A stretch of 64,000 bases of DNA from Micromonospora echinospora (GTDB lineage: Bacteria; Actinomycetota; Actinomycetes; Mycobacteriales; Micromonosporaceae): NCBI RefSeq assembly GCF_900091495.1, contig NZ_LT607413.1:1488001-1552000 (forward strand), given 5' to 3'. Shown one piece after another: positions 1 through 64,000 of the stretch. The notes below the pieces were generated by a model. The model worked only from the letters and a program-made list of their open reading frames with translations, did not search any database and was not told the origin of the DNA. Both the position numbers and the translations under genes were made by a program. The first letter of the stretch is position 1. Each line of letters starts with the position of its first letter.

Positions 1-566
1 GTCGAGCCCAACCGGCGCAGCCCCTGGGCGCGAGTGGTCAACTCGCGATCCAGCTCCCGGCACAACAGATCATCGATCTCCGGCTGGGGTCCGCCGTAAT
101 CGGTGAGCGCAACCAACGCCTTGGACAGATCGGCCGTCGCGGAAACCCGTAGACGCGCACCGTCGCGATAGGCACCGCCAGCACGCGTGGCCCAGTACCG
201 ACGCGCGAGGAACGGCACTGCGATCACGCCGAGAATCGGAAAGCCGTCGTGCACCAGGCCAAGCGAGATCGAGCTCAGCGGCAAACCGTGGCTGAAATTG
301 GTGGTGCCGTCGATGGGGTCGAGCACCCAGTAGGTGTCGGGGTCACCCACTGCGCCGGTCTCCTCGCCGAGAAAGCCGATATCTGTGGCCCCCTGGGACA
401 ACGCGGCGTGCACGAGGCGTTCGACGGCGACGTCGACATCCGTCACGATCTCGTGGGCGTCCTTCTGCCGAACAGCGGTGAAGGGATTTGTCAGGACATA
501 GTCGACTGCCTTGTCGATGGCGTCATGCGCGACCGGCAACAGCGCATCAGGATCAGGCCGTGGCAT
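1..566 (-). CDS. Inositol monophosphatase family phosphatase (C-terminus beyond window)
   Basis: Metal-dependent sugar/inositol phosphate phosphatase of the IMPase/SuhB superfamily, cytosolic. The reading frame starts at an ATG at 566 and runs leftward off the window, so only about 188 N-terminal residues are visible. Two metal-binding signatures of the family are present in order: a GEE motif (in FLGEETG) and WVLDPIDGTTNF, whose aspartates bind the catalytic Mg2+ ions. The substrate cannot be told from these motifs; inositol-1-phosphate, histidinol phosphate or fructose-1,6-bisphosphate are all possible within the superfamily. The family call is secure, the exact substrate is not. Confidence 0.88.
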   Translation of the reverse strand, partial: MPRPDPDALLPVAHDAIDKAVDYVLTNPFTAVRQKDAHEIVTDVDVAVERLVHAALSQGATDIGFLGEETGAVGDPDTYWVLDPIDGTTNFSHGLPLSSISLGLVHDGFPILGVIAVPFLARRYWATRAGGAYRDGARLRVSATADLSKALVALTDYGGPQPEIDDLLCRELDRELTTRAQGLRRLGS

Positions 567-614
567 GAGCTGACGCAACTAAGTATCCCTGTCCTTTTCC
601 GGCAGACACAGCGC

Positions 615-752
615 TCACTCGCCGCCTCCTGGGGTGCCGATCTCGATCATCCGCTGCACCGAAGCCGGCGCCCGCACCGCGACGTCAGGATCCACATGTA
701 CCTCGTCGGTCCCGTCGCGCAGTGCCCGCAGCAGAGCAGCCGGCATGACCAT
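615..752 (-). pseudogene. Possible nadA (quinolinate synthase) 3' remnant
   Basis: A 45-codon frame from ATG 752 to a stop at 615. The peptide ends with [20 protein letters not shown], which looks like the extreme C-terminus of actinobacterial quinolinate synthases (pattern VDPxVAxRAxxxVxRMI). No catalytic part or Fe-S cysteines of NadA are present, so if the resemblance is real this is a broken gene end stranded between two unrelated genes. It could instead be a short unrelated ORF. A promoter-like element lies directly upstream on the same strand. Confidence 0.38.
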
Positions 753-825
753 CTTCGTGAACCGGAGCGTTCCCGAGAGCCAATGCTCGCTTGGCCTTCC
801 TGCCGGCCAGCATCGCTGCTGGTCA

Positions 826-854
826 GTTGTACCGGCGGTCCTGTGGCCTGTCAA
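826..854 (-). promoter_or_regulatory. Sigma70-type promoter candidate, leftward
   Basis: Read on the minus strand there is a perfect TTGACA (849-854), a 17-bp spacer and TACAAC (826-831). This would start transcription near 819, just ahead of the short frame ending at 615 and in line with the inositol-phosphatase gene. The match is sequence-only. Confidence 0.5.
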
Positions 855-985
855 CGAATCCATTCGTCGTCACGACGCGGTCACGGACGGTGCGGCAGGG
901 CGAGGGCCGACGCAGGGCGAGGCTTCCGACAAGACGGCGGTGGCCACGTCTCGTGAGCGCCGGCGCCGGGAGGCCCAATCCTGCC

Positions 986-1909
986 TCAGCCATCCTGGTG
1001 CCAGAGAAATGGCGCCCACAGCGCTCGCGAGGATCCCGTGCGCAACGTCCTGACTCTGTTGCCGAGCTCCTGCCCCGCCCTTTCGTCCTGCCCCGCATTC
1101 TGCGCGAGCCAGGTGACCATCTCGACTTCCAGGACATCCGCCATCAGGTCGTAACCAGGCCAGTCGAGCACGTCGAAGCCGTAACTGTCCGCGAACTCCC
1201 GATACTCGCCGACCGAGTGCCATCCGAGCCGGTCGTAGTAGAGCGCGGCGGGTACGAGATCCAGCTCGCGCGGCCCCACCGCCACTGTGCCCAGATCGCC
1301 CAGCACCGGCCTGCCACGGCGATCCCGGAAGACGTTGCACACATTCGCGTCGCCATGGACGACACCCGGCCGGAGTGCGAACGCCAGCCGTGTGTACCTG
1401 TTCGCCAGTCGGTCCAGCAGAGCACCGATGAACAACTTGTCCTCGTTGGCCAGCGCCGTCGCGTTCGCGAGAAAGCGATGCGCTCGGCGGAACGGGTCCG
1501 CACGCGGCATCGCGACGTCGGCAGGCGGTTCCAGAGCGTGCAACTGCCGGAGCAGGGACGCCAACTCCGCCGGGGTGCCGTAGCTGATCTCGTCTCCCAC
1601 CGACTCCCACAGCGTCACGAAATGGTCGCCGACGCGCAGCGGCTGAGCTATCTCAAGCGGACGAACCGTGGGAACCGACGTCCCGGCCAGCCATCTGGCG
1701 ACCTTGATCTCTCGCTCGGCCTCGGCCGCGCGCGCGTCCCCCCGCCCGACTCGCGCCACCACAGTTCGCGCGGAAAGCCAGAAAACCGCGTTCTCACCGA
1801 GGCGGATCAACTCCCCGCCGGAGGTGCACACGTGATTCGTCGAGCACGCCTCCCGCAGAATCAGCCACGCGCGCTCTGCGTCGAATGAGTCGTTCGGGAC
1901 CCGTGCCAT
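986..1909 (-). CDS. Aminoglycoside/choline kinase-like phosphotransferase family protein
   Basis: Predicted 307-residue kinase-fold phosphotransferase (APH family) that would move phosphate from a nucleotide to a small hydroxylated molecule. The Brenner-type catalytic loop VHGDANVCN lies near residue 182 and the metal-binding aspartate, in VLGDLG, near residue 202. I chose ATG 1909 because AGGAG sits 7 nt upstream; a longer in-frame extension to 1984 has no such site. The family covers resistance enzymes, fructosamine kinases and housekeeping kinases, and nothing here proves drug resistance. It stands alone, followed by a 530-bp region of small features. Confidence 0.85.
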   Translation of the reverse strand: MARVPNDSFDAERAWLILREACSTNHVCTSGGELIRLGENAVFWLSARTVVARVGRGDARAAEAEREIKVARWLAGTSVPTVRPLEIAQPLRVGDHFVTLWESVGDEISYGTPAELASLLRQLHALEPPADVAMPRADPFRRAHRFLANATALANEDKLFIGALLDRLANRYTRLAFALRPGVVHGDANVCNVFRDRRGRPVLGDLGTVAVGPRELDLVPAALYYDRLGWHSVGEYREFADSYGFDVLDWPGYDLMADVLEVEMVTWLAQNAGQDERAGQELGNRVRTLRTGSSRALWAPFLWHQDG

Positions 1910-2156
1910 AAAACGCTCCTTGTCGGTTCGCCACGCTTCCGCGATTTCGCCATGCGCACGCGCATCGCGTTGCCGCGAGGGCAACGCTCAGGGTCACGTC
2001 GATGACGCCGGAAGGCGCCCGCTGTGTTCGGCACGCACGGAAACGGTAAGGCAGGCGCTCCATCGGGCAGGCACCGATATTCGAGGACTCCGAAAATGTG
2101 TCGCCTTTTCCGCTTGATTGATGGAATCGTCGATACTAGATGGATAAATGGCAGAC

Positions 2157-2173
2157 CAGCACAATTTGTGCTG
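2157..2173. promoter_or_regulatory. Perfect 17-bp palindrome (operator-like)
   Basis: CAGCACAA-T-TTGTGCTG, perfect 8-bp arms around one base, in a relatively AT-rich stretch upstream of the small CxxC gene and the PPOX gene. The size and symmetry fit a dimeric repressor site; no protein can be assigned to it. Confidence 0.4.
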
Positions 2174-2200
2174 ATCTAAGTCGGAATCTCCCGTCACAGA

Positions 2201-2228
2201 AGGCGGTGGGCTACCGGTCCCACCGCCT
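2201..2228. terminator. Stem-loop with perfect 10-bp stem
   Basis: AGGCGGTGGG pairs with CCCACCGCCT across an 8-base loop. There is no U tract, as is usual in high-GC actinobacteria. It lies between the divergently read phosphotransferase upstream region and the small gene at 2259, so it may act as a terminator/insulator or as part of a leader RNA. Confidence 0.4.
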
Positions 2229-2258
2229 GGTTCGACCACCGGACGGGCGTTGTCGATA

Positions 2259-2447
2259 ATGGACGTTGCCACCCTGACGATGTTGAGGCAGGCTCGTTCT
2301 GCCGCACGGGAACTGGCCTGGGCGCAGATGGTCGAGAACCGTGGGAGCCCGCCCGGGACAGCGGGCCGATGCCCACTGTGCTTGACGGCCAGACAGGCAC
2401 GTTGCCACCCTTGGCACCTAGGGGCACGAGGAGCTTTTCATGGGTGA
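2259..2447 (+). CDS. Small CxxC-containing protein (hypothetical)
   Basis: A 62-residue frame from ATG 2259 (in-frame TTG at 2250) overlapping the start of the next gene by 8 nt. It has a charged helical N-terminal half and then GRCPLC followed by another cysteine in RCHPWH, a layout like small zinc-ribbon actinobacterial proteins; the small gene at 54012 in this window has a similar GRCPMC...C arrangement. Overlap with the PPOX gene suggests translational coupling. No function is assignable, and the frame could be chance. Confidence 0.4.
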   Translation: MDVATLTMLRQARSAARELAWAQMVENRGSPPGTAGRCPLCLTARQARCHPWHLGARGAFHG

Positions 2448-2865
2448 CACCAGACTCAAGAACGGCAGCCTCACGGTAGCTCCCTCGCACCTGGAAAAGA
2501 TGGCGCGCCTGTTCCGGGCCCCGGTCATCGCGTCGCTTTCCACAGTGAGTCCAGCCGGGCAGCCGCAGTCCAGTCCCCTGTGGGTCAAATTCGACGATGG
2601 CCAGCTCCTGTTCTCCACAGCGGCGAACCGGCTGAAGGTCCGCTACATGCTGATCAATCCCCGGGTGAGCCTTCTGGCGTGGGATCCGGAGGTCCCGGGC
2701 AGCTACATCGAAGTACGCGGCACTGCCTCGATGTCGCCTGAGGGTGCGATGGAGTTGATCGACGAACTGTCGCTCGCTTACCGCGGCACGCACTGGGTCC
2801 CCCAGCCGGGCGAGACGCGGGTCTTGGTTCGGGTGAACCCGACGAAGACCTTCTCGCGGGCCTGA
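2440..2865 (+). CDS. PPOX-class F420/FMN-dependent oxidoreductase
   Basis: A 141-residue single-domain split-barrel flavin/deazaflavin protein of the pyridoxamine-5'-phosphate oxidase-like class. The flavin-binding beta strands are recognisable (VIASLSTVSPAGQPQSSPLW, then LLFSTAANRLKVRYM, then a central VSLLAWDPE strand). Actinobacterial members of this type mostly use F420 to reduce small molecules. AGGAG stands 8-10 nt upstream of ATG 2440. A HAD hydrolase and a UbiD decarboxylase follow on the same strand, so the three may form one transcription unit. The substrate is unknown. Confidence 0.85.
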   Translation: MGDTRLKNGSLTVAPSHLEKMARLFRAPVIASLSTVSPAGQPQSSPLWVKFDDGQLLFSTAANRLKVRYMLINPRVSLLAWDPEVPGSYIEVRGTASMSPEGAMELIDELSLAYRGTHWVPQPGETRVLVRVNPTKTFSRA

Positions 2866-2973
2866 CGTCCGCTCCACAAGGCACCGTCACCGCACAGGAA
2901 GGGCACGTGCGGCGGCCGGCCTGACGTCCACTCCACAGGCAACGCCGCCATACGAGGAGGGCACGTGCGACGC
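2861..2973 (+). repeat. Imperfect tandem duplication across HAD leader and start codon
   Basis: CCTGACGTCC(G/A)CTCCACA begins at 2861 and again at 2920, and GGGCACGTGCG at 2901 and again at 2959, so a unit of about 58-59 bp is present twice. The second copy provides the ribosome-binding site and GTG of the HAD gene. The first copy carries a matching GG(A)AGGGCACGTG start-like sequence directly after the PPOX stop codon. Confidence 0.7.
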
Positions 2974-3717
2974 ACGATAAGAGCAGTGCTGTTTGATGTC
3001 GACGACACGCTCATCGACTACGCAGGTGCGGAGTATGACGGGATCGTCAGTTACCTCCGCTCTCTAGGGGTGGAGGTCGATATCAATGTTGCAGCGGCCA
3101 GGTTCGGGGAGCTGCAGGAGTTTCACTTCAAGCGCTTCCTCGCCGGCCGAACCGACTACGTGGGGCAGGCGCGCTCGCTCGCAAAGGACATGATTGCCTG
3201 GATGAAAGTGCGCTCGACGGGTGATCCGTACCGCTGGTTCCTGGGTTATCGCGAGCGTTACGAAGCGTCGCTGCGGCTCTTCCCCGATGTCCTTGATGGG
3301 CTCGCCTCGCTGGGCAACGTGCCCTTGGGAATCGTGAGCAACAGCGACACCGCCTTTTCGCGGGTCAAGCTCCAGCGGGTCGGCCTGCTCTCCCGGTTCA
3401 ACTGTGTTGTCGGCGTCGACGCGGCGGGCGTGTCGAAACCGCACCCCCGCATCTTCCACACGGGCTGCGCGGCGTTGGGGTACCCACCGGCTGTGACCGC
3501 GTATGTGGGCGACAACAAGCTTGGAGACGCAGTTGCTGCCGACGCGGCCGGCCTGCTTGGTGTGTGGGTCAACAGGTCCGGTGCCGGTGGAGACGGGCTG
3601 ACCGACCTCCGGCAGCTAGCTGCGACGCTGGAGCTGGATTCCGGCCCGGCCGCAACGCCTCCGCAACGACAAGGTCGGCCGGATTGGCGGAAACCGCTCG
3701 CGCCACACTCCGTTTGA
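2965..3717 (+). CDS. HAD-superfamily hydrolase
   Basis: Cytosolic phosphatase of the haloacid-dehalogenase superfamily, 250 residues. The four HAD motifs are in order: DVDDTLID (nucleophile Asp) at the N-terminus, VSNSD (motif II), SKPHP with the conserved Lys, and YVGDNKLGDAVAADAAG (motif IV acidic pair). GTG 2965 is preceded by GAGGAGG, so this start is well supported. The last 45 residues form a Pro/Arg-rich tail not needed for the fold. It lies 99 bp after the PPOX gene and 59 bp before UbiD. Its substrate is not evident. Confidence 0.88.
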   Translation: MRRTIRAVLFDVDDTLIDYAGAEYDGIVSYLRSLGVEVDINVAAARFGELQEFHFKRFLAGRTDYVGQARSLAKDMIAWMKVRSTGDPYRWFLGYRERYEASLRLFPDVLDGLASLGNVPLGIVSNSDTAFSRVKLQRVGLLSRFNCVVGVDAAGVSKPHPRIFHTGCAALGYPPAVTAYVGDNKLGDAVAADAAGLLGVWVNRSGAGGDGLTDLRQLAATLELDSGPAATPPQRQGRPDWRKPLAPHSV

Positions 3718-3776
3718 CGTCGCTGTCGAGCAGTTCCGCCCAGTTGCCGGAGACAGAGATGATTGGAGAACCCGCC

Positions 3777-5264
3777 ATGGATGATCCCCCATCCCCGAAA
3801 GACCGCCCCAGGAGCTTTCGTGAATACCTGGGCCGTCTGGATGAGCTCGGAGACCTGCGGAGGATCGAGTGGGAGGTGGACACTGCGTTCGAAATCGGCG
3901 CGGTCACACGCCACAGCAGCGAGGTCTGCGCACCGGTTCCGCTGTTCACCAACATTCGCGGACACAGCGGGTATCGCATGGCGGGGGCGCCCCTCGCTTA
4001 CAGTTCCTCCGCCGAAACCCGGATGGCCCGGGTAGCGATCGCACTCGGGCTGCCTCCGACGACCCCCGGCGGACGCATCGTCGAAGTACTCGCTGCGGCG
4101 ATGCACCGGGAGCCCATCGCACCAGTTGTCGTGGACGACGCGCCGTGCCAGGAGAATGTGCTGGTCGGCGATGCGGCGGACCTGACGGGTCTACCGAGCC
4201 CGTTGCTGCATGTCGGAGACGGTGGCCCTTATGTCAACACCATAGGCATCTTCGTGGTCGCCAGCCCGGACCGGAAATGGACGAACTGGTCGGTCGCCCG
4301 GGCGATGCTGATCGACGGCAAGCGGATGACCGGCATCGTCAGTGCCAACCAGCACAACAACGTGATCCGTCGGATGTGGCAGCAACGCGGTGAGCCGATG
4401 CCGTTCGCACTTGTTCAGGGCCCCGAGCCAAGCGCGATGTTCGTCGGCGGTATGCCGCTGCCCGACGGGGTGGACGAAGCAGGTTTCCTCGGTGGACTGT
4501 TCGGCGAGCCGATGAAGACCGTGCGCTGCAAGACCGTGGATCTCGAGGTTCCCGCATCTGCCGAGCTGGTCATCGAGGGCTACCTGGCCAACGATGAGAC
4601 CTGGCTTGAGGGGCCTACTGGCGAATACCACGGATATCTGCCGAATGTACGCAAACAGCGCCCCGTGTACCACGTCACCGCGATCACTCACCGGGACGAG
4701 CCGATCCTTCCCGTCGTCTGCGCTGGCAAACCGGTTGACGAGGACCACACGATCTGCGGCCCCGGAATCGCAGCTGTCCTGCTGGAGGAGTTGCGTCGCG
4801 TCAACCTGCCAGCCATGTCAGCCTGGGTCGTCCCAGAAAGCGCCTGCACCCTGCTGGCCGTTCGCGTCTCTCCGGACTGGGCGCAGCTCACGGGGCTGAC
4901 CTCGATCGACCTCGCGCGACGCATCCTCGATGTCTGTAAGGCTCCGGACGCCGCTCACGCCGGATGGTGGATCAACAGGCTGATGGTCGTCGACCACGAC
5001 ATCGACCTCACCGACATGCGCGACCTGCTCTGGGCCTGGTCCACCCGGTGCCATCCGGTCACCGGCCGGGTGATCGTCATGGACCAGCCGATCCCGGCCG
5101 GCGTCGTGTTCTATTCGGACGCGGAACGCAGCGCGGCACGCGGTCCGGTCGAAGTGTTGGACTGCCTACTGCCCATCGGAGACAAAGCGCCGCGCAGCAC
5201 CGCCTTCTCCGTCAACTTTCCCCCGGACCTGCAGCGGCGGGTGCTACAGAGGTTGACCGACTGA
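3777..5264 (+). CDS. UbiD-family prenyl-FMN-dependent (de)carboxylase
   Basis: A 495-residue member of the UbiD/Fdc family, which uses prenylated FMN to decarboxylate aromatic or alpha,beta-unsaturated acids. The length equals the family norm. The catalytic acidic region LEGPTGEYHGY (around residues 275-287) is present, as are typical segments such as PVVCAGKPVDEDHTICG. I set the start at ATG 3777, with GGAG 8 nt upstream; the open frame extends back into the HAD gene but without a ribosome-binding site. No UbiX prenyltransferase gene is visible in the window, so the cofactor would have to be made elsewhere. It may share a transcript with the HAD and PPOX genes. Confidence 0.9.
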   Translation: MDDPPSPKDRPRSFREYLGRLDELGDLRRIEWEVDTAFEIGAVTRHSSEVCAPVPLFTNIRGHSGYRMAGAPLAYSSSAETRMARVAIALGLPPTTPGGRIVEVLAAAMHREPIAPVVVDDAPCQENVLVGDAADLTGLPSPLLHVGDGGPYVNTIGIFVVASPDRKWTNWSVARAMLIDGKRMTGIVSANQHNNVIRRMWQQRGEPMPFALVQGPEPSAMFVGGMPLPDGVDEAGFLGGLFGEPMKTVRCKTVDLEVPASAELVIEGYLANDETWLEGPTGEYHGYLPNVRKQRPVYHVTAITHRDEPILPVVCAGKPVDEDHTICGPGIAAVLLEELRRVNLPAMSAWVVPESACTLLAVRVSPDWAQLTGLTSIDLARRILDVCKAPDAAHAGWWINRLMVVDHDIDLTDMRDLLWAWSTRCHPVTGRVIVMDQPIPAGVVFYSDAERSAARGPVEVLDCLLPIGDKAPRSTAFSVNFPPDLQRRVLQRLTD

Positions 5265-5280
5265 CGCCCGCCTGGCCCGG

Positions 5281-5778
5281 TCAGGGCAGGCGGCCCTGTT
5301 CGACGAGGCGGCCGAACTTCCGCAGCGCCCCGGTCAGGCTGACCTTCGAGCCGGGCCAGAGCACCGGCCAGGCGACCCGCCCGGCCGCGCCACCGGGCAG
5401 GTGGAACCACTCGTGCCACACCACCTGGGTCCGGCCGCCCTGCATCGGGGTGCAGCGCAGCACGCCAGGGCCGCGCAGCAGCCGCCCGCAGTGCACCACA
5501 CCCACCTCGTACGGCGCGTCGACCCGGACCACCCGCATCTCGTCGCGGAGCGCGGCAGGCCCGATCGCGGTGACCGCCTCGATCAGGCTCCCCTCGCCGC
5601 CGTCCCCCTCGACGACGCGAACCCTGGTGAACGGGATCCACTCCGACTGGCGTTCCCACGCGGTGAAGGCGGCGAAGACCCGCTCGGCGGGCGCGTCGAC
5701 GATCACCGTCGCGGTGACCTCGCCGGCGCCGGGCTGGGCGGCCTCCCGCAGCTCCTCCGAGCCTCCCGGTGCGCTCAC
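5281..5778 (-). CDS. SRPBCC (START/Bet v1-like) family protein
   Basis: A 165-residue helix-grip domain protein. It begins the fold at GEVTATVIVDAPAERVFAAF and W(E)RQSEWIPFT, the usual first strand and helices of polyketide-cyclase/SRPBCC proteins, and ends with the long helix after WPVLWPGSKVSLTGALRKFG. Such proteins bind hydrophobic ligands; the ligand cannot be inferred. Its start overlaps the end of the DivIVA-domain gene by 4 nt (ATGA), so the two are translated from one message. Confidence 0.85.
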   Translation of the reverse strand: MSAPGGSEELREAAQPGAGEVTATVIVDAPAERVFAAFTAWERQSEWIPFTRVRVVEGDGGEGSLIEAVTAIGPAALRDEMRVVRVDAPYEVGVVHCGRLLRGPGVLRCTPMQGGRTQVVWHEWFHLPGGAAGRVAWPVLWPGSKVSLTGALRKFGRLVEQGRLP

Positions 5779-6326
5779 GCCGTCTCCGACCGTACGACCG
5801 CGTCGGGTTGGCCGGCCGGGCGGCGGTCCGTTCCGGCGTCGTCCGTGTCGCCGGCCTCCTCCGTGCCCCCACCGGCGTCGGGGGTGGTGGCGGTGTCGGC
5901 CGGGGAGTCCGCGTCGGCCGGCACGGGACCGGCGGGCGGGGTGCCGTCGGCGGCGACCGGGGCACCGGCCAGGGAAGCCAGTCGGGTGTCCCGCAGTTCG
6001 TCGGCCTCGGCCGTACGTCCCTCCCGCAAGGCGGCGACCTCCGCTTCCAGCACCCCGATCAACTCGGACTTGTACCCGATGTCGTAGGCCGCCCGGCGCA
6101 ACGCCTGGTCGACCTGGTCCATCCGGTACCCCCGCAGTGCGGTGTCGAAACGAACCCCGCCGATGTCCGGCTCGGCGAGCGGACGACCGCCGGGCAGCGG
6201 CACCGCCCGACCGTCCGGCTCGACCGGGACCAGGCCCGGATCACGACCGGTGACCAGAACCGTCACACCGAACACCACCGCCGCGACGGTCAACGCCACG
6301 ACCAGCAGGAGCAGAAGCTGACCCAT
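5775..6326 (-). CDS. Membrane-anchored DivIVA-domain protein
   Basis: A 183-residue protein. Residues 1-27 are a transmembrane helix (GQLLLLLVVALTVAAVVFGV), followed by a short linker and a DivIVA-type segment, RFDTALRGYRMDQVDQALRR, and a coiled coil (ELIGVLEAEVAALREG). The tail is Ala/Pro/Asp-rich and probably disordered. DivIVA domains bind curved membrane and organise polar growth in actinobacteria. It is the first gene of a two-gene operon with the SRPBCC gene and is divergent from the folP2-like gene. Confidence 0.85.
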   Translation of the reverse strand: MGQLLLLLVVALTVAAVVFGVTVLVTGRDPGLVPVEPDGRAVPLPGGRPLAEPDIGGVRFDTALRGYRMDQVDQALRRAAYDIGYKSELIGVLEAEVAALREGRTAEADELRDTRLASLAGAPVAADGTPPAGPVPADADSPADTATTPDAGGGTEEAGDTDDAGTDRRPAGQPDAVVRSETA

Positions 6327-6475
6327 GCACAGATCGTGGCATGACGATCGCCGTCGGGCGACCCCCGGACCACATCGTGCCGTCGATCAACCCGGACGGG
6401 GACCTCGGCACGCCGGCATGCGGCGGACCGGCTAGCGTCGGCACGGTCGGTTACGGGCGGGGTTCGGGAGGCGAC

Positions 6476-7345
6476 ATGGCCAGGACGCTGCGGCTCGGTG
6501 CGCGTACGTTCGCCCCGGGCGAGCTGGTGGTGATGGCGATCGTCAACCGCACCCCGGACTCGTTCTTCGACCGGGGCGCGACCTACGCCGCCGACAGTGC
6601 CCTGCGGGCCGTGGAGCGGGCGGTAGCCGAGGGCGCCGAGATCATCGACATCGGCGGGGTGAAGGCCGGCCCCGGCGACGAGGTGGACGTCGCCGAGGAG
6701 ATCCGCCGTACGGTCGACACCATCGCCGCCGTCCGCCGCGCCTTCCCGGACGTGGTCATCTCGATCGACACCTGGCGGGCCGAGGTGGCGGTGGAGGCGG
6801 TGGCCGCCGGGGCGGACCTGCTCAACGACACCTGGTCCGGGGCGGATCCGGCGTTGGCCCGGGTCGCCGCCGAGACCGGCGCGGGACTGGTCTGCTCGCA
6901 CGCCGGTGGGCTGGCGCCGCGCACCCGGCCGCATCGGGCCGCCTTCGAGGACGTGGTGGCCGACGTGCTGACCACGGTGACCGGGCTGGCCGACCGGGCG
7001 GTGGCGCTCGGGGTGCGTGCCGACGGCATCCTCATCGACCCGGCGCACGACTTCGGCAAGAACACCCGTCACTCGCTGGAGATCACCCGACGGCTCGACG
7101 AGCTGGCCGGGACCGGGTGGCCGCTGCTGGTCGCCCTGTCGAACAAGGACTTCGTCGGCGAGACCCTCGACCTGCCGGTGGCCGAACGGCTGGAGGGGAC
7201 GCTCGCCGCCACCGCCGTGTCGGCCTGGCTGGGCGCGCGGGTGTTCCGGGCGCACCAGGTGCGACAGACCCGGCGGGTGCTGGACATGGTGGCCTCGATC
7301 CGGGGGGACCGCCCGCCCACCCTCACCCGACGCGGCCTGGCCTGA
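6476..7345 (+). CDS. folP2: FolP2-type dihydropteroate synthase paralogue
   Basis: A 289-residue TIM-barrel protein of the pterin-binding family. It resembles mycobacterial FolP2: VMAIVNRTPDSFFDRG, then IDIGGVKAGPGDEVDV, HDFGKNT, ALSNKDFVGET and a final TRRVLDMVASIRG. The canonical DHPS loop reads DVGGESTRPG; here it is IDIGGVKAG, the FolP2 variant. Mycobacterial FolP2 lacks DHPS activity, so this may not make folate despite the family name. ATG 6476 has GGGAGG upstream; earlier in-frame codons lack one. It is divergent from the DivIVA-domain gene. Confidence 0.85.
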   Translation: MARTLRLGARTFAPGELVVMAIVNRTPDSFFDRGATYAADSALRAVERAVAEGAEIIDIGGVKAGPGDEVDVAEEIRRTVDTIAAVRRAFPDVVISIDTWRAEVAVEAVAAGADLLNDTWSGADPALARVAAETGAGLVCSHAGGLAPRTRPHRAAFEDVVADVLTTVTGLADRAVALGVRADGILIDPAHDFGKNTRHSLEITRRLDELAGTGWPLLVALSNKDFVGETLDLPVAERLEGTLAATAVSAWLGARVFRAHQVRQTRRVLDMVASIRGDRPPTLTRRGLA

Positions 7346-7370
7346 GCCGGACCGCGCGGCCGGTCGCCGG

Positions 7371-7748
7371 TCAGGTCCAGCGCAGAATGTTCCGCCGCCA
7401 GGCGTAGAGGATGCCGAGCGCCAGCACGGCCACGAAGATGCCCATCTCGGCGACGGTGACCAGGCCGAATCCGGGCCGGTCGAAGACCACCGCCCAGGGG
7501 AAGAGGAAGACCGCCTCGACGGCGAAGAGCACGTACAGGTACGCGTAGACGTAGTAGCGGATCTGCATCTGGGCCCAGTCGCCGCCCACCGGGTCGAGGC
7601 CGCACTCATAGCTGGCGCGCTTGCCCGGGGGATCAGCCGGACGGGCGGGACGTAACACCCGATTGGCGGAGAACGCCACTACGAAGAAGAGGACGCTCGC
7701 GGCCAGCAACAGCCCGAGCGTCGCGTACGAGCCCAGGTATCCACCCAC
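7371..7748 (-). CDS. nuoA: NADH-quinone oxidoreductase subunit A (orphan copy)
   Basis: A 125-residue three-helix membrane subunit of complex I. Helix 1 covers LGLLLAASVLFFVVAFSANR, then the conserved YECGLDPVGGDWAQMQIRYY loop (the Cys-containing loop of NuoA), then YVYAYLYVLFAVEAVFLFPW and a last helix ending in YAWRRNILRW. The start is best placed at GTG 7748, though the ribosome-binding site is weak; a longer frame to 7826 has an unlikely hydrophilic N-terminus. No other nuo gene is present, so this is an isolated copy and not part of the 14-gene operon. A dyad-rich region separates it from the divergent secreted-protein gene. Confidence 0.88.
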   Translation of the reverse strand: MGGYLGSYATLGLLLAASVLFFVVAFSANRVLRPARPADPPGKRASYECGLDPVGGDWAQMQIRYYVYAYLYVLFAVEAVFLFPWAVVFDRPGFGLVTVAEMGIFVAVLALGILYAWRRNILRWT

Positions 7749-7785
7749 GATCCGACAGCCTACCGGCCACCCGCCGACCGAACCC

Positions 7786-7831
7786 GTTACGCAACTGTTT
7801 CCCCGAGGAACAGTGTCGTGCGACAACTGTT
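7786..7831. promoter_or_regulatory. Dyad/direct-repeat cluster in divergent promoter region
   Basis: CAACTGTT occurs twice in direct orientation about 31 bp apart. The first copy also forms the inverted pair ACTGTT-n9-AACAGT. This sits between the divergent nuoA-like gene and the secreted-protein gene and could be a regulator site. It is sequence-only evidence. Confidence 0.3.
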
Positions 7832-7871
7832 ACCGAATAATGAACCCTCACCCACTGTGACCGGAGGAGAG

Positions 7872-9290
7872 ATGACGCGCCCCGACGCACGCCCCGGTGA
7901 GCGCCTCCGTCACCGATGGGTGGTGGCCGCGCTGTCGGTCTCGCTGACCGTCGGCGGAGCCGCCGCGGCGGCCGTGTCCCCGCGCCTGGCCACCGCCGCA
8001 CCGGTCTCCGCCGGGCAGGCGTACGCGCCGGTCACCGAGCCGGTCGAGAACGGCGACCCGGAGCCGCCGACGGATCCACCCGCCCCGACCGAGCCGGCGC
8101 CCACCACCGCGCCGCCGACCGAGGAGCCGCCGGGCGAGACGCCACCGCCGCCGACCACCGCCGCACCCGATCCACTACCCACGGTTACCACTGCCGGACC
8201 CCTGCCCACCGCCACCCGGACCTCGACGCCCCCGCCCCTGCCGACCCACTCCGCGCCGACGGCGTCCGCCCCGGGCCAGCCGGCCCCCGCCCGGCTCGGC
8301 GTCCGGGTCACCACCGGGGACGTCCACCTGACCGCCGGGTACTGGAACGCGACGAGCACCACGGCCACCCTCCGGGTCACCGTGACCAACACCGGCGGCG
8401 TGACCGGCCAGCTCGGTCTGGCGTACACCCTGCCGGCGGGGGTCACCGACGCCGGCACGCCGGGGTGCGCGCCGGCCGGTGACCGCAGCTACCGGTGCGG
8501 TGCATGGACGACCGCGCCGGGCGCGCGGTTCAGCAGCGTGATCCGGGTCCGGGTCAGCGGGGACGCCTGGCGGCAGATGCCGCTCGGCGGCACCGTCTCG
8601 GTCACCGCGACCGCGCCGGACGAGGCTGGTCCGGTCCGCGACGACGAGGGCTTCGTGGTCCTCTTCCCGCCCGGCCCGCCGGTGCCCGGCATCGCGCTGG
8701 AGACCGACGAGGTGGCCTTCGACATCGGTGGCGGGCCGAGCACGCTGGAGGTCCGGCTCGGCAACACCGGCGCGGTGGACGCGGCCGGCCTGGTCGAGGT
8801 GGTCCTGCCCGACGGCGTGAGCGTGACCGGACCACCGGACGGCTGCACGTCCCAACCGGCCACCGGGCGCACCCGGTGCGACACGGGGACGGTGGCGGCC
8901 GGCCGGACGGCCGTCCTGCGGCTGCCGGTGGTCGCGACCCCGGAGGCGCAGCGTCGGGCACCGCTCTCCGGGGGCGCGGTCGGCCAACTCGACCCGCGCC
9001 ACGGCCAGAGCCTCCGGGTGCAGATGAGCTTCCGGATCACCGCCGCCGCCGCGCTGACCCCGGTGGCCGGGGTGCCCCAGCCGACCGGCTCGCAGGGCGT
9101 CCTCACCGGTTCGACCAGAGGTTCGGGCCCGGACGACGGATTGAGTTCGGCGCAGCAGACGGCGATCATCCTCATCGTCGTCTCCGGTCTTCTGGTGGCT
9201 CTCGCGCTGACGCTGGCGACCACGTCACTGCGTCGACGGTCGACCGGACCGCCGGGTGGGGCGACCGGAACCGGCGACAGCTCCAAGTGA
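7872..9290 (+). CDS. Secreted, Pro/Thr-linker, DUF11-like repeat protein with C-terminal membrane anchor
   Basis: A 472-residue exported protein. The N-terminus has an Arg-rich n-region and hydrophobic core ending near ATAAPVSAG (signal peptide). Residues about 50-140 are a Pro/Thr linker, typical of wall-spanning segments. Two beta-sandwich repeats of DUF11/CARDB type follow (LRVTVTNTGGVTGQLGLAYT and LEVRLGNTGAVDAAGLVEV), each with a Cys pair. A transmembrane helix (IILIVVSGLLVALALTLATT) and a basic tail end the protein. GGAGGAG precedes ATG 7872. There is no LPXTG motif, so it is membrane-held rather than sortase-linked. The binding partner is unknown. Confidence 0.82.
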   Translation: MTRPDARPGERLRHRWVVAALSVSLTVGGAAAAAVSPRLATAAPVSAGQAYAPVTEPVENGDPEPPTDPPAPTEPAPTTAPPTEEPPGETPPPPTTAAPDPLPTVTTAGPLPTATRTSTPPPLPTHSAPTASAPGQPAPARLGVRVTTGDVHLTAGYWNATSTTATLRVTVTNTGGVTGQLGLAYTLPAGVTDAGTPGCAPAGDRSYRCGAWTTAPGARFSSVIRVRVSGDAWRQMPLGGTVSVTATAPDEAGPVRDDEGFVVLFPPGPPVPGIALETDEVAFDIGGGPSTLEVRLGNTGAVDAAGLVEVVLPDGVSVTGPPDGCTSQPATGRTRCDTGTVAAGRTAVLRLPVVATPEAQRRAPLSGGAVGQLDPRHGQSLRVQMSFRITAAAALTPVAGVPQPTGSQGVLTGSTRGSGPDDGLSSAQQTAIILIVVSGLLVALALTLATTSLRRRSTGPPGGATGTGDSSK

Positions 9291-9351
9291 TCTTCGTCGA
9301 TCGAGTGACGGATGCCCGACCGGTGATTTCGATTACGGCCCTAGCCCCAAA

Positions 9352-9380
9352 ACCCCGCAAAACCGTACAATTTGCGGGGT
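9352..9380. terminator. Stem-loop terminator, 10-bp perfect stem
   Basis: ACCCCGCAAA pairs with TTTGCGGGGT over a 9-base loop, 62 bp after the stop of the secreted-protein gene. It probably ends that transcript. The following 200 bp up to korA carries no gene and should hold the korAB promoter. Confidence 0.6.
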
Positions 9381-9586
9381 GAGACGGTCCCATTCGACGG
9401 ACCTCGGGCCCGGTGGGACCCCCTGCCCGACGTAGGCTCCTAGGTGTTGAGCGGAGCGGGTCGCATCGGTTTCCCGAAGGGCCCGCCCCAGCAGTGCGTC
9501 CAAGGAGGTCAGGTGGCCGGGCAAGGCGAGGCCAGCATCAGGTTCGGCCGCCCGGGCGACCGGACCGCGCGAAACGAGGTGCAGGC

Positions 9587-11434
9587 GTGACCAAGCAGAT
9601 CCGCCAACTCGACCGGGTGGTCATCCGGTTCGCCGGTGACTCCGGTGACGGCATGCAACTCACCGGCGACCGGTTCACCTCGGAGACGGCCCAGCTCGGC
9701 AACGACATCTCCACGTTGCCGAACTTCCCCGCCGAGATCCGGGCCCCCGCCGGCACCCTGCCCGGGGTGTCCAGCTTCCAGGTGCACTTCGCCGACTACG
9801 ACATCCTCACCCCGGGTGACGCGCCGAACGTGCTGGTCGCGATGAACCCCGCCGCCCTCAAGGCCAACCTGCACGACCTGCCCCGGGGCGCGGACATCAT
9901 CGTCAACACCGACGAGTTCACCAAGCGCAACCTGGCCAAGGTCGGCTACCAGGCCAACCCGCTGGAGGACGACACCCTGGCCGGCTGGGTGGTGCACCCG
10001 GTCGCGCTCACCTCGATGACGGTCGGCGCGCTCGCCGACCAGGCGGTCTCGAAGAAGGACGCCGAGCGGGCCAAGAACATGTTCGCCCTCGGCCTGCTCT
10101 CCTGGATGTACTCCCGGCCATACGACTCCACGCTGCGGTTCCTGGAGCGCAAGTTCGCCAAGCGGCCCGAGCTGGTCGCCGCGAACATCGCCGCCTTCAA
10201 GGCCGGCTGGAACTTCGGCGAGACCACCGACTCCTTCTCCGTGCGGTACGAAGTCAAGCCGGCGAAGATGCAGCCCGGCACCTACCGCAACATCACCGGC
10301 AACGCCGCCCTCTCGCTGGGGCTGGTCGCCGCCGGGGTCCGCTCGGGGCTGCCGGTCTTCCTCGGGGCCTACCCGATCACCCCGGCCTCGGACATCCTGC
10401 ACGAGCTGAGCAAGCACAAGCGCTTCGGCGTGGTCACCATGCAGGCCGAGGACGAGATCGCGGCGGTGGGCGCGGCGCTCGGCGCGTCGTACGGCGGCGC
10501 GCTCGGCATCACCACCACCAGCGGTCCGGGCGTCGCGCTCAAGAGCGAGACGATCTCCCTCGCGGTGGCGCTGGAGCTGCCCCTGGTCATCGTCGACGTG
10601 CAGCGGGCCGGCCCGTCCACCGGCATGCCCACCAAGACCGAGCAGGCCGACCTGAACATGGCCCTATACGGCCGGCACGGCGAAGCCCCGGTCGCGGTGA
10701 TCGCCCCGAAGTCGCCCTCGGACTGCTTCCACGCGGCCATCGAGGCCGCCCGGATCGCGCTGACCTACCGCACCCCGGTGCTGCTGCTCTCCGACAACTA
10801 CGTCGCCAACGGCTCCGAGCCGTGGCTGCTGCCCGAGGTGGACTCCCTGCCCGACCTGCGGGTCGAGTTCGCCACCGAACCCAACGGCGAGGACGGCAAG
10901 AGCTTCCTGCCGTACCTGCGCGACCCGGAGACCCTGGCCCGCCCCTGGGCGATCCCGGGCACCCCCGGGCTGGAGCACCGCATCGGTGGCCTGGAGAAGG
11001 CCGACAAAACCGGCGACATCTCCTACGACCCGACCAACCACGACTTCATGGTCCGCACCCGGGCCGCCCGCATCGAGACCATCCCGGTGCCGGACGTCGA
11101 GGTGGAGGACCCGGACGGCGACGCCCGGGTGCTGGTGCTCGGCTGGGGCTCGACGTACGGGCCGATCGGCGCGGCCTGCCGGGGACTGCGGCAGCGCGGG
11201 CTCTCCGTCGCCCAGGCGCACCTGCGGCACCTCGCCCCGATGCCGGCGAACCTCGGCACGGTGCTGCGCTCCTACGACCGCGTGGTCATCCCCGAGATGA
11301 ACCTGGGCCAGCTCGCCCAGGTGATCCGGGGCCGCTACCTGGTCGACGCGATCGCGTACAACCAGGTCCGGGGCCTGCCGTTCACCGCCGCGGAGCTGGA
11401 GACGATGCTGGAAGAGGTCCTGAAGAATGTCTGA
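9587..11434 (+). CDS. korA: 2-oxoglutarate:ferredoxin oxidoreductase, alpha subunit (fused gamma-alpha)
   Basis: A 615-residue large subunit of the 2-oxoacid:ferredoxin oxidoreductase that converts 2-oxoglutarate and CoA to succinyl-CoA, passing electrons to ferredoxin. The N-terminal 190 residues are the gamma domain (VVIRFAGDSGDGMQLTGDRF at the start). The alpha pyrimidine-binding domain follows (GAYPITPASDIL, MQAEDEIAAVGAALGASYGG, TTTSGPG), then a C-terminal transketolase-like domain. I chose GTG 9587, preceded by GAGGTGCAGG, because homologues start just before QIRQLDRV; the longer frame from 9413 has no family match. It overlaps korB by 8 nt. Confidence 0.95.
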   Translation: MTKQIRQLDRVVIRFAGDSGDGMQLTGDRFTSETAQLGNDISTLPNFPAEIRAPAGTLPGVSSFQVHFADYDILTPGDAPNVLVAMNPAALKANLHDLPRGADIIVNTDEFTKRNLAKVGYQANPLEDDTLAGWVVHPVALTSMTVGALADQAVSKKDAERAKNMFALGLLSWMYSRPYDSTLRFLERKFAKRPELVAANIAAFKAGWNFGETTDSFSVRYEVKPAKMQPGTYRNITGNAALSLGLVAAGVRSGLPVFLGAYPITPASDILHELSKHKRFGVVTMQAEDEIAAVGAALGASYGGALGITTTSGPGVALKSETISLAVALELPLVIVDVQRAGPSTGMPTKTEQADLNMALYGRHGEAPVAVIAPKSPSDCFHAAIEAARIALTYRTPVLLLSDNYVANGSEPWLLPEVDSLPDLRVEFATEPNGEDGKSFLPYLRDPETLARPWAIPGTPGLEHRIGGLEKADKTGDISYDPTNHDFMVRTRAARIETIPVPDVEVEDPDGDARVLVLGWGSTYGPIGAACRGLRQRGLSVAQAHLRHLAPMPANLGTVLRSYDRVVIPEMNLGQLAQVIRGRYLVDAIAYNQVRGLPFTAAELETMLEEVLKNV

Positions 11435-12461
11435 GCCCGTCGCTCTCAAGCTCACCGCCAAGGACTTCAAGTCCGACCAGGAGGTGCGCTGGTGCCCCGG
11501 CTGCGGTGACTACGCGATCCTCGCCGCCGTGCAGCAGTTCATGCCGGAACTGAAGATCCCGCGCGAGAAAACGGTCTTCATCTCCGGCATCGGTTGTTCC
11601 TCGCGCTTCCCGTACTACATGAACACCTACGGGATGCACTCGATCCACGGCCGGGCCCCGGCGATCGCCACCGGGCTGTCGGTCAGCCGGCCCGACCTGT
11701 CGGTCTGGGTGGTCACCGGCGACGGCGACGCCCTCTCCATCGGCGGCAACCACCTCATCCACGCGCTGCGCCGCAACGTCAACCTCAAGATCCTGCTCTT
11801 CAACAACAAGATCTACGGGCTGACCAAGGGGCAGTACTCCCCCACCTCCGAGGTCGGCAAGGTCACCAAGTCGACCCCGGCCGGCTCGGCGGACGCGCCG
11901 TTCAACCCGATCTCGCTGGCTCTCGGCGCGGAGGCGAGCTTCGTCGGCCGCACCATCGACTCCGACCGCAAGCACCTCCAGTCGGTGCTGCGGGCCGCCG
12001 CCGAGCATGAGGGCTCGGCGTTCGTCGAGATCTACCAGAACTGCAACATCTTCAACGACGGCGCGTTCGACCAGCTCAAGGAGCCGGGCACCCGCGACGA
12101 CTACCTGATCCGGCTGGAGCACGGGCAGCCGATCACGTTCGGGGCGGACGGCCGGTTCTGCGTGGTGCACCCGCCGGGCGGCTTCGGCCTGGAGGTGCGG
12201 GAGACCGCGTCCACCCCGGCCGAGCAGATCGTCGTGCACGACGCCACGGTCGCCGACCCGGCGTACGCCTTCGCGCTGTCCCGGCTGCCCGGGGCGGACC
12301 TGCGGAACACCCCGATCGGCGTGTTCCGCTCGGTGGACCGGCCGTCCTACGACAGCGTGGTGCAGGGGCAGCTCGCCGAGGCGAAGGCCAAGGTCACCGA
12401 AACGCCGGAGCAGCAGCTCGCCGGTCTCCTCGCCAGCGGAGACACCTGGACGATCCTCTGA
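11427..12461 (+). CDS. korB: 2-oxoglutarate:ferredoxin oxidoreductase, beta subunit
   Basis: A 344-residue thiamine-pyrophosphate-binding subunit partnering KorA. The N-terminus carries WCPGCGDY and GIGCSSRF, supplying cysteines near the 4Fe-4S cluster. The TPP/Mg motif is GDGDALSIGGNH, followed by NNKIYGLTKGQYSPTS. The start lies inside the korA end (ATGTCTGA), a tight translational coupling that keeps subunits stoichiometric. A strong terminator follows 34 bp after the stop. Confidence 0.95.
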   Translation: MSEPVALKLTAKDFKSDQEVRWCPGCGDYAILAAVQQFMPELKIPREKTVFISGIGCSSRFPYYMNTYGMHSIHGRAPAIATGLSVSRPDLSVWVVTGDGDALSIGGNHLIHALRRNVNLKILLFNNKIYGLTKGQYSPTSEVGKVTKSTPAGSADAPFNPISLALGAEASFVGRTIDSDRKHLQSVLRAAAEHEGSAFVEIYQNCNIFNDGAFDQLKEPGTRDDYLIRLEHGQPITFGADGRFCVVHPPGGFGLEVRETASTPAEQIVVHDATVADPAYAFALSRLPGADLRNTPIGVFRSVDRPSYDSVVQGQLAEAKAKVTETPEQQLAGLLASGDTWTIL

Positions 12462-12494
12462 CCCGACCCGCCACCACCGGCGGCAGAACAAGGA

Positions 12495-12528
12495 CCGGGG
12501 CCCGCAACCGATCGGTTGCGGGCCCCGG
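12495..12528. terminator. Perfect 34-bp palindrome terminator after korAB
   Basis: A completely symmetric sequence centred on CGATCG at 12509-12514, with GC-rich arms (CCGGGGCCCGCAACCGA and its complement). It can form a 15-bp stem on either strand, so it may end both korAB and anything read leftward. No U tract follows. Confidence 0.7.
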
Positions 12529-12545
12529 CCGTTCCACCTGCCCGG

Positions 12546-12653
12546 TCAGAAGACCCGTTTGAAGGAGTCCCAGCCGCTGCCGATCAGCTTGGCCCCGCCG
12601 GCGCGAAGGGCGCCGTCGGTGTCGTACCGGTACAGCTCGCCGTTCGGCCGCGA
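12546..12653 (-). pseudogene. C-terminal fragment of a repeat/lectin-type secreted protein
   Basis: About 35 codons ending at a stop at 12546. The peptide includes NGELYRYDTDG and IGSGWDSFKRVF, which resembles one blade/repeat of tachylectin-like or VCBS/FG-GAP-like secreted proteins. No start codon, signal peptide or further repeats are present, so it reads as the surviving tail of a lost gene. A short chance match cannot be excluded. Confidence 0.35.
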
Positions 12654-12692
12654 CTGCCGCCGACGACGAGCACCCTCGGGGTCCGGGACCGG

Positions 12693-13706
12693 TCAGGGCG
12701 CGGCGGTCGCCTGAGGACGATCGTCGCGTACGTGCACCAGCATGTCGCCGGTCTCGATGACCGCGCCGGCCTTGTCGGCCAGGGTGACCACCTTGCCCCG
12801 ACGTACCAGGGCGATGACCAACGATTCCAACTCGCGGGGGGATCGGCCCACCTCGGAACGCTCGGCGGAGCGCATCGCCAGAGCCATTCCCTGGCCGGGA
12901 GTGAGCAGGTCCTCCACCACGTCGATCAGCGGCGGGGCCGAGGTGGAGAGACCCAGCAGCCGGCCGGCGGTGGCCGAGGAGACGATCACGTGGTGGGCGC
13001 CGCTCTGCTTGAGCAACGGCGCGTTCTCCGCCTCCCGCACCGCCGCGATGATCCGGACCTGCCCGGCGGTGAGCTGCCGGACGGTCAACGCCACCAGCAC
13101 GGACGCGTCGTCGCTGTCGGTCGCGATGATCACCGCCTTGGCGCTGCGGACATGCGCCTCGTTCAGGACGGTCGACCGGGTGGCGGAGCCCTCGATGGCG
13201 ACCAGCCCGGCCGAGGTGGCCTGCCGGATCGCCGCGCCACTGCGCTCCACGACGACGATCCGGGACTTGTCCAGCCCGTTCTCGAGCAGGGCGGAGATCG
13301 CGCTGCGGCCCTTGGTGCCGTAGCCGCAGATGATGACGTGATCCTTCACGGTTCTCCCCCAGCGGCTCAGCCGACGGCCGGTCCGGTACTGCTCGGTCAG
13401 GACTTCAAGGGTGGTGCCGACCAGGATGATCAGGAAGAGCACCCGGGCCGGCGTGACGAAGAGGACGTTGGTCAGCCGGGCCGAGTCCGAGGCCGGCGTG
13501 ATGTCGCCGTAGCCCGTGGTGGAGAGCGAGACCACCGCGTAGTAGAAGCAGTCGAGGAGGGTCAGGCCGTCCTCGTTGACGTCGCGGTAGCCCGCGCGGT
13601 CCAGGTAGACCACGCCGACCACGGCGCAGACCAGGGCGACGGCGGCGGCCAGCCGCAGGCTGAGCGCGCTGAGCGGCCCCCGCCGCTGCGCGGGAAAATG
13701 AATCAC
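12693..13706 (-). CDS. Two-TM potassium channel with RCK (TrkA-N/TrkA-C) domains
   Basis: A 337-residue MthK-like channel subunit. The first transmembrane helix is LRLAAAVALVCAVVGVVYL, then the pore helix and selectivity filter STTGYGD (around residues 64-70), then the second helix FLIILVGTTLEVL. The cytosolic RCK nucleotide-binding domain starts with IICGYGTKGRSA (about residue 128), and a TrkA-C domain ends the protein (VVTLADKAGAVIETGDMLVH). I put the start at GTG 13706 with a GGAGGCGG upstream; the longer frame to 13919 encodes an implausible Pro/Gly leader. It stands alone, divergent from the clgR-like gene. Confidence 0.9.
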   Translation of the reverse strand: MIHFPAQRRGPLSALSLRLAAAVALVCAVVGVVYLDRAGYRDVNEDGLTLLDCFYYAVVSLSTTGYGDITPASDSARLTNVLFVTPARVLFLIILVGTTLEVLTEQYRTGRRLSRWGRTVKDHVIICGYGTKGRSAISALLENGLDKSRIVVVERSGAAIRQATSAGLVAIEGSATRSTVLNEAHVRSAKAVIIATDSDDASVLVALTVRQLTAGQVRIIAAVREAENAPLLKQSGAHHVIVSSATAGRLLGLSTSAPPLIDVVEDLLTPGQGMALAMRSAERSEVGRSPRELESLVIALVRRGKVVTLADKAGAVIETGDMLVHVRDDRPQATAAP

Positions 13707-13961
13707 CGTCGGGCCCGCCCCGCCTCCGCTACCGCCTGCACGTGCACAACATAGCCGGTACGCAGAAGGTCGGCCGGGCAGGTGACGACGTACCCACCCG
13801 TCACCGCCCGACGCCGCACCGCCCGGGCCCAGCGGACCCGGCGGGCTCGGCAGGCCCGGCGGGCTCGGCCAGGGGCGACCGAGGCCGGCCGGGTCACCGC
13901 AACCGGCGGAAACCGGCACAATGAGCAGAGTCGGATACCGCCCACCGACGAGGAGGCCGGG

Positions 13962-14483
13962 ATGTCGTTGCTACGACGGGTGATCGGTGGAGTCCTGCGC
14001 CGGCTCCGCGTCCGGCAGGGCCGCACCCTGCGCGAGGTCGCCGAGGTGGCCGGCGTCTCGGTGCCCTACCTCTCAGAGGTCGAGCGGGGACGCAAAGAGG
14101 CCTCGTCGGAGGTGCTCGCGGCGATCTGCCGGGCCCTCGGCATCCGCCTCTCCGACCTGCTCGAGGAGGCGCGCGACGACCTGCGCCGGGTGGAGCCCCG
14201 GACCCCGGTCACGCCGCCCCGGGTTCCGACGGGCCGCCGGCTGCCGACCGGCCCTCGTCCCGTCCCGACCGGCCCCCGCCCCGCCCCGGCCGCCCGGCCG
14301 ACGGCGGGCGGATCCACCTGCCCGACGAGCCGGGTCCCGAACGCCCGGGCGGCGGTCGGCCGCCGTCCCGCCGTGACCACCGGACGCGGGGCCGGCGCCC
14401 CCGCGCGGGCCACCCGGGCCGTCCGGAGCGGTGTCGGCCAGCACCGCGTCCTGCTCGCCGTCGGCCCCTCGCCCCGCTGCTGA
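13962..14483 (+). CDS. XRE/ClgR-like transcriptional regulator
   Basis: A 173-residue protein with an N-terminal helix-turn-helix (residues about 12-70: [20 protein letters not shown], then [19 protein letters not shown]). This is the DNA-binding region of ClgR, the actinobacterial activator of clp protease genes. The C-terminal half is Pro/Arg/Gly-rich and probably disordered. AGGAGG precedes ATG 13962. The neighbouring clpP on the same strand supports the ClgR reading. No typical ClgR C-terminal degradation signal is obvious; the end reads GPSPRC. Confidence 0.8.
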
Positions 14484-14616
14484 CCGGCTTCTGCCCTCGG
14501 CAGATTCGCCGCCGGCAGAAACCCTCGTCCGATGGATCGTCCCGCCCGCACGCTTGACGGGCCGGTCCACCGGGTGGTGCGCGCCGCCCGCCGGCAGTTA
14601 CGCGGGGAGGTCGACG

Positions 14617-15219
14617 GTGACGATCGGATACACGGTGCGCATGTTGGAGGTCAACCAGCCGTCCTTCGGTGACCAGGTCTTCGAGCGGCTGCTGCGGGAG
14701 CGGATCGTCTTCCTCGGCACCGAGGTGACCGAGGCGTCCGCCAACCAGGTCTGCGCACAGATCCTGCTGCTCGCCGCCGAGGACGCCGAGCGGGACATCT
14801 TCCTCTACATCAACTCACCGGGCGGCTCGGTCAGTGCCGGTCTGGCCATCTACGACACGATGCGCTACGTCAGGAACGACGTGGCCACCCTGGCGCTCGG
14901 CTTCGCCGGCTCGATGGGGCAGTTCCTGCTCTGCACCGGGGCGGCCGGCAAGCGGTTCGCCCTCCCCCACTCGCGGATCATGATGCACCAGCCCTCCGGC
15001 GGCTTCGGCGGCACGGCCGCCGACATCACCATCCAGGCCGAGAACATGCTGCACGTCAAGCGCACCATGCAGGAGTTGATCGCCCAGCACAGCGGCCACT
15101 CCCTAGCTGACATCACCCGCGACTCGGACCGGGACCGATGGTTCACCGCCGAGCAGGCCCGGGAGTACGGGCTGATCGACCAGGTGCTGGAGAACGCCGG
15201 ACAGCTCCCCGTGAACTGA
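14617..15219 (+). CDS. clpP: ATP-dependent Clp protease proteolytic subunit
   Basis: A 200-residue ClpP serine peptidase forming heptameric rings that degrade proteins fed by ClpX/ClpC. The triad is visible: Ser99 in GFAGSMGQ, His124 in IMMHQPSGG and Asp169 in TRDSDRDRW. GTG 14617 has GGGGAGG upstream, whereas the in-frame extension leftward overlaps the regulator gene. It is not followed by clpX or a second clpP, so this is a separate copy. The nucleophile context GFAGSMG differs slightly from the usual AxASMG. Confidence 0.93.
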   Translation: MTIGYTVRMLEVNQPSFGDQVFERLLRERIVFLGTEVTEASANQVCAQILLLAAEDAERDIFLYINSPGGSVSAGLAIYDTMRYVRNDVATLALGFAGSMGQFLLCTGAAGKRFALPHSRIMMHQPSGGFGGTAADITIQAENMLHVKRTMQELIAQHSGHSLADITRDSDRDRWFTAEQAREYGLIDQVLENAGQLPVN

Positions 15220-15365
15220 CCGGTTCCCCGCCGGCCGGCACGGGGCAGCCGGCGGGAACCGGTCCCACCGTCGCCGCCGCCCTCCACCGCGAGGGTGGCG
15301 GCGCTCTGCGCTCCAGGGTTCGACCCGCACGAAGCGACGCCCCACCGTCGGTGACGCGACGGTCA

Positions 15366-15408
15366 CCTTGCGCTGTACGACTTCATGAGCATCTCGCGTA
15401 ACGCAAGG
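15366..15408 (+). ncRNA. Long-loop stem in the leader of the 58-aa ORF
   Basis: CCTTGCG (15366-15372) pairs with CGCAAGG (15402-15408). The loop contains a ten-codon mini-ORF starting ATGAGC at 15384 and ending TGA at the AAGGAGTTGA. With the following three-way junction it makes the 380-bp gap between clpP and the small ORF unusually structured. Confidence 0.35.
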
Positions 15409-15417
15409 AGTTGAACC

Positions 15418-15471
15418 GAAATTTTCTTAGTCCGTTTCATCGGACTGTCGCCTACCCGACAGTGAAAATTC
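15418..15471 (+). ncRNA. Predicted three-way-junction RNA element
   Basis: AATTTTC (15420-15426) pairs with GAAAATT (15464-15470) to close a domain holding two perfect hairpins. One is AGTCCG-tttcat-CGGACT (15429-15446). The other is TGTCG-cctacc-CGACA (15446-15461, sharing its first base). The AU-rich closing stem stands out in this GC-rich DNA. It lies about 130 nt upstream of the 58-aa membrane peptide gene, in the right place for a leader regulatory RNA or a free small RNA. No known riboswitch class is recognised. Confidence 0.45.
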
Positions 15472-15600
15472 GACCCTTGTGCTAGTTGCGCGGCGGGAGG
15501 ATGCTCTAACGGTCGAACGGCGCAGCGCCGCCCAAAAGAGGCGGCGCCCGGCTGGCACCGGACGCCGCATTCGACTCGACCGCACGCAACGGAAGGAGTC

Positions 15601-15777
15601 GTGTTGACTGTAGCCCCTCAAGGGCCAGACATCGAGACGCCGGATTCCGAGGACGAGCCCGCGACCGACCACGACGGACGGCACCGGCTCATCCTGGCGT
15701 ACATCAAGGCGCTCGGCCCCATCATCGCCGCGATCGTCGCCAGCATCGGGACGTTGGTGGGCGTCCTGGCCCGCTGA
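15601..15777 (+). CDS. Small single-helix membrane peptide (58 aa)
   Basis: GTG 15601, with GGAAGGAG 3-9 nt upstream, opens a 58-residue frame. The first half is acidic and soluble (IETPDSEDEPATDHDG) and the second half is one amphipathic-to-hydrophobic helix, LILAYIKALGPIIAAIVASI, extending to VGVLAR. Strong ribosome-binding site, long structured leader and an immediate terminator argue for a real gene. Function unknown; possibilities include a holin-like peptide, a Clp substrate or a membrane-stress peptide, none of which can be shown here. Confidence 0.65.
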   Translation: MLTVAPQGPDIETPDSEDEPATDHDGRHRLILAYIKALGPIIAAIVASIGTLVGVLAR

Positions 15778-15783
15778 CCAGCA

Positions 15784-15810
15784 GGCCCCGCGTCCCCGGG
15801 ACGCGGGGCC
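15784..15810. terminator. Stem-loop terminator after the 58-aa ORF
   Basis: GGCCCCGCGTCC and its complement flank a 3-base centre in a 27-bp near-perfect palindrome 7 bp after the stop codon. It should end the small-peptide transcript. Confidence 0.65.
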
Positions 15811-15925
15811 GTCCCGATGCCTCCGAACGGCACCGCCCGCCCCGGCGGGCAGGGTTCCCGGTGCCGACCGCCCCGGCGGGGAGGGTTCCCGGCACCGCCC
15901 GGGAACCCTCCGATCGGCCGGACGC

Positions 15926-17899
15926 CTACCGGGGCGCTCCCACGGCGGAGGGCAGCAGGTCCACGTCGGCGCGGTCCACGAACATGATCCGGTGACCGAA
16001 CTGGATCTGCACATACTGCTTCTCACCCCGGATCACCGTCCAGTCGCCCGGGGTCGAGCCGTCGAAGGTGGACGACCGGTAGTACTCGCTGGGCAGCACG
16101 TTGCCGACGGCGTACCGCTGACCGGCGGAGAGGGTGTACTGGAGCGGCGAGATCGTCTGGTACGGCACGCCGGCCGGGTAGGCCGCCTCCTCCGGGTACG
16201 CCCGCCCGTAGACCGGGATCGTCGCCTTCCCCGGCTTGGGCGTGGCGACCAGGCCGACGGTCCACTTCCCGGTCGGCGCGTCGGCCGGGTTGTGGAACCA
16301 CGCCTTCTGGCCGAGGTACCAGATCGCCGTCCAGTCACCCTGCCGGTCCGCGACCGCGTACGTCTGGCCGGTCGACGCCCGCGCGCCGTAGTCGGAGATG
16401 TGCATGGTGTTCGGCGTGCCGTCCGGACGCAGGGCGATGTCGTTCACCAGCGGTGCGTCCTGGCTGGGAGCGTTGCGCAGGATCACTGCGGAGGATCCGC
16501 GTGACGGGCACGGCACCCCGGCGGTGACACAACCGGTGAAGGCCGGCCGGTTGGTGGCGAAGTCCGGCTCGATCCGGACCAGGCCGGTCCGGTGCGTCCC
16601 GGTGTTGATCTCCGGTGCCTTCATCAGCTCGAAGTAGTGGTCCCAGTCCCAGTACGGCCCCGGATCCCAGTGCATGCCGCGCACGTTCGCCGCGACCGTG
16701 CCGGGGACGTTGTCGTGGCCGATGATGTGGTTCCGGTCCATCGGGATGCCGAGCCGCGTGGCCAGGTGCCGCACCAGCTTCGCCGAGGTCCGGTACATCG
16801 CCTCGGTGTACCAGGTGCCCTGGGCGGCGAAGCCCTCGTGCTCCAGACCGATGGCCTTGGCGTTGACGTACCAGTTGCCGGCGTGCCAGGCGACGTCCTT
16901 GCTCTTCACGTGCTGGGCGATGTGCCCGTCGACCGAGCGCAGCGTGTAGTTCCAGCTCACGTAGGTCGGGTCCTGCACCATCCGCACCGTGCCCGCGTAG
17001 CTGCCCTCGGTGTCGTGGATGACGATGTACTCGATCTTCTGCCGGCCGGGCCGGTCCGAGCGGTCGTGGTTGCCGTAGTCGCCGCCACCCAGCTCCTGGT
17101 ACGGGGCCGGGATCCACTCGCAGGAAATGTCGTCCGGGCACTCCAGGCCGTCCGGGCGGGCCAGCTTGCGCAGCCCGAGCTTGTCCAGCCAGGACGTCGC
17201 CGGGACCAGGTCCGCGTGCGGGGCCAGGGTGACCCGCTGACCGTCGTCGGTGGTCCGGTCCGCACCCTCGCGGATCGTCCGGTACACCTCGTTGGCGAAG
17301 GCCGCCGCCGCGTCCGCGCTGTCCGCGCCGGCATAGCGGGCCACCGCGCCGTACCAGGCGGCCGGGTCGCTCGCGCTCCCGGTCGGACCGGCCAGTTCCC
17401 GCTGATACGACGCGAGCAGCGCCGCCCCGCCCCGGATGTTGGCGGTCGGCTCGCCACGCAGCGCCTGCTCACTGCTGCCGGTGAGGACGGCGGCGGCGTC
17501 GAGGGTCTGCAACGACCCGGCCGGCGGTGCGTCCCCGCCCGAGTCGACCTTGCGTGCCGGACGCGAGTCGTCGCCGCGTGGGTCCTCGTCGTCGTCGTGG
17601 TGGTTGCCCCCCGGCAGGGACACCACGTACGCGGCGTCGGTCAGGTGCATGGGGCCGTAGCCGCCACTGGTGCTGGGCGTGCCGGCGTTGGTGTCCCACC
17701 GGGACTGCAGGTAGGAGACGCCGAGCAGCACGCTCTCCGGTACGCCGTACTCCGCCGCCGCGGCGGCGTACTGCTGCTGCCGGCTGCCGGACGGGTCGGC
17801 GGCGGCCGGGGTGGTGGTGAGGGGGACGATCGCCGTGGCAGCGGCCACGACGGCCGCGAGCAGGATGCGTCTGCTCGTCGGGGACGTCACGCTGGGCAT
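15926..17899 (-). CDS. Secreted N-acetylmuramoyl-L-alanine amidase (Amidase_2) with C-terminal SH3-like modules
   Basis: A 657-residue exported cell-wall hydrolase. The signal peptide ends near TTTPAAADPSG. Residues 35-215 are a lysozyme-like/helical region (AAAAAEYGVPESVLLGVSYLQ) with an acidic His-rich insert. The zinc amidase domain spans about 285-430, with YIVIHDTEG, LEHEGF and IIGHDNVPG carrying the expected His ligands. Two wall-binding-like modules follow (WTAIWYLGQKAWFHNP and WTVIRGEKQYVQIQFGHR). GGGAGG precedes ATG 17899. It probably cleaves the amide bond between MurNAc and the stem peptide. Confidence 0.9.
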   Translation of the reverse strand: MPSVTSPTSRRILLAAVVAAATAIVPLTTTPAAADPSGSRQQQYAAAAAEYGVPESVLLGVSYLQSRWDTNAGTPSTSGGYGPMHLTDAAYVVSLPGGNHHDDDEDPRGDDSRPARKVDSGGDAPPAGSLQTLDAAAVLTGSSEQALRGEPTANIRGGAALLASYQRELAGPTGSASDPAAWYGAVARYAGADSADAAAAFANEVYRTIREGADRTTDDGQRVTLAPHADLVPATSWLDKLGLRKLARPDGLECPDDISCEWIPAPYQELGGGDYGNHDRSDRPGRQKIEYIVIHDTEGSYAGTVRMVQDPTYVSWNYTLRSVDGHIAQHVKSKDVAWHAGNWYVNAKAIGLEHEGFAAQGTWYTEAMYRTSAKLVRHLATRLGIPMDRNHIIGHDNVPGTVAANVRGMHWDPGPYWDWDHYFELMKAPEINTGTHRTGLVRIEPDFATNRPAFTGCVTAGVPCPSRGSSAVILRNAPSQDAPLVNDIALRPDGTPNTMHISDYGARASTGQTYAVADRQGDWTAIWYLGQKAWFHNPADAPTGKWTVGLVATPKPGKATIPVYGRAYPEEAAYPAGVPYQTISPLQYTLSAGQRYAVGNVLPSEYYRSSTFDGSTPGDWTVIRGEKQYVQIQFGHRIMFVDRADVDLLPSAVGAPR

Positions 17900-18123
17900 C
17901 GGGCCTCCCGATCGTATTGATGGCTCCGAGGCCCACCCTTACCCGACGATCGGCTGAGGTCAATACCCTTCGGTGCGTCGCCTCCTAACGAAAGAAAGCT
18001 TCAGCGGTACGGCCGGACGGCCATCAGCCCTTGCGTCGGCACCGGTCACGGCGGCTCCGCAGCAAGGACTCCGGCCTACAAGCCACTGGCCGGGCGCACG
18101 GCGGCAGCTGCGATCATCCACGC

Positions 18124-18423
18124 ATGCCCCTGTCGGCCAGCCAGCTTCTGACCAAAGCCCTTCACCTGCTCGATCGCGGCGACATCGAGGGAGGGGAGAC
18201 CCTGCTACGCCAGGCAGCCGGGTCATCCGCCGAGACGGCCGACAGCGTGACGGCGGTGACCGCCCTGTGCTGCCTGGGTGAGCTGCTGGTCCAGCAGGGC
18301 CGGCGGACGGAGGCCGTCGAGACGCTCCGGTCCTGTCTCGCCGTGCCGCTGCCAGACGACCTCGCGGAGGTGTGCGCCGCCGAACGGGCGACGGCACGGC
18401 AACATCTCGCCGACCTTGCCTGA
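18124..18423 (+). CDS. Small TPR-like helical protein
   Basis: A 99-residue all-helical frame from ATG 18124. The pattern LLTKALHLLDRGDIEGGETLL, then ALCCLGELLVQQGRRTEAVE is two to three TPR-like helical hairpins. The ribosome-binding site is weak, and the frame is open a further 93 nt upstream. It starts a stretch of small poorly conserved genes next to the integrated-element remnants. Function unknown. Confidence 0.55.
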   Translation: MPLSASQLLTKALHLLDRGDIEGGETLLRQAAGSSAETADSVTAVTALCCLGELLVQQGRRTEAVETLRSCLAVPLPDDLAEVCAAERATARQHLADLA

Positions 18424-18621
18424 CCGCCGACGTCAAGTTACCCGTGGCGGAGCTGCGTATGCTGCCCTCCAGCAACGGCAACGCTTCTCGCCAGTGCACG
18501 CCAAGCCCCCATTACCCGCCGGCCACCTGCGACCCAGCCGTGGGCCGTCGCCAACGGGGGCCGGAACGACATACTGATCGTCGGTCCAGCCGCGCGCTAG
18601 CGAAGAGGGTAGGTCATAGCG

Positions 18622-18933
18622 GTGCGCCAGAAGAAAGCTCTGCCGCTACGTCACACCAGGGCGTACCGCCTCCTCGTATGGGCTTTTCGCTGCCATCCGG
18701 TTGCCCTGGTGCTGGGCGGGCTGACGATGACGTCGACGCTTGTTGACGTTCCGGCCTTGACAGCCGCGCTGGCCGGCTGCACGGTGGCCGTCATGCTTCC
18801 CGGCGTGGTTCTCGCGCTCACCGGCATGATCATGTTGTATGCAGGTGGGCTGATGCCGCAGGACCTGACCCGTCGGCAGGCGATGGCAGGCATGCTGTGG
18901 CGAGACGTGGTGAAACCTCTAACGCGGCCCTGA
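18622..18933 (+). CDS. Small two-TM membrane protein
   Basis: A 103-residue frame from GTG 18622. A basic N-terminus is followed by two hydrophobic segments, HPVALVLGGLTMTSTLVDV (approximate) and TVAVMLPGVVLALTGMIMLY, and an amphipathic end. A purine-rich AGAGGGTAGG lies about 14 nt upstream. It resembles small membrane proteins of integrative plasmid modules only in general form. No specific family is recognised. Confidence 0.5.
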   Translation: MRQKKALPLRHTRAYRLLVWAFRCHPVALVLGGLTMTSTLVDVPALTAALAGCTVAVMLPGVVLALTGMIMLYAGGLMPQDLTRRQAMAGMLWRDVVKPLTRP

Positions 18934-18970
18934 TCACTCCGAGCCAGCCACGACTCGTCACTCCGCCTGC

Positions 18971-19140
18971 GCCGTCGACGGCCGGGACGCCGAGGTCGCC
19001 CGACACCTCGACGTGAGCCGGGCGAAGGTGGTCGGACAGGCGGCGAACGGAAGCCCTGGGAACCGGATCAGTAATCGGTGGTAAAGGCTGTGGCCTGGTG
19101 CCCCCGGCAGGATTCGAACCTGCGACACACGGTTTAGGAA
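18971..19140 (+). repeat. Left copy of duplicated element end, including att core
   Basis: This 170-bp stretch is a diverged copy of 20690-20869. The right-hand 45 bp (19096-19140) are identical to the tRNA-Arg 3' part. The left 125 bp are partly similar, and their plus-strand frame keeps the same peptide, AVDGRDAEVA(R/Q)HLDVSR. The differences fall mainly in third codon positions. That pattern suggests the end of a short HTH-like coding region linked to each att site. Confidence 0.7.
19096..19140 (-). repeat. Duplicate tRNA-Arg 3' segment (att site)
   Basis: 45 bp identical to positions 20825-20869, the 3' half of tRNA-Arg(CCT) including CCA, T-arm and part of the anticodon arm. Sequence then departs from tRNA at the anticodon stem, so no functional tRNA is encoded. 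This is the signature of site-specific integration into a tRNA 3' end. Confidence 0.88.
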
Positions 19141-19324
19141 GTGTGGACACAGGCGAAAGTCGCTCGGCAACAGCCTGGCTTGACCTGCGTCACGCTGCCG
19201 GCAGCCACGCCCTGGAGCTAACCGCCGTTGACCGCCGTCGCCCATCCCAACGGGCACGCAACGGGCACGCAACGGGCACGTGCCGAGCCGGTCACCCGGG
19301 TCCTCCAGGTCGCCGGCTCTGCTC

Positions 19325-19606
19325 CTAGCTCTCGTACAGCGGCGGGCCTACTCGGTCTGCTGCTTGCGCCGCCTCGTCCAGCCAAGCAGCGATGCCGCGA
19401 GCTTCATTGGGATTGAGCAGGATCGTCGCGACACCGGACTGGTCCTGCGGCACCACTTGGAAGAAGCCCCCGGGCACGCGGATCGTAAGCGTCACGGCTC
19501 CACACACCTGGTCACCGCGTGGCATAGCGGCGGCTCGGACCGATGCCGTGCTGCCGGAGAGGACGCCATCGGCGTTCTCCCACACCGTCTGTGGCTGGGT
19601 AGTCAT
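19325..19606 (-). CDS. Hypothetical 93-aa protein, probably leaderless
   Basis: A 93-residue frame from ATG 19606, with a mixed alpha/beta pattern (VCGAVTLTIRVPGGFFQVV, then VATILLNPNEARGIAAWLDE). The C-terminal half looks like actinobacterial small proteins that end in an amphipathic helix, LNPxEARxxAAWLxEAA. A perfect TATAAT box (minus strand, 19613-19618) stands only 6 nt before the ATG, as in leaderless actinobacterial transcripts. It lies inside the remnant element. Function unknown. Confidence 0.65.
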   Translation of the reverse strand: MTTQPQTVWENADGVLSGSTASVRAAAMPRGDQVCGAVTLTIRVPGGFFQVVPQDQSGVATILLNPNEARGIAAWLDEAAQAADRVGPPLYES

Positions 19607-19612
19607 CGGCGC

Positions 19613-19618
19613 ATTATA
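19613..19618 (-). promoter_or_regulatory. TATAAT -10 box, leaderless gene
   Basis: Perfect TATAAT on the minus strand, 6 nt upstream of the ATG at 19606. No good -35 box is seen at 17 bp. The spacing implies transcription starting at or near the start codon. Confidence 0.5.
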
Positions 19619-19935
19619 TGTTCGCGTCTATCGGCGTTGCCCCGTTGCCTGAAGCCCATCTCTGTCGAAGATCCCCGCCGGAGGCATCGGTTTTGGCTAC
19701 CTGGCGCAGTCCGCAACATCGGGCCGGCGCGCCGGCCGATGCCGGCGCTTGCGCCGCCAGCAGGCCGAGCGCGGCCGGCCTGCGGGCCGCTTGCGGGCCG
19801 CCTTGATTCTTGAGAGGTCAATTCGGCAACAGGTCACAGGAAGCGTTCCGAGGCGACCAGCCCGGCATCAGACAACACCGCCTCAGCCTCGTCTGTCTGC
19901 TGAAACTGCTCGGCAAACGCTACCTATCGAGGACA

Positions 19936-19957
19936 ACTTGTCCCGGCTGGGACAAGT
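19936..19957. promoter_or_regulatory. 22-bp palindrome upstream of HTH pseudogene
   Basis: ACTTGTCCC-ggct-GGGACAAGT: perfect 9-bp arms ending 16 bp before the ATG at 19974. A third GGGACA-like half site (CGGGACATGG) overlaps the start codon. This is a strong candidate operator for the HTH protein encoded immediately downstream. Confidence 0.6.
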
Positions 19958-19973
19958 GATGTATCGCCGGGAC

Positions 19974-20335
19974 ATGGGCAAGCGCCAGCGTCGACGTGAG
20001 CGGCAGACACCCCCGGACGCGTCCGAGACGCCGATCTCCGCAGAGGGCCGCTCGTTCACCGCTGGGCGATACCGCTACGACCTGCTTCCAGCGCCAGACC
20101 TGCCCGAGCACGAACGTGCAGCGGCCGTAGGCAAGATTGCGGGTTTGGGGCTGAGCGTCGTCGGCTGCTTCGGGAGTTGGAGCAGGTTGATGAGGTGCTA
20201 CGTCCCCGCGTCCAGCACGCGGTAGCCGTCGGGGTGCCCTACCGGCGCATCGCAGAGCTGACCGGCTACTCCCGCTCAGCGATCAGCCGCTGGGGCCCGC
20301 CAGCCAACGGTAGTCACGAGTTGACTGCCACATAG
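19974..20335 (+). pseudogene. Frameshifted HTH regulator of the integrated element
   Basis: The first frame, from ATG 19974, reads MGKRQRRRERQ and continues with SFTAGRYRYDLLPAPDLPEH, then loses sense after KIAGLG. The shifted frame resumes as ERRRLLRELEQVDEVLRPRV and ends with PYRRIAELTGYSRSAISRWG, a convincing C-terminal helix-turn-helix, stopping at 20335. The switch point is near 20150-20160 and needs a single-base indel. Without the shift the protein would be about 119 residues, similar in plan to small actinobacterial element regulators. Confidence 0.65.
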
Positions 20336-20341
20336 AGAAGT

Positions 20342-20374
20342 GGGGCCACGGTCCGCTGCAACGGACGTGACCCC
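20342..20374. terminator. Stem-loop between HTH pseudogene and 62-aa ORF
   Basis: GGGGCCACGGTCCG can pair with CGGACGTGACCCC, with one mismatch and one bulge, around a short loop. It lies 6 bp after the HTH stop and just ahead of the ribosome-binding site of the next small gene, so it is either a terminator or a leader hairpin. Confidence 0.45.
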
Positions 20375-20400
20375 GTGACCGATTCGAAGGAGTCCAAGCC

Positions 20401-20589
20401 ATGTCGGATCAGCCATCCACCATTCTGGTCGAGACCGAGGAGGGTTGGCAGACCTGGTTGGTATGTACCGCCTGCTCAGGTCACGGCGGACGCAACGAGT
20501 GGGTGTTCGTGTCGCTGGGGACGACGACCGAGGTCAACGCTCGAGTCCCCTATGGAACGTGCAGGGCTATGGGCGGTCGTCGCCCTTGA
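20401..20589 (+). CDS. Small Cys-containing protein (62 aa) of the element remnant
   Basis: ATG 20401 with AAGGAG 8-9 nt upstream opens a 62-residue frame. It contains WQTWLVCTACSGHGGRNEWV, a CxxCxGxG pattern like half of a DnaJ-type zinc repeat, then a beta-rich stretch ending in CRAMGGRRP. Good ribosome-binding site, otherwise no recognised family. It lies between the HTH pseudogene and the tRNA. Confidence 0.55.
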   Translation: MSDQPSTILVETEEGWQTWLVCTACSGHGGRNEWVFVSLGTTTEVNARVPYGTCRAMGGRRP

Positions 20590-20689
20590 CGTCTCGGACC
20601 GGGTCGATCTGCGGGCCGTCCTCGGTGGTGGCCGGTGACTGCTAGCATGACCCGACACGTCCCCGCCCCGGAAACCGGGAACTGGCGGT

Positions 20690-20869
20690 GCCGTCGACGG
20701 CCGAGACGCTGAGGTCGCCCAGCACCTGGACGTGAGCCGGTCGAAGGTCGCCAAGCGATCGGGCACGCAGCGGACACGCAAGCCCCGGAAGCCGGAGCAA
20801 TGATCGGTGATCAAGGCTGTGAGCTGGTGCCCCCGGCAGGATTCGAACCTGCGACACACGGTTTAGGAA
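20690..20869 (+). repeat. Right copy of duplicated element end, overlapping tRNA-Arg
   Basis: Pairs with 18971-19140. The 135 bp left of the tRNA encode the same short peptide as the left copy, ending in a TGA at 20801-20803, and the 45-bp core is the tRNA 3' end itself. Two such ends in direct orientation indicate tandem integration of related elements or internal deletion of one larger element. Confidence 0.68.
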
Positions 20870-20900
20870 ACCGATGCTCTATCCCCTGAGCTACGAGGGC
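20825..20900 (-). tRNA. tRNA-Arg(CCT)
   Basis: 76 nt including the encoded CCA. The acceptor stem pairs GCCCTCG with CGGGGGC (one T-G wobble), the anticodon loop is TTCCTAA (anticodon CCT), and the T-arm has the GGTTCGAATCC consensus. The gene is intact: the integration that duplicated its 3' 45 bp restored it. tRNA genes with this anticodon are common att sites for actinobacterial integrative elements. Confidence 0.95.
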
Positions 20901-21156
20901 GCGAGTGCCCAGTCTAGCGACCAGCGGGTTCACCTGGGGTGGCAGGGAGTGGCCCCCGTTCGCCCACGTCACCCGGACCCCTGTTCGCCCAGCCCAGGAC
21001 CACACCCCGAGCACACGAATCCCCGTTTGCGACCGACGGCACCCTGGGGTGATGCGTGTGGGCACGGGCTGACCCGGGTTGGCATCCGCTGGAGAGCACA
21101 CACCGCGCACATCAGGCGAGATCTGGCGTGTCGCCCTTAGAGGCCGGTTCGTTAGG

Positions 21157-21564
21157 TTAGGTCCGTTTCGGGGTGAGGGTGAACACTCCGGGTTGGTTCT
21201 CGGTCAGGACGTGATGCTTGACCATGCGTTTGAGCTTCGCGCGGGCGCTCTCGACGTGTTTCGGGATGGGGTCGACGCCGAGGGCGAGGCAGATGTCCTT
21301 GGCCCGCATGCCGGTGGTCGTGGTGTCGAGGACCGTCAGGATCTGCTGGTAGGGGGCGCTGGCTATCGTCGGGTCATCGGCGGTGAACTCGGCGGCGGTG
21401 AGGATGCGCAGCGTGGTGCGGGTGACCTTCAGGTCAGCCAGCTCGCCCTCGATGCGGGCGAGGTCGGCGGTGAGGGCGGTGATCTGCTCGCGTAGCCGGT
21501 CGGCGGCCTGATCGGCGGTGGCTTCGCGTGCGGTGATCAGGTCGAGGATTACGGCGAGGTTCAC
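21157..21564 (-). CDS. IS-encoded accessory protein (coiled coil plus winged-helix-like)
   Basis: A 135-residue frame from GTG 21564, whose start overlaps the transposase stop (GTGA). The N-terminal third is a coiled coil (ATADQAADRLREQITALTAD), and the C-terminal half looks like a winged helix (MRAKDICLALGVDPIPKHVE, then LKRMVKHHVLTENQPGVF). The overlap means it is translated with the transposase. Accessory ORFs are not part of the classical IS5 plan, so a DNA-binding or regulatory role is only inferred. Confidence 0.7.
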   Translation of the reverse strand: MNLAVILDLITAREATADQAADRLREQITALTADLARIEGELADLKVTRTTLRILTAAEFTADDPTIASAPYQQILTVLDTTTTGMRAKDICLALGVDPIPKHVESARAKLKRMVKHHVLTENQPGVFTLTPKRT

Positions 21565-22391
21565 CGGTGTCGCCAGGACGGTGTGCTGGTGCCGGTCAGC
21601 CGGCGCACGATGGTGACCATCGACGCCCACAACGTTCGTGACACGGCCGATTCCGGGCGGCTCTCGTACTCGCGCACGAGCCGGCGGTGCAGCATCAACG
21701 TGCCGTAGGTCTGCTCGACGATCCACCGCTTGCGTACTGGCACGAACCCGGGTCGGGTGTCGGATCGTTTGACGACCTCGACGTCGACCCCGAGGACGGC
21801 GCCGTGCAGCGCGAGGTCCTGCTTGAACCCGGCGTCGACCCACGCCCGGGTGACCGTCGGGGCGCGCTCGACGACTGTGTCGAGCAGTCGGATGCCGATG
21901 GCGTTGTCGGTGACCGAGGCGGCGGTCACCACGACCGCGATGACCAGACCGAGGGTGTCCACGGCCAGGGCGCGCTTGCGGCCGGACACCTTCTTGCCGG
22001 CGTCCTTGCCGGTCGTGGCGGCCGGGACATGGTTCGCCGCCCGGACCGACTGGCTGTCCAACACGACCGCGGTCGGATCCTCGGTCCGGCCGGCCTTCTC
22101 CCTGGCCTGGCAGCGCAGCAGATCATGGATCGCCTGGTCGGTGCCGTCGTCCCGCCACAGGGCGAAGTAGTAGTAGGTCGCGGACTTCGGCGGCAGGTCG
22201 TGCGGCAGGTACGCCCACTGACAGCCGGTCCGGTTCTGGTAGAGGATCGCGTTCACGATCTCCCGCAGGTCGTAGTCACCCTGATGCCCCGACACCGAGA
22301 CCCGCTTGGCCTTCCACGCCCGCAGGAACGGCCCGATCAACGCCCACTGCGCGTCGGTGACATCGCTGGGGTACGGCTTCCGATCACCCAT
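21561..22391 (-). CDS. IS5-family DDE transposase
   Basis: A 276-residue transposase. The N-terminal DNA-binding part is followed by the catalytic DDE domain: first Asp in VVLDSQSVRAA, second in WVDAGFK, and the Glu in RRLVREYESRPES. The segment GRKRALAVDTLGLVIAVVVT is the family hallmark after the first Asp. It is intact and flanked by matching inverted repeats. Confidence 0.92.
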   Translation of the reverse strand: MGDRKPYPSDVTDAQWALIGPFLRAWKAKRVSVSGHQGDYDLREIVNAILYQNRTGCQWAYLPHDLPPKSATYYYFALWRDDGTDQAIHDLLRCQAREKAGRTEDPTAVVLDSQSVRAANHVPAATTGKDAGKKVSGRKRALAVDTLGLVIAVVVTAASVTDNAIGIRLLDTVVERAPTVTRAWVDAGFKQDLALHGAVLGVDVEVVKRSDTRPGFVPVRKRWIVEQTYGTLMLHRRLVREYESRPESAVSRTLWASMVTIVRRLTGTSTPSWRHR

Positions 22392-22614
22392 GAACGGCCT
22401 AACGCCACTACCGCCCGACGGTCACGACCAGGATTCACATTCCCCGACATCGAGAGACCGCTATCCGTGGCGAACCCGCTGAAGGACCCTCAACCGGACG
22501 CAAAGCATAGATCAAATCAAAAGCCCTCGAACCGGCCTCTTACACCGACTCGCGAGCCGCAGGCCGGCAGGAACGGGCCTTGGCGACAACCTCCCGCAGG
22601 CGTCGAACGCCGGC

Positions 22615-22788
22615 TCAGGGCACTACGCGGACCCCGGGCCAGCGCTCGGCGGGGGAATCGCGGGCTAGGAGAGGTTCAGGCGGGCCGATCTCCAACTCAC
22701 GGTAGTCGTGATCAATCAGCCCGCAGATCTTGCCTTGGCGCACCAGGCCCGCTGGCAGGTGGGAGCCGGCAGGCTGGACCGACCACAC
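22615..22788 (-). CDS. Small hypothetical protein (57 aa)
   Basis: GTG 22788 with GGGAG 8 nt upstream opens a 57-residue frame ending at 22615. The sequence VRQGKICGLIDHDYRELEIG is strongly protein-like (ordered hydrophobic/charged alternation). The rest ends ERWPGVRVVP. It sits alone in the 630-bp gap between the insertion sequence and the lectin gene. No family recognised. Confidence 0.5.
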   Translation of the reverse strand: MWSVQPAGSHLPAGLVRQGKICGLIDHDYRELEIGPPEPLLARDSPAERWPGVRVVP

Positions 22789-23028
22789 AGGTCAAACTCC
22801 CTAGCGTGACCATTTTGCCACTTTGTGCATCATGGGCGGCGGCATCATCGATCTTCGATGGGCTGCCGATCGCTCGGCGTCGGCGGCACGTCAGGACACA
22901 AAGCCATGCACCGCCATCACGGTTGCGCTCACGGGGAGGTCCACAATGAATCAGTCCTGCATGCACGTCTGCCAACACGTCCCTAGATCGATCGACGGCA
23001 GTGGAGAGTTGCGCGCTAGGAGCATGGG

Positions 23029-24846
23029 ATGAGCCTGGCTTGGAACGATGGCCGCCGCTGGCGTCGAGCGTTCGCCTACGCGGTTGCCATGATGATGGCT
23101 TTCGGCTTCTGGATCGTGCCCGCTCAACCGGCCGCAGCGGCGTTCTCGGCACCGACGGCAGTGGGTGTGGGAGCGCCGGGCGACGCCAGGGTGTGGGAGG
23201 CGATCGCTACCACCGCTGGGTCCCTGATCCGGGCACGGAACTATCGCGTAGGTCTTCCTGGCGCCAATGTCGACGCCCAGCGTTGGCAGTGGGAACGCGT
23301 AGCGTCCAGCACGACTGCGGGAATCACCTTCCGCATCCGCAACGTGGCGAGTTCACGCTGCCTCGATCGGACCTCGGCGGGTCTGGTGATCAACGACTGC
23401 AGCACGGCCAATTCACAGCGGTGGCGTGCCCCACTCGACAATCCATACGGTGGGTGGACGTTGGTGAACGTCGGCAATTCGCAGTGCTTGGCCACGCTTA
23501 ACGACCCCAACTCTGGGGCGTCGATGACAACGGCCGTCTGCAACGGCAGCGCGTTACAACGTTGGAAGCTCAGGCCTGCTCCTCATGACTGTACCGTCCG
23601 TAGTAGCGACTGGACGATGACAGAGGTGTGCACCATCCAAAGCAGCGGTCGCATGCGGGGCCTGTTCACGAACTGGCATCACTACCCGCTGAGCATGGCG
23701 TGGCTTGACCCTGAGCTCTACGTACTCAGCAACACTGTGAGGAACTACACGCAGTTGAGGCCGCTCAAGCCCGACGGCAGCCAGGGCTCCACTGGGGTGG
23801 AGTTCGGCCTACGCGCTGATCGGAGTGTCCAGCCAACAGGCAGTGTTTCTTACGGGGCCTACTGGATGGAGTGGGACGCCAACTCCGGTACAGAGCAATA
23901 CCACGAACTGAGCCCTGTGCAGGCACCTCTGTCCCACACCGCTGACGAACGCAACCACACGTTCATGCTGCTTGGCAATGGCGACGCTGGCCAGTGGGAT
24001 CTGCTGTACGACTACAACACTGTTGCTACCACCGCACTCCAGGCAGGCGGCTCGACGCGGTTGTCCCGCTCTGGCACTGCCATCCGGTATCCACGCGCGG
24101 TGACGGCCAGCCAACCATTCGGGTACAGGACCCAGTTGCTGGATGGAAACCAGGTGTGGCGCTTGCCCTACCTCAGCGACATCGGTTTGGCTGAGCCGAA
24201 GAAGTGCGACACCCCACCGCGCTACGAGGACTGGATCTACGACGTGGTGAACCTTCCCCCGAACTGCATTACCTCCTCCTATAAGGCGGTAGCCGGTGCC
24301 ACGTCCACCGATCCGCCCGTGCTTGACTCATTCGGTGTCGGCAAGCCAGGTACCGCAGCTGCCACGGCCGCCGGGCCACCTCCATCTTCGGCACCGGCGG
24401 CCGCAATTCACAACGGTGTTGACCAGCGTACTTTGGCTGACTGCCTGATGAGTGGTTCGACTGACTGCCTGGACCGCGTACCAGGACTGGCCGACTGCGT
24501 CTCCGCCCGGCTCGTCTGCAATATTAACAATCTCAACAACCAGCCGAGCCGTTCGGAGACCACGCCGATGACGGCCGAACAGGCACTTCGTGAGGCTGGA
24601 AGAACCTTCCGAACGGTCGGTGACGTGTCTGACGCGCTGGTCGCCACGAAGCGGGCAGCGGCGACCCCGCAGATCAAGGGGATTCCCCGAGATGAGCTGG
24701 TGCATGTGGTGACCTCTTCCGCGCGGGTCCATTCGTTGGCCGCTTCCAACACCAACACGTACGACGGCTACGTCGCCGTCTTCGACGCGGCGAGCCAACG
24801 CCTGCTCTACGCGTGTCTCGGTGTCGGCTGTCAAGGCCAGCGATGA
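23029..24846 (+). CDS. Secreted ricin-type (beta-trefoil) lectin protein
   Basis: A 605-residue exported protein. The signal peptide covers residues 1-38 (WRRAFAYAVAMMMAFGFWIV, cleavage after AAAA). Residues about 75-195 form a ricin-B lectin domain with repeated Q-W signatures (QRWQWE, NSQRWRAP, ALQRWKL) and SSRCLDR / NSQCLAT turns. A beta-rich middle region (200-420) is unclassified, and the C-terminal 180 residues are helical with paired cysteines. AGGAG precedes ATG 23029. GC is lower than in core genes here. It lies directly before the secreted nuclease, on the same strand. Confidence 0.8.
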   Translation: MSLAWNDGRRWRRAFAYAVAMMMAFGFWIVPAQPAAAAFSAPTAVGVGAPGDARVWEAIATTAGSLIRARNYRVGLPGANVDAQRWQWERVASSTTAGITFRIRNVASSRCLDRTSAGLVINDCSTANSQRWRAPLDNPYGGWTLVNVGNSQCLATLNDPNSGASMTTAVCNGSALQRWKLRPAPHDCTVRSSDWTMTEVCTIQSSGRMRGLFTNWHHYPLSMAWLDPELYVLSNTVRNYTQLRPLKPDGSQGSTGVEFGLRADRSVQPTGSVSYGAYWMEWDANSGTEQYHELSPVQAPLSHTADERNHTFMLLGNGDAGQWDLLYDYNTVATTALQAGGSTRLSRSGTAIRYPRAVTASQPFGYRTQLLDGNQVWRLPYLSDIGLAEPKKCDTPPRYEDWIYDVVNLPPNCITSSYKAVAGATSTDPPVLDSFGVGKPGTAAATAAGPPPSSAPAAAIHNGVDQRTLADCLMSGSTDCLDRVPGLADCVSARLVCNINNLNNQPSRSETTPMTAEQALREAGRTFRTVGDVSDALVATKRAAATPQIKGIPRDELVHVVTSSARVHSLAASNTNTYDGYVAVFDAASQRLLYACLGVGCQGQR

Positions 24847-24913
24847 CTGCGCCTTTCGACTCTGCCGGCCACGACCATCTGATGCCCGACACCGACATAA
24901 CGCAGGGGACACC

Positions 24914-26116
24914 ATGAGGGACCGACCGATGAGAGTCCGCACGCTAGCGGTGGCGTTCACCGCCCTTCTCACACTTGTGACAGCGGCACCCCAGTCGCCC
25001 GCATCGGCTGCCTCATCCGTAAACGCGGCTACCGTCGCCGAGGGTGCTGAACTGGAGAAAATTTGTAGGGAGCAAGGAGGCGATCTGCCGTCCAGACCGC
25101 AAGGCTGGACGCCAACTCGTTTCGAGCAGTGCCACATATACGAACGCGAGATTAACCTCTACCGTGCGGACACGCTTGAGTACCGAGGCAAGATTCAGTT
25201 CCATTACTTGATTCTCGGATACGCCCAGTACGCCGAGCGCAGATTCGAAATTCTACTAAGCCTGGAAGAAGTAAAGATCTCTCCGCAGCTCAATCACGAG
25301 CTTGGCTACATCACCGTTGACATGAGCGGCTGCAAGAACGTGACGAACATCAACTGCGTAGGAGAAACATACCGATCGCACTCAATCGCCGAATGGCATG
25401 AAAGGCCCTACTTCAATCCAATCATCGCAACTTCAACCAACGACACCGGGACGGCACCCTACCTCACCGTCGACCTGACCGCCACAACGACCATTACAGT
25501 AGAGTACCGGGACGGCATAACAAACCAGTACACCGAATCGATCGCAGTCACCCGGGCACGCTACGACTCCGCTGGACAGGCTATCGGGAGCGCTCCACAG
25601 CACGGCTCAGTGTTCCGGGACCACGCCCCCGTTCTCGAGCTAGACCGCAGCGCGGGTAGCAATCACCGGCAAGAGGCGATACACGTTGACGACGCACTCA
25701 ACTCAACCTACCGGACCTTCCCGAGCTTCCTCGGCAAGTCACCGCCGGGGAAAGTCGGCGGCCAGCCCCTGCATCGCCACATGGGATCGCGTTCCGATCT
25801 CAATCGGGATGAGGCCAGGAAAGCCTGCATAGCCATCTGGGGCCCCGAGTACAGCACTGGAGGGCTCCAATGCGACGAGTACCCCTTCGCGGTGACCTAC
25901 GAGGGCGCGGCCACTTCCACCTCTGGCATCACCTGCGGCAACGACAACGGCAGCGCGCCTTCAAACCCCAACTGGAGCGCATGGCACGGATCAGCGCGAC
26001 CGATCGACGGCACTCAAAATGGGAATGCCGGCAGCCTCTTGTCAGCCTTCTTCCGCACACAGAGGATCCTCAACTGCGATGGATTCCACGTCCGCGTCAG
26101 CGCCGGCCTCCCGTGA
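24914..26116 (+). CDS. Secreted NucA/NucB-type deoxyribonuclease
   Basis: A 400-residue exported protein with a signal peptide ending near SPASAASS. The long N-terminal region is beta-rich and unclassified. The last ~150 residues match the NucA/NucB nuclease domain: PPGKVGGQPLHRHMG, then the diagnostic CDEYPFAVTYEGA around residues 319-331. Family members are secreted Bacillus-type DNases; the Asp-Glu pair in the motif belongs to the active site. Start chosen at ATG 24914 after AGGGGACACC; ATG 24929 is an alternative. It is the middle gene of a three-gene group. Confidence 0.82.
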   Translation: MRDRPMRVRTLAVAFTALLTLVTAAPQSPASAASSVNAATVAEGAELEKICREQGGDLPSRPQGWTPTRFEQCHIYEREINLYRADTLEYRGKIQFHYLILGYAQYAERRFEILLSLEEVKISPQLNHELGYITVDMSGCKNVTNINCVGETYRSHSIAEWHERPYFNPIIATSTNDTGTAPYLTVDLTATTTITVEYRDGITNQYTESIAVTRARYDSAGQAIGSAPQHGSVFRDHAPVLELDRSAGSNHRQEAIHVDDALNSTYRTFPSFLGKSPPGKVGGQPLHRHMGSRSDLNRDEARKACIAIWGPEYSTGGLQCDEYPFAVTYEGAATSTSGITCGNDNGSAPSNPNWSAWHGSARPIDGTQNGNAGSLLSAFFRTQRILNCDGFHVRVSAGLP

Positions 26117-26227
26117 CCTGAGCCGGAGACCTGCAGGGATAGGATCCACACACAACACCCACTGAACCTGGCGGTGAGCACCGGATACAATTTCCGGCGC
26201 TCACCGCCAGCGCAACAAAGGACAACA

Positions 26228-26728
26228 ATGGCTGCCCTGAGCCGCAAGGAACTCCTCTTCGCTCCGCTCTACAGAACTTTGACCGTGCGCGACTACACCC
26301 TGCCAGACCAGGCGGGAACCAGTGAGGCCATCGCGGCAGCACAGCACCACGTAGCCGCATCCAACGGTGCCGAAATCTTCATCATCTGTGCGCAGGACAT
26401 GCTGAAAATCCGCACGGTGATCGAGCTGCACAACACCGAAAGACCAGAAGCCAATCCGGGCGACTGGACGGAAAGACTCTTGTTCGAGCTTCCATTCCCT
26501 AGCGCCGAAGCCCACATGGGCGATGGCTTCGGCAACGCCGTCGTCATGGAGCTACCCCACCCGGGCATTTACAAGGTAGATGTTCTCTACCGAGGGCGCA
26601 ATGAAGCGATTTCACAGACGCTGTCGATAGCTGAGGAATTCGCGACGATGCCTACCCCGCAGTCAATCGAGTGGAGGGAGCAGTGGGCGGGTATCGAGGA
26701 ATACCGCATCTTGCTACGGCCCGCGTGA
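26228..26728 (+). CDS. Cytosolic partner of the nuclease, possible ComJ/Nin-like inhibitor
   Basis: A 166-residue protein without a signal peptide or membrane helix, 111 bp after the nuclease gene and preceded by AAAGGA. It is beta-rich: LYRTLTVRDYTLPDQ, SNGAEIFIICAQDMLKI, ERLLFELPFPSAEAHM and GIYKVDVLYRG. The order and lengths of strands resemble the Bacillus ComJ (Nin) family, whose gene is adjacent to nucA and whose product inhibits NucA. This is pattern recognition, not an alignment. Position and cytosolic location fit an immunity role. Confidence 0.6.
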   Translation: MAALSRKELLFAPLYRTLTVRDYTLPDQAGTSEAIAAAQHHVAASNGAEIFIICAQDMLKIRTVIELHNTERPEANPGDWTERLLFELPFPSAEAHMGDGFGNAVVMELPHPGIYKVDVLYRGRNEAISQTLSIAEEFATMPTPQSIEWREQWAGIEEYRILLRPA

Positions 26729-26734
26729 TCCCTC

Positions 26735-26798
26735 TACGGCAACTCGACCGGCCGCTGCTGGTGTTGAACGATACGTGTTTTCAACAGGAGTTGCCGTA
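26735..26798. terminator. Long nested hairpin after the nuclease group
   Basis: TACGGCAACTC (26735-26745) is repeated inverted as GAGTTGCCGTA (26788-26798). An inner TGTTGAA/TTCAACA pair lies in the loop. It starts 6 bp after the stop of the last gene, so it probably ends the triad's transcript; a miniature inverted-repeat element is the other reading. The 360 bp after it hold no convincing gene: a 64-codon frame at 26916-27110 has no ribosome-binding site. Confidence 0.55.
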
Positions 26799-27159
26799 AG
26801 GGTTAGGGACAGCCGCTGCCATGAGCCGGGTCCGGTCTTGGTCGTGGGCCACGTCAACATTCGGGGCCGACGCGACCACTCCGTCCTCCTGTGCTCGGCT
26901 CACTCGCTGCTGTGAGTGGTGGCGATCGTCGCCTGTTTCGCGGCTCTTGCCTGGGCCGGGTCACGGTGCTCCGCCAGGGCCCGCGAGGCTGAGTTGCCGG
27001 ATTGGATGTGGGGCATGGCGGCGAAGCGCCGTCGTGTCGCTGGGGAGGCCAGGGATTGCCCGGCTGGTAGCTCATGCCGGTGGCGGTACTCGGGTCTGCT
27101 GCACCGATAGGTGACATCTGAGTTGGCTTGCCTTGTCGGCGGGCTGGAAGGATATCGTT

Positions 27160-27468
27160 GTGCCCAAGCCGTACCCCCGTGAGTTCCGCGATGACGTCGT
27201 TCGGGTTGCTCGTGACCGTGAGCCGGGCGTGACGGTGGAGCAGATCGCGAAGGACTTCGGGGTGCACCCTATGACGTTGTTCAAGTGGCTGCGTCAGGCC
27301 GACGTTGAGGCCGGCGTGAAGTCCGGCACCACCAGCAGCGAGTCGGCGGAGCTGCGGGAGGCGCGGAAGCGGATCAGGTTGTTGGAGCAGGAGAACGAGG
27401 TTCTGCGTCGGGCGGCTGCCTACTTGTCGCAGGCGCATCTGCCGGGAAAAGGCTCTACCCGCTCGTGA
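27160..27468 (+). CDS. IS3-type orfA (HTH transposase subunit)
   Basis: A 102-residue protein from GTG 27160 with GGAAGGA upstream. The N-terminal helix-turn-helix (VTVEQIAKDFGVHPMTLFKW) and the leucine-zipper-like helix (RKRIRLLEQENEVLRRAAAY) are the two signature parts of IS3 OrfA. Its stop overlaps the GTG of orfB (GTGA at 27465-27468). Confidence 0.88.
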   Translation: MPKPYPREFRDDVVRVARDREPGVTVEQIAKDFGVHPMTLFKWLRQADVEAGVKSGTTSSESAELREARKRIRLLEQENEVLRRAAAYLSQAHLPGKGSTRS

Positions 27469-28327
27469 GCGAGCTGGCCGCCGACGGGATCCCCGTGGCG
27501 GTGACGTGCCGGGTGTTGAAGATCGCTCGTCAGCCCTACTACCGGTGGCAGGCCCGACCCGTCACGACCGCTGAGCAGGTGGCGGCGTATCGGGCCAACG
27601 CGTTGTTCGACGCTCACCGTGACGATCCGGAATTCGGCTACCGGTTCCTGGTCGACGAGGCCCGCGACGCTGGGCAGCCGATGGCTGATCGCACCGCGTG
27701 GCGGATCTGCTCCGGTAACGGCTGGTGGAGCGCCTTCGGCAAACGCAGGCGTCGCGGCAAGGGCGGCAAGGCCGGACCGCCGGTGCACGACGACCTGGTC
27801 CAGCGGGACTTCACCGCCGACGGCCCGAACCGGCTGTGGCTGGCCGACATCACCGAACACCACACCGCCGAGGGCAAGCTCTACCTCTGCGCGATCAAGG
27901 ACGCCTGGTCCCACCGGATCGTCGGCTACTCCATCGACTCTCGGATGAAGTCCCGCCTGGCCGTCACCGCGCTGGACAACGCCGCCGCCAGACGCGCCGG
28001 CCTGGACGGCTGCATCCTGCACACCGACGCGGATCCCAATTCCGATCCAGGAAGTTCGTCCGAGCCCTCAACCGCCACCACATGGCCGGATCGATGGGCC
28101 GCGCCGGCGCCGCCGGCGACAACGCCGCCATGGAGTCCTTCTTCGGACTCCTACAGAACAACGTCCTCAACCGGCGATCATGGGCCACCCGCGAGCAACT
28201 ACGAATCGCGATCGTGACCTGGATCGAACGGACCTACCACCGTCGTCGTCGACAGCGGTCGCTGTCCCGGTTGACCCCCGTTGAATTCGAGACCATCATG
28301 CACCCACCGGCCAGTCAGGCCGCGTGA
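27465..28327 (+). pseudogene. IS3-type orfB, interrupted by a 1-nt frameshift
   Basis: The first frame carries the HTH_21 region and the integrase core (WLADITEHHTAEGKLYLCAI) up to CILHTD near 28030. The conserved HTDRGSQF motif is then broken: the DNA reads GACGCGGATCC where GACCGCGGATCC is expected. The other frame continues GSQFRSRKFVRALN, NAAMESFFGLLQNNV and the end RLTPVEFETIM at 28327. One missing C therefore removes the second Asp context and the catalytic Glu. It could also be a sequencing error. Confidence 0.82.
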
Positions 28328-28766
28328 CGGCCTGGCCCATCTCGGCGAGGATCCCGGTGCCCTGGCCAAGCTCGATCAGGTAGCCGTCCGGATCCTGCAG
28401 GTAGCAGCGGATCTCGACGCCGTGGTCCTTCGGCTCGGTCAGGAACTCGCCACCCCGGGACCGCCACTGCTCATAGACAGCGTGGACGTCCGTGACCCGG
28501 ATGTTCATCGCGCTGCTCAGGGTGTTCGAGGCTGTCGGCGCCTGGGCCTGTACGTCCGGCTTGTCGTCGGTCGGACCGCCCTCGCTGTTGATCACAATGT
28601 AGCTGTTGTGGAACCGCAGAATCGCCGGCTGGCGGTCCCGCACCACCGTGGCTCCCAGCACCCGCTGATAGAACTCCCGTGACCGGTCCACGTCCCGCAC
28701 GATCAGCAGATGCGTGAGCACCAGCCCGCCCTCGGGCTGAAAGTAGTCCGGCGCCTCGTTCGCCAT
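28296..28766 (-). CDS. VOC-family (glyoxalase/bleomycin-resistance-like) protein
   Basis: A 156-residue metal-binding vicinal-oxygen-chelate protein. The paired beta-alpha-beta modules are clear: LTHLLIVRDVDRSREFYQRV and VLGATVVRD in the first, NIRVTDVHAVYEQW and CYLQDPDGYLIELGQ in the second, with candidate metal ligands His and Glu. GGGGGAGG precedes ATG 28766. The last ~10 residues overlap the IS3 orfB end by 32 nt, so the original C-terminus may have been replaced. It could be a dioxygenase, lyase or binding protein. Confidence 0.82.
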   Translation of the reverse strand: MANEAPDYFQPEGGLVLTHLLIVRDVDRSREFYQRVLGATVVRDRQPAILRFHNSYIVINSEGGPTDDKPDVQAQAPTASNTLSSAMNIRVTDVHAVYEQWRSRGGEFLTEPKDHGVEIRCYLQDPDGYLIELGQGTGILAEMGQAVTRPDWPVGA

Positions 28767-28940
28767 CCACGCCTCCCCCGGTCCCCGCCGGTCGGCTGCC
28801 TACCCGCCTTCGGCGCTGGCACACTTTTCTCGCGTAGGTTTCTTCGGTCGGACGCTGCGCGGTGGTCGCCCGCGGTACGTCAGCAGCCGGGTGCGGCCTG
28901 AGAGGGCGTCTGATTCACGTATTTTGTGAGTGATGCGTGT

Positions 28941-29746
28941 TCAGATGTCTCGCCAGGTTGGGGTGGTTTCGTCGGTGAGGCGTTTGGCGAAGGTGTCGAT
29001 CATGGCGATGGTGATCATGCTGGCGGAGTTGTCGGGTCGGGCTTCGTAGTCGCGGACGAGTCAGCGGTGGTGCATAAGCCAGCCGAGGGTGCGTTCGACG
29101 ACCCATCGGCGTTTGACCACGCCGAAGCCCTTGATGCGTGGGTCCTTTGGCGTCGACGCCGACGCCGAGGGCGGTGCCGTGTTCGGCGAGCGGTTCTTGA
29201 ATCCGGCGTCGACCCAGGTCTTGGTCAGGGTGGGGTAGGTGGTGGTGGCCTGGTCGAGCAGGTCCATGCCGATGGCGTTGTCGCTGGCGCTGGCGCTGGC
29301 GGCGGTGACGATGACGGCGAGGAACAGGCCGAGGGTGTCGGTGATGACGCCGCGTTCGCGGCCGACGATCTTCTTGCCGCCGTCGGTGCCCTGGGTGGCC
29401 AGTGGAACGTTGGTGGAGGTCTTCACGCTCTGGCTGTCCGTGATGGATGCGGTGGGTTCGATGGTGCGGCCGCGGTGATCGCGGACGAGGCCGGTGAGCT
29501 GGTAGTTCAGCTCGATGAAAATGCCTTCCTTGCTCCATGCGGCGAAGTAGCCGTAGACCGTCGGGTGGGGCGGGAAGTCGTGGGGTAGGTAGCGCCAGGC
29601 GATGCCGGTGCGGTTGACGTACAGAATGGCGTCGAAGATGTCGCGTAGGTCGTGGGTGGGGGTGCGGTCGCCGACGCCGGCCTCGGTGCGGGCCTGGGCC
29701 AGGCGTTCAGGCGGGGTGCGATCAGGGCCCACCGGGCCATCCACAC
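28941..29746 (-). pseudogene. Decayed IS5-family transposase
   Basis: The core is recognisable: AILYVNRTGIAWRYLPHDFP, then TDSQSVKTS with the first Asp, VITDTLGLFLAVIVTAA, and WVDAGFK with the second Asp. Frameshifts break the N-terminal part (RWALIAPRLNAW is in another frame). A TGA follows WLMHHR, after which LVRDYEARPDNSA and the end TPTWRDI read on in frame. The copy is related to, but diverged from, the intact element at 21140. GAGGGCGTCTGA at about 28900 may be one end; its partner is missing. Confidence 0.82.
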
Positions 29747-29820
29747 AGGTTTGATGGACGACGGTGGGGGTGCGCCATCTCCGCTTGGCGTCCTGGCAGA
29801 TTGTCGACGCGGCTGCCGCC

Positions 29821-30867
29821 TCACACCGTCGCCGCTGGGCTGCTGGCAAGCTCGGCTGTGCGGCGCATCGCATGTTCGGCCGCCGCAGGGTCGCGTCGCC
29901 CGAGGCCGCAGCTGGTCGCGATGTCCACCTGGCGGCCGACGATTCGCTCGATGAGGTTGCGAACGTGGACTTGGGCGGCGAGGTCTTGGCGCTCATGCGC
30001 GCAGCCGGCGATGAAGCGTGTCGTGGTCGGAAGCCGGAGCCCCGCAAGCGGCCGGTACCAGCGAGGGTTGACGGGCGGTGGCTCCACCGCAGCGGAGAAC
30101 GGTGCGTGCACGAATTCCAACGGCCTACCCGCAGGCCACTTCGCCGCGATGGCGTTGGCAAGGCGCACCAGAGGGCCACTATCCCTCATCCGCGCCAGTG
30201 CCCGATGTCGCAGGTCTCCGACGCAGAGGTGGATGCCGAAGCGGGCGCCCTCGGGCGCCTGCCGAGCCAGGCCCGCGATCCCGCGTGCCAAGTAGCCCGC
30301 CACAGCCGGCTGACTGAAGCGCGGGACACTCGCCACGAAAACCAACTCGGCCGGTACCTCGATCTGGAACACCACCTGGTCCCCAGCCTCGGCATGGATC
30401 GCGCGGATCTCGCGCAACGTCGCATCGGTGAACGCCCTTCGATGCCGAATCGCTCTAGCAGGGCCCAAGGCGAACATCGCCACATTGAGATCGCCCGGCA
30501 CGCCTACCTGGAACGGCAGCTCCGATCGGCCATGCGCCACGGCCAGCTCTCGATAGATCGGATAGCTGTCACGGAAGGCTGCTTCGATGCCCAACTTGAT
30601 GTCGTCACCTCGCAACGTGTGGCCCCGACGCACCCTGAACATTGGTGTCTTGCTGTAGTCCGACCAGTCGCCGTCACGCGTCAACTCGAAGTCAGGATGA
30701 GTGCGGAGCTCCTCCACGATGTGCAGCACCCAATCCGGGCGGTGCGTCTCACCGTCGGGCACCATGTCGAGGCTGTCCCCCAACTGCGACAGAGCCCACT
30801 GCATCGCACCCCGAGGGCTTTCGGCCGGGATGGTGCCAACCAGATGCGTCCTCCGTCTATTCTTCAC
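29821..30867 (-). CDS. MetE-like (cobalamin-independent methionine synthase C-domain / UROD-like) protein
   Basis: A 348-residue TIM-barrel protein. Zinc-site motifs of the MetE catalytic domain are present: an HxC in GIHLCVGDLRH near residue 212 and SCGLGRRD near residue 320, where MetE has DCGLKTR. The protein is half the size of true MetE and lacks its N-terminal domain, like stand-alone core-MetE or epoxide-CoM-transferase-type proteins. GTG 30867 has GGGGATAAGG upstream; the longer frame to 31062 is low-complexity. It probably transfers alkyl groups to a thiol; the partner is unknown. Confidence 0.72.
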   Translation of the reverse strand: MKNRRRTHLVGTIPAESPRGAMQWALSQLGDSLDMVPDGETHRPDWVLHIVEELRTHPDFELTRDGDWSDYSKTPMFRVRRGHTLRGDDIKLGIEAAFRDSYPIYRELAVAHGRSELPFQVGVPGDLNVAMFALGPARAIRHRRAFTDATLREIRAIHAEAGDQVVFQIEVPAELVFVASVPRFSQPAVAGYLARGIAGLARQAPEGARFGIHLCVGDLRHRALARMRDSGPLVRLANAIAAKWPAGRPLEFVHAPFSAAVEPPPVNPRWYRPLAGLRLPTTTRFIAGCAHERQDLAAQVHVRNLIERIVGRQVDIATSCGLGRRDPAAAEHAMRRTAELASSPAATV

Positions 30868-31030
30868 CCTTATCCCCTTCCTCCACCCCAACCGGTCAGC
30901 GCCCCGACCTGCTGGCGACCTCCAGCCGGCATGGCCGGCCCGGCCAGCAAGGCGGTGGAAGGTCGTCACGGCCCCGCCACGCGGCACGAGCAAGATCCAG
31001 CCGCAGTTGCGTAATCTGCATTTCGGCCGC

Positions 31031-31453
31031 TCATCGGATGAGTCGCGCCAAGCCGGCGCCAATGGTGCAGCTACCGATGTCGATGATATCCGTCGTGCGA
31101 GTCAGGTGATCAGGCACGCCCAGGGGAGGTTGGGTGCTGCCAGTGGTGAGTGCGAGTTCGGTGCCGCCGAGGTAAAGAGGCGTGGCAGTGCCAACCCACG
31201 ATGCGGTCGGAGAAGACGTCCCGCGCCACGGCGAGCCAGAACACGCCTTGGCCTCAGGGATGCGGGTAGCGTCGGCGACCCGCAGCCGATTCGATGCCGC
31301 AGCGGTGAACTGTCGGTTCGCCAGGTCCGGAGCCGGCATGGCCTTCGGGATCTGGCCGAGGCTGACGTCGCCGTGGTACCCAACTGCAGCGTTGGCGCAG
31401 TCGAACGATACGGCCATGAGGGTCTGGCACGGCTTCGTCTCGTTGCACCGCAT
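31031..31453 (-). pseudogene. Possible remnant of an Asp/Glu racemase-family gene
   Basis: The C-terminal half reads LYLGGTELALTTGS and later IIDIGSCTIGAGLARLIR, which recalls the LGGTELAL...DTTRIHxxAxxxxL ending of amino-acid racemases. The N-terminal half has no racemase motif (no VxACNT-type cysteine). Frame content is patchy, so this reads as a degenerate gene in front of the beta-propeller genes. It may also be chance. Confidence 0.3.
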
Positions 31454-31488
31454 CTGTTGGATTCGCAGGTTGTCGAGGATGTGGACGG

Positions 31489-32913
31489 GTGAACAGCAAA
31501 CTGACGGGGGCGATGCGGGACAGCGCGGCCGGGGTGCCGGCGTACGTCTCGTACGAAGGTCTGGTCGCCGAAGCCGGCCTGCGGCGGCGGCACCGGGCGA
31601 CCGTCGCAGCCGCAGTGGTTCTGGTACTGATGCTCAGCGTCATCGTGGCACCACCGCTGGTCGGCTGGCAGGCCCGACCGGCAACGGTGGGGACTGTGGC
31701 CGGAGTATCCGGATCCCTGTCCTTGCCCGACCGGGTCGGTACCCCACAGTGGGGCGCCTGGTCGGTACAACGACGCCCGGTGCCCGCCGCCTCGTTGATC
31801 TTCACCGCCGAGAACTGGTGGTACGAGCCCCCGAGCCTGGGCTCGGTGGCGGCAGTCGCAGTGGGTAGCGACCCATATCGTCTGCTCTCCAACGACTGGG
31901 GCGGCCGGGCTGGCGAGGAGGTACTGCTCTCTGCCGACGGCGGCACCGTGGCCATGGCCAATCAGCTGGTGGAACTGCGTACCGGAAAGGTTCGTCGCCT
32001 GCCGTCGGTCAGTGGCACCGAGGAAACCTTCCCGGTCGCCTGGTCCAAGGATGGTGGGCGGCTGGCGGTTGTCGGCTTCGATGGCCGGTACGTACGGCAG
32101 CCCAATGGTGTCGAGGTCTACACCGAGACCCGGGCGGTGCTGGCAGTCTGGGAGATCACCACCAACCAGCTCACCACCATTGCCGATCTTGATCCACGAA
32201 CCCTCTTCTACGGCTGGCTCGCGGCGTTCGGCCCGGACGGACGCATCCTCGCCTACCAGTCCGCGAGAACCGTTACCGTGACGACGGTCGACGGTGAGGC
32301 GCGGAGCCGGTTCACCGTGCCCGAGGGCACCCAACTCGCCGGCAAGGGCACGTGGACACCGGACGGCCGCGGACTGACGCTGGTGACCCAGCGACGCTGC
32401 TGTGACGGTGACCCGTACGAGTCCAGATGGCAGCTGCGCGTAGTGGATGCCAGCACCGGAGCGGACCTGGCGACGATGCCCTTCGCTGAACAGGCAGGGC
32501 TGGTCGCGCTACGACTGCTGGGCTGGGCACCGGACGGGGCAGCCGTGGTAGCCCGCTACCGCCCCGAGCCCGGCGCCAAGGTGGTCGGCTTCGGCGTCGA
32601 GGACGGCATCACCTACGGCGCATGGACAAAATACGAAACAGACGTGGTGGCGTTGACCAACGACGACACCCGACTACTGCTATCCGGCACGGGGGAAGCC
32701 ATGCACGGGGTCGACATCGCCGACGACGCGATCGCCAGCGGCCGTACCCATCCCGGCAAACTGCCACCCGGCGGCATCGGGCCGCAGTACCGGATGTACA
32801 TCAAGGCTTTCGGTCTGGTCATCGCTGCGGCTCTGCTTATCGCCGGAGCATTGCTGACGAACTCGATTCTCCGCAGAAGACGCCGCCGCAACAGAACAGT
32901 CAGGGCGGCATAG
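31489..32913 (+). CDS. Membrane-anchored beta-propeller protein (paralogue 1)
   Basis: A 474-residue protein. Residues about 38-60 are a transmembrane helix (ATVAAAVVLVLMLSVIVAPP) after a basic cytosolic N-terminus. The extracellular part is WD40/TolB-like propeller repeats: EVLLSADGGTVAMAN, AWSKDGGRLAVVG, AFGPDGRILAYQS, TWTPDGRGLTLVTQ and GWAPDGAAVVARY, one per blade. A second helix (AFGLVIAAALLIAGALLTNS) and an Arg-rich tail end it. GTG 31489 follows GGATGTGGACG. The next gene is a clear paralogue, 10 bp downstream. Confidence 0.82.
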   Translation: MNSKLTGAMRDSAAGVPAYVSYEGLVAEAGLRRRHRATVAAAVVLVLMLSVIVAPPLVGWQARPATVGTVAGVSGSLSLPDRVGTPQWGAWSVQRRPVPAASLIFTAENWWYEPPSLGSVAAVAVGSDPYRLLSNDWGGRAGEEVLLSADGGTVAMANQLVELRTGKVRRLPSVSGTEETFPVAWSKDGGRLAVVGFDGRYVRQPNGVEVYTETRAVLAVWEITTNQLTTIADLDPRTLFYGWLAAFGPDGRILAYQSARTVTVTTVDGEARSRFTVPEGTQLAGKGTWTPDGRGLTLVTQRRCCDGDPYESRWQLRVVDASTGADLATMPFAEQAGLVALRLLGWAPDGAAVVARYRPEPGAKVVGFGVEDGITYGAWTKYETDVVALTNDDTRLLLSGTGEAMHGVDIADDAIASGRTHPGKLPPGGIGPQYRMYIKAFGLVIAAALLIAGALLTNSILRRRRRRNRTVRAA

Positions 32914-32923
32914 GATCCTCGGA

Positions 32924-34339
32924 ATGGGACTCGGCAAGCTGTCGGTGGCTGTTGTCCTCGCCTCGGCTGTGGTGTTCCTTCCGCTCGTAGGACCGATCCG
33001 GGCGGCAGGTCCGGCCGCTCCCGGGCTTGGGTCGGTGCCGGACCGGTTGGCGGCACCGCTGTGGGGCACCGACTCGGTGCGGAAACGGCCGCTGGGGCGG
33101 GCGTCGGTGATCTTCACCTCGGAGTTGTGGTGGTGGGGTGAGGCCAACGGCGCGGTGGCGGCGGTCGGTGCCAGTAGTGACGAGTATCGGGTGTTCTGGG
33201 ACGACGAGCTTGGCCGTGCTGGCGAACGCGTGCTGCTGTCTCCGGACGGATCGCGGGTCGCGCTGACGGATCAGGTCATCGACCTCGGCGACGGACGGAG
33301 CCGACGGCTACCCCGGATGTCGGGCGTGGCGACCATCGGGCCGGCGGCCTGGTCCCCGCAGGGAGACCAGTTGGCGGTGCTCGGGACCACCCGCGCGGAC
33401 GTGGTGCAGCCGGACAGCGCGGAGGAGTACCGGGTGACCCGGGCCGTGCTGGCCCTGGTGAACCTGACCTCCGGCAGCCTCTCCACGATCGCCGACGTGG
33501 AGCCGCGCAGCGTGGTCGACGGCTTCGTGGTCGCCTTCGCCCCGGACGGCCGTCGCCTCGCCTACCAGTCGGGGAACACCGTCGTGGTGGCGGACGTGGA
33601 CGGGACGGAGCACAGCCGGTTCGCTGTCCCCGACGACACACGACTGGCCGGTAAGGGGGCGTGGACCCCGGACGGTCGTGGCCTGACCCTGGTCACCCAG
33701 AGCCGCTGCTGCGCCGGTGAGGCGTACCCGTCGCGCTGGCGGCTACATGTCGTTGATCCGGTGACCGGACAGGACCAGCCCGCGCCTGTGCTGCCGGAAC
33801 AGGCGAACCTGACGGCGCTGCGCCTGATGGGCTGGTCACCGCAGGGCGAAGCCGTGGTCGCGCGGTACCACCCCGAGCCGGCAGAGAAAGTCGTGGGCTT
33901 CGAAGCCGGCATCGGCATGACCGACTCGGTCCGGGTCAGTCGGGTCGACGTCACCGCACTACACCCCGGCGCGCAGCCACGCGTCCTGATCGCCACCCCG
34001 GTCGACGGCGTCCAGGCGCTGGACGTAGCGAGCGGCCTCATCGCCAGCGGGGCCATCCGGCGTGGACATCCACCGACCGGACTCGGACCGAACACCAAGA
34101 TCCTGATCTGTGTGGTCACGCTCGCGCTGCTGGCGACAACCACCCTGGTGGTGGTCATGGTCCGGCGATTTCGGCGGCTCGGACCGGCTGGGAAGCGACA
34201 GGCGACGACATCGCGGCCAGGACCGCCGATTGTCCGGCAGCCGCCAGAGGGCACACGCTACGGCGCGGTGATGACACCGAAGGAGGCGGCGTCACCGCAG
34301 CGAGAATGCACCCGGCGCGCAGAGAAGGATCAACTGTGA
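32924..34339 (+). CDS. Membrane-anchored beta-propeller protein (paralogue 2)
   Basis: A 471-residue paralogue of the preceding gene; the blade signatures recur in the same order (RVLLSPDGSRVALTD, AWSPQGDQLAVLG, AFAPDGRRLAYQS, AWTPDGRGLTLVTQ, GWSPQGEAVVARY). The shared SRCC/RRCC motif (CC before a tyrosine) is kept. The N-terminus is a signal-like helix (LSVAVVLASAVVFLPLVGP) rather than an internal anchor, and a C-terminal helix (ILICVVTLALLATTTLVVVM) anchors the chain. It overlaps the next gene by GTGA. Confidence 0.82.
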   Translation: MGLGKLSVAVVLASAVVFLPLVGPIRAAGPAAPGLGSVPDRLAAPLWGTDSVRKRPLGRASVIFTSELWWWGEANGAVAAVGASSDEYRVFWDDELGRAGERVLLSPDGSRVALTDQVIDLGDGRSRRLPRMSGVATIGPAAWSPQGDQLAVLGTTRADVVQPDSAEEYRVTRAVLALVNLTSGSLSTIADVEPRSVVDGFVVAFAPDGRRLAYQSGNTVVVADVDGTEHSRFAVPDDTRLAGKGAWTPDGRGLTLVTQSRCCAGEAYPSRWRLHVVDPVTGQDQPAPVLPEQANLTALRLMGWSPQGEAVVARYHPEPAEKVVGFEAGIGMTDSVRVSRVDVTALHPGAQPRVLIATPVDGVQALDVASGLIASGAIRRGHPPTGLGPNTKILICVVTLALLATTTLVVVMVRRFRRLGPAGKRQATTSRPGPPIVRQPPEGTRYGAVMTPKEAASPQRECTRRAEKDQL

Positions 34340-35259
34340 GAACTGCACTCGCCACGCGTGACGTGATCGCCGGGCGTCGGCTGAAGCTCCTTCTGGCGGC
34401 CGTGGGGGTGATCGCCGTGGGAGTCCCCTTGGCGATGCTCGGTGCCTGGCTCGGCTGGCAGTCCGCCCCGCCACTGCCGACGGAGGAACAGGCGAGGGAA
34501 GTCACCGGCGAACTCCTGCCCGGAGCACGGATCGCGCAGGTCGTCCGGATCCCGAAGTTGTTCTACTACGAACACGAGGGAGCCCCGGACAGCAATCCGG
34601 TGGTAAGGCTCCTCATCGGCGATGACGACTACCATCTCGGCTCGACCGAGGTGCAGCTCGCCGCGCCGCTACCACCGACGGCGGAGACACAGGAACGGCT
34701 TCGCGCCGCCGGCTGGAAGGTCCTCGCTACCTCCGGCCCAGACGGTCTGGTCGGTGCCAAGGACGGCCTGCTGCTGTACGTCCTACCCGCGTCGGACTTC
34801 GCCTCACGCCCCGCTCCCACCCTTGAGATCGTCCGGGACGAACCCGTCCTCGCCCCGGCACTCAGCATTACCGGGCTCCTCGTAGGGGGCTTGCTGGGAA
34901 GTCTCCTGACCAGGAGGATCCATCGGCGAACGGAAACGACCACGCCGGAGGTGCGGCAGTTGGTCAACGTCGGCGCGGTGGTGAGTATCGTGCTGCTGAT
35001 TCCGAACACACTCGCCGTTCTGACCACGCCGGTGGAAACCTACCTGTTCGCGTCGCCGGGCGAGTCGGCCTACCCGGCATGGGGTTTCTACACGTTCGTG
35101 GGCGTGCGAGGTGCTACCCACCTCGGCTGGATGATCCAGGCTGTGATCCTGGCGGTCGTACTCCTCGACTTCCTCCGTCGCCCCGGCGCGGTCGACGGAG
35201 GAAGGGACCGGCCAACGACCACGGGGGCACCGCAACCTTCGCGTCCCACCCAGCACTGA
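34336..35259 (+). CDS. Multi-pass membrane protein linked to the beta-propeller pair
   Basis: A 307-residue protein from GTG 34336, overlapping the preceding stop. Residues about 20-45 are a transmembrane helix (LLLAAVGVIAVGVPLAMLGA), followed by an extracellular domain of ~120 residues. Three further helices follow: ALSITGLLVGGLLGSLLTRR, VGAVVSIVLLIPNTLAVLTT and WMIQAVILAVVLLDFL. The overlap and strand place it in one operon with the two propeller proteins. No known family. Confidence 0.72.
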   Translation: MRTALATRDVIAGRRLKLLLAAVGVIAVGVPLAMLGAWLGWQSAPPLPTEEQAREVTGELLPGARIAQVVRIPKLFYYEHEGAPDSNPVVRLLIGDDDYHLGSTEVQLAAPLPPTAETQERLRAAGWKVLATSGPDGLVGAKDGLLLYVLPASDFASRPAPTLEIVRDEPVLAPALSITGLLVGGLLGSLLTRRIHRRTETTTPEVRQLVNVGAVVSIVLLIPNTLAVLTTPVETYLFASPGESAYPAWGFYTFVGVRGATHLGWMIQAVILAVVLLDFLRRPGAVDGGRDRPTTTGAPQPSRPTQH

Positions 35260-35446
35260 CCAGGTCATGCCCGGCTGCTTCCGCTGCCGGCACGGAGATG
35301 CCTGATGGTGGAGTGCTCTCACCGAGGGCCGGAAGTCTGCGTGATCGTCGAACGGTTGTCGTACCGACGTCCGCCCACGATCGCGAACGAGTTGGCGGTT
35401 CCGGCCAGGCTGTAACCCCGGTGGCTGAGGTGGAAACAGAGTCGGC

Positions 35447-35992
35447 ATGGAAGACGACCGGGCGAGATTCGTGGAGTTGTTCCAACGACATTACGGCGCC
35501 GTCATGCGATACGCAGCACGCCGGGTGGGACAGGACCGAGCGCCCGACGTTGTCAGTGAAGCATTTCTGGTGGCCTGGCGGCGGATGGCCGATGTGCCGG
35601 CCGACGATCCGCTGCCCTGGCTGTACGCGACGACACGTCACCTGCTTGGCAACGAGATTCGGGGTCGGGGCCGGCAGGCGAGGCTGGCTGCCCGGATGGG
35701 CGGGATCGTCGAGATGGTGGCGGCCGACCACGCCGATCTCATGGTCGACCAGGTAAGAGTGCGCCGCGCGTTGGCCGAGCTTTCCGAGGGCGACCAGGAG
35801 GCACTGCGGTTGGCCGCTTGGGAAGGCCTCGACGCCAGCGCGGCTGCCACGGTGATGGGGTGCAGTCGCGCTGCGTACAAGGTTCGTCTGTATCGCGCCC
35901 GGAGGCGGCTGGCGGCCGCGTTGGACCCCGTACCAGGCAGAGAGGCTGCGGATGCCGCGCTTCGCCCATTGGCTCACGAAGGAGGATCGTGA
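35447..35992 (+). CDS. ECF-type RNA polymerase sigma factor
   Basis: A 181-residue sigma-70 family protein with only regions 2 and 4. Region 2: FVELFQRHYGAVMRYAARRV, then APDVVSEAFLVAWRRMADVP. Region 4: LAELSEGDQEALRLAAWEGL, ending in the helix-turn-helix MGCSRAAYKVRLYRARRRL. It overlaps the next gene by one base (TGATG), the arrangement expected for a sigma factor and its controlling partner. 187 bp separate it from the membrane-protein gene and could hold its promoter. Confidence 0.9.
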   Translation: MEDDRARFVELFQRHYGAVMRYAARRVGQDRAPDVVSEAFLVAWRRMADVPADDPLPWLYATTRHLLGNEIRGRGRQARLAARMGGIVEMVAADHADLMVDQVRVRRALAELSEGDQEALRLAAWEGLDASAAATVMGCSRAAYKVRLYRARRRLAAALDPVPGREAADAALRPLAHEGGS

Positions 35993-36699
35993 TGACGAGC
36001 GACCGACTATTGCGCGCCGCGGATCCCGCCGCCGGCTGGCGCGTGGATCCGGAGTCGTCCCAGGCCCAGGTGATGCTGGCCGGCATCCTCGCGACACCGC
36101 GGGCCGGTAGCGCCGAACGGTCCGAGCCGGTCCCGGAACGGCGGCACGTCACCAGGCGGCAGGTATGGCGCCGGCGGATCGCGTTCGGCGGCGCCACGGC
36201 CGTGGCGGTCAGCGTTGCGATGTCGACGGTGTGGAGCGGCGGACCGGACGGGCACACTGCCGCGTATGCGGTCACCGCGAAGCCCGACGGGTCCGTGGAA
36301 CTCACGGTGCGGTGGGAACAACTGGAGGATGCGGGTGCACTCGCGGCCAAGCTCCGCCAGGCCGGCGTGCCCACGGAGGTCGGGTCCGGCCCGCCCACCC
36401 GCTATTGTGCTGGTCCTGCGGAACGGGACCGGACGAGCGACGCCCTGAACAAGCTGGACCGGCGCGGCGAACCGGCCTCCCTCGACGGGTACCTGATGCG
36501 ACCGCAGCTGTTTCCCGAAGGCAGCAGCCTGGTCATCTCGACCTACTCCGACCTGGCGACGCAGGTGGACTACACGCTGCTGTACCTCGCACCGACTGGT
36601 TCCACCTCCTGCACCATCAGCGGCACGCTCGGTAGCGCCCGCTTCACCGGACCCGGGCCGCGTCCCACTCGCTTCACCTGGCCACAGCCACGAGAGTGA
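35992..36699 (+). CDS. Membrane partner of the sigma factor, CU044_5270-like
   Basis: A 235-residue single-pass membrane protein. The N-terminal cytosolic region (about 65 residues) contains RAADPAAGWRVD and then an Arg-rich segment. One helix follows (IAFGGATAVAVSVAMSTVWS), then an extracellular domain with paired cysteines (TRYCAG, SCTIS). Small proteins of this layout sit beside actinobacterial ECF sigma factors. It lacks the HxxxCxxC anti-sigma zinc motif, so an anti-sigma role is inferred from position only. Confidence 0.72.
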   Translation: MTSDRLLRAADPAAGWRVDPESSQAQVMLAGILATPRAGSAERSEPVPERRHVTRRQVWRRRIAFGGATAVAVSVAMSTVWSGGPDGHTAAYAVTAKPDGSVELTVRWEQLEDAGALAAKLRQAGVPTEVGSGPPTRYCAGPAERDRTSDALNKLDRRGEPASLDGYLMRPQLFPEGSSLVISTYSDLATQVDYTLLYLAPTGSTSCTISGTLGSARFTGPGPRPTRFTWPQPRE

Positions 36700-36754
36700 G
36701 CAGGTCCTGCACCGTCTGCCGGACACCGGAAGAGGAATGTCGGGTGCTCCCCCG

Positions 36755-36970
36755 TCATTCCTCTTCCGGATCCGGTGTGGCGGGAGGCCGGCCGGGCCGG
36801 CGCATCTGCCCCACTTCCCTGGGGAGGCGCCCGGCGTCGGCGAGGGCCTTGCGTAGGAGGTACTCGATCTGGGCGTTCGTGCTGCGGAGTTCGTCTCCGG
36901 CCCAGCGCGCGAGTGCGTCGTGGACGGCGGGATCCAGCCGGAGGAGGAGTTTCTTCCGTTCGGTGGCCAT
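36755..36970 (-). CDS. Ribbon-helix-helix DNA-binding protein
   Basis: A 71-residue RHH protein starting MATERKKLLLRLDPAVHDAL, the beta strand and first helix of the fold, followed by NAQIEYLLRKALADAG, the second helix. It starts 5 nt after the SPFH stop, so the two are cotranscribed. The extra acidic/Pro tail is unlikely to fold. A palindrome upstream of the operon may be its target, as RHH repressors are typically autoregulatory. Confidence 0.82.
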   Translation of the reverse strand: MATERKKLLLRLDPAVHDALARWAGDELRSTNAQIEYLLRKALADAGRLPREVGQMRRPGRPPATPDPEEE

Positions 36971-36974
36971 GCGC

Positions 36975-37886
36975 CTAGGAGTAGAGTGTGCCCGCGTTGA
37001 CCACGGGCTGGGCGTCCCTGTCGCCACAGAGGACCACCAGCAGGTTGCTGACCATCGCGGCCTTACGTTCCTCGTCGAGGTCGACGACATGGTTCTCGGC
37101 GAGGCGGAGCAGCGCCATCTCCACCATACCCACCGCGCCTTCGACGATGCGGGCACGGGCCGCGACGATGGCGTTCGCCTGTTGTCTGCGGAGCATGGCG
37201 TGGGCGATCTCGGGTGAGTACGCGAGGCGGGTCAGACGGGATTCGATGATCTTCACTCCCGCAGCGGCGACACGTACGCCGATCTCCTCCGACAGCCGGG
37301 CGGTGATCTCGTCGGCGTTGTCGCGCAGAGACATCTGGCCAGCGTCGTGGGAGTCGTAGGAGTAGCTGTTGGCGATGTGCCGGACGGCGGTCTCGGTCTG
37401 GATGGCGACGAACTCGATGAAGTCGTCGACCTCGAAGACGGCGCGGGCGGTGTCCTCGACCTGCCAGACGACGACGGCGGCGATCTCGATGGGGTTGCCG
37501 TCAGCGTCGTTGACCTTGAGCACGTCGCTCTCGTGGTTACGGATCCGGGTGGAGACCCTGCGCCGGGCGGTGAGCGGGTTGACCCAGCGGAGTCCGTCGG
37601 TGCGAACGGTTCCGGCGTAGCGGCCGAGGAGCTGGAGGACGCGGGCCTCGCCGGGCGCGACGGCGGTGAGCCCGGCCAGGGCAGTCAGGGCGGCCAGTAC
37701 CAACAGGACGCTGACGCCGACGAGGCTCGTCACGACCGTGGAGTTCTCCTGCTGCACGCCGACGACGAAGGCGGCGACGCCCAGGAGGAACACCAGGACG
37801 GACAGGCCGAGGACCGGCCAGCCCGAGGCGTCCCGGGCGATGCGCTCGCGTACCTGCGGGGCGGGCAGGTCGAGGTGTTGTGTCAC
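36975..37886 (-). CDS. SPFH-domain (stomatin/prohibitin-type) membrane protein
   Basis: A 303-residue slipin-like protein. Two hydrophobic stretches at the N-terminus (GLSVLVFLLGVAAFVVGV and VGVSVLLVLAALTALAGLTA) are followed by the SPFH domain (VAPGEARVLQLLGRYAGTVR; WVNPLTARRRVSTRIRNHES). It ends in a helical segment rich in Ala/Glu (RRQQANAIVAARARIVEGA). Such proteins scaffold membrane microdomains. It begins an operon with the RHH gene and lies behind a perfect 10-bp palindrome. Confidence 0.88.
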   Translation of the reverse strand: MTQHLDLPAPQVRERIARDASGWPVLGLSVLVFLLGVAAFVVGVQQENSTVVTSLVGVSVLLVLAALTALAGLTAVAPGEARVLQLLGRYAGTVRTDGLRWVNPLTARRRVSTRIRNHESDVLKVNDADGNPIEIAAVVVWQVEDTARAVFEVDDFIEFVAIQTETAVRHIANSYSYDSHDAGQMSLRDNADEITARLSEEIGVRVAAAGVKIIESRLTRLAYSPEIAHAMLRRQQANAIVAARARIVEGAVGMVEMALLRLAENHVVDLDEERKAAMVSNLLVVLCGDRDAQPVVNAGTLYS

Positions 37887-37927
37887 GTGAGACCCCCTCA
37901 GAGAAGTGAGGGCATCAAGTTAGCAAT

Positions 37928-37937
37928 GTGATATCAC
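37928..37937. promoter_or_regulatory. Perfect palindrome GTGATATCAC upstream of SPFH gene
   Basis: Ten bases of perfect dyad symmetry, 41 bp before the SPFH start. The flanks (AAT and TTT) extend the symmetry weakly. The region is AT-rich compared with its surroundings, fitting an operator/promoter. A regulator is not proven, but the RHH protein of the same operon is the natural candidate. Confidence 0.5.
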
Positions 37938-37993
37938 TTTTACAAGCGGCCGGATGTCGTATGTCCAGGGAAGTCCCGCACCCGCCGGAAACG

Positions 37994-38031
37994 GCCCGGC
38001 CGGGACGCCACCAGGGGCGCCCCGGCCGGGG
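37994..38031. terminator. GC-rich stem-loop near the 3' end of the secreted-protein gene
   Basis: CCCGGCCGGGACGCC and GGCGCCCCGGCCGGG can pair around a short loop. It lies downstream of the 1028-aa protein gene (leftward transcription) and upstream of the SPFH promoter, so it may end the former and insulate the latter. Confidence 0.5.
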
Positions 38032-38092
38032 TACGACTCACGTCATGGTCGGCGACCGGTCAGCCCACCCGATCGGGCGGACTGACCGTCGG

Positions 38093-41000
38093 TCAGCCGC
38101 GGACCGATGCGTCGATCATGGTCAGGCCGGTGATGACCGCCTCGACCTCGGGCATCCCCTCGGCGTAGTCACCGTTGGCGATCCGCACCGACGCGGCCTC
38201 GTACCGCTCGGTCAGCAGGCCGTGCCGGCTCTTCGCCTTCGCCACGATGCAGTTGCCCACCGGGTCCCACATCTCCTCCGAGCCGCCGGCCACACAGTCG
38301 GTCAGGTGCCGCTGCCCGGCGAGCGGGTCGAAGGCGCCGTTACCGGCCGTGCACGACGCCCCCCGGGCAGGTGCGTTGCAGTGCGCGTACGCCGCGAGGG
38401 CGGTGGCGAAGGTGTCCTTGACCATGTTGGCGTCACTGTCGTCGCCGACGATCCGGCCGGAGCCGAACAGCGCCGCGTTGAGCAGGTCGTCCTGCATGAG
38501 CGTCCGGCCGAAGCCGAGCTGCGTGTACGCCTTGAGCAGCTTCACCACCCTGGTCACCTCGGCGTTGCTGCGGTGGATGTCCGACGCCTCGTTGTTCAGA
38601 TCGTCGTACACCTGGCCGTAGTAGGCCGCCTGCCGACCGGCCAGGAAGTTGGTCATCCGGGTCCGGACGTCCGTGTTGACCTGCTCGTTGCCCGAGTAGG
38701 TGGCACCCGACTCGAACATCGGCTTGTAGACCGAGTCCCAGTTGTCGAGGTAGTCCTCCAGCCCGTAGCAGAAGGCGAACTCACCCGTGTCCCGGTACTC
38801 CCGGCAGGTCTCGCCCAGCGGGGTGGTGAGGGTCCGGACCTGGTAGTCCCGCACCTCGCTGCCCCACTGCACGCGCAGCCGCATCTGCACCCGCAGGCTC
38901 GCCTTGGTGATGTAGAACTTCGTGGTGGAGCTGCGCGTGATGTTGACCATGCCGGCGTCGTAGCAGAGCGACATCTTCGGCTTGTCGGGGTGGGCGTACT
39001 GGGCGAAGGCGAACACGCTCGGCGCCGAGGACAGCGCGATGTTGTTCGGCCGGCTCAGGTACCCCGGCGCGCCGTTGCACGGCTGGACGCCCGCCGGGTC
39101 GGTCAGCTTGCCGGCGTCCGGCATCGCCTGGTCGATCGGACCGAAGAGGTTGTACTCCTTGTCGTCGCTGTACTTCTTGCGCACGGCGGTGAGCTTGAGC
39201 CGCAGGTCACCGACCGCGTTCAGGTAGTCGGCGGTCAGCCCGGTGAAGAGCACGTTGGTCCGCTTGCCGTCGGCACCCGGCGTCGACTTCGGCTTGCTCA
39301 GCGCCCGGTTCACGGTCAGGATGTCCTGCCCGGTGGAGATGATCCGGGCGGTCTCGGTCGCCGAGACCTGCTTGGCGTAGTCCGGGTTCTGGAGGGCCAG
39401 CACGCCGTAGCCACGGGCGGCGAAGGACCAGGTGGCCGGGTTGGGCTTGGTCAGCGTACTGCTGGTGGGCAGCCCGTACTGGTTGCCGGCGTACCACTCC
39501 AGGTAGCCGAGCGCGCCGTTGGGCTCCCAGGTGTTCAGCGCCTGGACCGGGTCGGTCGTACTCCAGCCGGTGCTCGGGCCGGTCAGCGGGGCCCGGGTGG
39601 AGAGCGTCGTCGCGGCGGTACGGAGGATGCCCTCCGGCTCCGTGTAGCGGTCCCCGCCACCGTTGTAGCTGGGGATCGGCTGGCCGTACCGCTCCTCGTA
39701 GTCGATGTACTTGTTCATCATCAGGTTGGTGTCGTAGAGGATGTCCTCCTGCTGGCCCTTGATGATCTCGGCGCCCCACATGTCCAGCCGGGGCATGAGC
39801 CGCAGCAGTTGCGTCTCCAGGTTCGCCAGCTGGGCGTTCGTGGCGTTCTGCAACCGCATCATCTCGTCGAACCGGTTGATCATGTCGCCGTACAGGTTGG
39901 TCAGGCCCTGTTCCAACCGGTCGAACCGGCTGTGCATGTTGGTGTTCAGCGTGGCGATGTCCTGCCGGATCTTGGCCAGTTCGTCCAGCATCACCTGCTC
40001 CGGGCTCGGCACCCCGGAGAAGAGCGGCAGCACGCTGGTGATGGCGCCCAGCACGTTCCCGGTCAGGGTGAGGGTGCTCATCGAGAAGATGGCCTCTCCG
40101 AGACCCAGACCGGCCACGGCCGGGATGAAGTTGTTGATCGCGGTGGCGACCTGGACCGCCGCCTTGCCGACGCCGGCGGCGATCTTGCCGGCCCGGGGGT
40201 CGGCGAAGCCGAGCAGGGTGGAGAGGATCTCGATGGCGGTGGCCGCGCCGTCGATGATCTTCTGCCGCTCGGCCGCGAGGTCCCGCTGGTTCTGCTGCTC
40301 GGCCAGGGTGGGGCGCGGTGCGCCCGGCGCGACCGGGTACTTCGCGTCCAGCTCCTTCATCAGCGCCAGCGTGGCATCGTTCTGGGCGCTGATCAGCTCG
40401 AGCTTGGCGGCGAGCTGCTCCTGCCCCTCCTGGAGGTACCCGGTGCTGTTGGTCAGCTGGTCCATCAACGCCTGGACGTTGACGTTCGTGGCGATGACCG
40501 GGTCGGCCAGCAACTGGTCGGTGGTCGCGTTGGCGCTGATGTTCATACCGGCGCCGATGGCACCGTCCCAGGCCGCCCGGAACGCGCTGTCGATGCTGCC
40601 CCGCTGGTTGACCCGGCTCCAGATCAGGTCCTGGATGGCGTAGAGCTGACTGAAGGCGGTGTGCTGGAACTTGCTCCCCGCCACGTAGTCGGACGTCACC
40701 GCCCAGGTCTTGATGTCCTTGCCGATCGTCGACTCCAGCAGGTCCCGGATGATCGGCGCGGCCTGCGCGCCAGCCGGATGCAGCGCGGTCAGGTTGAGCA
40801 GCTTCATGGCGTAGTCGAACGCCGGCCGCTCCAGGTCCTGGGCGGTCAGGTTCTGGTCGTACCAGGACCGCATGGACGCCATCCGCTGGTGCAGCTGCTC
40901 GGTCGTCGCGTACGGGTTCTTCTCCCGGTACCCGACGAGGTCGGCGCTGAGCATCATGTCCCGCAGCCCGTTCGGGCCGGGGTTGTGCAGGCGGGCGTAC

Positions 41001-41179
41001 GCGGTGAAGAGCCGGTTCTGCAACTCCTGGTTGTTGACCTCGACCCCGCCGGCCGCGCGGACCGGCTGGGCCAGGGTCAGCGAGACGACCACGGCGGTCG
41101 CCACGGCGACCATCCGGCCGAAGAAGGCTCGGCGGCGGCGGTTCCTATATCGGATCTCGGGCACGGCTGTTCGTGACAC
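38093..41179 (-). CDS. Large secreted protein (1028 aa), unrecognised family
   Basis: Signal peptide: basic RYRNRRRRAFFGRMVAVATA, hydrophobic core, cleavage after QPVRAAGG. Residues about 40-300 are helical. About residues 330-400 contain two hydrophobic helices (NNFIPAVAGLGLGEAIFSMS and TGNVLGAITSVLPLF) that could enter a membrane. A coiled coil follows (MHSRFDRLEQGLTNLYGDMI, then LQNATNAQLANLETQLLRLM). The C-terminal 500 residues are mixed, with several cysteines. Helices, hydrophobic hairpin, coiled coil and secretion recall alpha-helical pore-forming proteins, but that is inference. GTG 41179 has GGGGGAAG upstream. Confidence 0.75.
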   Translation of the reverse strand: MSRTAVPEIRYRNRRRRAFFGRMVAVATAVVVSLTLAQPVRAAGGVEVNNQELQNRLFTAYARLHNPGPNGLRDMMLSADLVGYREKNPYATTEQLHQRMASMRSWYDQNLTAQDLERPAFDYAMKLLNLTALHPAGAQAAPIIRDLLESTIGKDIKTWAVTSDYVAGSKFQHTAFSQLYAIQDLIWSRVNQRGSIDSAFRAAWDGAIGAGMNISANATTDQLLADPVIATNVNVQALMDQLTNSTGYLQEGQEQLAAKLELISAQNDATLALMKELDAKYPVAPGAPRPTLAEQQNQRDLAAERQKIIDGAATAIEILSTLLGFADPRAGKIAAGVGKAAVQVATAINNFIPAVAGLGLGEAIFSMSTLTLTGNVLGAITSVLPLFSGVPSPEQVMLDELAKIRQDIATLNTNMHSRFDRLEQGLTNLYGDMINRFDEMMRLQNATNAQLANLETQLLRLMPRLDMWGAEIIKGQQEDILYDTNLMMNKYIDYEERYGQPIPSYNGGGDRYTEPEGILRTAATTLSTRAPLTGPSTGWSTTDPVQALNTWEPNGALGYLEWYAGNQYGLPTSSTLTKPNPATWSFAARGYGVLALQNPDYAKQVSATETARIISTGQDILTVNRALSKPKSTPGADGKRTNVLFTGLTADYLNAVGDLRLKLTAVRKKYSDDKEYNLFGPIDQAMPDAGKLTDPAGVQPCNGAPGYLSRPNNIALSSAPSVFAFAQYAHPDKPKMSLCYDAGMVNITRSSTTKFYITKASLRVQMRLRVQWGSEVRDYQVRTLTTPLGETCREYRDTGEFAFCYGLEDYLDNWDSVYKPMFESGATYSGNEQVNTDVRTRMTNFLAGRQAAYYGQVYDDLNNEASDIHRSNAEVTRVVKLLKAYTQLGFGRTLMQDDLLNAALFGSGRIVGDDSDANMVKDTFATALAAYAHCNAPARGASCTAGNGAFDPLAGQRHLTDCVAGGSEEMWDPVGNCIVAKAKSRHGLLTERYEAASVRIANGDYAEGMPEVEAVITGLTMIDASVRG

Positions 41180-41319
41180 AGGTCTTCCCCCGTAGTGATG
41201 TGGGCGGGAACGAGTGTCAGGCACGCCAATGGGAGTCGGGTGGGATCCGGAGTCGGCACGGTCCCACTGGGATCCCACCGGCCGGTGCTACCGCTGCGGG
41301 CCACCGCCGGGCCGGAGGG

Positions 41320-41332
41320 TCCATCAGATGGA
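41320..41332. promoter_or_regulatory. TCCATC-A-GATGGA inverted repeat upstream of the secreted-protein gene
   Basis: Perfect 6-bp arms with a one-base spacer, in the 270-bp region between the AfsR-type gene and the secreted-protein gene. The same arms occur with a 3-base spacer at 44358-44372, upstream of the AfsR-type gene itself. A shared regulator is suggested. Confidence 0.5.
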
Positions 41333-41377
41333 CGCGTCGGGCCATCCGGCGGACGGGATCGGGCCGACCGGACGGTG

Positions 41378-41415
41378 CCACGCTACCCGGGAAGCCAGGC
41401 CCACGCTACCCGGGA
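41378..41415. repeat. 15-bp direct repeat, period 23 bp, in the same upstream region
   Basis: CCACGCTACCCGGGA occurs at 41378 and 41401. Direct repeats spaced by about two helical turns are how SARP-type regulators recognise promoters. The sequence differs from the classical SARP TCGA-containing heptamer, so the link to the adjacent regulator is inference. Confidence 0.45.
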
Positions 41416-41446
41416 GGCCGGGTGCCGGTCCCCGGGCACGGGATCC

Positions 41447-44296
41447 TCAGTCGACGGTCCGGCCGCCCGGACCGCCCGGCCAGGGAGCGTGTACGCGCAG
41501 CAGCGCATTCACCTCGTCCCGGGAGAGCTGCCAGCCCTGCTGCCGGGCGGTGGCCCACTGCTCCCCGGTGAGCGCCTCCCGAACGGTCGCCACCTGCCGG
41601 GGCGAGTCCACCGGGTCCATCAGGTCCGGCACGAAGCCGTACCGGGACCCGTGCCGCTCCACCGCCGCGAGCAGGGCGGCACCGTCCTCCGGTCGGCCCA
41701 GACCGGCCAGCGCCGCGGCGGCCGTGTGCACGATGACCAGCCACGAGGTGACGTCGCTGTCGCGTTCCAGCAGGTCGAGTACGGACACCCCGGCAGCCAG
41801 CGCGCCGGCCGGATCGGTCAGGTCGAGAGCCACCTTCATCGCCAACCAGGACGACGAGGCCTCGACGAAACCGTGCCCGCAGCGCCGCGCGACCTGCACG
41901 GACTCCGCCAGGTCGACCCGCGCCCGGTCGACCTGGCCGGCGATCCGGCGCAGCATCCCCAACGCCGACAGGGCCTCCGCCTCGATCGCCGGTTCCCCCA
42001 CCTGCCGGGCCAGCGCCACTGCCGAGCCGGCATCGGCGATGGCGTCCGGGACGGCGGTCACGCCGGCCACCGTCTCGAAGAGTGCCCGGTACGCCAGGGC
42101 CAGCGCCCCGGTCACGGTGTCCCCCGCCTCGTCGGCGGCGTCGACCGCGTCGCGCATAGACCGGCCGGCAGCCGCCGGGTCACCGGCCAGGTACGCCAGC
42201 CCGCCCAGACCGATCAGCGCGCGGGCCCGTACGCCCGGCTCGGCGTCCGGGGCAGCCGCCGACGCAGCCTGCAACCAGCCGGTCCCCTCGACGATCTGCC
42301 CGGTCCGGTACCAGTACATGGCCAGGGCCCCGCCCAGCCGCAGCGCGTACCGGCCGTCACCGGCCGCCAGCGCCGAGGCGAACGCCAGCCGGATCTCGGC
42401 CTGCCGCTGCGCCAGGCCGGCCAGCACCACCCCCGATTCCGGGCCCCGGACCTGCCGCTCGGCTTCCTCCGCGTACCGCAGCACCCAGTCCCGGTGGGCG
42501 GCCTGCGCGGCGGCCAGCTCCGCCGGGTCCAGCCGGGAGCGGCCGTACTGCCGGAGGGTCTCCAGCAGTCGGAACCGGCGCGGATCGGTGCCCGGCTCCA
42601 CCATCACCAGTGACTTGCGGACCAGCGCGGCGACCGGGGCCAGCGCCGGCCCGCCGACGACGGCCCCGGCCGCCGCCAGGTCGAACCCGCCGCCGAAGAC
42701 GCTCAGCCAGCGGAAGACCCGTTGCTGCGCCGCGTCGAGCAGGTGGTAGCTCCAGTCCACCGCGTCCACCAGGCTGCGATGCCGATCCGGTACGCCGGTC
42801 GGGCCGTCGGCCAGCAGCGCGAACCGGTCGTCGAGCCCGCCGGCGATCTGCTCCACCGACAGCACCTGGCAGTGTGCCGCCGCCAGTTCGATGGCCAGCG
42901 GTAGCCGGTCCAGTTCGGCGCAGATCGTACGGATCTTCTCCCGGTCGCCCGGCCCGGGCGCCCAGTCCGGCGCGACCGCCGCCGCCCGCTGGTCGAACAG
43001 CTCCGCTGCCTGCTCGCCGGAGAGCACCGGCACCTCGAACACCGCCTCGCCCGCCACCCGCAGCGGCTCGCGGCTGGTCGCCAGGACCCGCAAGCCGCCG
43101 CACCGGGCCAGCAGCGTGGCCACCGCCGTCCCGACCGGGGCCACCAGGTGTTCGCAGTTGTCGAGAAGCAGCAGCAGTTCACGCGCACCGAGTACCGTCG
43201 CGAGCTGCTCCAGCGTCGCGACCGCCGGTAGGCCCAACGCCGCCCCGACGGTCTCCACCAGTAGCTCCGGTGCACCCAGGCCGGCCAGCTCCACCAGCCA
43301 CGGGCCGTCGGTGTCCGGTCGGCTCCGGGCCACCTGAAGGGCCAGCGTCGTCTTGCCGACCCCACCGGGGCCGGTCAACGTGACCAGCCGGTGCTGCCCG
43401 AGCATCCGGTCCACCGCGGCCCGCTCGCCGGGCCGGTCCAGCAACCGGTTGACCTCGAACGGCAGGTTGCGGGTGCGCTCCGGCAGCGTCGGGGCGGGCC
43501 CGGTCACCGCAGCCGTCCCGGACGGGCCGGCCAGCTCCGGATCCTGCCGCAGCACCGCGCTCTCCAGGTGCCGCAACGCCGGCCCCGGGTCGAGGCCCAG
43601 TTCGTCGGCGAACACCGCGCGGGCGGCACGCAGGGCGTCCAGTGCCTCCCGCTGCCGGCCGGCCCGGTAGAGGGCGAGGGCGTACAACTCGTGGCCGCGT
43701 TCCCGGAACGGGTATTCGGCGGCGTGCCCGGCCAGGTCACCGACCACAGCCGCGTGTTCACCGAGCGCCAGCAGGGCGGCGTACCGCTCCTCGACGGCGT
43801 CCAGCCGCAGACCGGTCAGCCGGGTCACCTCGGGCTGCACGAAGGCGTACCCGGCGAACTCGGCGTACGGCTCGCCACGCCACCTGGCCAACGCCTCGTC
43901 GAGCAGGTGGAGCGCCTCGGCCGGATCGCCCTGCCGCAACGCCCGGACGCCCAGAGCCACCCGGCCGGCGAAGAGCTCCGCGTCCACGTTGTCCGCCGCC
44001 AGCCGCAGCACGTATCCCGGCCCCTGCCGGGCCAGCAGCTCGCCCTGCGGGCCGGCGTTCCGCCCCGGGTCGAGGGCCCGACGCAGCTGCTTGACGTAGC
44101 CGTACAGAGTGGTCAGTGCTGGTGCCTTGGTGTCCGCCCAGACCAGGTCGATGATCCGTTCGACCGGCACCAGCCGTTGCCGGGCGAGCAGCAGCACTGC
44201 CAGGACCGCACGCTGGCGGGTGCCGCCCAGGTCGACCGGTTGCCCGTCGACCGTCGCCACCATGGGTCCGAGCACCCCGACTCGCACGTCCACCAC
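41447..44296 (-). CDS. AfsR/SARP-family transcriptional regulator with NB-ARC and TPR-like regions
   Basis: A 949-residue regulator. Residues 1-95 are an OmpR-type winged helix (VLGPMVATVDGQPVDLGGTR and QRAVLAVLLLARQRLV); 95-245 the bacterial transcriptional activation domain (VDAELFAGRVALGVRALRQG). NB-ARC ATPase motifs follow: Walker A GPGGVGKTTLAL near residue 308, Walker B LLLLDNCEHL. The C-terminal half is helical repeats. GTG 44296 is taken because GGGAGG lies 10 nt upstream; the frame is open further. This class activates antibiotic or secretion genes. It reads towards the 1028-aa secreted-protein gene. Confidence 0.9.
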   Translation of the reverse strand: MVDVRVGVLGPMVATVDGQPVDLGGTRQRAVLAVLLLARQRLVPVERIIDLVWADTKAPALTTLYGYVKQLRRALDPGRNAGPQGELLARQGPGYVLRLAADNVDAELFAGRVALGVRALRQGDPAEALHLLDEALARWRGEPYAEFAGYAFVQPEVTRLTGLRLDAVEERYAALLALGEHAAVVGDLAGHAAEYPFRERGHELYALALYRAGRQREALDALRAARAVFADELGLDPGPALRHLESAVLRQDPELAGPSGTAAVTGPAPTLPERTRNLPFEVNRLLDRPGERAAVDRMLGQHRLVTLTGPGGVGKTTLALQVARSRPDTDGPWLVELAGLGAPELLVETVGAALGLPAVATLEQLATVLGARELLLLLDNCEHLVAPVGTAVATLLARCGGLRVLATSREPLRVAGEAVFEVPVLSGEQAAELFDQRAAAVAPDWAPGPGDREKIRTICAELDRLPLAIELAAAHCQVLSVEQIAGGLDDRFALLADGPTGVPDRHRSLVDAVDWSYHLLDAAQQRVFRWLSVFGGGFDLAAAGAVVGGPALAPVAALVRKSLVMVEPGTDPRRFRLLETLRQYGRSRLDPAELAAAQAAHRDWVLRYAEEAERQVRGPESGVVLAGLAQRQAEIRLAFASALAAGDGRYALRLGGALAMYWYRTGQIVEGTGWLQAASAAAPDAEPGVRARALIGLGGLAYLAGDPAAAGRSMRDAVDAADEAGDTVTGALALAYRALFETVAGVTAVPDAIADAGSAVALARQVGEPAIEAEALSALGMLRRIAGQVDRARVDLAESVQVARRCGHGFVEASSSWLAMKVALDLTDPAGALAAGVSVLDLLERDSDVTSWLVIVHTAAAALAGLGRPEDGAALLAAVERHGSRYGFVPDLMDPVDSPRQVATVREALTGEQWATARQQGWQLSRDEVNALLRVHAPWPGGPGGRTVD

Positions 44297-44357
44297 GTCC
44301 CCGCCACCTCCCACCGGTGCACACGATGCTACGGGCACCACCAGCGCCGCCTGGAGA

Positions 44358-44372
44358 TCCATCAGGGATGGA
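44358..44372. promoter_or_regulatory. TCCATC-AGG-GATGGA inverted repeat upstream of the AfsR-type gene
   Basis: Same 6-bp arms as the site at 41320, here with a 3-base spacer, about 60 bp before the start of the AfsR-type gene. It could be an autoregulatory site. Confidence 0.45.
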
Positions 44373-44445
44373 CAGTCCGGCTGATGAGACGCTCCCGGGC
44401 GGTGTGCGGCTGGGGTACGGGCCGGACAGCCGAGCAGCCACGACC

Positions 44446-44475
44446 TTGACAGGAGGGGCATCGATCTACTTAAGA
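44446..44475 (+). promoter_or_regulatory. Promoter candidate for the M23 peptidase gene
   Basis: TTGACA (44446-44451), an 18-bp spacer and TTAAGA (44470-44475), about 90 bp before the ATG at 44565. The -35 box is perfect and the -10 box keeps 4 of 6 consensus positions. Confidence 0.45.
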
Positions 44476-44564
44476 TCCAAACCCCCTGCGATCGAGAGTC
44501 GTCGTTGCTGGAAGTCACGCATGACACGCCGAGCGATCGTGACCCGACGTGACCGAGGAAACGC

Positions 44565-45371
44565 ATGCGGCGAACCGATGGAGCAGCGGTGGAAGACGGG
44601 CAGTCGCCGTACCGGATCGACCGTCGCCACCTGCTCGGGGTGATCACCGCCGCGCTCGCTGCCGGCGTCATCCCGGAGGCGTGGCTCGCGGAGGCGGCGT
44701 ACGGTGCCACGCCCCGGTGGAACCGGCCCTTCGACAAGCATGTCCCGGTCACGTCGCCGTTCGGGCCCCGCCGGGACCCGATCACTGGCGAGACCCGGCA
44801 GCACAACGGCACGGACTACAGCTACGCCGGGATCCTCGGCTACCCGGCCCGGTCGATCGCCGCAGGCACGGTGACGGGTGTCAGCTACAACGCGAGCGGC
44901 TTCGGCCACCACGCGATCGTCACCCACGCCGACGGCTGGCGGAGCATCTACGCGCACCTGCGGGAGGCCCCCGTGGTGGGGACGGGCGCCCAGGTCGCCG
45001 CCGGGCAGCACGTCGGCAACGTCGGTTCGACCGGGCGCTCGACCGGTCCACACCTGCACCTCGAGGTCATCCAACCGAACGGGGCGAGAGTCAACCCCGA
45101 GTCGATCCTCGCGGGCGCTCCGCTGGCCGGGGCGCCCGGACAGCCACCCGGAATTCTCACCAAGGACGGACTGATGTACCTCATCTGGAGCACCGGCGGC
45201 ACCGGCTACCTGGTCACCCCCAACCGCGTCATCGGGCTGCGGTCGATGGCGCACTACAACCTGTTCAAGCGGATCATCAACTCGAACCAGGCCGCCGCCC
45301 AGCCTGAGGTCTTCAACCAGTTGGAGATCGACCAGATCAACGCCTACCTCAACGGGCACGTTCCGGCCTGA
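44565..45371 (+). CDS. Exported M23 (LytM-type) metallopeptidase
   Basis: A 268-residue cell-wall endopeptidase. The N-terminus carries a twin-arginine-like signal (DRRHLLGVITAALAAGVIPE). The M23 zinc site is complete: His and Asp in QHNGTDYSY near residue 80, and the HxH in GPHLHLEV near residue 162. The last 75 residues (MYLIWSTGGTGYLVT onward) form an unclassified C-terminal module also seen as a tail of secreted actinobacterial proteins. GAGGAAA precedes ATG 44565. It should cut peptidoglycan cross-links. Confidence 0.88.
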   Translation: MRRTDGAAVEDGQSPYRIDRRHLLGVITAALAAGVIPEAWLAEAAYGATPRWNRPFDKHVPVTSPFGPRRDPITGETRQHNGTDYSYAGILGYPARSIAAGTVTGVSYNASGFGHHAIVTHADGWRSIYAHLREAPVVGTGAQVAAGQHVGNVGSTGRSTGPHLHLEVIQPNGARVNPESILAGAPLAGAPGQPPGILTKDGLMYLIWSTGGTGYLVTPNRVIGLRSMAHYNLFKRIINSNQAAAQPEVFNQLEIDQINAYLNGHVPA

Positions 45372-45393
45372 CCCCTCGCCGGCACCGGTTCCC

Positions 45394-46002
45394 TCACCCG
45401 TCGGCCGCGATCGCGGCGATCATGGCGTGCGGCCGATGGGTGCCGTCGCCGGGTCGCCGCCGATGCTCGACCGTCGTGAAGCCGGCCCGCGCCAGCCGCG
45501 CCGAGAACTCCTCGACGGGCCAGCGATAGGCGGTCACGACCTTGTGGTCGAAGGCGCCGACCTCGTCACCGTCGAAGAAGCCGACCACCAACGTCCCCGC
45601 CGGGGCCATCACTCGCCGGAACCCGTCGAGCACGCCCCCGAGCTGCTGCCACGGTAGGTGGATCAACGAGTACCAGGCCAGGATGCCGGCGACGGAGTGG
45701 TTCGCCACGTCGAGCTTCTCCAGCGACCCGAGCTGGTACCTGCCGTCCGGGTAGGCCGCCCGTGCGTGGGCGATGAACTCGGGGACCATGTCGATCCCCT
45801 GTGCGTCGACGCCCAGGGAACGCAGGTAGTTGGTGATGTGGCCGGGTCCACAGCCCAGGTCGAGCACCGTGCCGGACCGGTTCGACAGGTGTCGCCCGAT
45901 GAAGGCGAGGTCGTCGGCGTGCACCTGCTGGCTCGTGCCGAACAGCTCGATGTAGAGATCCGCGACGGACCCGTATGCCTGCCTCACGCGCTCCAGGGTC
46001 AC
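45394..46002 (-). CDS. SAM-dependent class I methyltransferase
   Basis: A 202-residue methyltransferase. Motif I, VLDLGCGPGHITNYL, binds the SAM carboxypropyl end. Later motifs GIDMVPEFIAHARAAYP and LAWYSLIHLPWQQLGGVL fit the UbiE/MenG-like fold. I used GTG 46002, which starts at the family's usual position; the ribosome-binding site is weak and the frame remains open upstream to 46194. The acceptor is unknown. The gene faces away from the GH43 gene. Confidence 0.85.
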   Translation of the reverse strand: MTLERVRQAYGSVADLYIELFGTSQQVHADDLAFIGRHLSNRSGTVLDLGCGPGHITNYLRSLGVDAQGIDMVPEFIAHARAAYPDGRYQLGSLEKLDVANHSVAGILAWYSLIHLPWQQLGGVLDGFRRVMAPAGTLVVGFFDGDEVGAFDHKVVTAYRWPVEEFSARLARAGFTTVEHRRRPGDGTHRPHAMIAAIAADG

Positions 46003-46166
46003 CGCGCGACTATACGAGCCCCGGACGCCACCTGACGCCGTAGCCGCCCCCGGCAGCGCGTGCGACGAACGGGGCCTGGTGATGTGGTACGTGACGCGGG
46101 TCCCGCTGCAGAAGGTGGTGGCGGCCTGGTAACTTTCTCGACCCAGGGCGCGCAGGGAGGCAGCGG

Positions 46167-47729
46167 ATGACTCCGGCCCAGGCCCGTACGGCAACGGCCA
46201 ACGCGGACGGCTGGACCGACGGCACGTTCACCAATCCGGTGGTCCCCGGCTTCCACCCGGACCCGAGCGTGTGCCGGGTCGGCGACGACTACTACCTGGC
46301 CTGTTCCAGCTTCGAGTGCTTCCCCGGCGTGCCCCTCTTCCACAGCCGGGACCTGGTGCACTGGGAGCAGATCGGCAACGTGCTGGACCGGCCGGGCCAG
46401 TTGGTCCTGCCCGCGACGACGGCGTCCTCCGGAGGCGTCTACGCGCCGACGTTGCGGCACCACGACGGGCGCTTCTGGCTGATCGTCACCAACGTCGCGG
46501 ACGGCGGCGGCAACCTGCTGGTCACCGCCGAGGACCCGGCCGGTCCCTGGTCGGATCCGGTCCGCCTGCCGGACGTCGCCGGCATCGACCCCGACCTGGC
46601 CTGGGACGACGAGGGCAACTGCTGGTGCACCTACGCCGGCATCGAGCAGGTGCGCATCGACCCGTACACCGGGCGGGCGCTCGGGCCGCCGCGCCGGTTG
46701 TGGTCCGGCCCACCGGGCGCGCAGGCGCCGGAGGCGCCGCACCTGTACCGGATCGGCGAGCACTGGTACCTGCTGATCGCCGAGGGCGGCACCGAGCGCG
46801 GGCACGCCGTCTCGATCGCCCGCGCGTCGGCGCCCGACGGGCCGTACGAGCCGTGCCCGGACAACCCGATCCTGACCCACCGGGGCACCAACCGTCCGAT
46901 CCAGAACACCGGCCACGGCGACCTCGTCGAGGCCGCCGACGGGTCGTGGTGGATGGTGCTGCTCGGCGTACGGCCACAGGGCGGCACCCCCGGCTGGCAC
47001 GTGCTCGGACGGGAGACGTTCCTGGCCCCGGTGACCTGGGTCAACGGCTGGCCGGTGGTCGGCGGGGTGACCCCGGTGACGACCGCGCCACCGTGGCCCG
47101 CCCGCCCCGTGCCGGCGCCCCCGGCCCGGGACGACTTCGACGCCGGGTCCCTGCACCCGCGCTGGGTCTCGCTGCGCTCCCGGCCGGCCGAGGTCTGGTC
47201 GCTGACCGAGCGGCCGGGCTGGCTCACGCTGCGGGCGCGCGGCGCGTCGCTGGACGAGCGCGATGTCACCTTCGTCGGCCGTCGGCAGCAGCACCTCTCC
47301 TGCCGGGCCCGTACGCTGGTCGACCCGGCCGGCGGACGCGGCGGGCTCGCCGTACGCCTCGACGAGCGCCACCACCACGAGATCGAGGTCGGCGACGGCG
47401 AGGTCCGGGTGGTCGCGCGGATCGGATCGGTGCTCTCGACGGTGGCCACCCGACCGGTCCCGGCCGGTCCGGTCCGGCTCCGGGTCGACGTGCACGCCCC
47501 GTCCCCCGGCGACTGGCATCCCGGCAAGGAGCCCGACACGCTCCGGTTCGGCGTCGAGCGGGCCGACGGCACCCTCGACGTGCTGGCCGAGTTGGACGGC
47601 CGGCACCTGTCGACGGAGGTCGCCGGTGGCTTCACCGGCCGCGTGATCGGGATGTACGCGGCGGCCGGCAGCGTCCACTTCGACTGGTTCGACTACGCCG
47701 ACTCCGGGGAGAGCAACCGTGCCCCCTGA
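46167..47729 (+). CDS. GH43-family glycoside hydrolase (beta-xylosidase/arabinofuranosidase type)
   Basis: A 520-residue intracellular enzyme. The five-blade propeller begins PVVPGFHPDPSVCRVGDDYY, with the catalytic-base Asp in HPDPS. The pKa-modulating Asp is in GIDPDLAWDD and the general-acid Glu in AQAPEAPHLYR. The C-terminal 170 residues form the beta-sandwich domain of the two-domain GH43 enzymes. There is no signal peptide, so it acts on imported xylo- or arabino-oligosaccharides. GGGAGG precedes ATG 46167. Confidence 0.9.
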   Translation: MTPAQARTATANADGWTDGTFTNPVVPGFHPDPSVCRVGDDYYLACSSFECFPGVPLFHSRDLVHWEQIGNVLDRPGQLVLPATTASSGGVYAPTLRHHDGRFWLIVTNVADGGGNLLVTAEDPAGPWSDPVRLPDVAGIDPDLAWDDEGNCWCTYAGIEQVRIDPYTGRALGPPRRLWSGPPGAQAPEAPHLYRIGEHWYLLIAEGGTERGHAVSIARASAPDGPYEPCPDNPILTHRGTNRPIQNTGHGDLVEAADGSWWMVLLGVRPQGGTPGWHVLGRETFLAPVTWVNGWPVVGGVTPVTTAPPWPARPVPAPPARDDFDAGSLHPRWVSLRSRPAEVWSLTERPGWLTLRARGASLDERDVTFVGRRQQHLSCRARTLVDPAGGRGGLAVRLDERHHHEIEVGDGEVRVVARIGSVLSTVATRPVPAGPVRLRVDVHAPSPGDWHPGKEPDTLRFGVERADGTLDVLAELDGRHLSTEVAGGFTGRVIGMYAAAGSVHFDWFDYADSGESNRAP

Positions 47730-47898
47730 CCGGGCCCACCGGCCGCAGGGCGATCCGACCCGGCCCGTGACGTGCTGACCGCCACCGCCACCGAACTGGC
47801 GCTCGCGCTCGGACGCGGGGAGCGGACGCCACGGATCGGCCTGGAGCTGGCCACCACCCTCTCCGCCCGGGAGAGCACCGCCCCACCGGAAGGTCGAA

Positions 47899-48900
47899 GT
47901 GGCTGAGCAGCGGCACGACGAGGAGCCACAACCGCAAGTTGTCGCGGACATCGACCTGGGTGCCGTCCGGGCGTTCCTCGCGGTGGTCGACGACCGCTAC
48001 TTCGGCGAGGCGGCCGCTCGCCTGCGGATGAGCCAGCAGGCGGTGTCCAAACGCATCGCCGCACTGGAACGCGACCTCGGGGTGCGCCTGTTCACGCGTG
48101 CGCCACGGGGTGCCTCCCTCACCGTCGACGGTCAGGCGTTCCTGCCCCACGCCCGCGACCTGATGAGGCTCGCGGAGCGCGCCGTCGGCTCGGTCCGGCC
48201 CGGCCGGCGCGCGTTGCGGGTGGACGTGCTGAACCGGCGGATCGGGCCGGCCGGCCTGTTACGCGACTTCCACCGGGCGCAACCGGAGACCGAGCTGGAC
48301 GTGGTGACCCTGGTCGAGTCGGACGCCGCCGCCGCGATCGCCGCCGTCGAGGCCGGCACGGTCGACGCGACGTTCCGGGCGGTCACCGTACCGCCGGAGG
48401 AGCTGCCGCCGGGCATTCGCGCCGCGCGTGTCCTGGACGACCCGCACCAACTGCTGACCGGACCGGCCCACCCGCTCGCCGCCGCCCGCCACGTCACCAT
48501 GGCCGACCTGTCCGGCTTGCGGATCTGGATCCCCGGGATCGTTCCCGGCACCGAATGGGCCGCCTACTACGACGTCCTGGCCGCCGAGTTCGGCCTCACC
48601 ATCGAACGGATCGGTCCCAATTTCGGCACCGACCACCTTCTCGACGTGCTGGCCGACTCACCGACGCTCACCTCGCTGGTCGGTGAGCGGACGCGCATGA
48701 TCTGGCCGCAGGACTACGACCTGCGCCGTGTCCCGGTCCGCGACCCCACACCGGTCTACCCGCACTTCCTCGTCTGGCACACCGACAACCCGCATCCGGG
48801 ACTGGCCGCGCTACGCAGCCACATCGCGTCCGTGCCGAACCGCCACCGCACCACCGATGCCTGGGTCCCGGTGTGGGCGGCCGAGCCGGCCACGCCCTGA
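47899..48900 (+). CDS. LysR-family transcriptional regulator
   Basis: A 333-residue LTTR. The N-terminal winged helix is LGAVRAFLAVVDDRYFGEAA with FGEAAARLRMSQQAVSKRIA, then LERDLGVRLFTRAPRG. The effector-binding periplasmic-binding-like domain fills residues 95-320. GTG 47899 is preceded by GGAAGGTCGAA. It may control the GH43 gene just upstream or the acetyltransferase facing it; no binding site was recognised. Confidence 0.9.
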   Translation: MAEQRHDEEPQPQVVADIDLGAVRAFLAVVDDRYFGEAAARLRMSQQAVSKRIAALERDLGVRLFTRAPRGASLTVDGQAFLPHARDLMRLAERAVGSVRPGRRALRVDVLNRRIGPAGLLRDFHRAQPETELDVVTLVESDAAAAIAAVEAGTVDATFRAVTVPPEELPPGIRAARVLDDPHQLLTGPAHPLAAARHVTMADLSGLRIWIPGIVPGTEWAAYYDVLAAEFGLTIERIGPNFGTDHLLDVLADSPTLTSLVGERTRMIWPQDYDLRRVPVRDPTPVYPHFLVWHTDNPHPGLAALRSHIASVPNRHRTTDAWVPVWAAEPATP

Positions 48901-48965
48901 CCGCACCACAAAGGACGGCACCTGCGGCGGGCCTGCGCCGGGACGCTCGGCGCGGACCCACCGGT

Positions 48966-49520
48966 TCAGGCGTTCCAGCTCCTGCGTTCGGCGGCCGCCG
49001 GGCCGGTCACGAGCGTGTTCGGCCCGACGTCCCTGGTCACCACGGCCCCAGCGCCGACCACCGAGTTGCGGCCGATCGTGACACCCGGCAGGACGGTCAC
49101 GGCGGCACCGAGCCACACGTTCTCCTCCAGCACGATCGGCGCCGCGTCGGTGTACTCGCGCCGCTGGGCCGGTGGGACCGGGTGCCCGGAGGTGACGAGG
49201 TTCGTCTTCGGGCCGATCATCACGCCGGCCCCGATCCGGATGCCGCCCTGGTCCAGGAACGTGCAGCCCTGGTTCACGAAGACGTTCACGGCGAACTCGG
49301 TGCGCAGGCCGTAGTCGGTGAAGAACGGTGGAAAGATCCGCACGGACTCCGGAAGCGGCCCGGCGAAGATCTGCGCGAACAGTGCCGCGCGTCCCTCCGC
49401 GTCGCCGAAGGGCAGCACGTTCAACCGCGACGTCAGGTCGGTGACCTGATAGATCCGCTCCGCGACGCGGGCGAACTCCGGGGTCTGGACGTACATCCGC
49501 TGAGTTGTCGCACCAGGCAT
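48966..49520 (-). CDS. Maltose/galactoside O-acetyltransferase (hexapeptide repeat)
   Basis: A 184-residue left-handed beta-helix acetyltransferase of the LacA/Maa/NodL type. The N-terminal cap (YVQTPEFARVAERIYQVTD) precedes imperfect hexapeptide repeats: IRIGAGVMIGPKTNLVTSGH with the catalytic His, then IVLEENVWLGAAVTVLPGVT and IGRNSVVGAGAVVTRD. It transfers acetyl from acetyl-CoA to a sugar hydroxyl. It is convergent with the LysR gene. Confidence 0.9.
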   Translation of the reverse strand: MPGATTQRMYVQTPEFARVAERIYQVTDLTSRLNVLPFGDAEGRAALFAQIFAGPLPESVRIFPPFFTDYGLRTEFAVNVFVNQGCTFLDQGGIRIGAGVMIGPKTNLVTSGHPVPPAQRREYTDAAPIVLEENVWLGAAVTVLPGVTIGRNSVVGAGAVVTRDVGPNTLVTGPAAAERRSWNA

Positions 49521-49636
49521 GTGACGATCTCACCAAACGCCATGACCAGGCAGCAAACAACCGACACGCCAGCCACCACAACCAACGGTTGTGAGGTTCA
49601 CGGATGCCGTAGCCTCGTCGAAGCCGGCGGGCGGGA

Positions 49637-50392
49637 TCAGGCGCGCGGCTGGTCGACCGGGCAGGCGTACGCCGAGCGGCCACCCAGCTCCCACACCCGC
49701 ACGGGCGCGCCGCACCGTCGGCACACCGGCCGCTTGTACACCCACCGCTCGTCCGGCGCGGTCGGGTCGCTGACCACCTGGCCGGCGTCCCGACCCAGGG
49801 CCAGGTACCGCACCGCGAGGTCCCACAACCCCTGTGCCGTCTGTGCCCTCACGCCCCGGGTGTCCGGGTCGAGGCCGGCGAGGAAGAGCAGCTCGGCCCG
49901 CCAGGCGTTACCGATGCCGGCCCAGACGGCCTGGTCGAGCACGGCGACGCCGACCGCGCCCCGCACGGCGGCCAGCCGGCGCACCGCCTCCGCCGGGTCG
50001 GCGTCGGCGTCGGCGCGCAGCGGGTCAGGCCCGAGCGAGTCGCGCAGCGCCCGCTCGCCGTCGGCCGGGAGCGCTTCGCACCGGATCGGGGCGATCAGGT
50101 CGTACGCGACGTTGACGCCGACCAACCGGAGGCGCACTCCGGTACGCGGGGCGGCGGCCGGGTCGTCGTACCGGAGGAACAGCCCGCGCATGCCGAGGTG
50201 CACGTGCAGGGTCGGGCTGTCGTCCAGGTGGTAGAGCAGGTGCTTGCCGTACGCCTCCACCGCGCGCAGCCGCCGTCCGTCGTACGGGCCGGGGTCGAAG
50301 CGGCCCTGCGGGCTGGAGACGGCCAGCACCTGCCCGGCGAGTGCGGCGTGCTGTTCGCGGGCGTACCGGTGGACCAGGTGCCCTTCGGGCAT
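49637..50392 (-). CDS. Endonuclease VIII-like DNA glycosylase (Fpg/Nei family)
   Basis: A 251-residue bifunctional glycosylase/AP lyase. It starts MPEGHLVHR, with Pro2/Glu3 as the catalytic pair. The helix-two-turn-helix region is DQAVWAGIGNAWRAELLFLA. The C-terminal zinc-finger region reads CRRCG...YACPVDQ: the fourth Cys of the usual CxxC-x16-CxxC finger is an Asp. ATG 50392 is the family start; the frame is open to 51082 but that extension reads against another gene. It removes oxidised bases from DNA, and is divergent from the SPL-like gene. Confidence 0.9.
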   Translation of the reverse strand: MPEGHLVHRYAREQHAALAGQVLAVSSPQGRFDPGPYDGRRLRAVEAYGKHLLYHLDDSPTLHVHLGMRGLFLRYDDPAAAPRTGVRLRLVGVNVAYDLIAPIRCEALPADGERALRDSLGPDPLRADADADPAEAVRRLAAVRGAVGVAVLDQAVWAGIGNAWRAELLFLAGLDPDTRGVRAQTAQGLWDLAVRYLALGRDAGQVVSDPTAPDERWVYKRPVCRRCGAPVRVWELGGRSAYACPVDQPRA

Positions 50393-50494
50393 GTCAGCGG
50401 TCCGGGCAGGGCACGGCGGGCATGGCGCCGCATACCCGGCACGACCGCTCCGATAACCTCGGCCTTCGGCGGAATGAGGATGGATGGTCCGTAG

Positions 50495-51583
50495 TTGTAC
50501 GGGTTCGTGACTGACGTCGTCCCGCACTCCCGGCTGCTCGACATCCGGCGGATCTTCGTGGAGCCGGAGGCCGCCGCGCTTCCGCGCGGCCAGCAGGTGC
50601 TGGCCCGGTTCCCGGACGCCGAGCGCGTCGAGGTCGACAGCCACACCCGCATCCCCGAGCTGTACGGCGACGAGTCGAACGTGGCCCGCTGGGTGCGGAT
50701 CAAGACCGAGACCCTCGTACTCGGGGTGAAAAAGTCGCTCACCGCCCGGCCGAACGGCCGCTCCGCCGACTTCATCGCCCCGTCCACCGCCAACGGCTGC
50801 GCCATGGCGTGCGCCTACTGCTACGTCCCCCGACGCAAGGGCTACAGCAACCCGGTCACCGTCTTCGCCAACATCGAGCGGATCACCGGATACCTGTCCC
50901 GGCACGTGGCCCGGCAGGACGTGAAGGACACCCCGAACCAGTGTGACCCGCACGCGTGGGTGTACGACATCGGCGAGAACTCCGACTGCTCGCTGGACGC
51001 CCGGGTCAGCGACAACGTCCGGGACCTGGTCGCCTGCTTCCGCGACCTGCCCAGCGCGAAGGCCAGCTTCGCCACCAAGCACGTCAACCGGGACCTGCTC
51101 GACTGGGACCCGCGCGGGCGTACCCGGATCCGGTTCTCGCTGATGCCCGCCCGGGACGCCAAGCTGCTCGACATCCGCACCTCACCGGTCGCCGAGCGGA
51201 TCGCCGCCATCGACGATTTCGTCGCCGCCGGCTACGAGGTGCACGTCAACTTCAGCCCGGTGGTGGTACGCGACGGCTGGCTCGACGACTGGGCGGAGCT
51301 GCTCGACCAACTCGACGCCGGGATCGGCCCCCGGGCCAAGGGACAGCTCGCCGCCGAGGTCGTCTTCCTCACCCACAACGACCGGCTGCACGAGGTCAAC
51401 CTGGGCTGGCACCCGAAGGCCGAGGAGGTGCTCTGGCGCCCGGACCTCCAGCAGCCCAAACGGTCGCAGTCCGGCGGCTGGAACGTGCGCTACCGGATTG
51501 GGCACAAGGGCCGCTACGTCGCCGCGCTGACCGAGCTGATCACGGCCCGCACCCCGTACTGCCGCATCCGCTACGCCTTCTGA
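50495..51583 (+). CDS. Spore photoproduct lyase-like radical SAM protein
   Basis: A 362-residue SplB-family protein. The radical-SAM cysteine triplet is CAMACAYCYVPRRKG, near residue 102. It lacks an N-terminal cap beyond about 35 residues, like actinobacterial homologues. Spore photoproduct lyase reverses UV thymine dimers in spores; Micromonospora-type bacteria make spores, so that role is plausible. The start could be TTG 50495 or GTG 50507; neither has a strong ribosome-binding site. The divergent neighbour is another DNA-repair gene. Confidence 0.88.
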   Translation: MYGFVTDVVPHSRLLDIRRIFVEPEAAALPRGQQVLARFPDAERVEVDSHTRIPELYGDESNVARWVRIKTETLVLGVKKSLTARPNGRSADFIAPSTANGCAMACAYCYVPRRKGYSNPVTVFANIERITGYLSRHVARQDVKDTPNQCDPHAWVYDIGENSDCSLDARVSDNVRDLVACFRDLPSAKASFATKHVNRDLLDWDPRGRTRIRFSLMPARDAKLLDIRTSPVAERIAAIDDFVAAGYEVHVNFSPVVVRDGWLDDWAELLDQLDAGIGPRAKGQLAAEVVFLTHNDRLHEVNLGWHPKAEEVLWRPDLQQPKRSQSGGWNVRYRIGHKGRYVAALTELITARTPYCRIRYAF

Positions 51584-51670
51584 GTCGGAGGCCCACCGCC
51601 GGGGCACCGGGTGACACAGCAGTGCCCGCTGGTGACCGGCGCCGTGTGCCGGCGGGCGCAGCCACGGTGA

Positions 51671-52060
51671 TCAGGGGGTGGGCGGCCCGACCGACCGGTC
51701 CCCCACCGGCTGCGGCAGCCTGACCAGGACGACGGCCGCGCCTCCTGCCGAACACGTCCCCCCGGTCGCGCCGAGCACCGTGACGACAACGGTGGTGGCG
51801 GTCGTCCGCACCGTGGTGCCCTCGATCCGGCGGCACGCCCCACCGGGTACCCGCACCGTCAGGGCGGTGCCGCTCGGGTCGGTCGAGTCCAACGTCCAGG
51901 GCAGGGATTCGTACCGTCGGGCCTCGTCGGCGGGCAGCTCGCGCAGCGGTGGCAGGGACGTCGTCGCGTACGGGACCGGGGGTGCGCCATCTCCCGCGCA
52001 GGCCCCCGCGACGAGGGACACCGACAACAACGGACAGAGAACCAACGACCGCACCCGCAT
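51671..52060 (-). CDS. Small secreted lipoprotein-like protein
   Basis: A 129-residue protein from ATG 52060, with GGGAGG directly upstream. The N-terminus (RVRSLVLCPLLSVSLVAGAC) ends in a cysteine with a loose lipobox. The rest is beta-rich with two further cysteines that could pair. There is no recognised domain. It lies between the SPL-like gene and the phosphatase, in the opposite orientation. Confidence 0.7.
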   Translation of the reverse strand: MRVRSLVLCPLLSVSLVAGACAGDGAPPVPYATTSLPPLRELPADEARRYESLPWTLDSTDPSGTALTVRVPGGACRRIEGTTVRTTATTVVVTVLGATGGTCSAGGAAVVLVRLPQPVGDRSVGPPTP

Positions 52061-52266
52061 TCGGCCTCCCGGAGCCACCGTCGGTCCGACGCATCCCGGG
52101 CGGACACCGTTCCCCTCCCCGAGCCGGCCACGCCACCGCCGAAAGATCGAGTGACCTGGGAGTGTTCAGCGGCCGAGAGCACGCCGTTCACCTGTAGGGG
52201 CAGGACATGGTCACCAGCGGCCCTTAGACAGACGAGGTCCCCGAAAGATCATCCGATGGGAGCCGC

Positions 52267-53820
52267 ATGTCTGTCACCCGACGGTCCGTGTTGAGGTGGG
52301 GCGGCGCGGCCGTCGCCACCGCCCTCGTCGCCCCGCAGGTCACCGCGCGGCCGGCGCTCGCCGTGCCCCTGCCGGCGGACCCGTTCACGCTGGGCGTCGC
52401 CTCCGGCGACCCGTCGCCCGACGGGGTGGTGCTGTGGACCCGGCTGGCGCCTTCGCCGCTGGACCCGGACGGCGGCATGCCGGGGGTTCCGGTACAGGTG
52501 AACTGGCAGGTCGCCACCGACGAGCGCTTCGGCGACGTGGTGCGCGCCGGCAGCGTACGGGCGGAGCCGGGCTGGGCGCACTCGGTGCACGTCGAGGTGA
52601 GCGGCCTGCTGCCGGACCGGGTCTACTACTACCGCTTCCGGGCCGGCCGGCACCTCAGCCCCGTCGGGCGGACCCGCACCTTCCCCGCTGCCGGTGCGGC
52701 GGTGACGTCGATGACGCTCGCCGCGGTCTCCTGCCAGTCGCTTCCCGCCGGACGCTACGCCGCCTACCGGCACCTCGCCGCCGGCGACCACGACCTGGTG
52801 CTGCACCTCGGCGACTACATCTACGAGGCGGCCGGGGCGGCCAACCCGAACGCCGGGCCGGACCGCAGACACGCGCCGTTCAAGGTGATCCGCACCCTGG
52901 AGGAGTACCGGATCCGGCACGCGCAGTACCGGCTCGACCCGGACCTCCAGGCCGCGCACGCCGCCGCGCCGTTCCTCTGCGTGCCCGACGACCACGAGGT
53001 CGTCAACAACGCCGCCGGTGACCTCGGCGCGGACGGCAACAGCACGCCGGAGGTGTACCTGCCGCGACGGGCGGCGGCGTTCCAGGCGTACTACGAGCAC
53101 CTGCCGCTGCGCCGGTCCTCCATGCCGCAGGGACCCGCGATGCAGTTGTACCGCCGGCTCGACTACGGCAACCTGGCGCAGCTGACCCTGCTGGACACCC
53201 GGCAGTACCGCAGCCCCCAGGAGGACGGGCCGACCTTCCAGCGCCTCAAGCCGTCGGCGTACGACGTCGCGCGTACGATGACCGGCCCGGAGCAGGAGCG
53301 GTGGCTCCTGGCGGGCCTGGCCGCCTCGTCGGCCCGGTGGAACGTCATCGGCCAGCAGGTCTACTTCGCCGCGATCGACATGGAACCCGGGGACGCCGAG
53401 TTCTACAACACCGACAAGTGGGACGGCTACCCGGCGGCCCGGTCCCGCATCACCGGCTTCCTCCACCAGCGCCGGCCGCGCAACCCGGTGGTGCTCAGCG
53501 GCGACGTGCACGCCGCCATGGTCAACGACATCACCCTGGACGCGGATCCGGCGTCGCCGGTGGTCGCCACCGAGTTCCTCGGCAGCTCGATCACGAGCGA
53601 GAAGGGCAACAACGACCTCTTCGAGGCGGCGCTGCCGGAGAATCCGCAGGTCCGGTACTACAACGGGCGTCAGCGCGGCTACCTGTCCTGCACGGTGACG
53701 CCGGAGCAGTGGACCGCCGACCTCTGGTTCGTCGACGACGTCCTCGACGCCGGATCGCCGGTACGCCGGGGCGCGTCCTACGTCCTGGAGGACGGACGGC
53801 CCGGGGCACAGGCGGCCTGA
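52267..53820 (+). CDS. phoD: PhoD-type alkaline phosphatase/phosphodiesterase, Tat-exported
   Basis: A 517-residue secreted metallophosphatase. The signal begins TRRSVLRWGGAAVATALVA, a twin-arginine motif. The N-terminal PhoD_N domain (FTLGVASGDPSPDGVVLWTR) is followed by the catalytic domain with metal ligands in LHLGDYIYE, CVPDDHEVVNN and NPVVLSGDVHAAMVND. It releases phosphate from organic esters outside the cell, usually under phosphate starvation; no PHO box could be confirmed. A stem-loop follows the stop. Confidence 0.92.
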   Translation: MSVTRRSVLRWGGAAVATALVAPQVTARPALAVPLPADPFTLGVASGDPSPDGVVLWTRLAPSPLDPDGGMPGVPVQVNWQVATDERFGDVVRAGSVRAEPGWAHSVHVEVSGLLPDRVYYYRFRAGRHLSPVGRTRTFPAAGAAVTSMTLAAVSCQSLPAGRYAAYRHLAAGDHDLVLHLGDYIYEAAGAANPNAGPDRRHAPFKVIRTLEEYRIRHAQYRLDPDLQAAHAAAPFLCVPDDHEVVNNAAGDLGADGNSTPEVYLPRRAAAFQAYYEHLPLRRSSMPQGPAMQLYRRLDYGNLAQLTLLDTRQYRSPQEDGPTFQRLKPSAYDVARTMTGPEQERWLLAGLAASSARWNVIGQQVYFAAIDMEPGDAEFYNTDKWDGYPAARSRITGFLHQRRPRNPVVLSGDVHAAMVNDITLDADPASPVVATEFLGSSITSEKGNNDLFEAALPENPQVRYYNGRQRGYLSCTVTPEQWTADLWFVDDVLDAGSPVRRGASYVLEDGRPGAQAA

Positions 53821-53832
53821 GTCCCGTCGACG

Positions 53833-53866
53833 CGGTGCCGCGGCCGGACGGACGGTCGCGGCACCG
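53833..53866. terminator. Stem-loop after phoD, 10-bp perfect stem
   Basis: CGGTGCCGCG pairs with CGCGGCACCG over a 14-base loop, 12 bp after the phoD stop. Probable transcription terminator. The following 145 bp to 54012 hold nothing else recognised. Confidence 0.6.
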
Positions 53867-54011
53867 GGCGTTCCGTCCGGACTGCTCGGGGCACCCCGGT
53901 AGATGCCCCGGTGTCCTGGATGGCCCGTCGCAGGCCGGATTCCGGGGACCCGGCCGGATCAGGGCGCTCGACTGGACACCGCCGGGCGGCCGGATCGGGT
54001 GTCGTCCGAGG

Positions 54012-54251
54012 TCACCCGGCCTTCTGGGGGTCGTCCGGGTCGCGTGTCGTCAGCTCGGATGCTGTGGTGTGCTGCTGTGCTTCCTCGGCGGTGCGGAGGA
54101 CGTCGCGGGCGGCGGTGGCCACCGGGCAGTCCGGTGTACGGCACATGGGGCAGCGGCCGTCAGGCCCGGGTCGGTGCTGACGGAGCACGGCACGGGCGGT
54201 GAGTATCAGTCGGTTGCGGATCTGGGCCAGGGACAGGTGCGGGCCGGTCAC
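54012..54251 (-). CDS. Small CxxC protein (79 aa)
   Basis: A 79-residue frame from ATG 54251, starting 3 nt after the upstream XRE-TPR gene ends. A helical N-terminus (SLAQIRNRLILTARAVLRQH) is followed by GRCPMCRTPDCPVATAAR, a likely zinc knuckle, and an acidic tail. Position and the very short gap indicate cotranscription and coupling. Function unknown; its counterpart by layout is the frame at 2259. Confidence 0.72.
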   Translation of the reverse strand: MTGPHLSLAQIRNRLILTARAVLRQHRPGPDGRCPMCRTPDCPVATAARDVLRTAEEAQQHTTASELTTRDPDDPQKAG

Positions 54252-54254
54252 CGT

Positions 54255-55463
54255 TCAGCCCACCCCGAGGGTGTCGGCGAGCTGGGTGACCGTGGCCGGC
54301 GCGTCGGGGTCGCGGGCAACCTGGGCGAGTACGTCCCGCGCGGTGGGACGATGGCGGACCTCGGCTGGCGCGATCCGCGCGGCGTCGACCAGTACCCGGC
54401 CGGCGTTGACCGGGTCGCCGACTTCGAGATAGGCGCGGGCGGCGTCGACCAGGTGCGCGGCGCGATGCTCGACGGGCAGGCACCGCCAGCCGCCCCGCTG
54501 GATGGTCTTCTCGTGCCAGGTCACCGCGTCCCGGGCGTCACCCAGGTCGACGGCTGCGGTGGCACGGGCCAGGGCAACGGCGGTGGGTCCGAAACCGGTG
54601 CGGTGGTGGTCCTGGCCATCGCCGACCCGTTCGGCCAGGTCGGCGGCCTCGTCAAGCAACTCGGTAACGGCAGCATCGTCGCCGTAGCGGGCGGCGGCCA
54701 GGGCGGCTTGGACGAGCAGGGTTCCACACAGGGAAAGCTCGATCGGGCTGCCGTACTCGATCACGGGTGGGGCGATCCGGTACGCGGCGGCCCGCATCGC
54801 CGACGTCGCCTCCCTCGCCCACCCCGATTCGCGTAGCACCTGCCCGAGCTGCACCGCAGCAGCAGCCACCAGGACCCGGTCCCCCGTGGCGGCGATCATC
54901 GCTCGATCGGCGGCCAGCCACGCCAGGTCAGCGTCACCGAGCTTCACCAGCAGTGCGGCGGTGATCCGGTACGCCTCCACCAGCGGCACCCTGGCTGCCT
55001 CGGAATCGTGGGCGTGGGTGCGCTGCGCGTCGGTCAGCAGGTCTGGCAGCAGGTCGACGACCTGCGGGTAGCGGGCGTACTGGAAGGTCGTCCACACGTG
55101 CGCGACCTCTCGGGCCATCCGGTCGACAGGCAGGACGGGTCGGCGTCCAGCCGGCCTGCCGAGCGGGATCTCGTACCGGGACAACGCCGCCCGGATTCGC
55201 TCCACATCCTCGACTCGTTCGGTCACCTCGACCGGGTGAATATCCCGACCCAGCAACACCGCCGTGTCGACCCGCAGCACAGCGGCGATGGCTTGGAGGG
55301 TCGACACCTTGTCCAGCGAGCGGACACCCCGCTCGATCTTGTCCACCCAACTCTTGGACTTGCCGAGCCGGTCGGCGAACACCTGCTGCGACAGCTTCCG
55401 CCGCACCCGCCAGTACGCCACCCGCCGGCCGACCGGGAGAGCCTCCGGCCGGTTCACCCTCAT
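54255..55463 (-). CDS. XRE-type HTH regulator with TPR-like C-terminal half
   Basis: A 402-residue protein. Residues about 10-70 are the helix-turn-helix (GRRVAYWRVRRKLSQQVFAD, then LGKSKSWVDKIERGVRSLDK). The remainder is all-helical repeats of TPR type (DADLAWLAADRAMIAATGDR; LDEAADLAERVGDGQDHH). This architecture is abundant in actinobacteria, where such proteins respond to peptides or regulate development. It overlaps the upstream gene's stop by ATGA. It is the middle gene of a three-gene operon. Confidence 0.8.
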   Translation of the reverse strand: MRVNRPEALPVGRRVAYWRVRRKLSQQVFADRLGKSKSWVDKIERGVRSLDKVSTLQAIAAVLRVDTAVLLGRDIHPVEVTERVEDVERIRAALSRYEIPLGRPAGRRPVLPVDRMAREVAHVWTTFQYARYPQVVDLLPDLLTDAQRTHAHDSEAARVPLVEAYRITAALLVKLGDADLAWLAADRAMIAATGDRVLVAAAAVQLGQVLRESGWAREATSAMRAAAYRIAPPVIEYGSPIELSLCGTLLVQAALAAARYGDDAAVTELLDEAADLAERVGDGQDHHRTGFGPTAVALARATAAVDLGDARDAVTWHEKTIQRGGWRCLPVEHRAAHLVDAARAYLEVGDPVNAGRVLVDAARIAPAEVRHRPTARDVLAQVARDPDAPATVTQLADTLGVG

Positions 55464-55678
55464 CCGACCCAGCCAAGGAACCGGTGGTGCAGAACCCCGG
55501 CGGGCACCCAGGGCAAGTCTTCCGCCGCCCGCACCAACTGCCCACCGAGGTAGAGCGACAGTGACACCCGAGCCTTGTCGAACTCGGCAAACAACTCCCG
55601 TTTCCGAGTGAGGCAGGGCCAAGAACAACCGCAGCCCCGGCAGGTCCACAGTGGCGGAGCCGGCTCGTGCGTCGTCAC
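55460..55678 (-). CDS. Small Cys-rich protein at the head of the XRE-TPR operon (72 aa)
   Basis: A 72-residue frame from GTG 55678 with GGGAGAG upstream. The first half contains WTCRGCGCSWPCLTRKRELF, three closely spaced cysteines like a small zinc finger. The second half is helical and ends HHRFLGWVG. The stop overlaps the XRE gene start (ATGA). It is the first gene after the divergent promoter region. Unknown function. Confidence 0.7.
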   Translation of the reverse strand: MTTHEPAPPLWTCRGCGCSWPCLTRKRELFAEFDKARVSLSLYLGGQLVRAAEDLPWVPAGVLHHRFLGWVG

Positions 55679-55707
55679 CGAACATCACTCTCCCTGAGCA
55701 ACAGCCC

Positions 55708-55723
55708 GGTCTGTCAACAGACC
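55708..55723. promoter_or_regulatory. 16-bp palindrome in the divergent HTH-operon promoter
   Basis: GGTCTGT-CA-ACAGACC: perfect 7-bp arms, 30 bp before the leftward operon and about 140 bp before the rightward one. A minus-strand TTGACA overlaps it. One of the two HTH proteins may bind here. Confidence 0.5.
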
Positions 55724-55728
55724 AGACC

Positions 55729-55758
55729 TGGCACATTCAGTAACCGTGACGCTACGAT
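55729..55758 (+). promoter_or_regulatory. Promoter candidate for the XRE-HD operon
   Basis: TGGCAC, 18-bp spacer, TACGAT, directly next to the 16-bp palindrome. It would give a leader of about 100 nt before ATG 55864. Confidence 0.35.
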
Positions 55759-55863
55759 CACAGCGGCGATCGTTGGACTCACCCGCAGTACGAATGAGCT
55801 GGTCAGGGCTTCCCTCACGTCGCTGTCCAAGACGGCAAACGTCGACTGCCGGTCAACGTAGGG

Positions 55864-57000
55864 ATGTCGATGACGCAGTTCGAACGGTCCGCACCGACGC
55901 GGGGCGACGTGACCGGCTACCTGCTGAAGCTCATTCGGGAATCCATACCTCTGACCCAGGAACAGCTCGGCGTGGAACTCGGCGTCGATCGCGCGACCGT
56001 CCAGAGCTGGGAGTCAGGACGGCGACCGTTCCTCGCCGTCCCGCTCGGTCAAGCCGTCCGGATCCGTCAGAGGCTCGGCAGCCTCGGGGCGAACCCGATA
56101 CTGCTCGATGCCGTCGCGGACGCCGCCGAGGCCGATGCCATCCTCGCCGCCCTGCTCGGTCCGAAAGTCGAGGGGGCAGACATCACCGGGCAGCCGCTCG
56201 GATGCGCGGTACTCACCCACCGACTGTCCGACCTGATCCTCTGGGCAGTCCTCGGCCAGACACCCACCTTCATCAGAAGCCTCCCCGCGCCCCACCGTCG
56301 ACGCGGGCCCGTAGCCACCGGCCCTACCCTCTGCGCCGAGGAACAACACGCCTTCTTCACCAACCTGCACGTCCTCGCCGAACGCGCCGCAGACCAGCGC
56401 CACCCGAACGTGCTGCTCCACCGGCAGGCATGCTTCCTCGCCGGCATGGACCCCACCGGTGCCTCCGCCGCATGGCTCGCCCAGGGCAACGCCCGCAAGA
56501 CACATCGGGTGACCACCTTCCGTACCTGGTCACCGCTGTGGCCGGACGCCCGCTCCGTCGTCACCTCGCTGGCCAACCAGGGAGACCCCGAACCACTGCG
56601 GGACTTCATCTCCCGCGCGCACCCCGACGACGCCTGCCAGCGCGCCGCCCTCAACTACTCGGCGTACTGGGTCGGCGAGATCCCCTACCGCCAACCCGAC
56701 GACTCCTTCATGCCCACGACCATCACCGACTGGCGCGGCACCCGACTCCTGCGCCACCTGGTCGAACGCCTCGACGCCGACCACCCCTTCGTAGACCTCA
56801 ACATCCACAACCTGTGGGCACTGCTCACCGCCCGACGCGGACTCGTCCACGACCACCCCACCACCGGACAAACCCTCGCCGACCGCGCCGTCGCCATCCT
56901 CGACGGCGACCGGATCTCCGCGCAGTCCCGGCAGGAACTAACGTCTATCGTCTACAGCCTGCGGACAGAGGGAATCACCGGCACAGGGACGGGCAGATGA
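55864..57000 (+). CDS. XRE-family HTH protein with unclassified C-terminal domain
   Basis: A 378-residue protein. The N-terminal HTH is LIRESIPLTQEQLGVELGVD, then RATVQSWESGRRPFLAVPLG. The rest (residues 90-378) is mostly helical, with conserved-looking segments such as HRQACFLAGMDPTGASAAWL and TTITDWRGTRLLRHLVERL; it is unlike the TPR-like partner across the promoter. It overlaps the HD gene start (ATGA), so regulator and enzyme are coupled. Confidence 0.8.
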   Translation: MSMTQFERSAPTRGDVTGYLLKLIRESIPLTQEQLGVELGVDRATVQSWESGRRPFLAVPLGQAVRIRQRLGSLGANPILLDAVADAAEADAILAALLGPKVEGADITGQPLGCAVLTHRLSDLILWAVLGQTPTFIRSLPAPHRRRGPVATGPTLCAEEQHAFFTNLHVLAERAADQRHPNVLLHRQACFLAGMDPTGASAAWLAQGNARKTHRVTTFRTWSPLWPDARSVVTSLANQGDPEPLRDFISRAHPDDACQRAALNYSAYWVGEIPYRQPDDSFMPTTITDWRGTRLLRHLVERLDADHPFVDLNIHNLWALLTARRGLVHDHPTTGQTLADRAVAILDGDRISAQSRQELTSIVYSLRTEGITGTGTGR

Positions 57001-57575
57001 GCGACGACCAGCATGCTGCCGCGATGAGGTTCATCTTCGAGGCCGGCGTCCTCAAACGCGCGGCCCGAACCGGCTGGTGGTTCGCCGGCGTCAAGCACCC
57101 CGAATCCATCGCCGAGCACTCCCACCGCACCGCCCTGATCGGGATGATCCTCGCCGCCATGGAAGGAGCCGACCCCGCCCGGGTCACGATGCTCTGCGTC
57201 CTGCACGACACCCAGGAAACCCGCATCACCGACATCCCCCACATCGCCAAGCGCTACCTCACCGCCGCACCCAACACCACCGTCACCGCAGACCAGGTCG
57301 CCGACTGCCCACCCGCCGTCACCGACACCATCACCACGGCCGTCGCCGAATACGAAGCCGGCGAAACCCTCGAAGCCATCGTCGCCCGCGACGCCGACAA
57401 ACTTGAATGCCTCGTGCAAGCCGTCGAATACCGCCACCAGGGCATCGACAACCTCCAACGCTGGATCGACAGCTCCCGCGCCGCAATCAAAACCGCATCC
57501 GCGCACCGCCTCGCCGACGCCGCCCTGACCGGACAACCCCTCGCCTGGCTCACGCCGCCGCCGCACCCGAAGTAA
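56997..57575 (+). CDS. HD-domain phosphohydrolase (YfbR/HDDC2-like 5'-nucleotidase)
   Basis: A 192-residue HD-domain enzyme. The metal ligands are His in SIAEHSHRTA, the HD pair in LCVLHDTQETRITDI, and Asp in ARDADKLECLVQA. HDDC2/YfbR-type proteins dephosphorylate nucleoside monophosphates, and HD nucleotidases also appear in phage defence. Its coupling to an XRE regulator is notable. GC content is core-like. Confidence 0.82.
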   Translation: MSDDQHAAAMRFIFEAGVLKRAARTGWWFAGVKHPESIAEHSHRTALIGMILAAMEGADPARVTMLCVLHDTQETRITDIPHIAKRYLTAAPNTTVTADQVADCPPAVTDTITTAVAEYEAGETLEAIVARDADKLECLVQAVEYRHQGIDNLQRWIDSSRAAIKTASAHRLADAALTGQPLAWLTPPPHPK

Positions 57576-57684
57576 CCGACCCCTCGCCCGTTGTTGGTCC
57601 CAGAGATCTACGATTTCGACTCCCGGCGCTGTAGCAGGCGCCCCGTCGTGGGCTCACATCATTGGTGGTTGCCGGTGTTCAACA

Positions 57685-58098
57685 TTGGCGGGCAAAGACC
57701 GTCGTACACCGAGGACCACAGCCGCTACCCCGGCTGCGGTGCAGTTTAGTGACGATCTGCTGCGATGGGCGAAGCTTCCGCCTGCGCTGGCCGGCGACGA
57801 CCTCGCTTCCGTACCTGTACCTGGCGGCGTCGTTTACTGGCAAGCTGCTGCTCGACACGAACTGCCGAGCCGGCTGCGGGATCTTGCCGCGAACCTGCTG
57901 TCCCACTCACGCGCCGAACAGAAGTCGGTGACTGACGCCGACCTCGACGCTCTCGGCCTCACCGATGCGCCCCTGCTGATCGAATACTCGGGCCGGCCCA
58001 GCTGCCCACAGAGGCCGCCACCGACCGGTACGCCAGGCGCATCTCACCCACTCGGGCACTGCCGCAGCGTGATGGAGTCATTCCGAGGAGTTACGTAG
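57685..58098 (+). CDS. Hypothetical protein upstream of the methyltransferase
   Basis: A 137-residue frame from a TTG at 57685; no ribosome-binding site supports this start. The sequence is helical (FSDDLLRWAKLPPALAGDDL, then HELPSRLRDLAANLLSHSRA), with an acidic segment before EYSGRPSC and a Pro-rich end that may reflect a frameshift. It is too weak to call as part of the restriction-modification unit. Confidence 0.35.
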   Translation: MAGKDRRTPRTTAATPAAVQFSDDLLRWAKLPPALAGDDLASVPVPGGVVYWQAAARHELPSRLRDLAANLLSHSRAEQKSVTDADLDALGLTDAPLLIEYSGRPSCPQRPPPTGTPGASHPLGHCRSVMESFRGVT

Positions 58099-58185
58099 GC
58101 GGACGTGCGGCGGGAGCGGCACCTACGCCAAGATCAACCAAAACGGAGGCCAAGGTCGCGGCAGCGACCGCACGCATGGTGATCG

Positions 58186-59886
58186 TTGGCGTATCGTCTC
58201 GAGGTGCCTTCGACTCTTCGCCTCGAGCGAACCCGCTCCACGACTGAACTCGAGCGCCTCGAGGACCGTCCGGCGTTCGGTGAGGTCTTCACCCGCCGCT
58301 GGGTCGTAGACACGCTGCTAGACATGGTCGGCTACACGGCTGACGCAGATCTGCCTGCACTGACTATCGTTGACCCCTCGGCTGGCTCCGGCGCCTTCCT
58401 GACCGCCGCGGTTCAGCGGCTCCTACTGGCGCGACGTCGCACCGGAACAGCCTTCGCGAGTCTGGATGGCTGTCTACGGGCCTTCGACGTGCAATCTGAG
58501 CACGTCGCCCGGTGCCGCCACCTGGTTGAACAGATTCTGCTCGACGATGGCTGTCCGGTGGCAGAGGCCGCTGAGCTGTCCAGGATCTGGGTAATCCGGG
58601 CCGACTACCTGCTTGATGAGGGTGTTTCCAGGCCAGCCGATGTGATCATCGGCAACCCGCCATACATTCGCATCGAAGACCTGCCCACCGAGATCAACGA
58701 GGCGTACCGCCGCCGTTGGAGCACGATGACTGGACGAGCAGACGTCTACGTTGGTTTCATTCAACGCGGGCTGTCCACGCTCAAGCCGGGTGGACGGCTC
58801 GGGTTCATCTGCGCGGACCGGTGGATGCGCAACCAGTACGGAGCTGCGCTGCGCCGCTTCGTTACCGACGGCTTCTCTGTTGACGCGGTGTGGACCATGC
58901 ACGACGTGGACGCCTTTGAAAGTCGGGTCTCGGCCTACCCGGCGATAACCCTGCTACGTCGCGGCGAGCAGGGCAGCGCGGTGGTCGCCGACACCGATGC
59001 CTCCTTCGGTGCCGCCTCTGCGGCGGAGTTGGTCAGATGGTCCCAGAGGTCAGAGACCAACTCTTTCCAGGGCAGCGGTTTTGCCGCTCACCGGCTGCCA
59101 CACTGGTTTCCCGGCGATGAAATGTGGCCTGCGGGTTCGCCGGCGCGGCTGGCGATGATTGAGCACCTGAAGGACAACTTTTCGCCGTTGCACGATCCAG
59201 ACGGCGGCACCCGGGTTGGTATCGGCGTCGCCACCGGCGCTGATCAGGTCTTCGTCACCACCGACGGAGAGGCGGTCGAGCCCGACAGGTTGCTTCCCCT
59301 GTCGATGGTCCGTGACATCGCCACCGGCGCCTTTGCCTGGTCTGGGCGCTATCTGGTCAACCCGTGGGAGGCCGATGGGTCGCTGGTCGACCTAAACGCC
59401 TATCCGAGATTGCGGGCTTACCTGGCGAGGCACAGCACTACGCTGCGCGGCCGGTTCATAGCCAAGCAGCGGCCGGCAACGTGGTACCGGACGATCGACA
59501 AGGTCAATCACGAGCTGACCGCCCGGCCGAAGCTCCTGCTGCAGGACATGAAGACGACGATCCACCCCGTTCTGGAGCGGGGTGGCTCCTATCCACATCA
59601 CAACCTGTACTTCGTCGTCTCCGATGTGTGGGACATGGAGGTGCTCGGCGGGCTGCTGCTATCCGGAGTCGCGCAGGCGTTCATCGAGGCGTACTGCGTG
59701 CGGATGCGCGGCGGCACGCTGCGGTTTCAGGCTCAATACCTCAAACAGATCCGCGTGCCGCAGCCAGGTGCCATCGACACTACGGTCGGCGAACGGCTGC
59801 GCTTGGCGTTCCGTCACCGCGACCGGCAGGCCGCGACCCGCGCCGCCGTCGCCGCCTACGGCCTCGACACGTTCGACCTCGACTGA
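58186..59886 (+). CDS. N6-adenine DNA methyltransferase, PaeR7I/XhoI type
   Basis: A 566-residue gamma-class DNA methyltransferase (Eco57I-like architecture). SAM-binding motif I is VDPSAGSGAFLTAAV (residues about 62-76) and the catalytic motif is IIGNPPYIRIEDLP (about 154-167). The C-terminal 300 residues are the target-recognition part. The following gene is a PaeR7I-family endonuclease, so the expected target is CTCGAG, methylated at the adenine. The start is uncertain (TTG 58186 or GTG 58204). The first ~80 bp contain four CTCGAG sites. Confidence 0.88.
   Translation: MAYRLEVPSTLRLERTRSTTELERLEDRPAFGEVFTRRWVVDTLLDMVGYTADADLPALTIVDPSAGSGAFLTAAVQRLLLARRRTGTAFASLDGCLRAFDVQSEHVARCRHLVEQILLDDGCPVAEAAELSRIWVIRADYLLDEGVSRPADVIIGNPPYIRIEDLPTEINEAYRRRWSTMTGRADVYVGFIQRGLSTLKPGGRLGFICADRWMRNQYGAALRRFVTDGFSVDAVWTMHDVDAFESRVSAYPAITLLRRGEQGSAVVADTDASFGAASAAELVRWSQRSETNSFQGSGFAAHRLPHWFPGDEMWPAGSPARLAMIEHLKDNFSPLHDPDGGTRVGIGVATGADQVFVTTDGEAVEPDRLLPLSMVRDIATGAFAWSGRYLVNPWEADGSLVDLNAYPRLRAYLARHSTTLRGRFIAKQRPATWYRTIDKVNHELTARPKLLLQDMKTTIHPVLERGGSYPHHNLYFVVSDVWDMEVLGGLLLSGVAQAFIEAYCVRMRGGTLRFQAQYLKQIRVPQPGAIDTTVGERLRLAFRHRDRQAATRAAVAAYGLDTFDLD
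58198..58263. promoter_or_regulatory. Cluster of four CTCGAG sites at the methyltransferase start
   Basis: CTCGAG at 58198, 58222, 58249 and 58258: four 6-bp sites in 66 bp, where about one per 3 kb is expected at this base composition. CTCGAG is the recognition sequence of PaeR7I/XhoI-family systems. The sites overlap the start region of the methyltransferase gene, so methylation state or enzyme binding could control expression. Confidence 0.75.
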
Positions 59887-59911
59887 CACAACGCCTTGGG
59901 AGGGGCAGCAG

Positions 59912-60640
59912 ATGGACCGTGCGGCGATCCAGCATGCGGTGGAAGACTTCTGGCTCAAACGCGGTGCGCAGGACGAAGCGCTGGAAGACGGCGGTAAGGC
60001 CGGCGGCGGCGCGCGCGCCAACGGCCACATGGGAACCTTGACCGACATCGTCGCGCAGGAGTTCCGTGACGCGGGTCTGTCCGGTGCTGAAATCCTTGCC
60101 GGTAAGCCGTACCTGCCCGGCTACTACCGCGCCCGGAAGCAATGGGACCTCGTGGTGAGATACCGAGGCATCCTTGTCGCCGCGATCGAGTTAAAGTCTC
60201 AGATCAAAAGCGTCCAGCGCAACATCAATAACCGCTTTGAGGAGGCACTGGGCACCGCCACGGACACTCACGCGGCCCAGGCTAAGAATCAGGCGTTCGG
60301 CGAGGTTCCGCCGTGGCTCGGCTACGTTTTCATCCTGGCCGAGACCGCGGAGACCGAGAGCGTGCCGCGTGAGCCGACCATGCTGTTCCCCGGCGACCCT
60401 GCGTTCCGCGACACCACGTACAATCAGCGCTACCAGGAAATGCTGCGCCGCTTTATCGGCGACAACATCTACCAAGCCGGATGGTTTATAACCACCAAGA
60501 TGACTCCGGAGTCGGTCAGCTACGCCGAACCCCTCGCGACCGCCACCGCCTTGGCTTTCCAGACTGCCATCCGCGGAAGGCTGGACTTCATCAAGGCCGT
60601 CGTTCAGGGCATGAGCTCCGGGGAAACAACCTCATTGTGA
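59912..60640 (+). CDS. Type II restriction endonuclease, PaeR7I/XhoI family
   Basis: A 242-residue endonuclease matching the PaeR7I family throughout. The catalytic core is YYRARKQWDLVVRYRG followed by VAAIELKSQIKSVQRNIN (about residues 70-102), the PD-(D/E)xK-like Asp and the ExK. Downstream NNRFEEALGTATDTHAA and PPWLGYVFILAE also fit. The expected cut is C^TCGAG. It begins 26 bp after the methyltransferase gene, with GGGAGGGGC upstream. Length is family-typical. Confidence 0.9.
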   Translation: MDRAAIQHAVEDFWLKRGAQDEALEDGGKAGGGARANGHMGTLTDIVAQEFRDAGLSGAEILAGKPYLPGYYRARKQWDLVVRYRGILVAAIELKSQIKSVQRNINNRFEEALGTATDTHAAQAKNQAFGEVPPWLGYVFILAETAETESVPREPTMLFPGDPAFRDTTYNQRYQEMLRRFIGDNIYQAGWFITTKMTPESVSYAEPLATATALAFQTAIRGRLDFIKAVVQGMSSGETTSL

Positions 60641-60822
60641 GGCTGCGCAACTTCGCGGCGGATGCCGGCCCCATCGGCGAGCTGGCTGCGATCGTGGGTC
60701 GCGGTGACCTGCCCTCCGGCGGGGAGCTCTGGCTTTGCAATGGGAGTGGCCTGCGGGCGGCCGTGCAACCTCAGCTTGTCAGTCGGAGGACATCCCGAGC
60801 TCTGCCCCTCGGTGCGAACTAA
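60637..60822 (+). CDS. Small protein coupled to the endonuclease gene (61 aa)
   Basis: GTG 60637 overlaps the endonuclease stop (GTGA) and opens 61 codons. The peptide contains RLRNFAADAGPIGELAAIVG and then ELWLCNGSGLRAAVQPQ; it looks protein-like but matches no control-protein (C-protein) HTH. Coupling to the endonuclease suggests a modulating role if it is real. It ends just inside the convergent gene's 3' end. Confidence 0.45.
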   Translation: MRLRNFAADAGPIGELAAIVGRGDLPSGGELWLCNGSGLRAAVQPQLVSRRTSRALPLGAN

Positions 60823-61295
60823 CGGATCAACTCGAAGGAGGCCATCACCGAGGTCAGGGTCGACTCGTCCGGATCGGCGCGGTCGGCCAGGTAGGTGCCG
60901 AGCATGGTGTAGACACTGCGCAGCCCGGACGGCGAACGGTCCGGCGCCTCGGTCACCACGGCGATCTGGCGCACCTCGCGCCCCTCGACCACGGTGCCGC
61001 TGGAGCGGACCGCGACCGGCAGGCCCCCCGGGGCGGCCGGCTGGTCGATGCCGGGGTCGACCAGCCGGTGCGGGCCGTCGTCGCTCAGCGCCAGCTCGGC
61101 CACCTCGCCGAGGGTGATCTCCTCGGGCAGTCGCCGCCCGAAGACCACCAGGTTGGCCCGGAAGTCGTCGGCCGGCGGGCCGAGGAAGGCGATCAGCCCC
61201 TCGTCCGGTTCCACCGCGCTCCACTGCTCCGGCGCGTCCAGCCGGAACGGCCACAGCCCGGGGGAGATCGCGTTCGGCCACTCCACGGCGGTCAT
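60819..61295 (-). CDS. LpqN/DUF1795-like protein of an ESX-associated locus
   Basis: A 158-residue alpha/beta protein without a signal peptide. It begins EWPNAISPGLWPFRLDAPEQ and continues with VVFGRRLPEEITLGEVAELA; late segments TVVEGREVRQIAVVTEAP and LTSVMASFELIR fit the LpqN/DUF1795-type fold. It is the last gene of the leftward operon carrying the WXG100-like protein. Possible substrate chaperone or partner; unproven. Confidence 0.68.
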   Translation of the reverse strand: MTAVEWPNAISPGLWPFRLDAPEQWSAVEPDEGLIAFLGPPADDFRANLVVFGRRLPEEITLGEVAELALSDDGPHRLVDPGIDQPAAPGGLPVAVRSSGTVVEGREVRQIAVVTEAPDRSPSGLRSVYTMLGTYLADRADPDESTLTSVMASFELIR

Positions 61296-61309
61296 CAGTC
61301 TTCCTTCTC

Positions 61310-62701
61310 TCAGAACGGGTTGAGCTTGCCGGCCACGTCGGCGACCGCCTTGGCGCCGTCTCCGATGTGATCGGCGATCTTCGGTACGTCTACCTCGCCA
61401 CCGACCGTGATCTTGCCGCCGAGGCCGAGCGCCAGACCGACGCTGGCCTGCACCTTCACCTTGCCGCCGTCGACCCCCGCATCAACGCCGGCCGAAGCGC
61501 CGACGCCGATCTGCCCCTCGGCGACCCCCCGGGGACGCACACCGAGCACGTCCACCTCGCCCCGGGCGCTGCCCCGGAGTCCGGCGAAGGCCTCCGCTTC
61601 CGCCCGGAGCCGGCCACCGCTGCGCCCCGCGTTGAGGTCCAGCCCGCCGCTGGCGTCCGCGCCGCCCCGGCCGCGCAGCTCGCCCTCCGCGCCGAACCCG
61701 CCGGCGCGCAGCTTGGCCTTGAGCCGGGCGTCGAAGGCGGTCACCTCGGCCCGCGCGTTGAGGGTGGTGCCGTACCGGTCCTTGCCGACGCGGCCCAGGC
61801 CGCCCTCGGCCATGGCGAGTCGGTGCAGCAGGCGCAGTTGTGCGTCCACGCTCCCGTTGCGCCCCTTCAACAGGGCCTTCTCGTAGTTCTTCCACGCGCC
61901 CTGCCAGGTGCGGGAGCCGTACAGCAGGGAGAAGAGGGGTTCCCGGGGGCTCAGGCCGTTGCGGGCCAACCGCCGCCGCTCCGCGTCGGTCAGGTTGCGG
62001 CCACCGGTGCCCCGGCGCTTGTTGGGCAGGCTGCGGCTCTTCAGGTCGTCGAGGAGCCGGGGGCCGAACACCGTGTGGTTCTTGACCGCGCCGGGAGCGC
62101 CCGGAGCGCCCGGGATGGCCGGCGCGAGCGCAGCGGCCGACTGGCACACCGCGACGAACGTCCGCACGGCGCGTCTACGGTCCCGCAGCGCGTCCTCGTG
62201 CCGTTCGGCGGCCCGGCGGTGGGCCCGCTCGGCCTCCTCCACCTCCCGCTGGGCCCGGAGCACACCGGACATGTCCGGGGCGGGAACCTCCAGCCCGGCG
62301 GCGCGGTCGGCCGAGGCACGCTTGGCCGCCGCGCCGAACCCGATCTGCTCGGCGCCCAGTTGCCGACGGGCCTCGTCCAACCGGGTCTCGGCGCGGTCCA
62401 GCACCTTCCGGGCCCGCTGCTCGTCCTCGATCGGTCCGGCGACCGTGCCGAGCGCCTGGGCCACCCGCTCGTGCGCGGCCCGTGCGGCGGCGAGCGCGGC
62501 GTCCAACGCGCCGAGGGCACCGTGGAACCGGGCACCGGCCGGGCCGACCAGCACCTGGGCGGCACCGGCGGTGCCCGTGCCGGCGAAGCTGGCGCTGGCC
62601 CGCCGTACGGTACGCACCGAGTGGTCGAGGGCACCGGCACGGGCCCCGTTGTCCCGGGCCGCCCGGCGCAGGGCGTCCGGGTCGGCGGTATCGGTCGTCA
62701 T
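61310..62701 (-). CDS. Large type VII (ESX)-linked substrate-like protein
   Basis: A 463-residue protein. The N-terminal 170 residues are a long helical hairpin with coiled coils (LRRAARDNGARAGALDHSVR; LDRAETRLDEARRQLGAEQI), like an LXG/WXG100-type targeting region. A middle basic domain (KRRGTGGRNLTDAERRRLAR) follows. The C-terminal 130 residues are glycine-rich beta repeats (AGVDAGVDGGKVKVQASVGL; LGLGGKITVGGEVDVP), as in polymorphic toxins or fibrous carriers. GGGGAG precedes ATG 62701. It follows the WXG100-like gene with a 2-bp gap. Confidence 0.72.
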   Translation of the reverse strand: MTTDTADPDALRRAARDNGARAGALDHSVRTVRRASASFAGTGTAGAAQVLVGPAGARFHGALGALDAALAAARAAHERVAQALGTVAGPIEDEQRARKVLDRAETRLDEARRQLGAEQIGFGAAAKRASADRAAGLEVPAPDMSGVLRAQREVEEAERAHRRAAERHEDALRDRRRAVRTFVAVCQSAAALAPAIPGAPGAPGAVKNHTVFGPRLLDDLKSRSLPNKRRGTGGRNLTDAERRRLARNGLSPREPLFSLLYGSRTWQGAWKNYEKALLKGRNGSVDAQLRLLHRLAMAEGGLGRVGKDRYGTTLNARAEVTAFDARLKAKLRAGGFGAEGELRGRGGADASGGLDLNAGRSGGRLRAEAEAFAGLRGSARGEVDVLGVRPRGVAEGQIGVGASAGVDAGVDGGKVKVQASVGLALGLGGKITVGGEVDVPKIADHIGDGAKAVADVAGKLNPF

Positions 62702-62703
62702 GG

Positions 62704-62955
62704 TCACTCCCCGGCCAGGGCGAACGCCACGGCGGTCATGTTCGCCTGGCGGGCGATGACGCTCGCCGCATCCTGCAACCGTCCGAACTGGGCGCTCCAC
62801 CGGCGGACGAAGTCGGCCAGCGCGGCGTCCGCCGCCGGATCCCCCACCGACGCCGGGACGGGGCAGGTCCGGGGCAGTCCAGCCGCCGCCGTGCTGACCG
62901 CGGTGCTCACCGCGCGCAGCCCGGCGGGGTCGGCCCCAATCGATCCCAAGCTCAT
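62704..62955 (-). CDS. WXG100/ESX-like small protein
   Basis: An 83-residue two-helix protein (PAGLRAVSTAVSTAAAGL; FVRRWSAQFGRLQDAASVIA), about the size of ESX-secreted WXG100-family proteins. A WSAQ lies in the second helix, not a WXG turn, so it is better described as a diverged ESX-like helical hairpin. ATG 62955 is chosen, with no clear ribosome-binding site; the frame is open 12 codons upstream. It begins the operon carrying the larger substrate-like protein. Confidence 0.68.
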   Translation of the reverse strand: MSLGSIGADPAGLRAVSTAVSTAAAGLPRTCPVPASVGDPAADAALADFVRRWSAQFGRLQDAASVIARQANMTAVAFALAGE

Positions 62956-63010
62956 GGACGACACGCTAGGTCCGCGCCGGGCGACGGCCAATGGGAAGTG
63001 TTCCCCAGCG

Positions 63011-64000
63011 TCACCGCCCGGCGCCGGCCACCGGAATCCTCGGCGGAACCCGCAGTGCGGCGGCGATCCGCTGCCGCCGGGACGACGCCGCAGCGAGCTG
63101 TCGCCGTACCGTGTCGGCCAGGGCCCAGGCCCGGTCGGCCTCGACGATCGTCACCCGCGCCGGGCCGTAGGCCGCCGCGTCGACCAACGCCACCAGGGCC
63201 CGCGCCGGTCCGTCGGCCGCCGGGACCCGGCCGGTCAGCGTCGCCAGCGCCTCGCCGGTCGTACTGGCCCGGGAGACGGTGACTCCCGTCTCGGCACAGC
63301 GTTCCAGCGTGTCCCGCCAGGCGGCGAGCAGCCGGCGACCGGGATCGTCGAGACGACGCCGTCTGGCCCGCACCGCCCGCTTGGCCGTCGGCGGCGCACC
63401 CACCAGCACGAACAGTCCCAGTACGGAGAGCAGCGCCACGGCCGGCCAGGGTGGGCCCGACGCCGGCCGCCCGGAGTCCGGGGCGGCACCCGGCGGGGCG
63501 GCCGAGCCGGGGGAGCCGACGGGTTTCGGTGCGTTCGGCGTACGGGCCGGCTCGGGCGCGCTGCTCGGTGGCGGATCGGGCTGCTCCGGACGGCGGTCCC
63601 CGGACTGGCCGGGTGTCGGATGGAACGGCACCCAACCGGCATTGGTGAAGCGCACCTCCGCCCAGGCGTCCACGTCCCGGCCGGTGACCACGCGACTGTC
63701 GCCGGGGCCCGTCCGGGTGCGGAACCCCACCACCACCCGGGCGTCGTAGCCGAGCGCCCGGGCCAGCACGGCGAACGCCGACGCGTACTGCTCGGCGGTG
63801 CCGTTGCGGGTCTCCAGCAACCGGTCGATCTGGTAGAGCCCGTGCCCGGCCGGAGGTCGGGGCGAGGTGTCCAGCCGGTAGTCGCCGTTGCGGGCGAAGT
63901 GGTCGGCGAGCCGGCGCAGGGCGGGGTAGCCCGCGCTGGCCCCGGTGATCGAGGTGGCCTGGGCGAGCAGTCCGGCCGGCACCGACCCGGCCGGCACCGA
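63011..64000 (-). CDS. Transglutaminase-like membrane protein (TgpA type), N-terminus beyond window
   Basis: At least 329 residues, running off the right edge. The transglutaminase-like region contains NGTAEQYASAFAVLARALGY, DVDAWAEVRFTNAG and GWVPFHPTPG. The active members have Cys, His and Asp at these three places; here they are Ala (63794-63796), Asp (63668-63670) and His (63620-63622). One C-terminal transmembrane helix follows a Pro-rich linker (PWPAVALLSVLGLFVLVGAP), then a helical cytosolic domain. It is probably a non-catalytic pseudo-transglutaminase. Confidence 0.8.
   Translation of the reverse strand, partial: SVPAGSVPAGLLAQATSITGASAGYPALRRLADHFARNGDYRLDTSPRPPAGHGLYQIDRLLETRNGTAEQYASAFAVLARALGYDARVVVGFRTRTGPGDSRVVTGRDVDAWAEVRFTNAGWVPFHPTPGQSGDRRPEQPDPPPSSAPEPARTPNAPKPVGSPGSAAPPGAAPDSGRPASGPPWPAVALLSVLGLFVLVGAPPTAKRAVRARRRRLDDPGRRLLAAWRDTLERCAETGVTVSRASTTGEALATLTGRVPAADGPARALVALVDAAAYGPARVTIVEADRAWALADTVRRQLAAASSRRQRIAAALRVPPRIPVAGAGR

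Follow-up and report, generated by a model that had tools for sequence, protein, structure and literature searches.

A rare cluster of CTCGAG sites at the start of a PaeR7I/XhoI-type methyltransferase gene in Micromonospora echinospora, possibly part of a methylation-sensitive promoter

A chromosomal restriction-modification (R-M) system of Micromonospora echinospora has four copies of CTCGAG, the target of PaeR7I and XhoI, at the start of its methyltransferase gene (M). They begin at positions 58198, 58222, 58249 and 58258 of the window, by which we mean the whole 64-kb stretch of DNA that was analyzed, and the window has 11 CTCGAG sites altogether. The cluster is real and it is rare. The best explanation we can offer, to which we give slightly less than an even chance, is that M is transcribed from a methylation-sensitive leaderless promoter with the system's own target in its core and three more targets in the first 60 bp; the M gene may in this manner sense whether the genome is already protected. 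The computed support for this explanation consists of the gene families, the positions of the sites, the promoter pattern, the poor fit to codon usage and the recurrence of clusters in some relatives. We infer that the sites are methylated and that their methylation affects transcription.

The original prediction gave the positions of the four sites exactly as they are recovered in the sequence, and it assumed an expected rate of about one site per 3 kb. That rate was too high: the whole genome has 721 CTCGAG sites in 7,775,486 bp, or about one per 10.8 kb. Therefore, the cluster is more unusual than first stated, and the observation is somewhat stronger than first claimed. In the 7.78-Mb genome, the start of M is the sole match for three CTCGAG sites with gaps of 30 bp or less. 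The same pattern is matched in 14 of the 160 genomes of the genus, and several of these places are tandem repeats.

The M gene (58204..59886, forward strand, GTG start, 560 amino acids) encodes a methyltransferase of the N6-adenine type with Eco57I/N6_Mtase domains and an NPPY motif. Pfam finds two methylase domains, PF07669 (E 3.1e-20) and PF02384 (E 1.7e-8), in the translation taken from TTG 58186, and no other domain in the M protein at E <= 0.001. A PDB search with a profile made from ten homologues of M identifies the methylases BseCI and TaqI. In the protein collection, the nearest relatives show 84, 79, 78 and 75% identity, and the nearest named ones come from Micromonospora. The restriction endonuclease gene (R; 59912..60640, forward strand, 242 amino acids) begins 25 bp past the stop codon of M. 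Its product has the Pfam XhoI family domain PF04555 (E 1.5e-32), and a PaeR7I/XhoI-type R is present near M in 118 of 130 homologous M loci, as judged by tblastn in the DNA 3' of the M anchor motif described below, in 107 of them on the same strand. These two results bear out the endonuclease family named in the original prediction. Judged by its domains and gene order, the locus is a chromosomal PaeR7I/XhoI-type M-R pair, with M followed by R in the same direction. As a query against its own genome, the R protein finds only this R gene at E <= 0.001, and a search of the PDB by sequence gives no match to R. NCBIfam assigns R to no family, and its matches to M are all far below the curated cut-offs. 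Distant matches to M occur in 25 phage records, none of which spans 80% of M.

The DNA immediately 5' of M has a layout that recurs among the homologues. A hexamer TATCGT (58192..58197, forward strand), which we predict to be the -10 element of the M promoter, is followed by CTCGAG (58198-58203) and then by the GTG at 58204. The general form of this layout, TANNNT followed after 5-8 nt by an in-frame ATG or GTG, is found in 100 of 133 homologous loci, redundant loci included, versus a mean of 8.1 in shuffled sequences; the gaps in the cases found are 6-8 nt. TATCGT itself is also present in L102, the locus of Kibdelosporangium philippinense. A TANNNT hexamer separated by a short gap from a start codon is the layout of leaderless transcripts, which are common in Actinobacteria. 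The GTG at 58204, which is also the start of the public protein P0001 (560 amino acids), is most likely the start of M, and the M mRNA is probably leaderless. A scan of 57560-58320 for sigma-70 consensus promoters found none.

If the gene starts at this GTG, as is most likely, then site 1 (58198..58203; none of the four sites is assigned a strand) is non-coding and lies just 5' of the gene. It fills the gap between the predicted -10 box and the start codon, at -6 to -1 of the predicted leaderless transcript, and so this presumably cognate site overlaps the predicted core promoter. The other three sites lie inside the gene and each encodes Leu-Glu: site 2 (58222..58227, +19 to +24) at codons 7-8, site 3 (58249..58254, +46 to +51) at codons 16-17 and site 4 (58258..58263, +55 to +60) at codons 19-20. 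Thus the earlier description of the cluster as lying within the start of M holds for sites 2-4, and site 1 most likely falls outside the gene. Successive sites begin 24, 27 and 9 bp apart, in each case a multiple of three, and in the M frame all four sites read CTC GAG.

We envision the following sequence of events. In a naive host the sites would be unmethylated, the promoter would be fully active and M would accumulate. M would then methylate N6 of the adenine at the fifth base of CTCGAG, which in site 1 places the modified bases at -2 and, on the opposite strand, at -5. Both would lie inside the region melted by RNA polymerase, and their methylation would weaken promoter opening or escape. 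M would consequently fall to a lower steady level and, because the two genes are co-directional, R would probably be throttled along with it. Replication would produce hemimethylated sites, which could briefly reopen the promoter.

By analogy with PaeR7I, which converts the fifth base of CTCGAG to 6-methyladenine (PMC3031569), M is predicted to recognize and methylate CTCGAG. We word this shared specificity as a prediction because R is just 37-39% identical to its relatives found in the genus, and because the evidence from site depletion is mixed. Within the genus, CTCGAG occurs at 82.5 sites per Mb in the 15 genomes that have an M homologue, versus 114 in the 145 that lack one (one-sided p = 0.008), but relative to GAGCTC the same comparison gives p = 0.13. 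Genome-wide depletion was therefore rejected as proof of specificity.

The first alternative is that chance and protein constraint produced the cluster, i.e., that the N-terminal tail of the protein needs Leu-Glu and that its spelling as CTCGAG is a functionless accident of one lineage. We consider this unlikely. The in-frame reading of all four sites as Leu-Glu is what it would predict; the Leu-Glu pairs at residues 7-8 and 19-20 are kept in the relatives P0002 (Micromonospora sp. NPDC000089), P0003 (M. globbae) and P0004, and nearly all of the remoter homologues are without the cluster. Codon usage, however, explains the cluster poorly. Among 209 long ORFs sampled from this genome (400 kb, as 20 stretches of 20 kb, L182-L201), only 20 of the 332 Leu-Glu pairs are spelled CTCGAG, whereas independent codon use predicts 31%. 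CTC is chosen over CTG in 58% of cases before GAC and in 8% (20 of 244) before GAG. By this host habit, the probability that all three in-gene Leu-Glu pairs are CTCGAG is about 2e-4. The host may be the wrong yardstick because M could have come from another host; by M's own codon use (12 of 57 Leu codons are CTC and 21 of 27 Glu codons are GAG) the figure is about 0.004, which is not negligible. The fourth Leu-Glu of M, at codon 457, is spelled CTGGAG. Two other points count against chance and constraint: site 1 is most likely non-coding, and clusters also exist in relatives, one of them partly in non-coding DNA. The original prediction had itself cautioned that the sites might be a codon-usage effect, and this possibility, now checked, fits poorly.

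As a separate observation, the codon pair CTC-GAG is strongly avoided in this genome. The avoidance may have a cause other than this R-M system, since the genome's CTCGAG count is within the range of the genus.

A count of CTCGAG at the starts of many homologous M genes, which had been suggested as a check, gives a result that favors the skeptic for most of the family. The loci were drawn from genomes (the best 80 of 540 confirmed relatives), plasmids (12 of the 46 plasmid records that cover at least 80% of M) and viral contigs, where L206, L209, L211 and L212 are second copies and were counted once. They were aligned on a conserved motif, GEVFTRRW, which follows an N-terminus of about 25 residues in the window's M and serves as anchor in 105 of an initial 107 loci; L106 and L125 were placed by match position, as was the later L213, which has no anchor motif. 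Loci at least 75% identical, ungapped, over the 130 bp preceding the anchor were collapsed, which reduced 134 loci to 102 (130 to 99 in the bin survey described below). The set leaves out L165 (no anchor motif), L161 (partial, with an internal stop), the weak, distant L026-L040 and the loci L001-L010 from the R search. The DNA of the nearest relatives, P0002-P0005 (75-84% identity), is absent from the collections searched.

Within these 130 bp, which lie before the catalytic domain, CTCGAG is absent from 96 of the 102 non-redundant loci, and 98 have at most one copy; at least one site is present in six loci and at least two in four. The family therefore mostly works without the cluster, and the regulatory idea, if right, would fit a minority of it. 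The four loci with two or more sites are the window (four sites), L148 (four), L102 (two, with its relative L159) and the plasmid PaeR7I locus (two; L170 and L177). Two or more sites occur in 4 of 102 M starts versus 3 of 3398 other 130-bp bins (one-sided Fisher tests here and below, p = 2.2e-5), in 3 of 101 versus 3 of 3365 without the window (p = 4.5e-4) and in 2 of 100 versus 3 of 3331 when PaeR7I is also removed (p = 0.008); these values are approximate because bins within one locus are not independent. For one or more sites, the M start differs from other bins at p = 0.05 only. A coding bin at +780 to +915 from GEVFTRRW has a single CTCGAG in 12 of 99 loci, the most of any bin, versus 6 of 99 at the M start, and so it is multiple sites rather than mere presence that mark the M start. 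The sites in the +780 bin probably reflect a conserved stretch of protein. When all 64 palindromic hexamers were counted in the 130 bp before the motif in 100 loci, none except CTCGAG occurred three or more times in a single locus; non-palindromic hexamers reach three or four copies in the same stretch of seven other loci.

The individual relatives display some informative patterns. In L148, from another genus of the same family (60% identity), the sites lie at -69, -43, -26 and +7 relative to the predicted start. They fall at the end of an upstream reading frame, in intergenic DNA and in codons 3-4; three of the four are 5' of its GTG start and their spacings are not multiples of three. In L102 and in L159 (genome G566, same order), sites at -25 and -8 sit in the arms of a perfect inverted repeat of 11 and 12 bp around the -10 box (L102:2926-2958 and the corresponding place in L159). 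These two actinobacterial genomes are divergent, yet L102 and L159 differ here at 2 of 33 bases, one of them within the -10 box and the other next to it, and the arms are unchanged. This conservation of the arms is suggestive, but it is weak evidence because the only two differences fall between the arms. A single site, at -23 to -18, is present in L069. In the plasmid PaeR7I M gene, the two CTCGAG sites are 7 bp apart, 12 and 5 bp ahead of the GAIFT motif; depending on which start is annotated, they lie 36-100 bp inside the gene, in a conserved stretch of protein.

The earlier proposal is partly supported. The idea that methylation of the cluster may lower M expression draws support from the family of the partner genes, the predicted promoter overlap, the poor codon fit and the clusters in L148, L102 and L159, and against it stand the 96 of 102 siteless loci. 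Judged from these sequences, with the backing of a few relatives, the regulatory idea is plausible. No specific support was found for the accompanying suggestion that the cluster is a loading site for the enzymes.

A second alternative, which we regard as improbable, is that M, or some other protein, occupies clustered sites that are unmethylated or hemimethylated and so blocks transcription sterically, methylation being incidental. The varied positions of the sites among lineages (-69 to +60) would suit a binding array, and the inverted repeat of L102 and L159 resembles an operator. The same variation, however, means that the geometry is not fixed across lineages, and the 721 genomic sites would compete for the protein. 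In addition, a methyltransferase generally leaves its fully methylated product, so that such an operator would repress most strongly in naive hosts, which is the wrong sense.

Far less probable still is a self-restriction fuse, in which R would cut the cluster first if methylation lapsed and so destroy the M promoter and the locus. An R of the same family does adjoin M and several targets lie within 66 bp, but a local fuse would add little because R would then cut any of the genome's 721 sites as well, and no such case appears in the available portions of two reviews on R-M control. Least credible of all is control of translation or termination by RNA structure formed by the repeats at the 5' end of the mRNA: sites 3 and 4, which are 3 nt apart, could form a hairpin, but the 101-nt 5' end folds like its shuffled versions (z 0.06), there is no terminator-like site in 57560-58320 and the spacings differ in the other clusters.

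Returning to the methylation-sensitive promoter, the closest known kind of regulation is the control of M genes through methylation of their promoters. CfrBI, LlaDII and AhdI are controlled in this way, by methylated target sites in the M promoter (PMC12707154), and a recognition site in a met promoter allows methylation to be sensed and promoter activity to be lowered (PMC6237814). CfrBI has a cognate target site in the M promoter, as is predicted for the window, and there its methylation lowers M transcription; the inverted repeats at the CfrBI promoter are resembled by L102 and L159 but not by the window (PMC12707154). The CfrBI genes are divergent with overlapping promoters (PMC12707154), whereas M and R of the window are co-directional and 25 bp apart, and the window has several sites. 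LlaDII and AhdI are described as controlled by promoter methylation that acts on the M gene alone (PMC12707154). Both belong to enzyme families other than the window's. AhdI also has a C protein. Regulatory methyltransferases of the SsoII/Ecl18kI type are alike in that M represses its own promoter (reviews, including PMC12707154). They do so with an N-terminal helix-turn-helix, whereas only the short N-terminus noted above precedes the conserved motif in the window's M, and Pfam reports nothing of this kind there at the threshold given. Among PaeR7I-family systems, the plasmid PaeR7I itself has an M that is 41% identical to the window's over 95% of its length and likewise has two CTCGAG near the start of the gene; its pair is inside the annotated gene, whereas the window has four, including one in the predicted core promoter. 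No description of target-site clusters at PaeR7I-family M genes was found in the titles and abstract openings of the open-licence papers that literature searches brought up.

If the explanation is true, promoter-methylation control would reach an enzyme family in which it is new, as well as M-R pairs whose genes run in the same direction, and an R-M system could distinguish naive hosts from protected ones with no need of a regulator protein. It makes simple predictions for site mutants and M-minus hosts. In the window and in L102, a site lies in the discriminator of predicted leaderless actinobacterial promoters, and clusters at M starts occur in several lineages of one large family. A broader claim, which we hold to be rather doubtful, would be that PaeR7I-type systems have repeatedly evolved target arrays over leaderless M promoters, with the number of methylated sites setting M-R output in a graded, replication-coupled way and one promoter throttling both genes.

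Several other features of these loci deserve mention. A 137-amino acid ORF (57685-58098) lies between a 5'-deoxynucleotidase-like gene (56997-57575; a weak NCBIfam match, below the cut-off) and M. The ORF matches nothing in Pfam or NCBIfam, and the protein collection contains one partial relative, P0121; it is perhaps a gene remnant. When 57560-58203 was compared with 81 genomes, 25 of them, including its own, had matches at E <= 0.001, and outside its own place the matches were only short or weak, the best being 149 bp at 70%. On a Mycolicibacterium arabiense plasmid (L172), the gene immediately before the M homologue encodes a cytosine-5 methyltransferase, and the sequence examined beside this homologue gave no match to a PaeR7I-type R. 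Finally, P0067, a 791-amino acid metagenome protein, is listed with both the M domains and an XhoI endonuclease domain and is possibly a natural M-R fusion.
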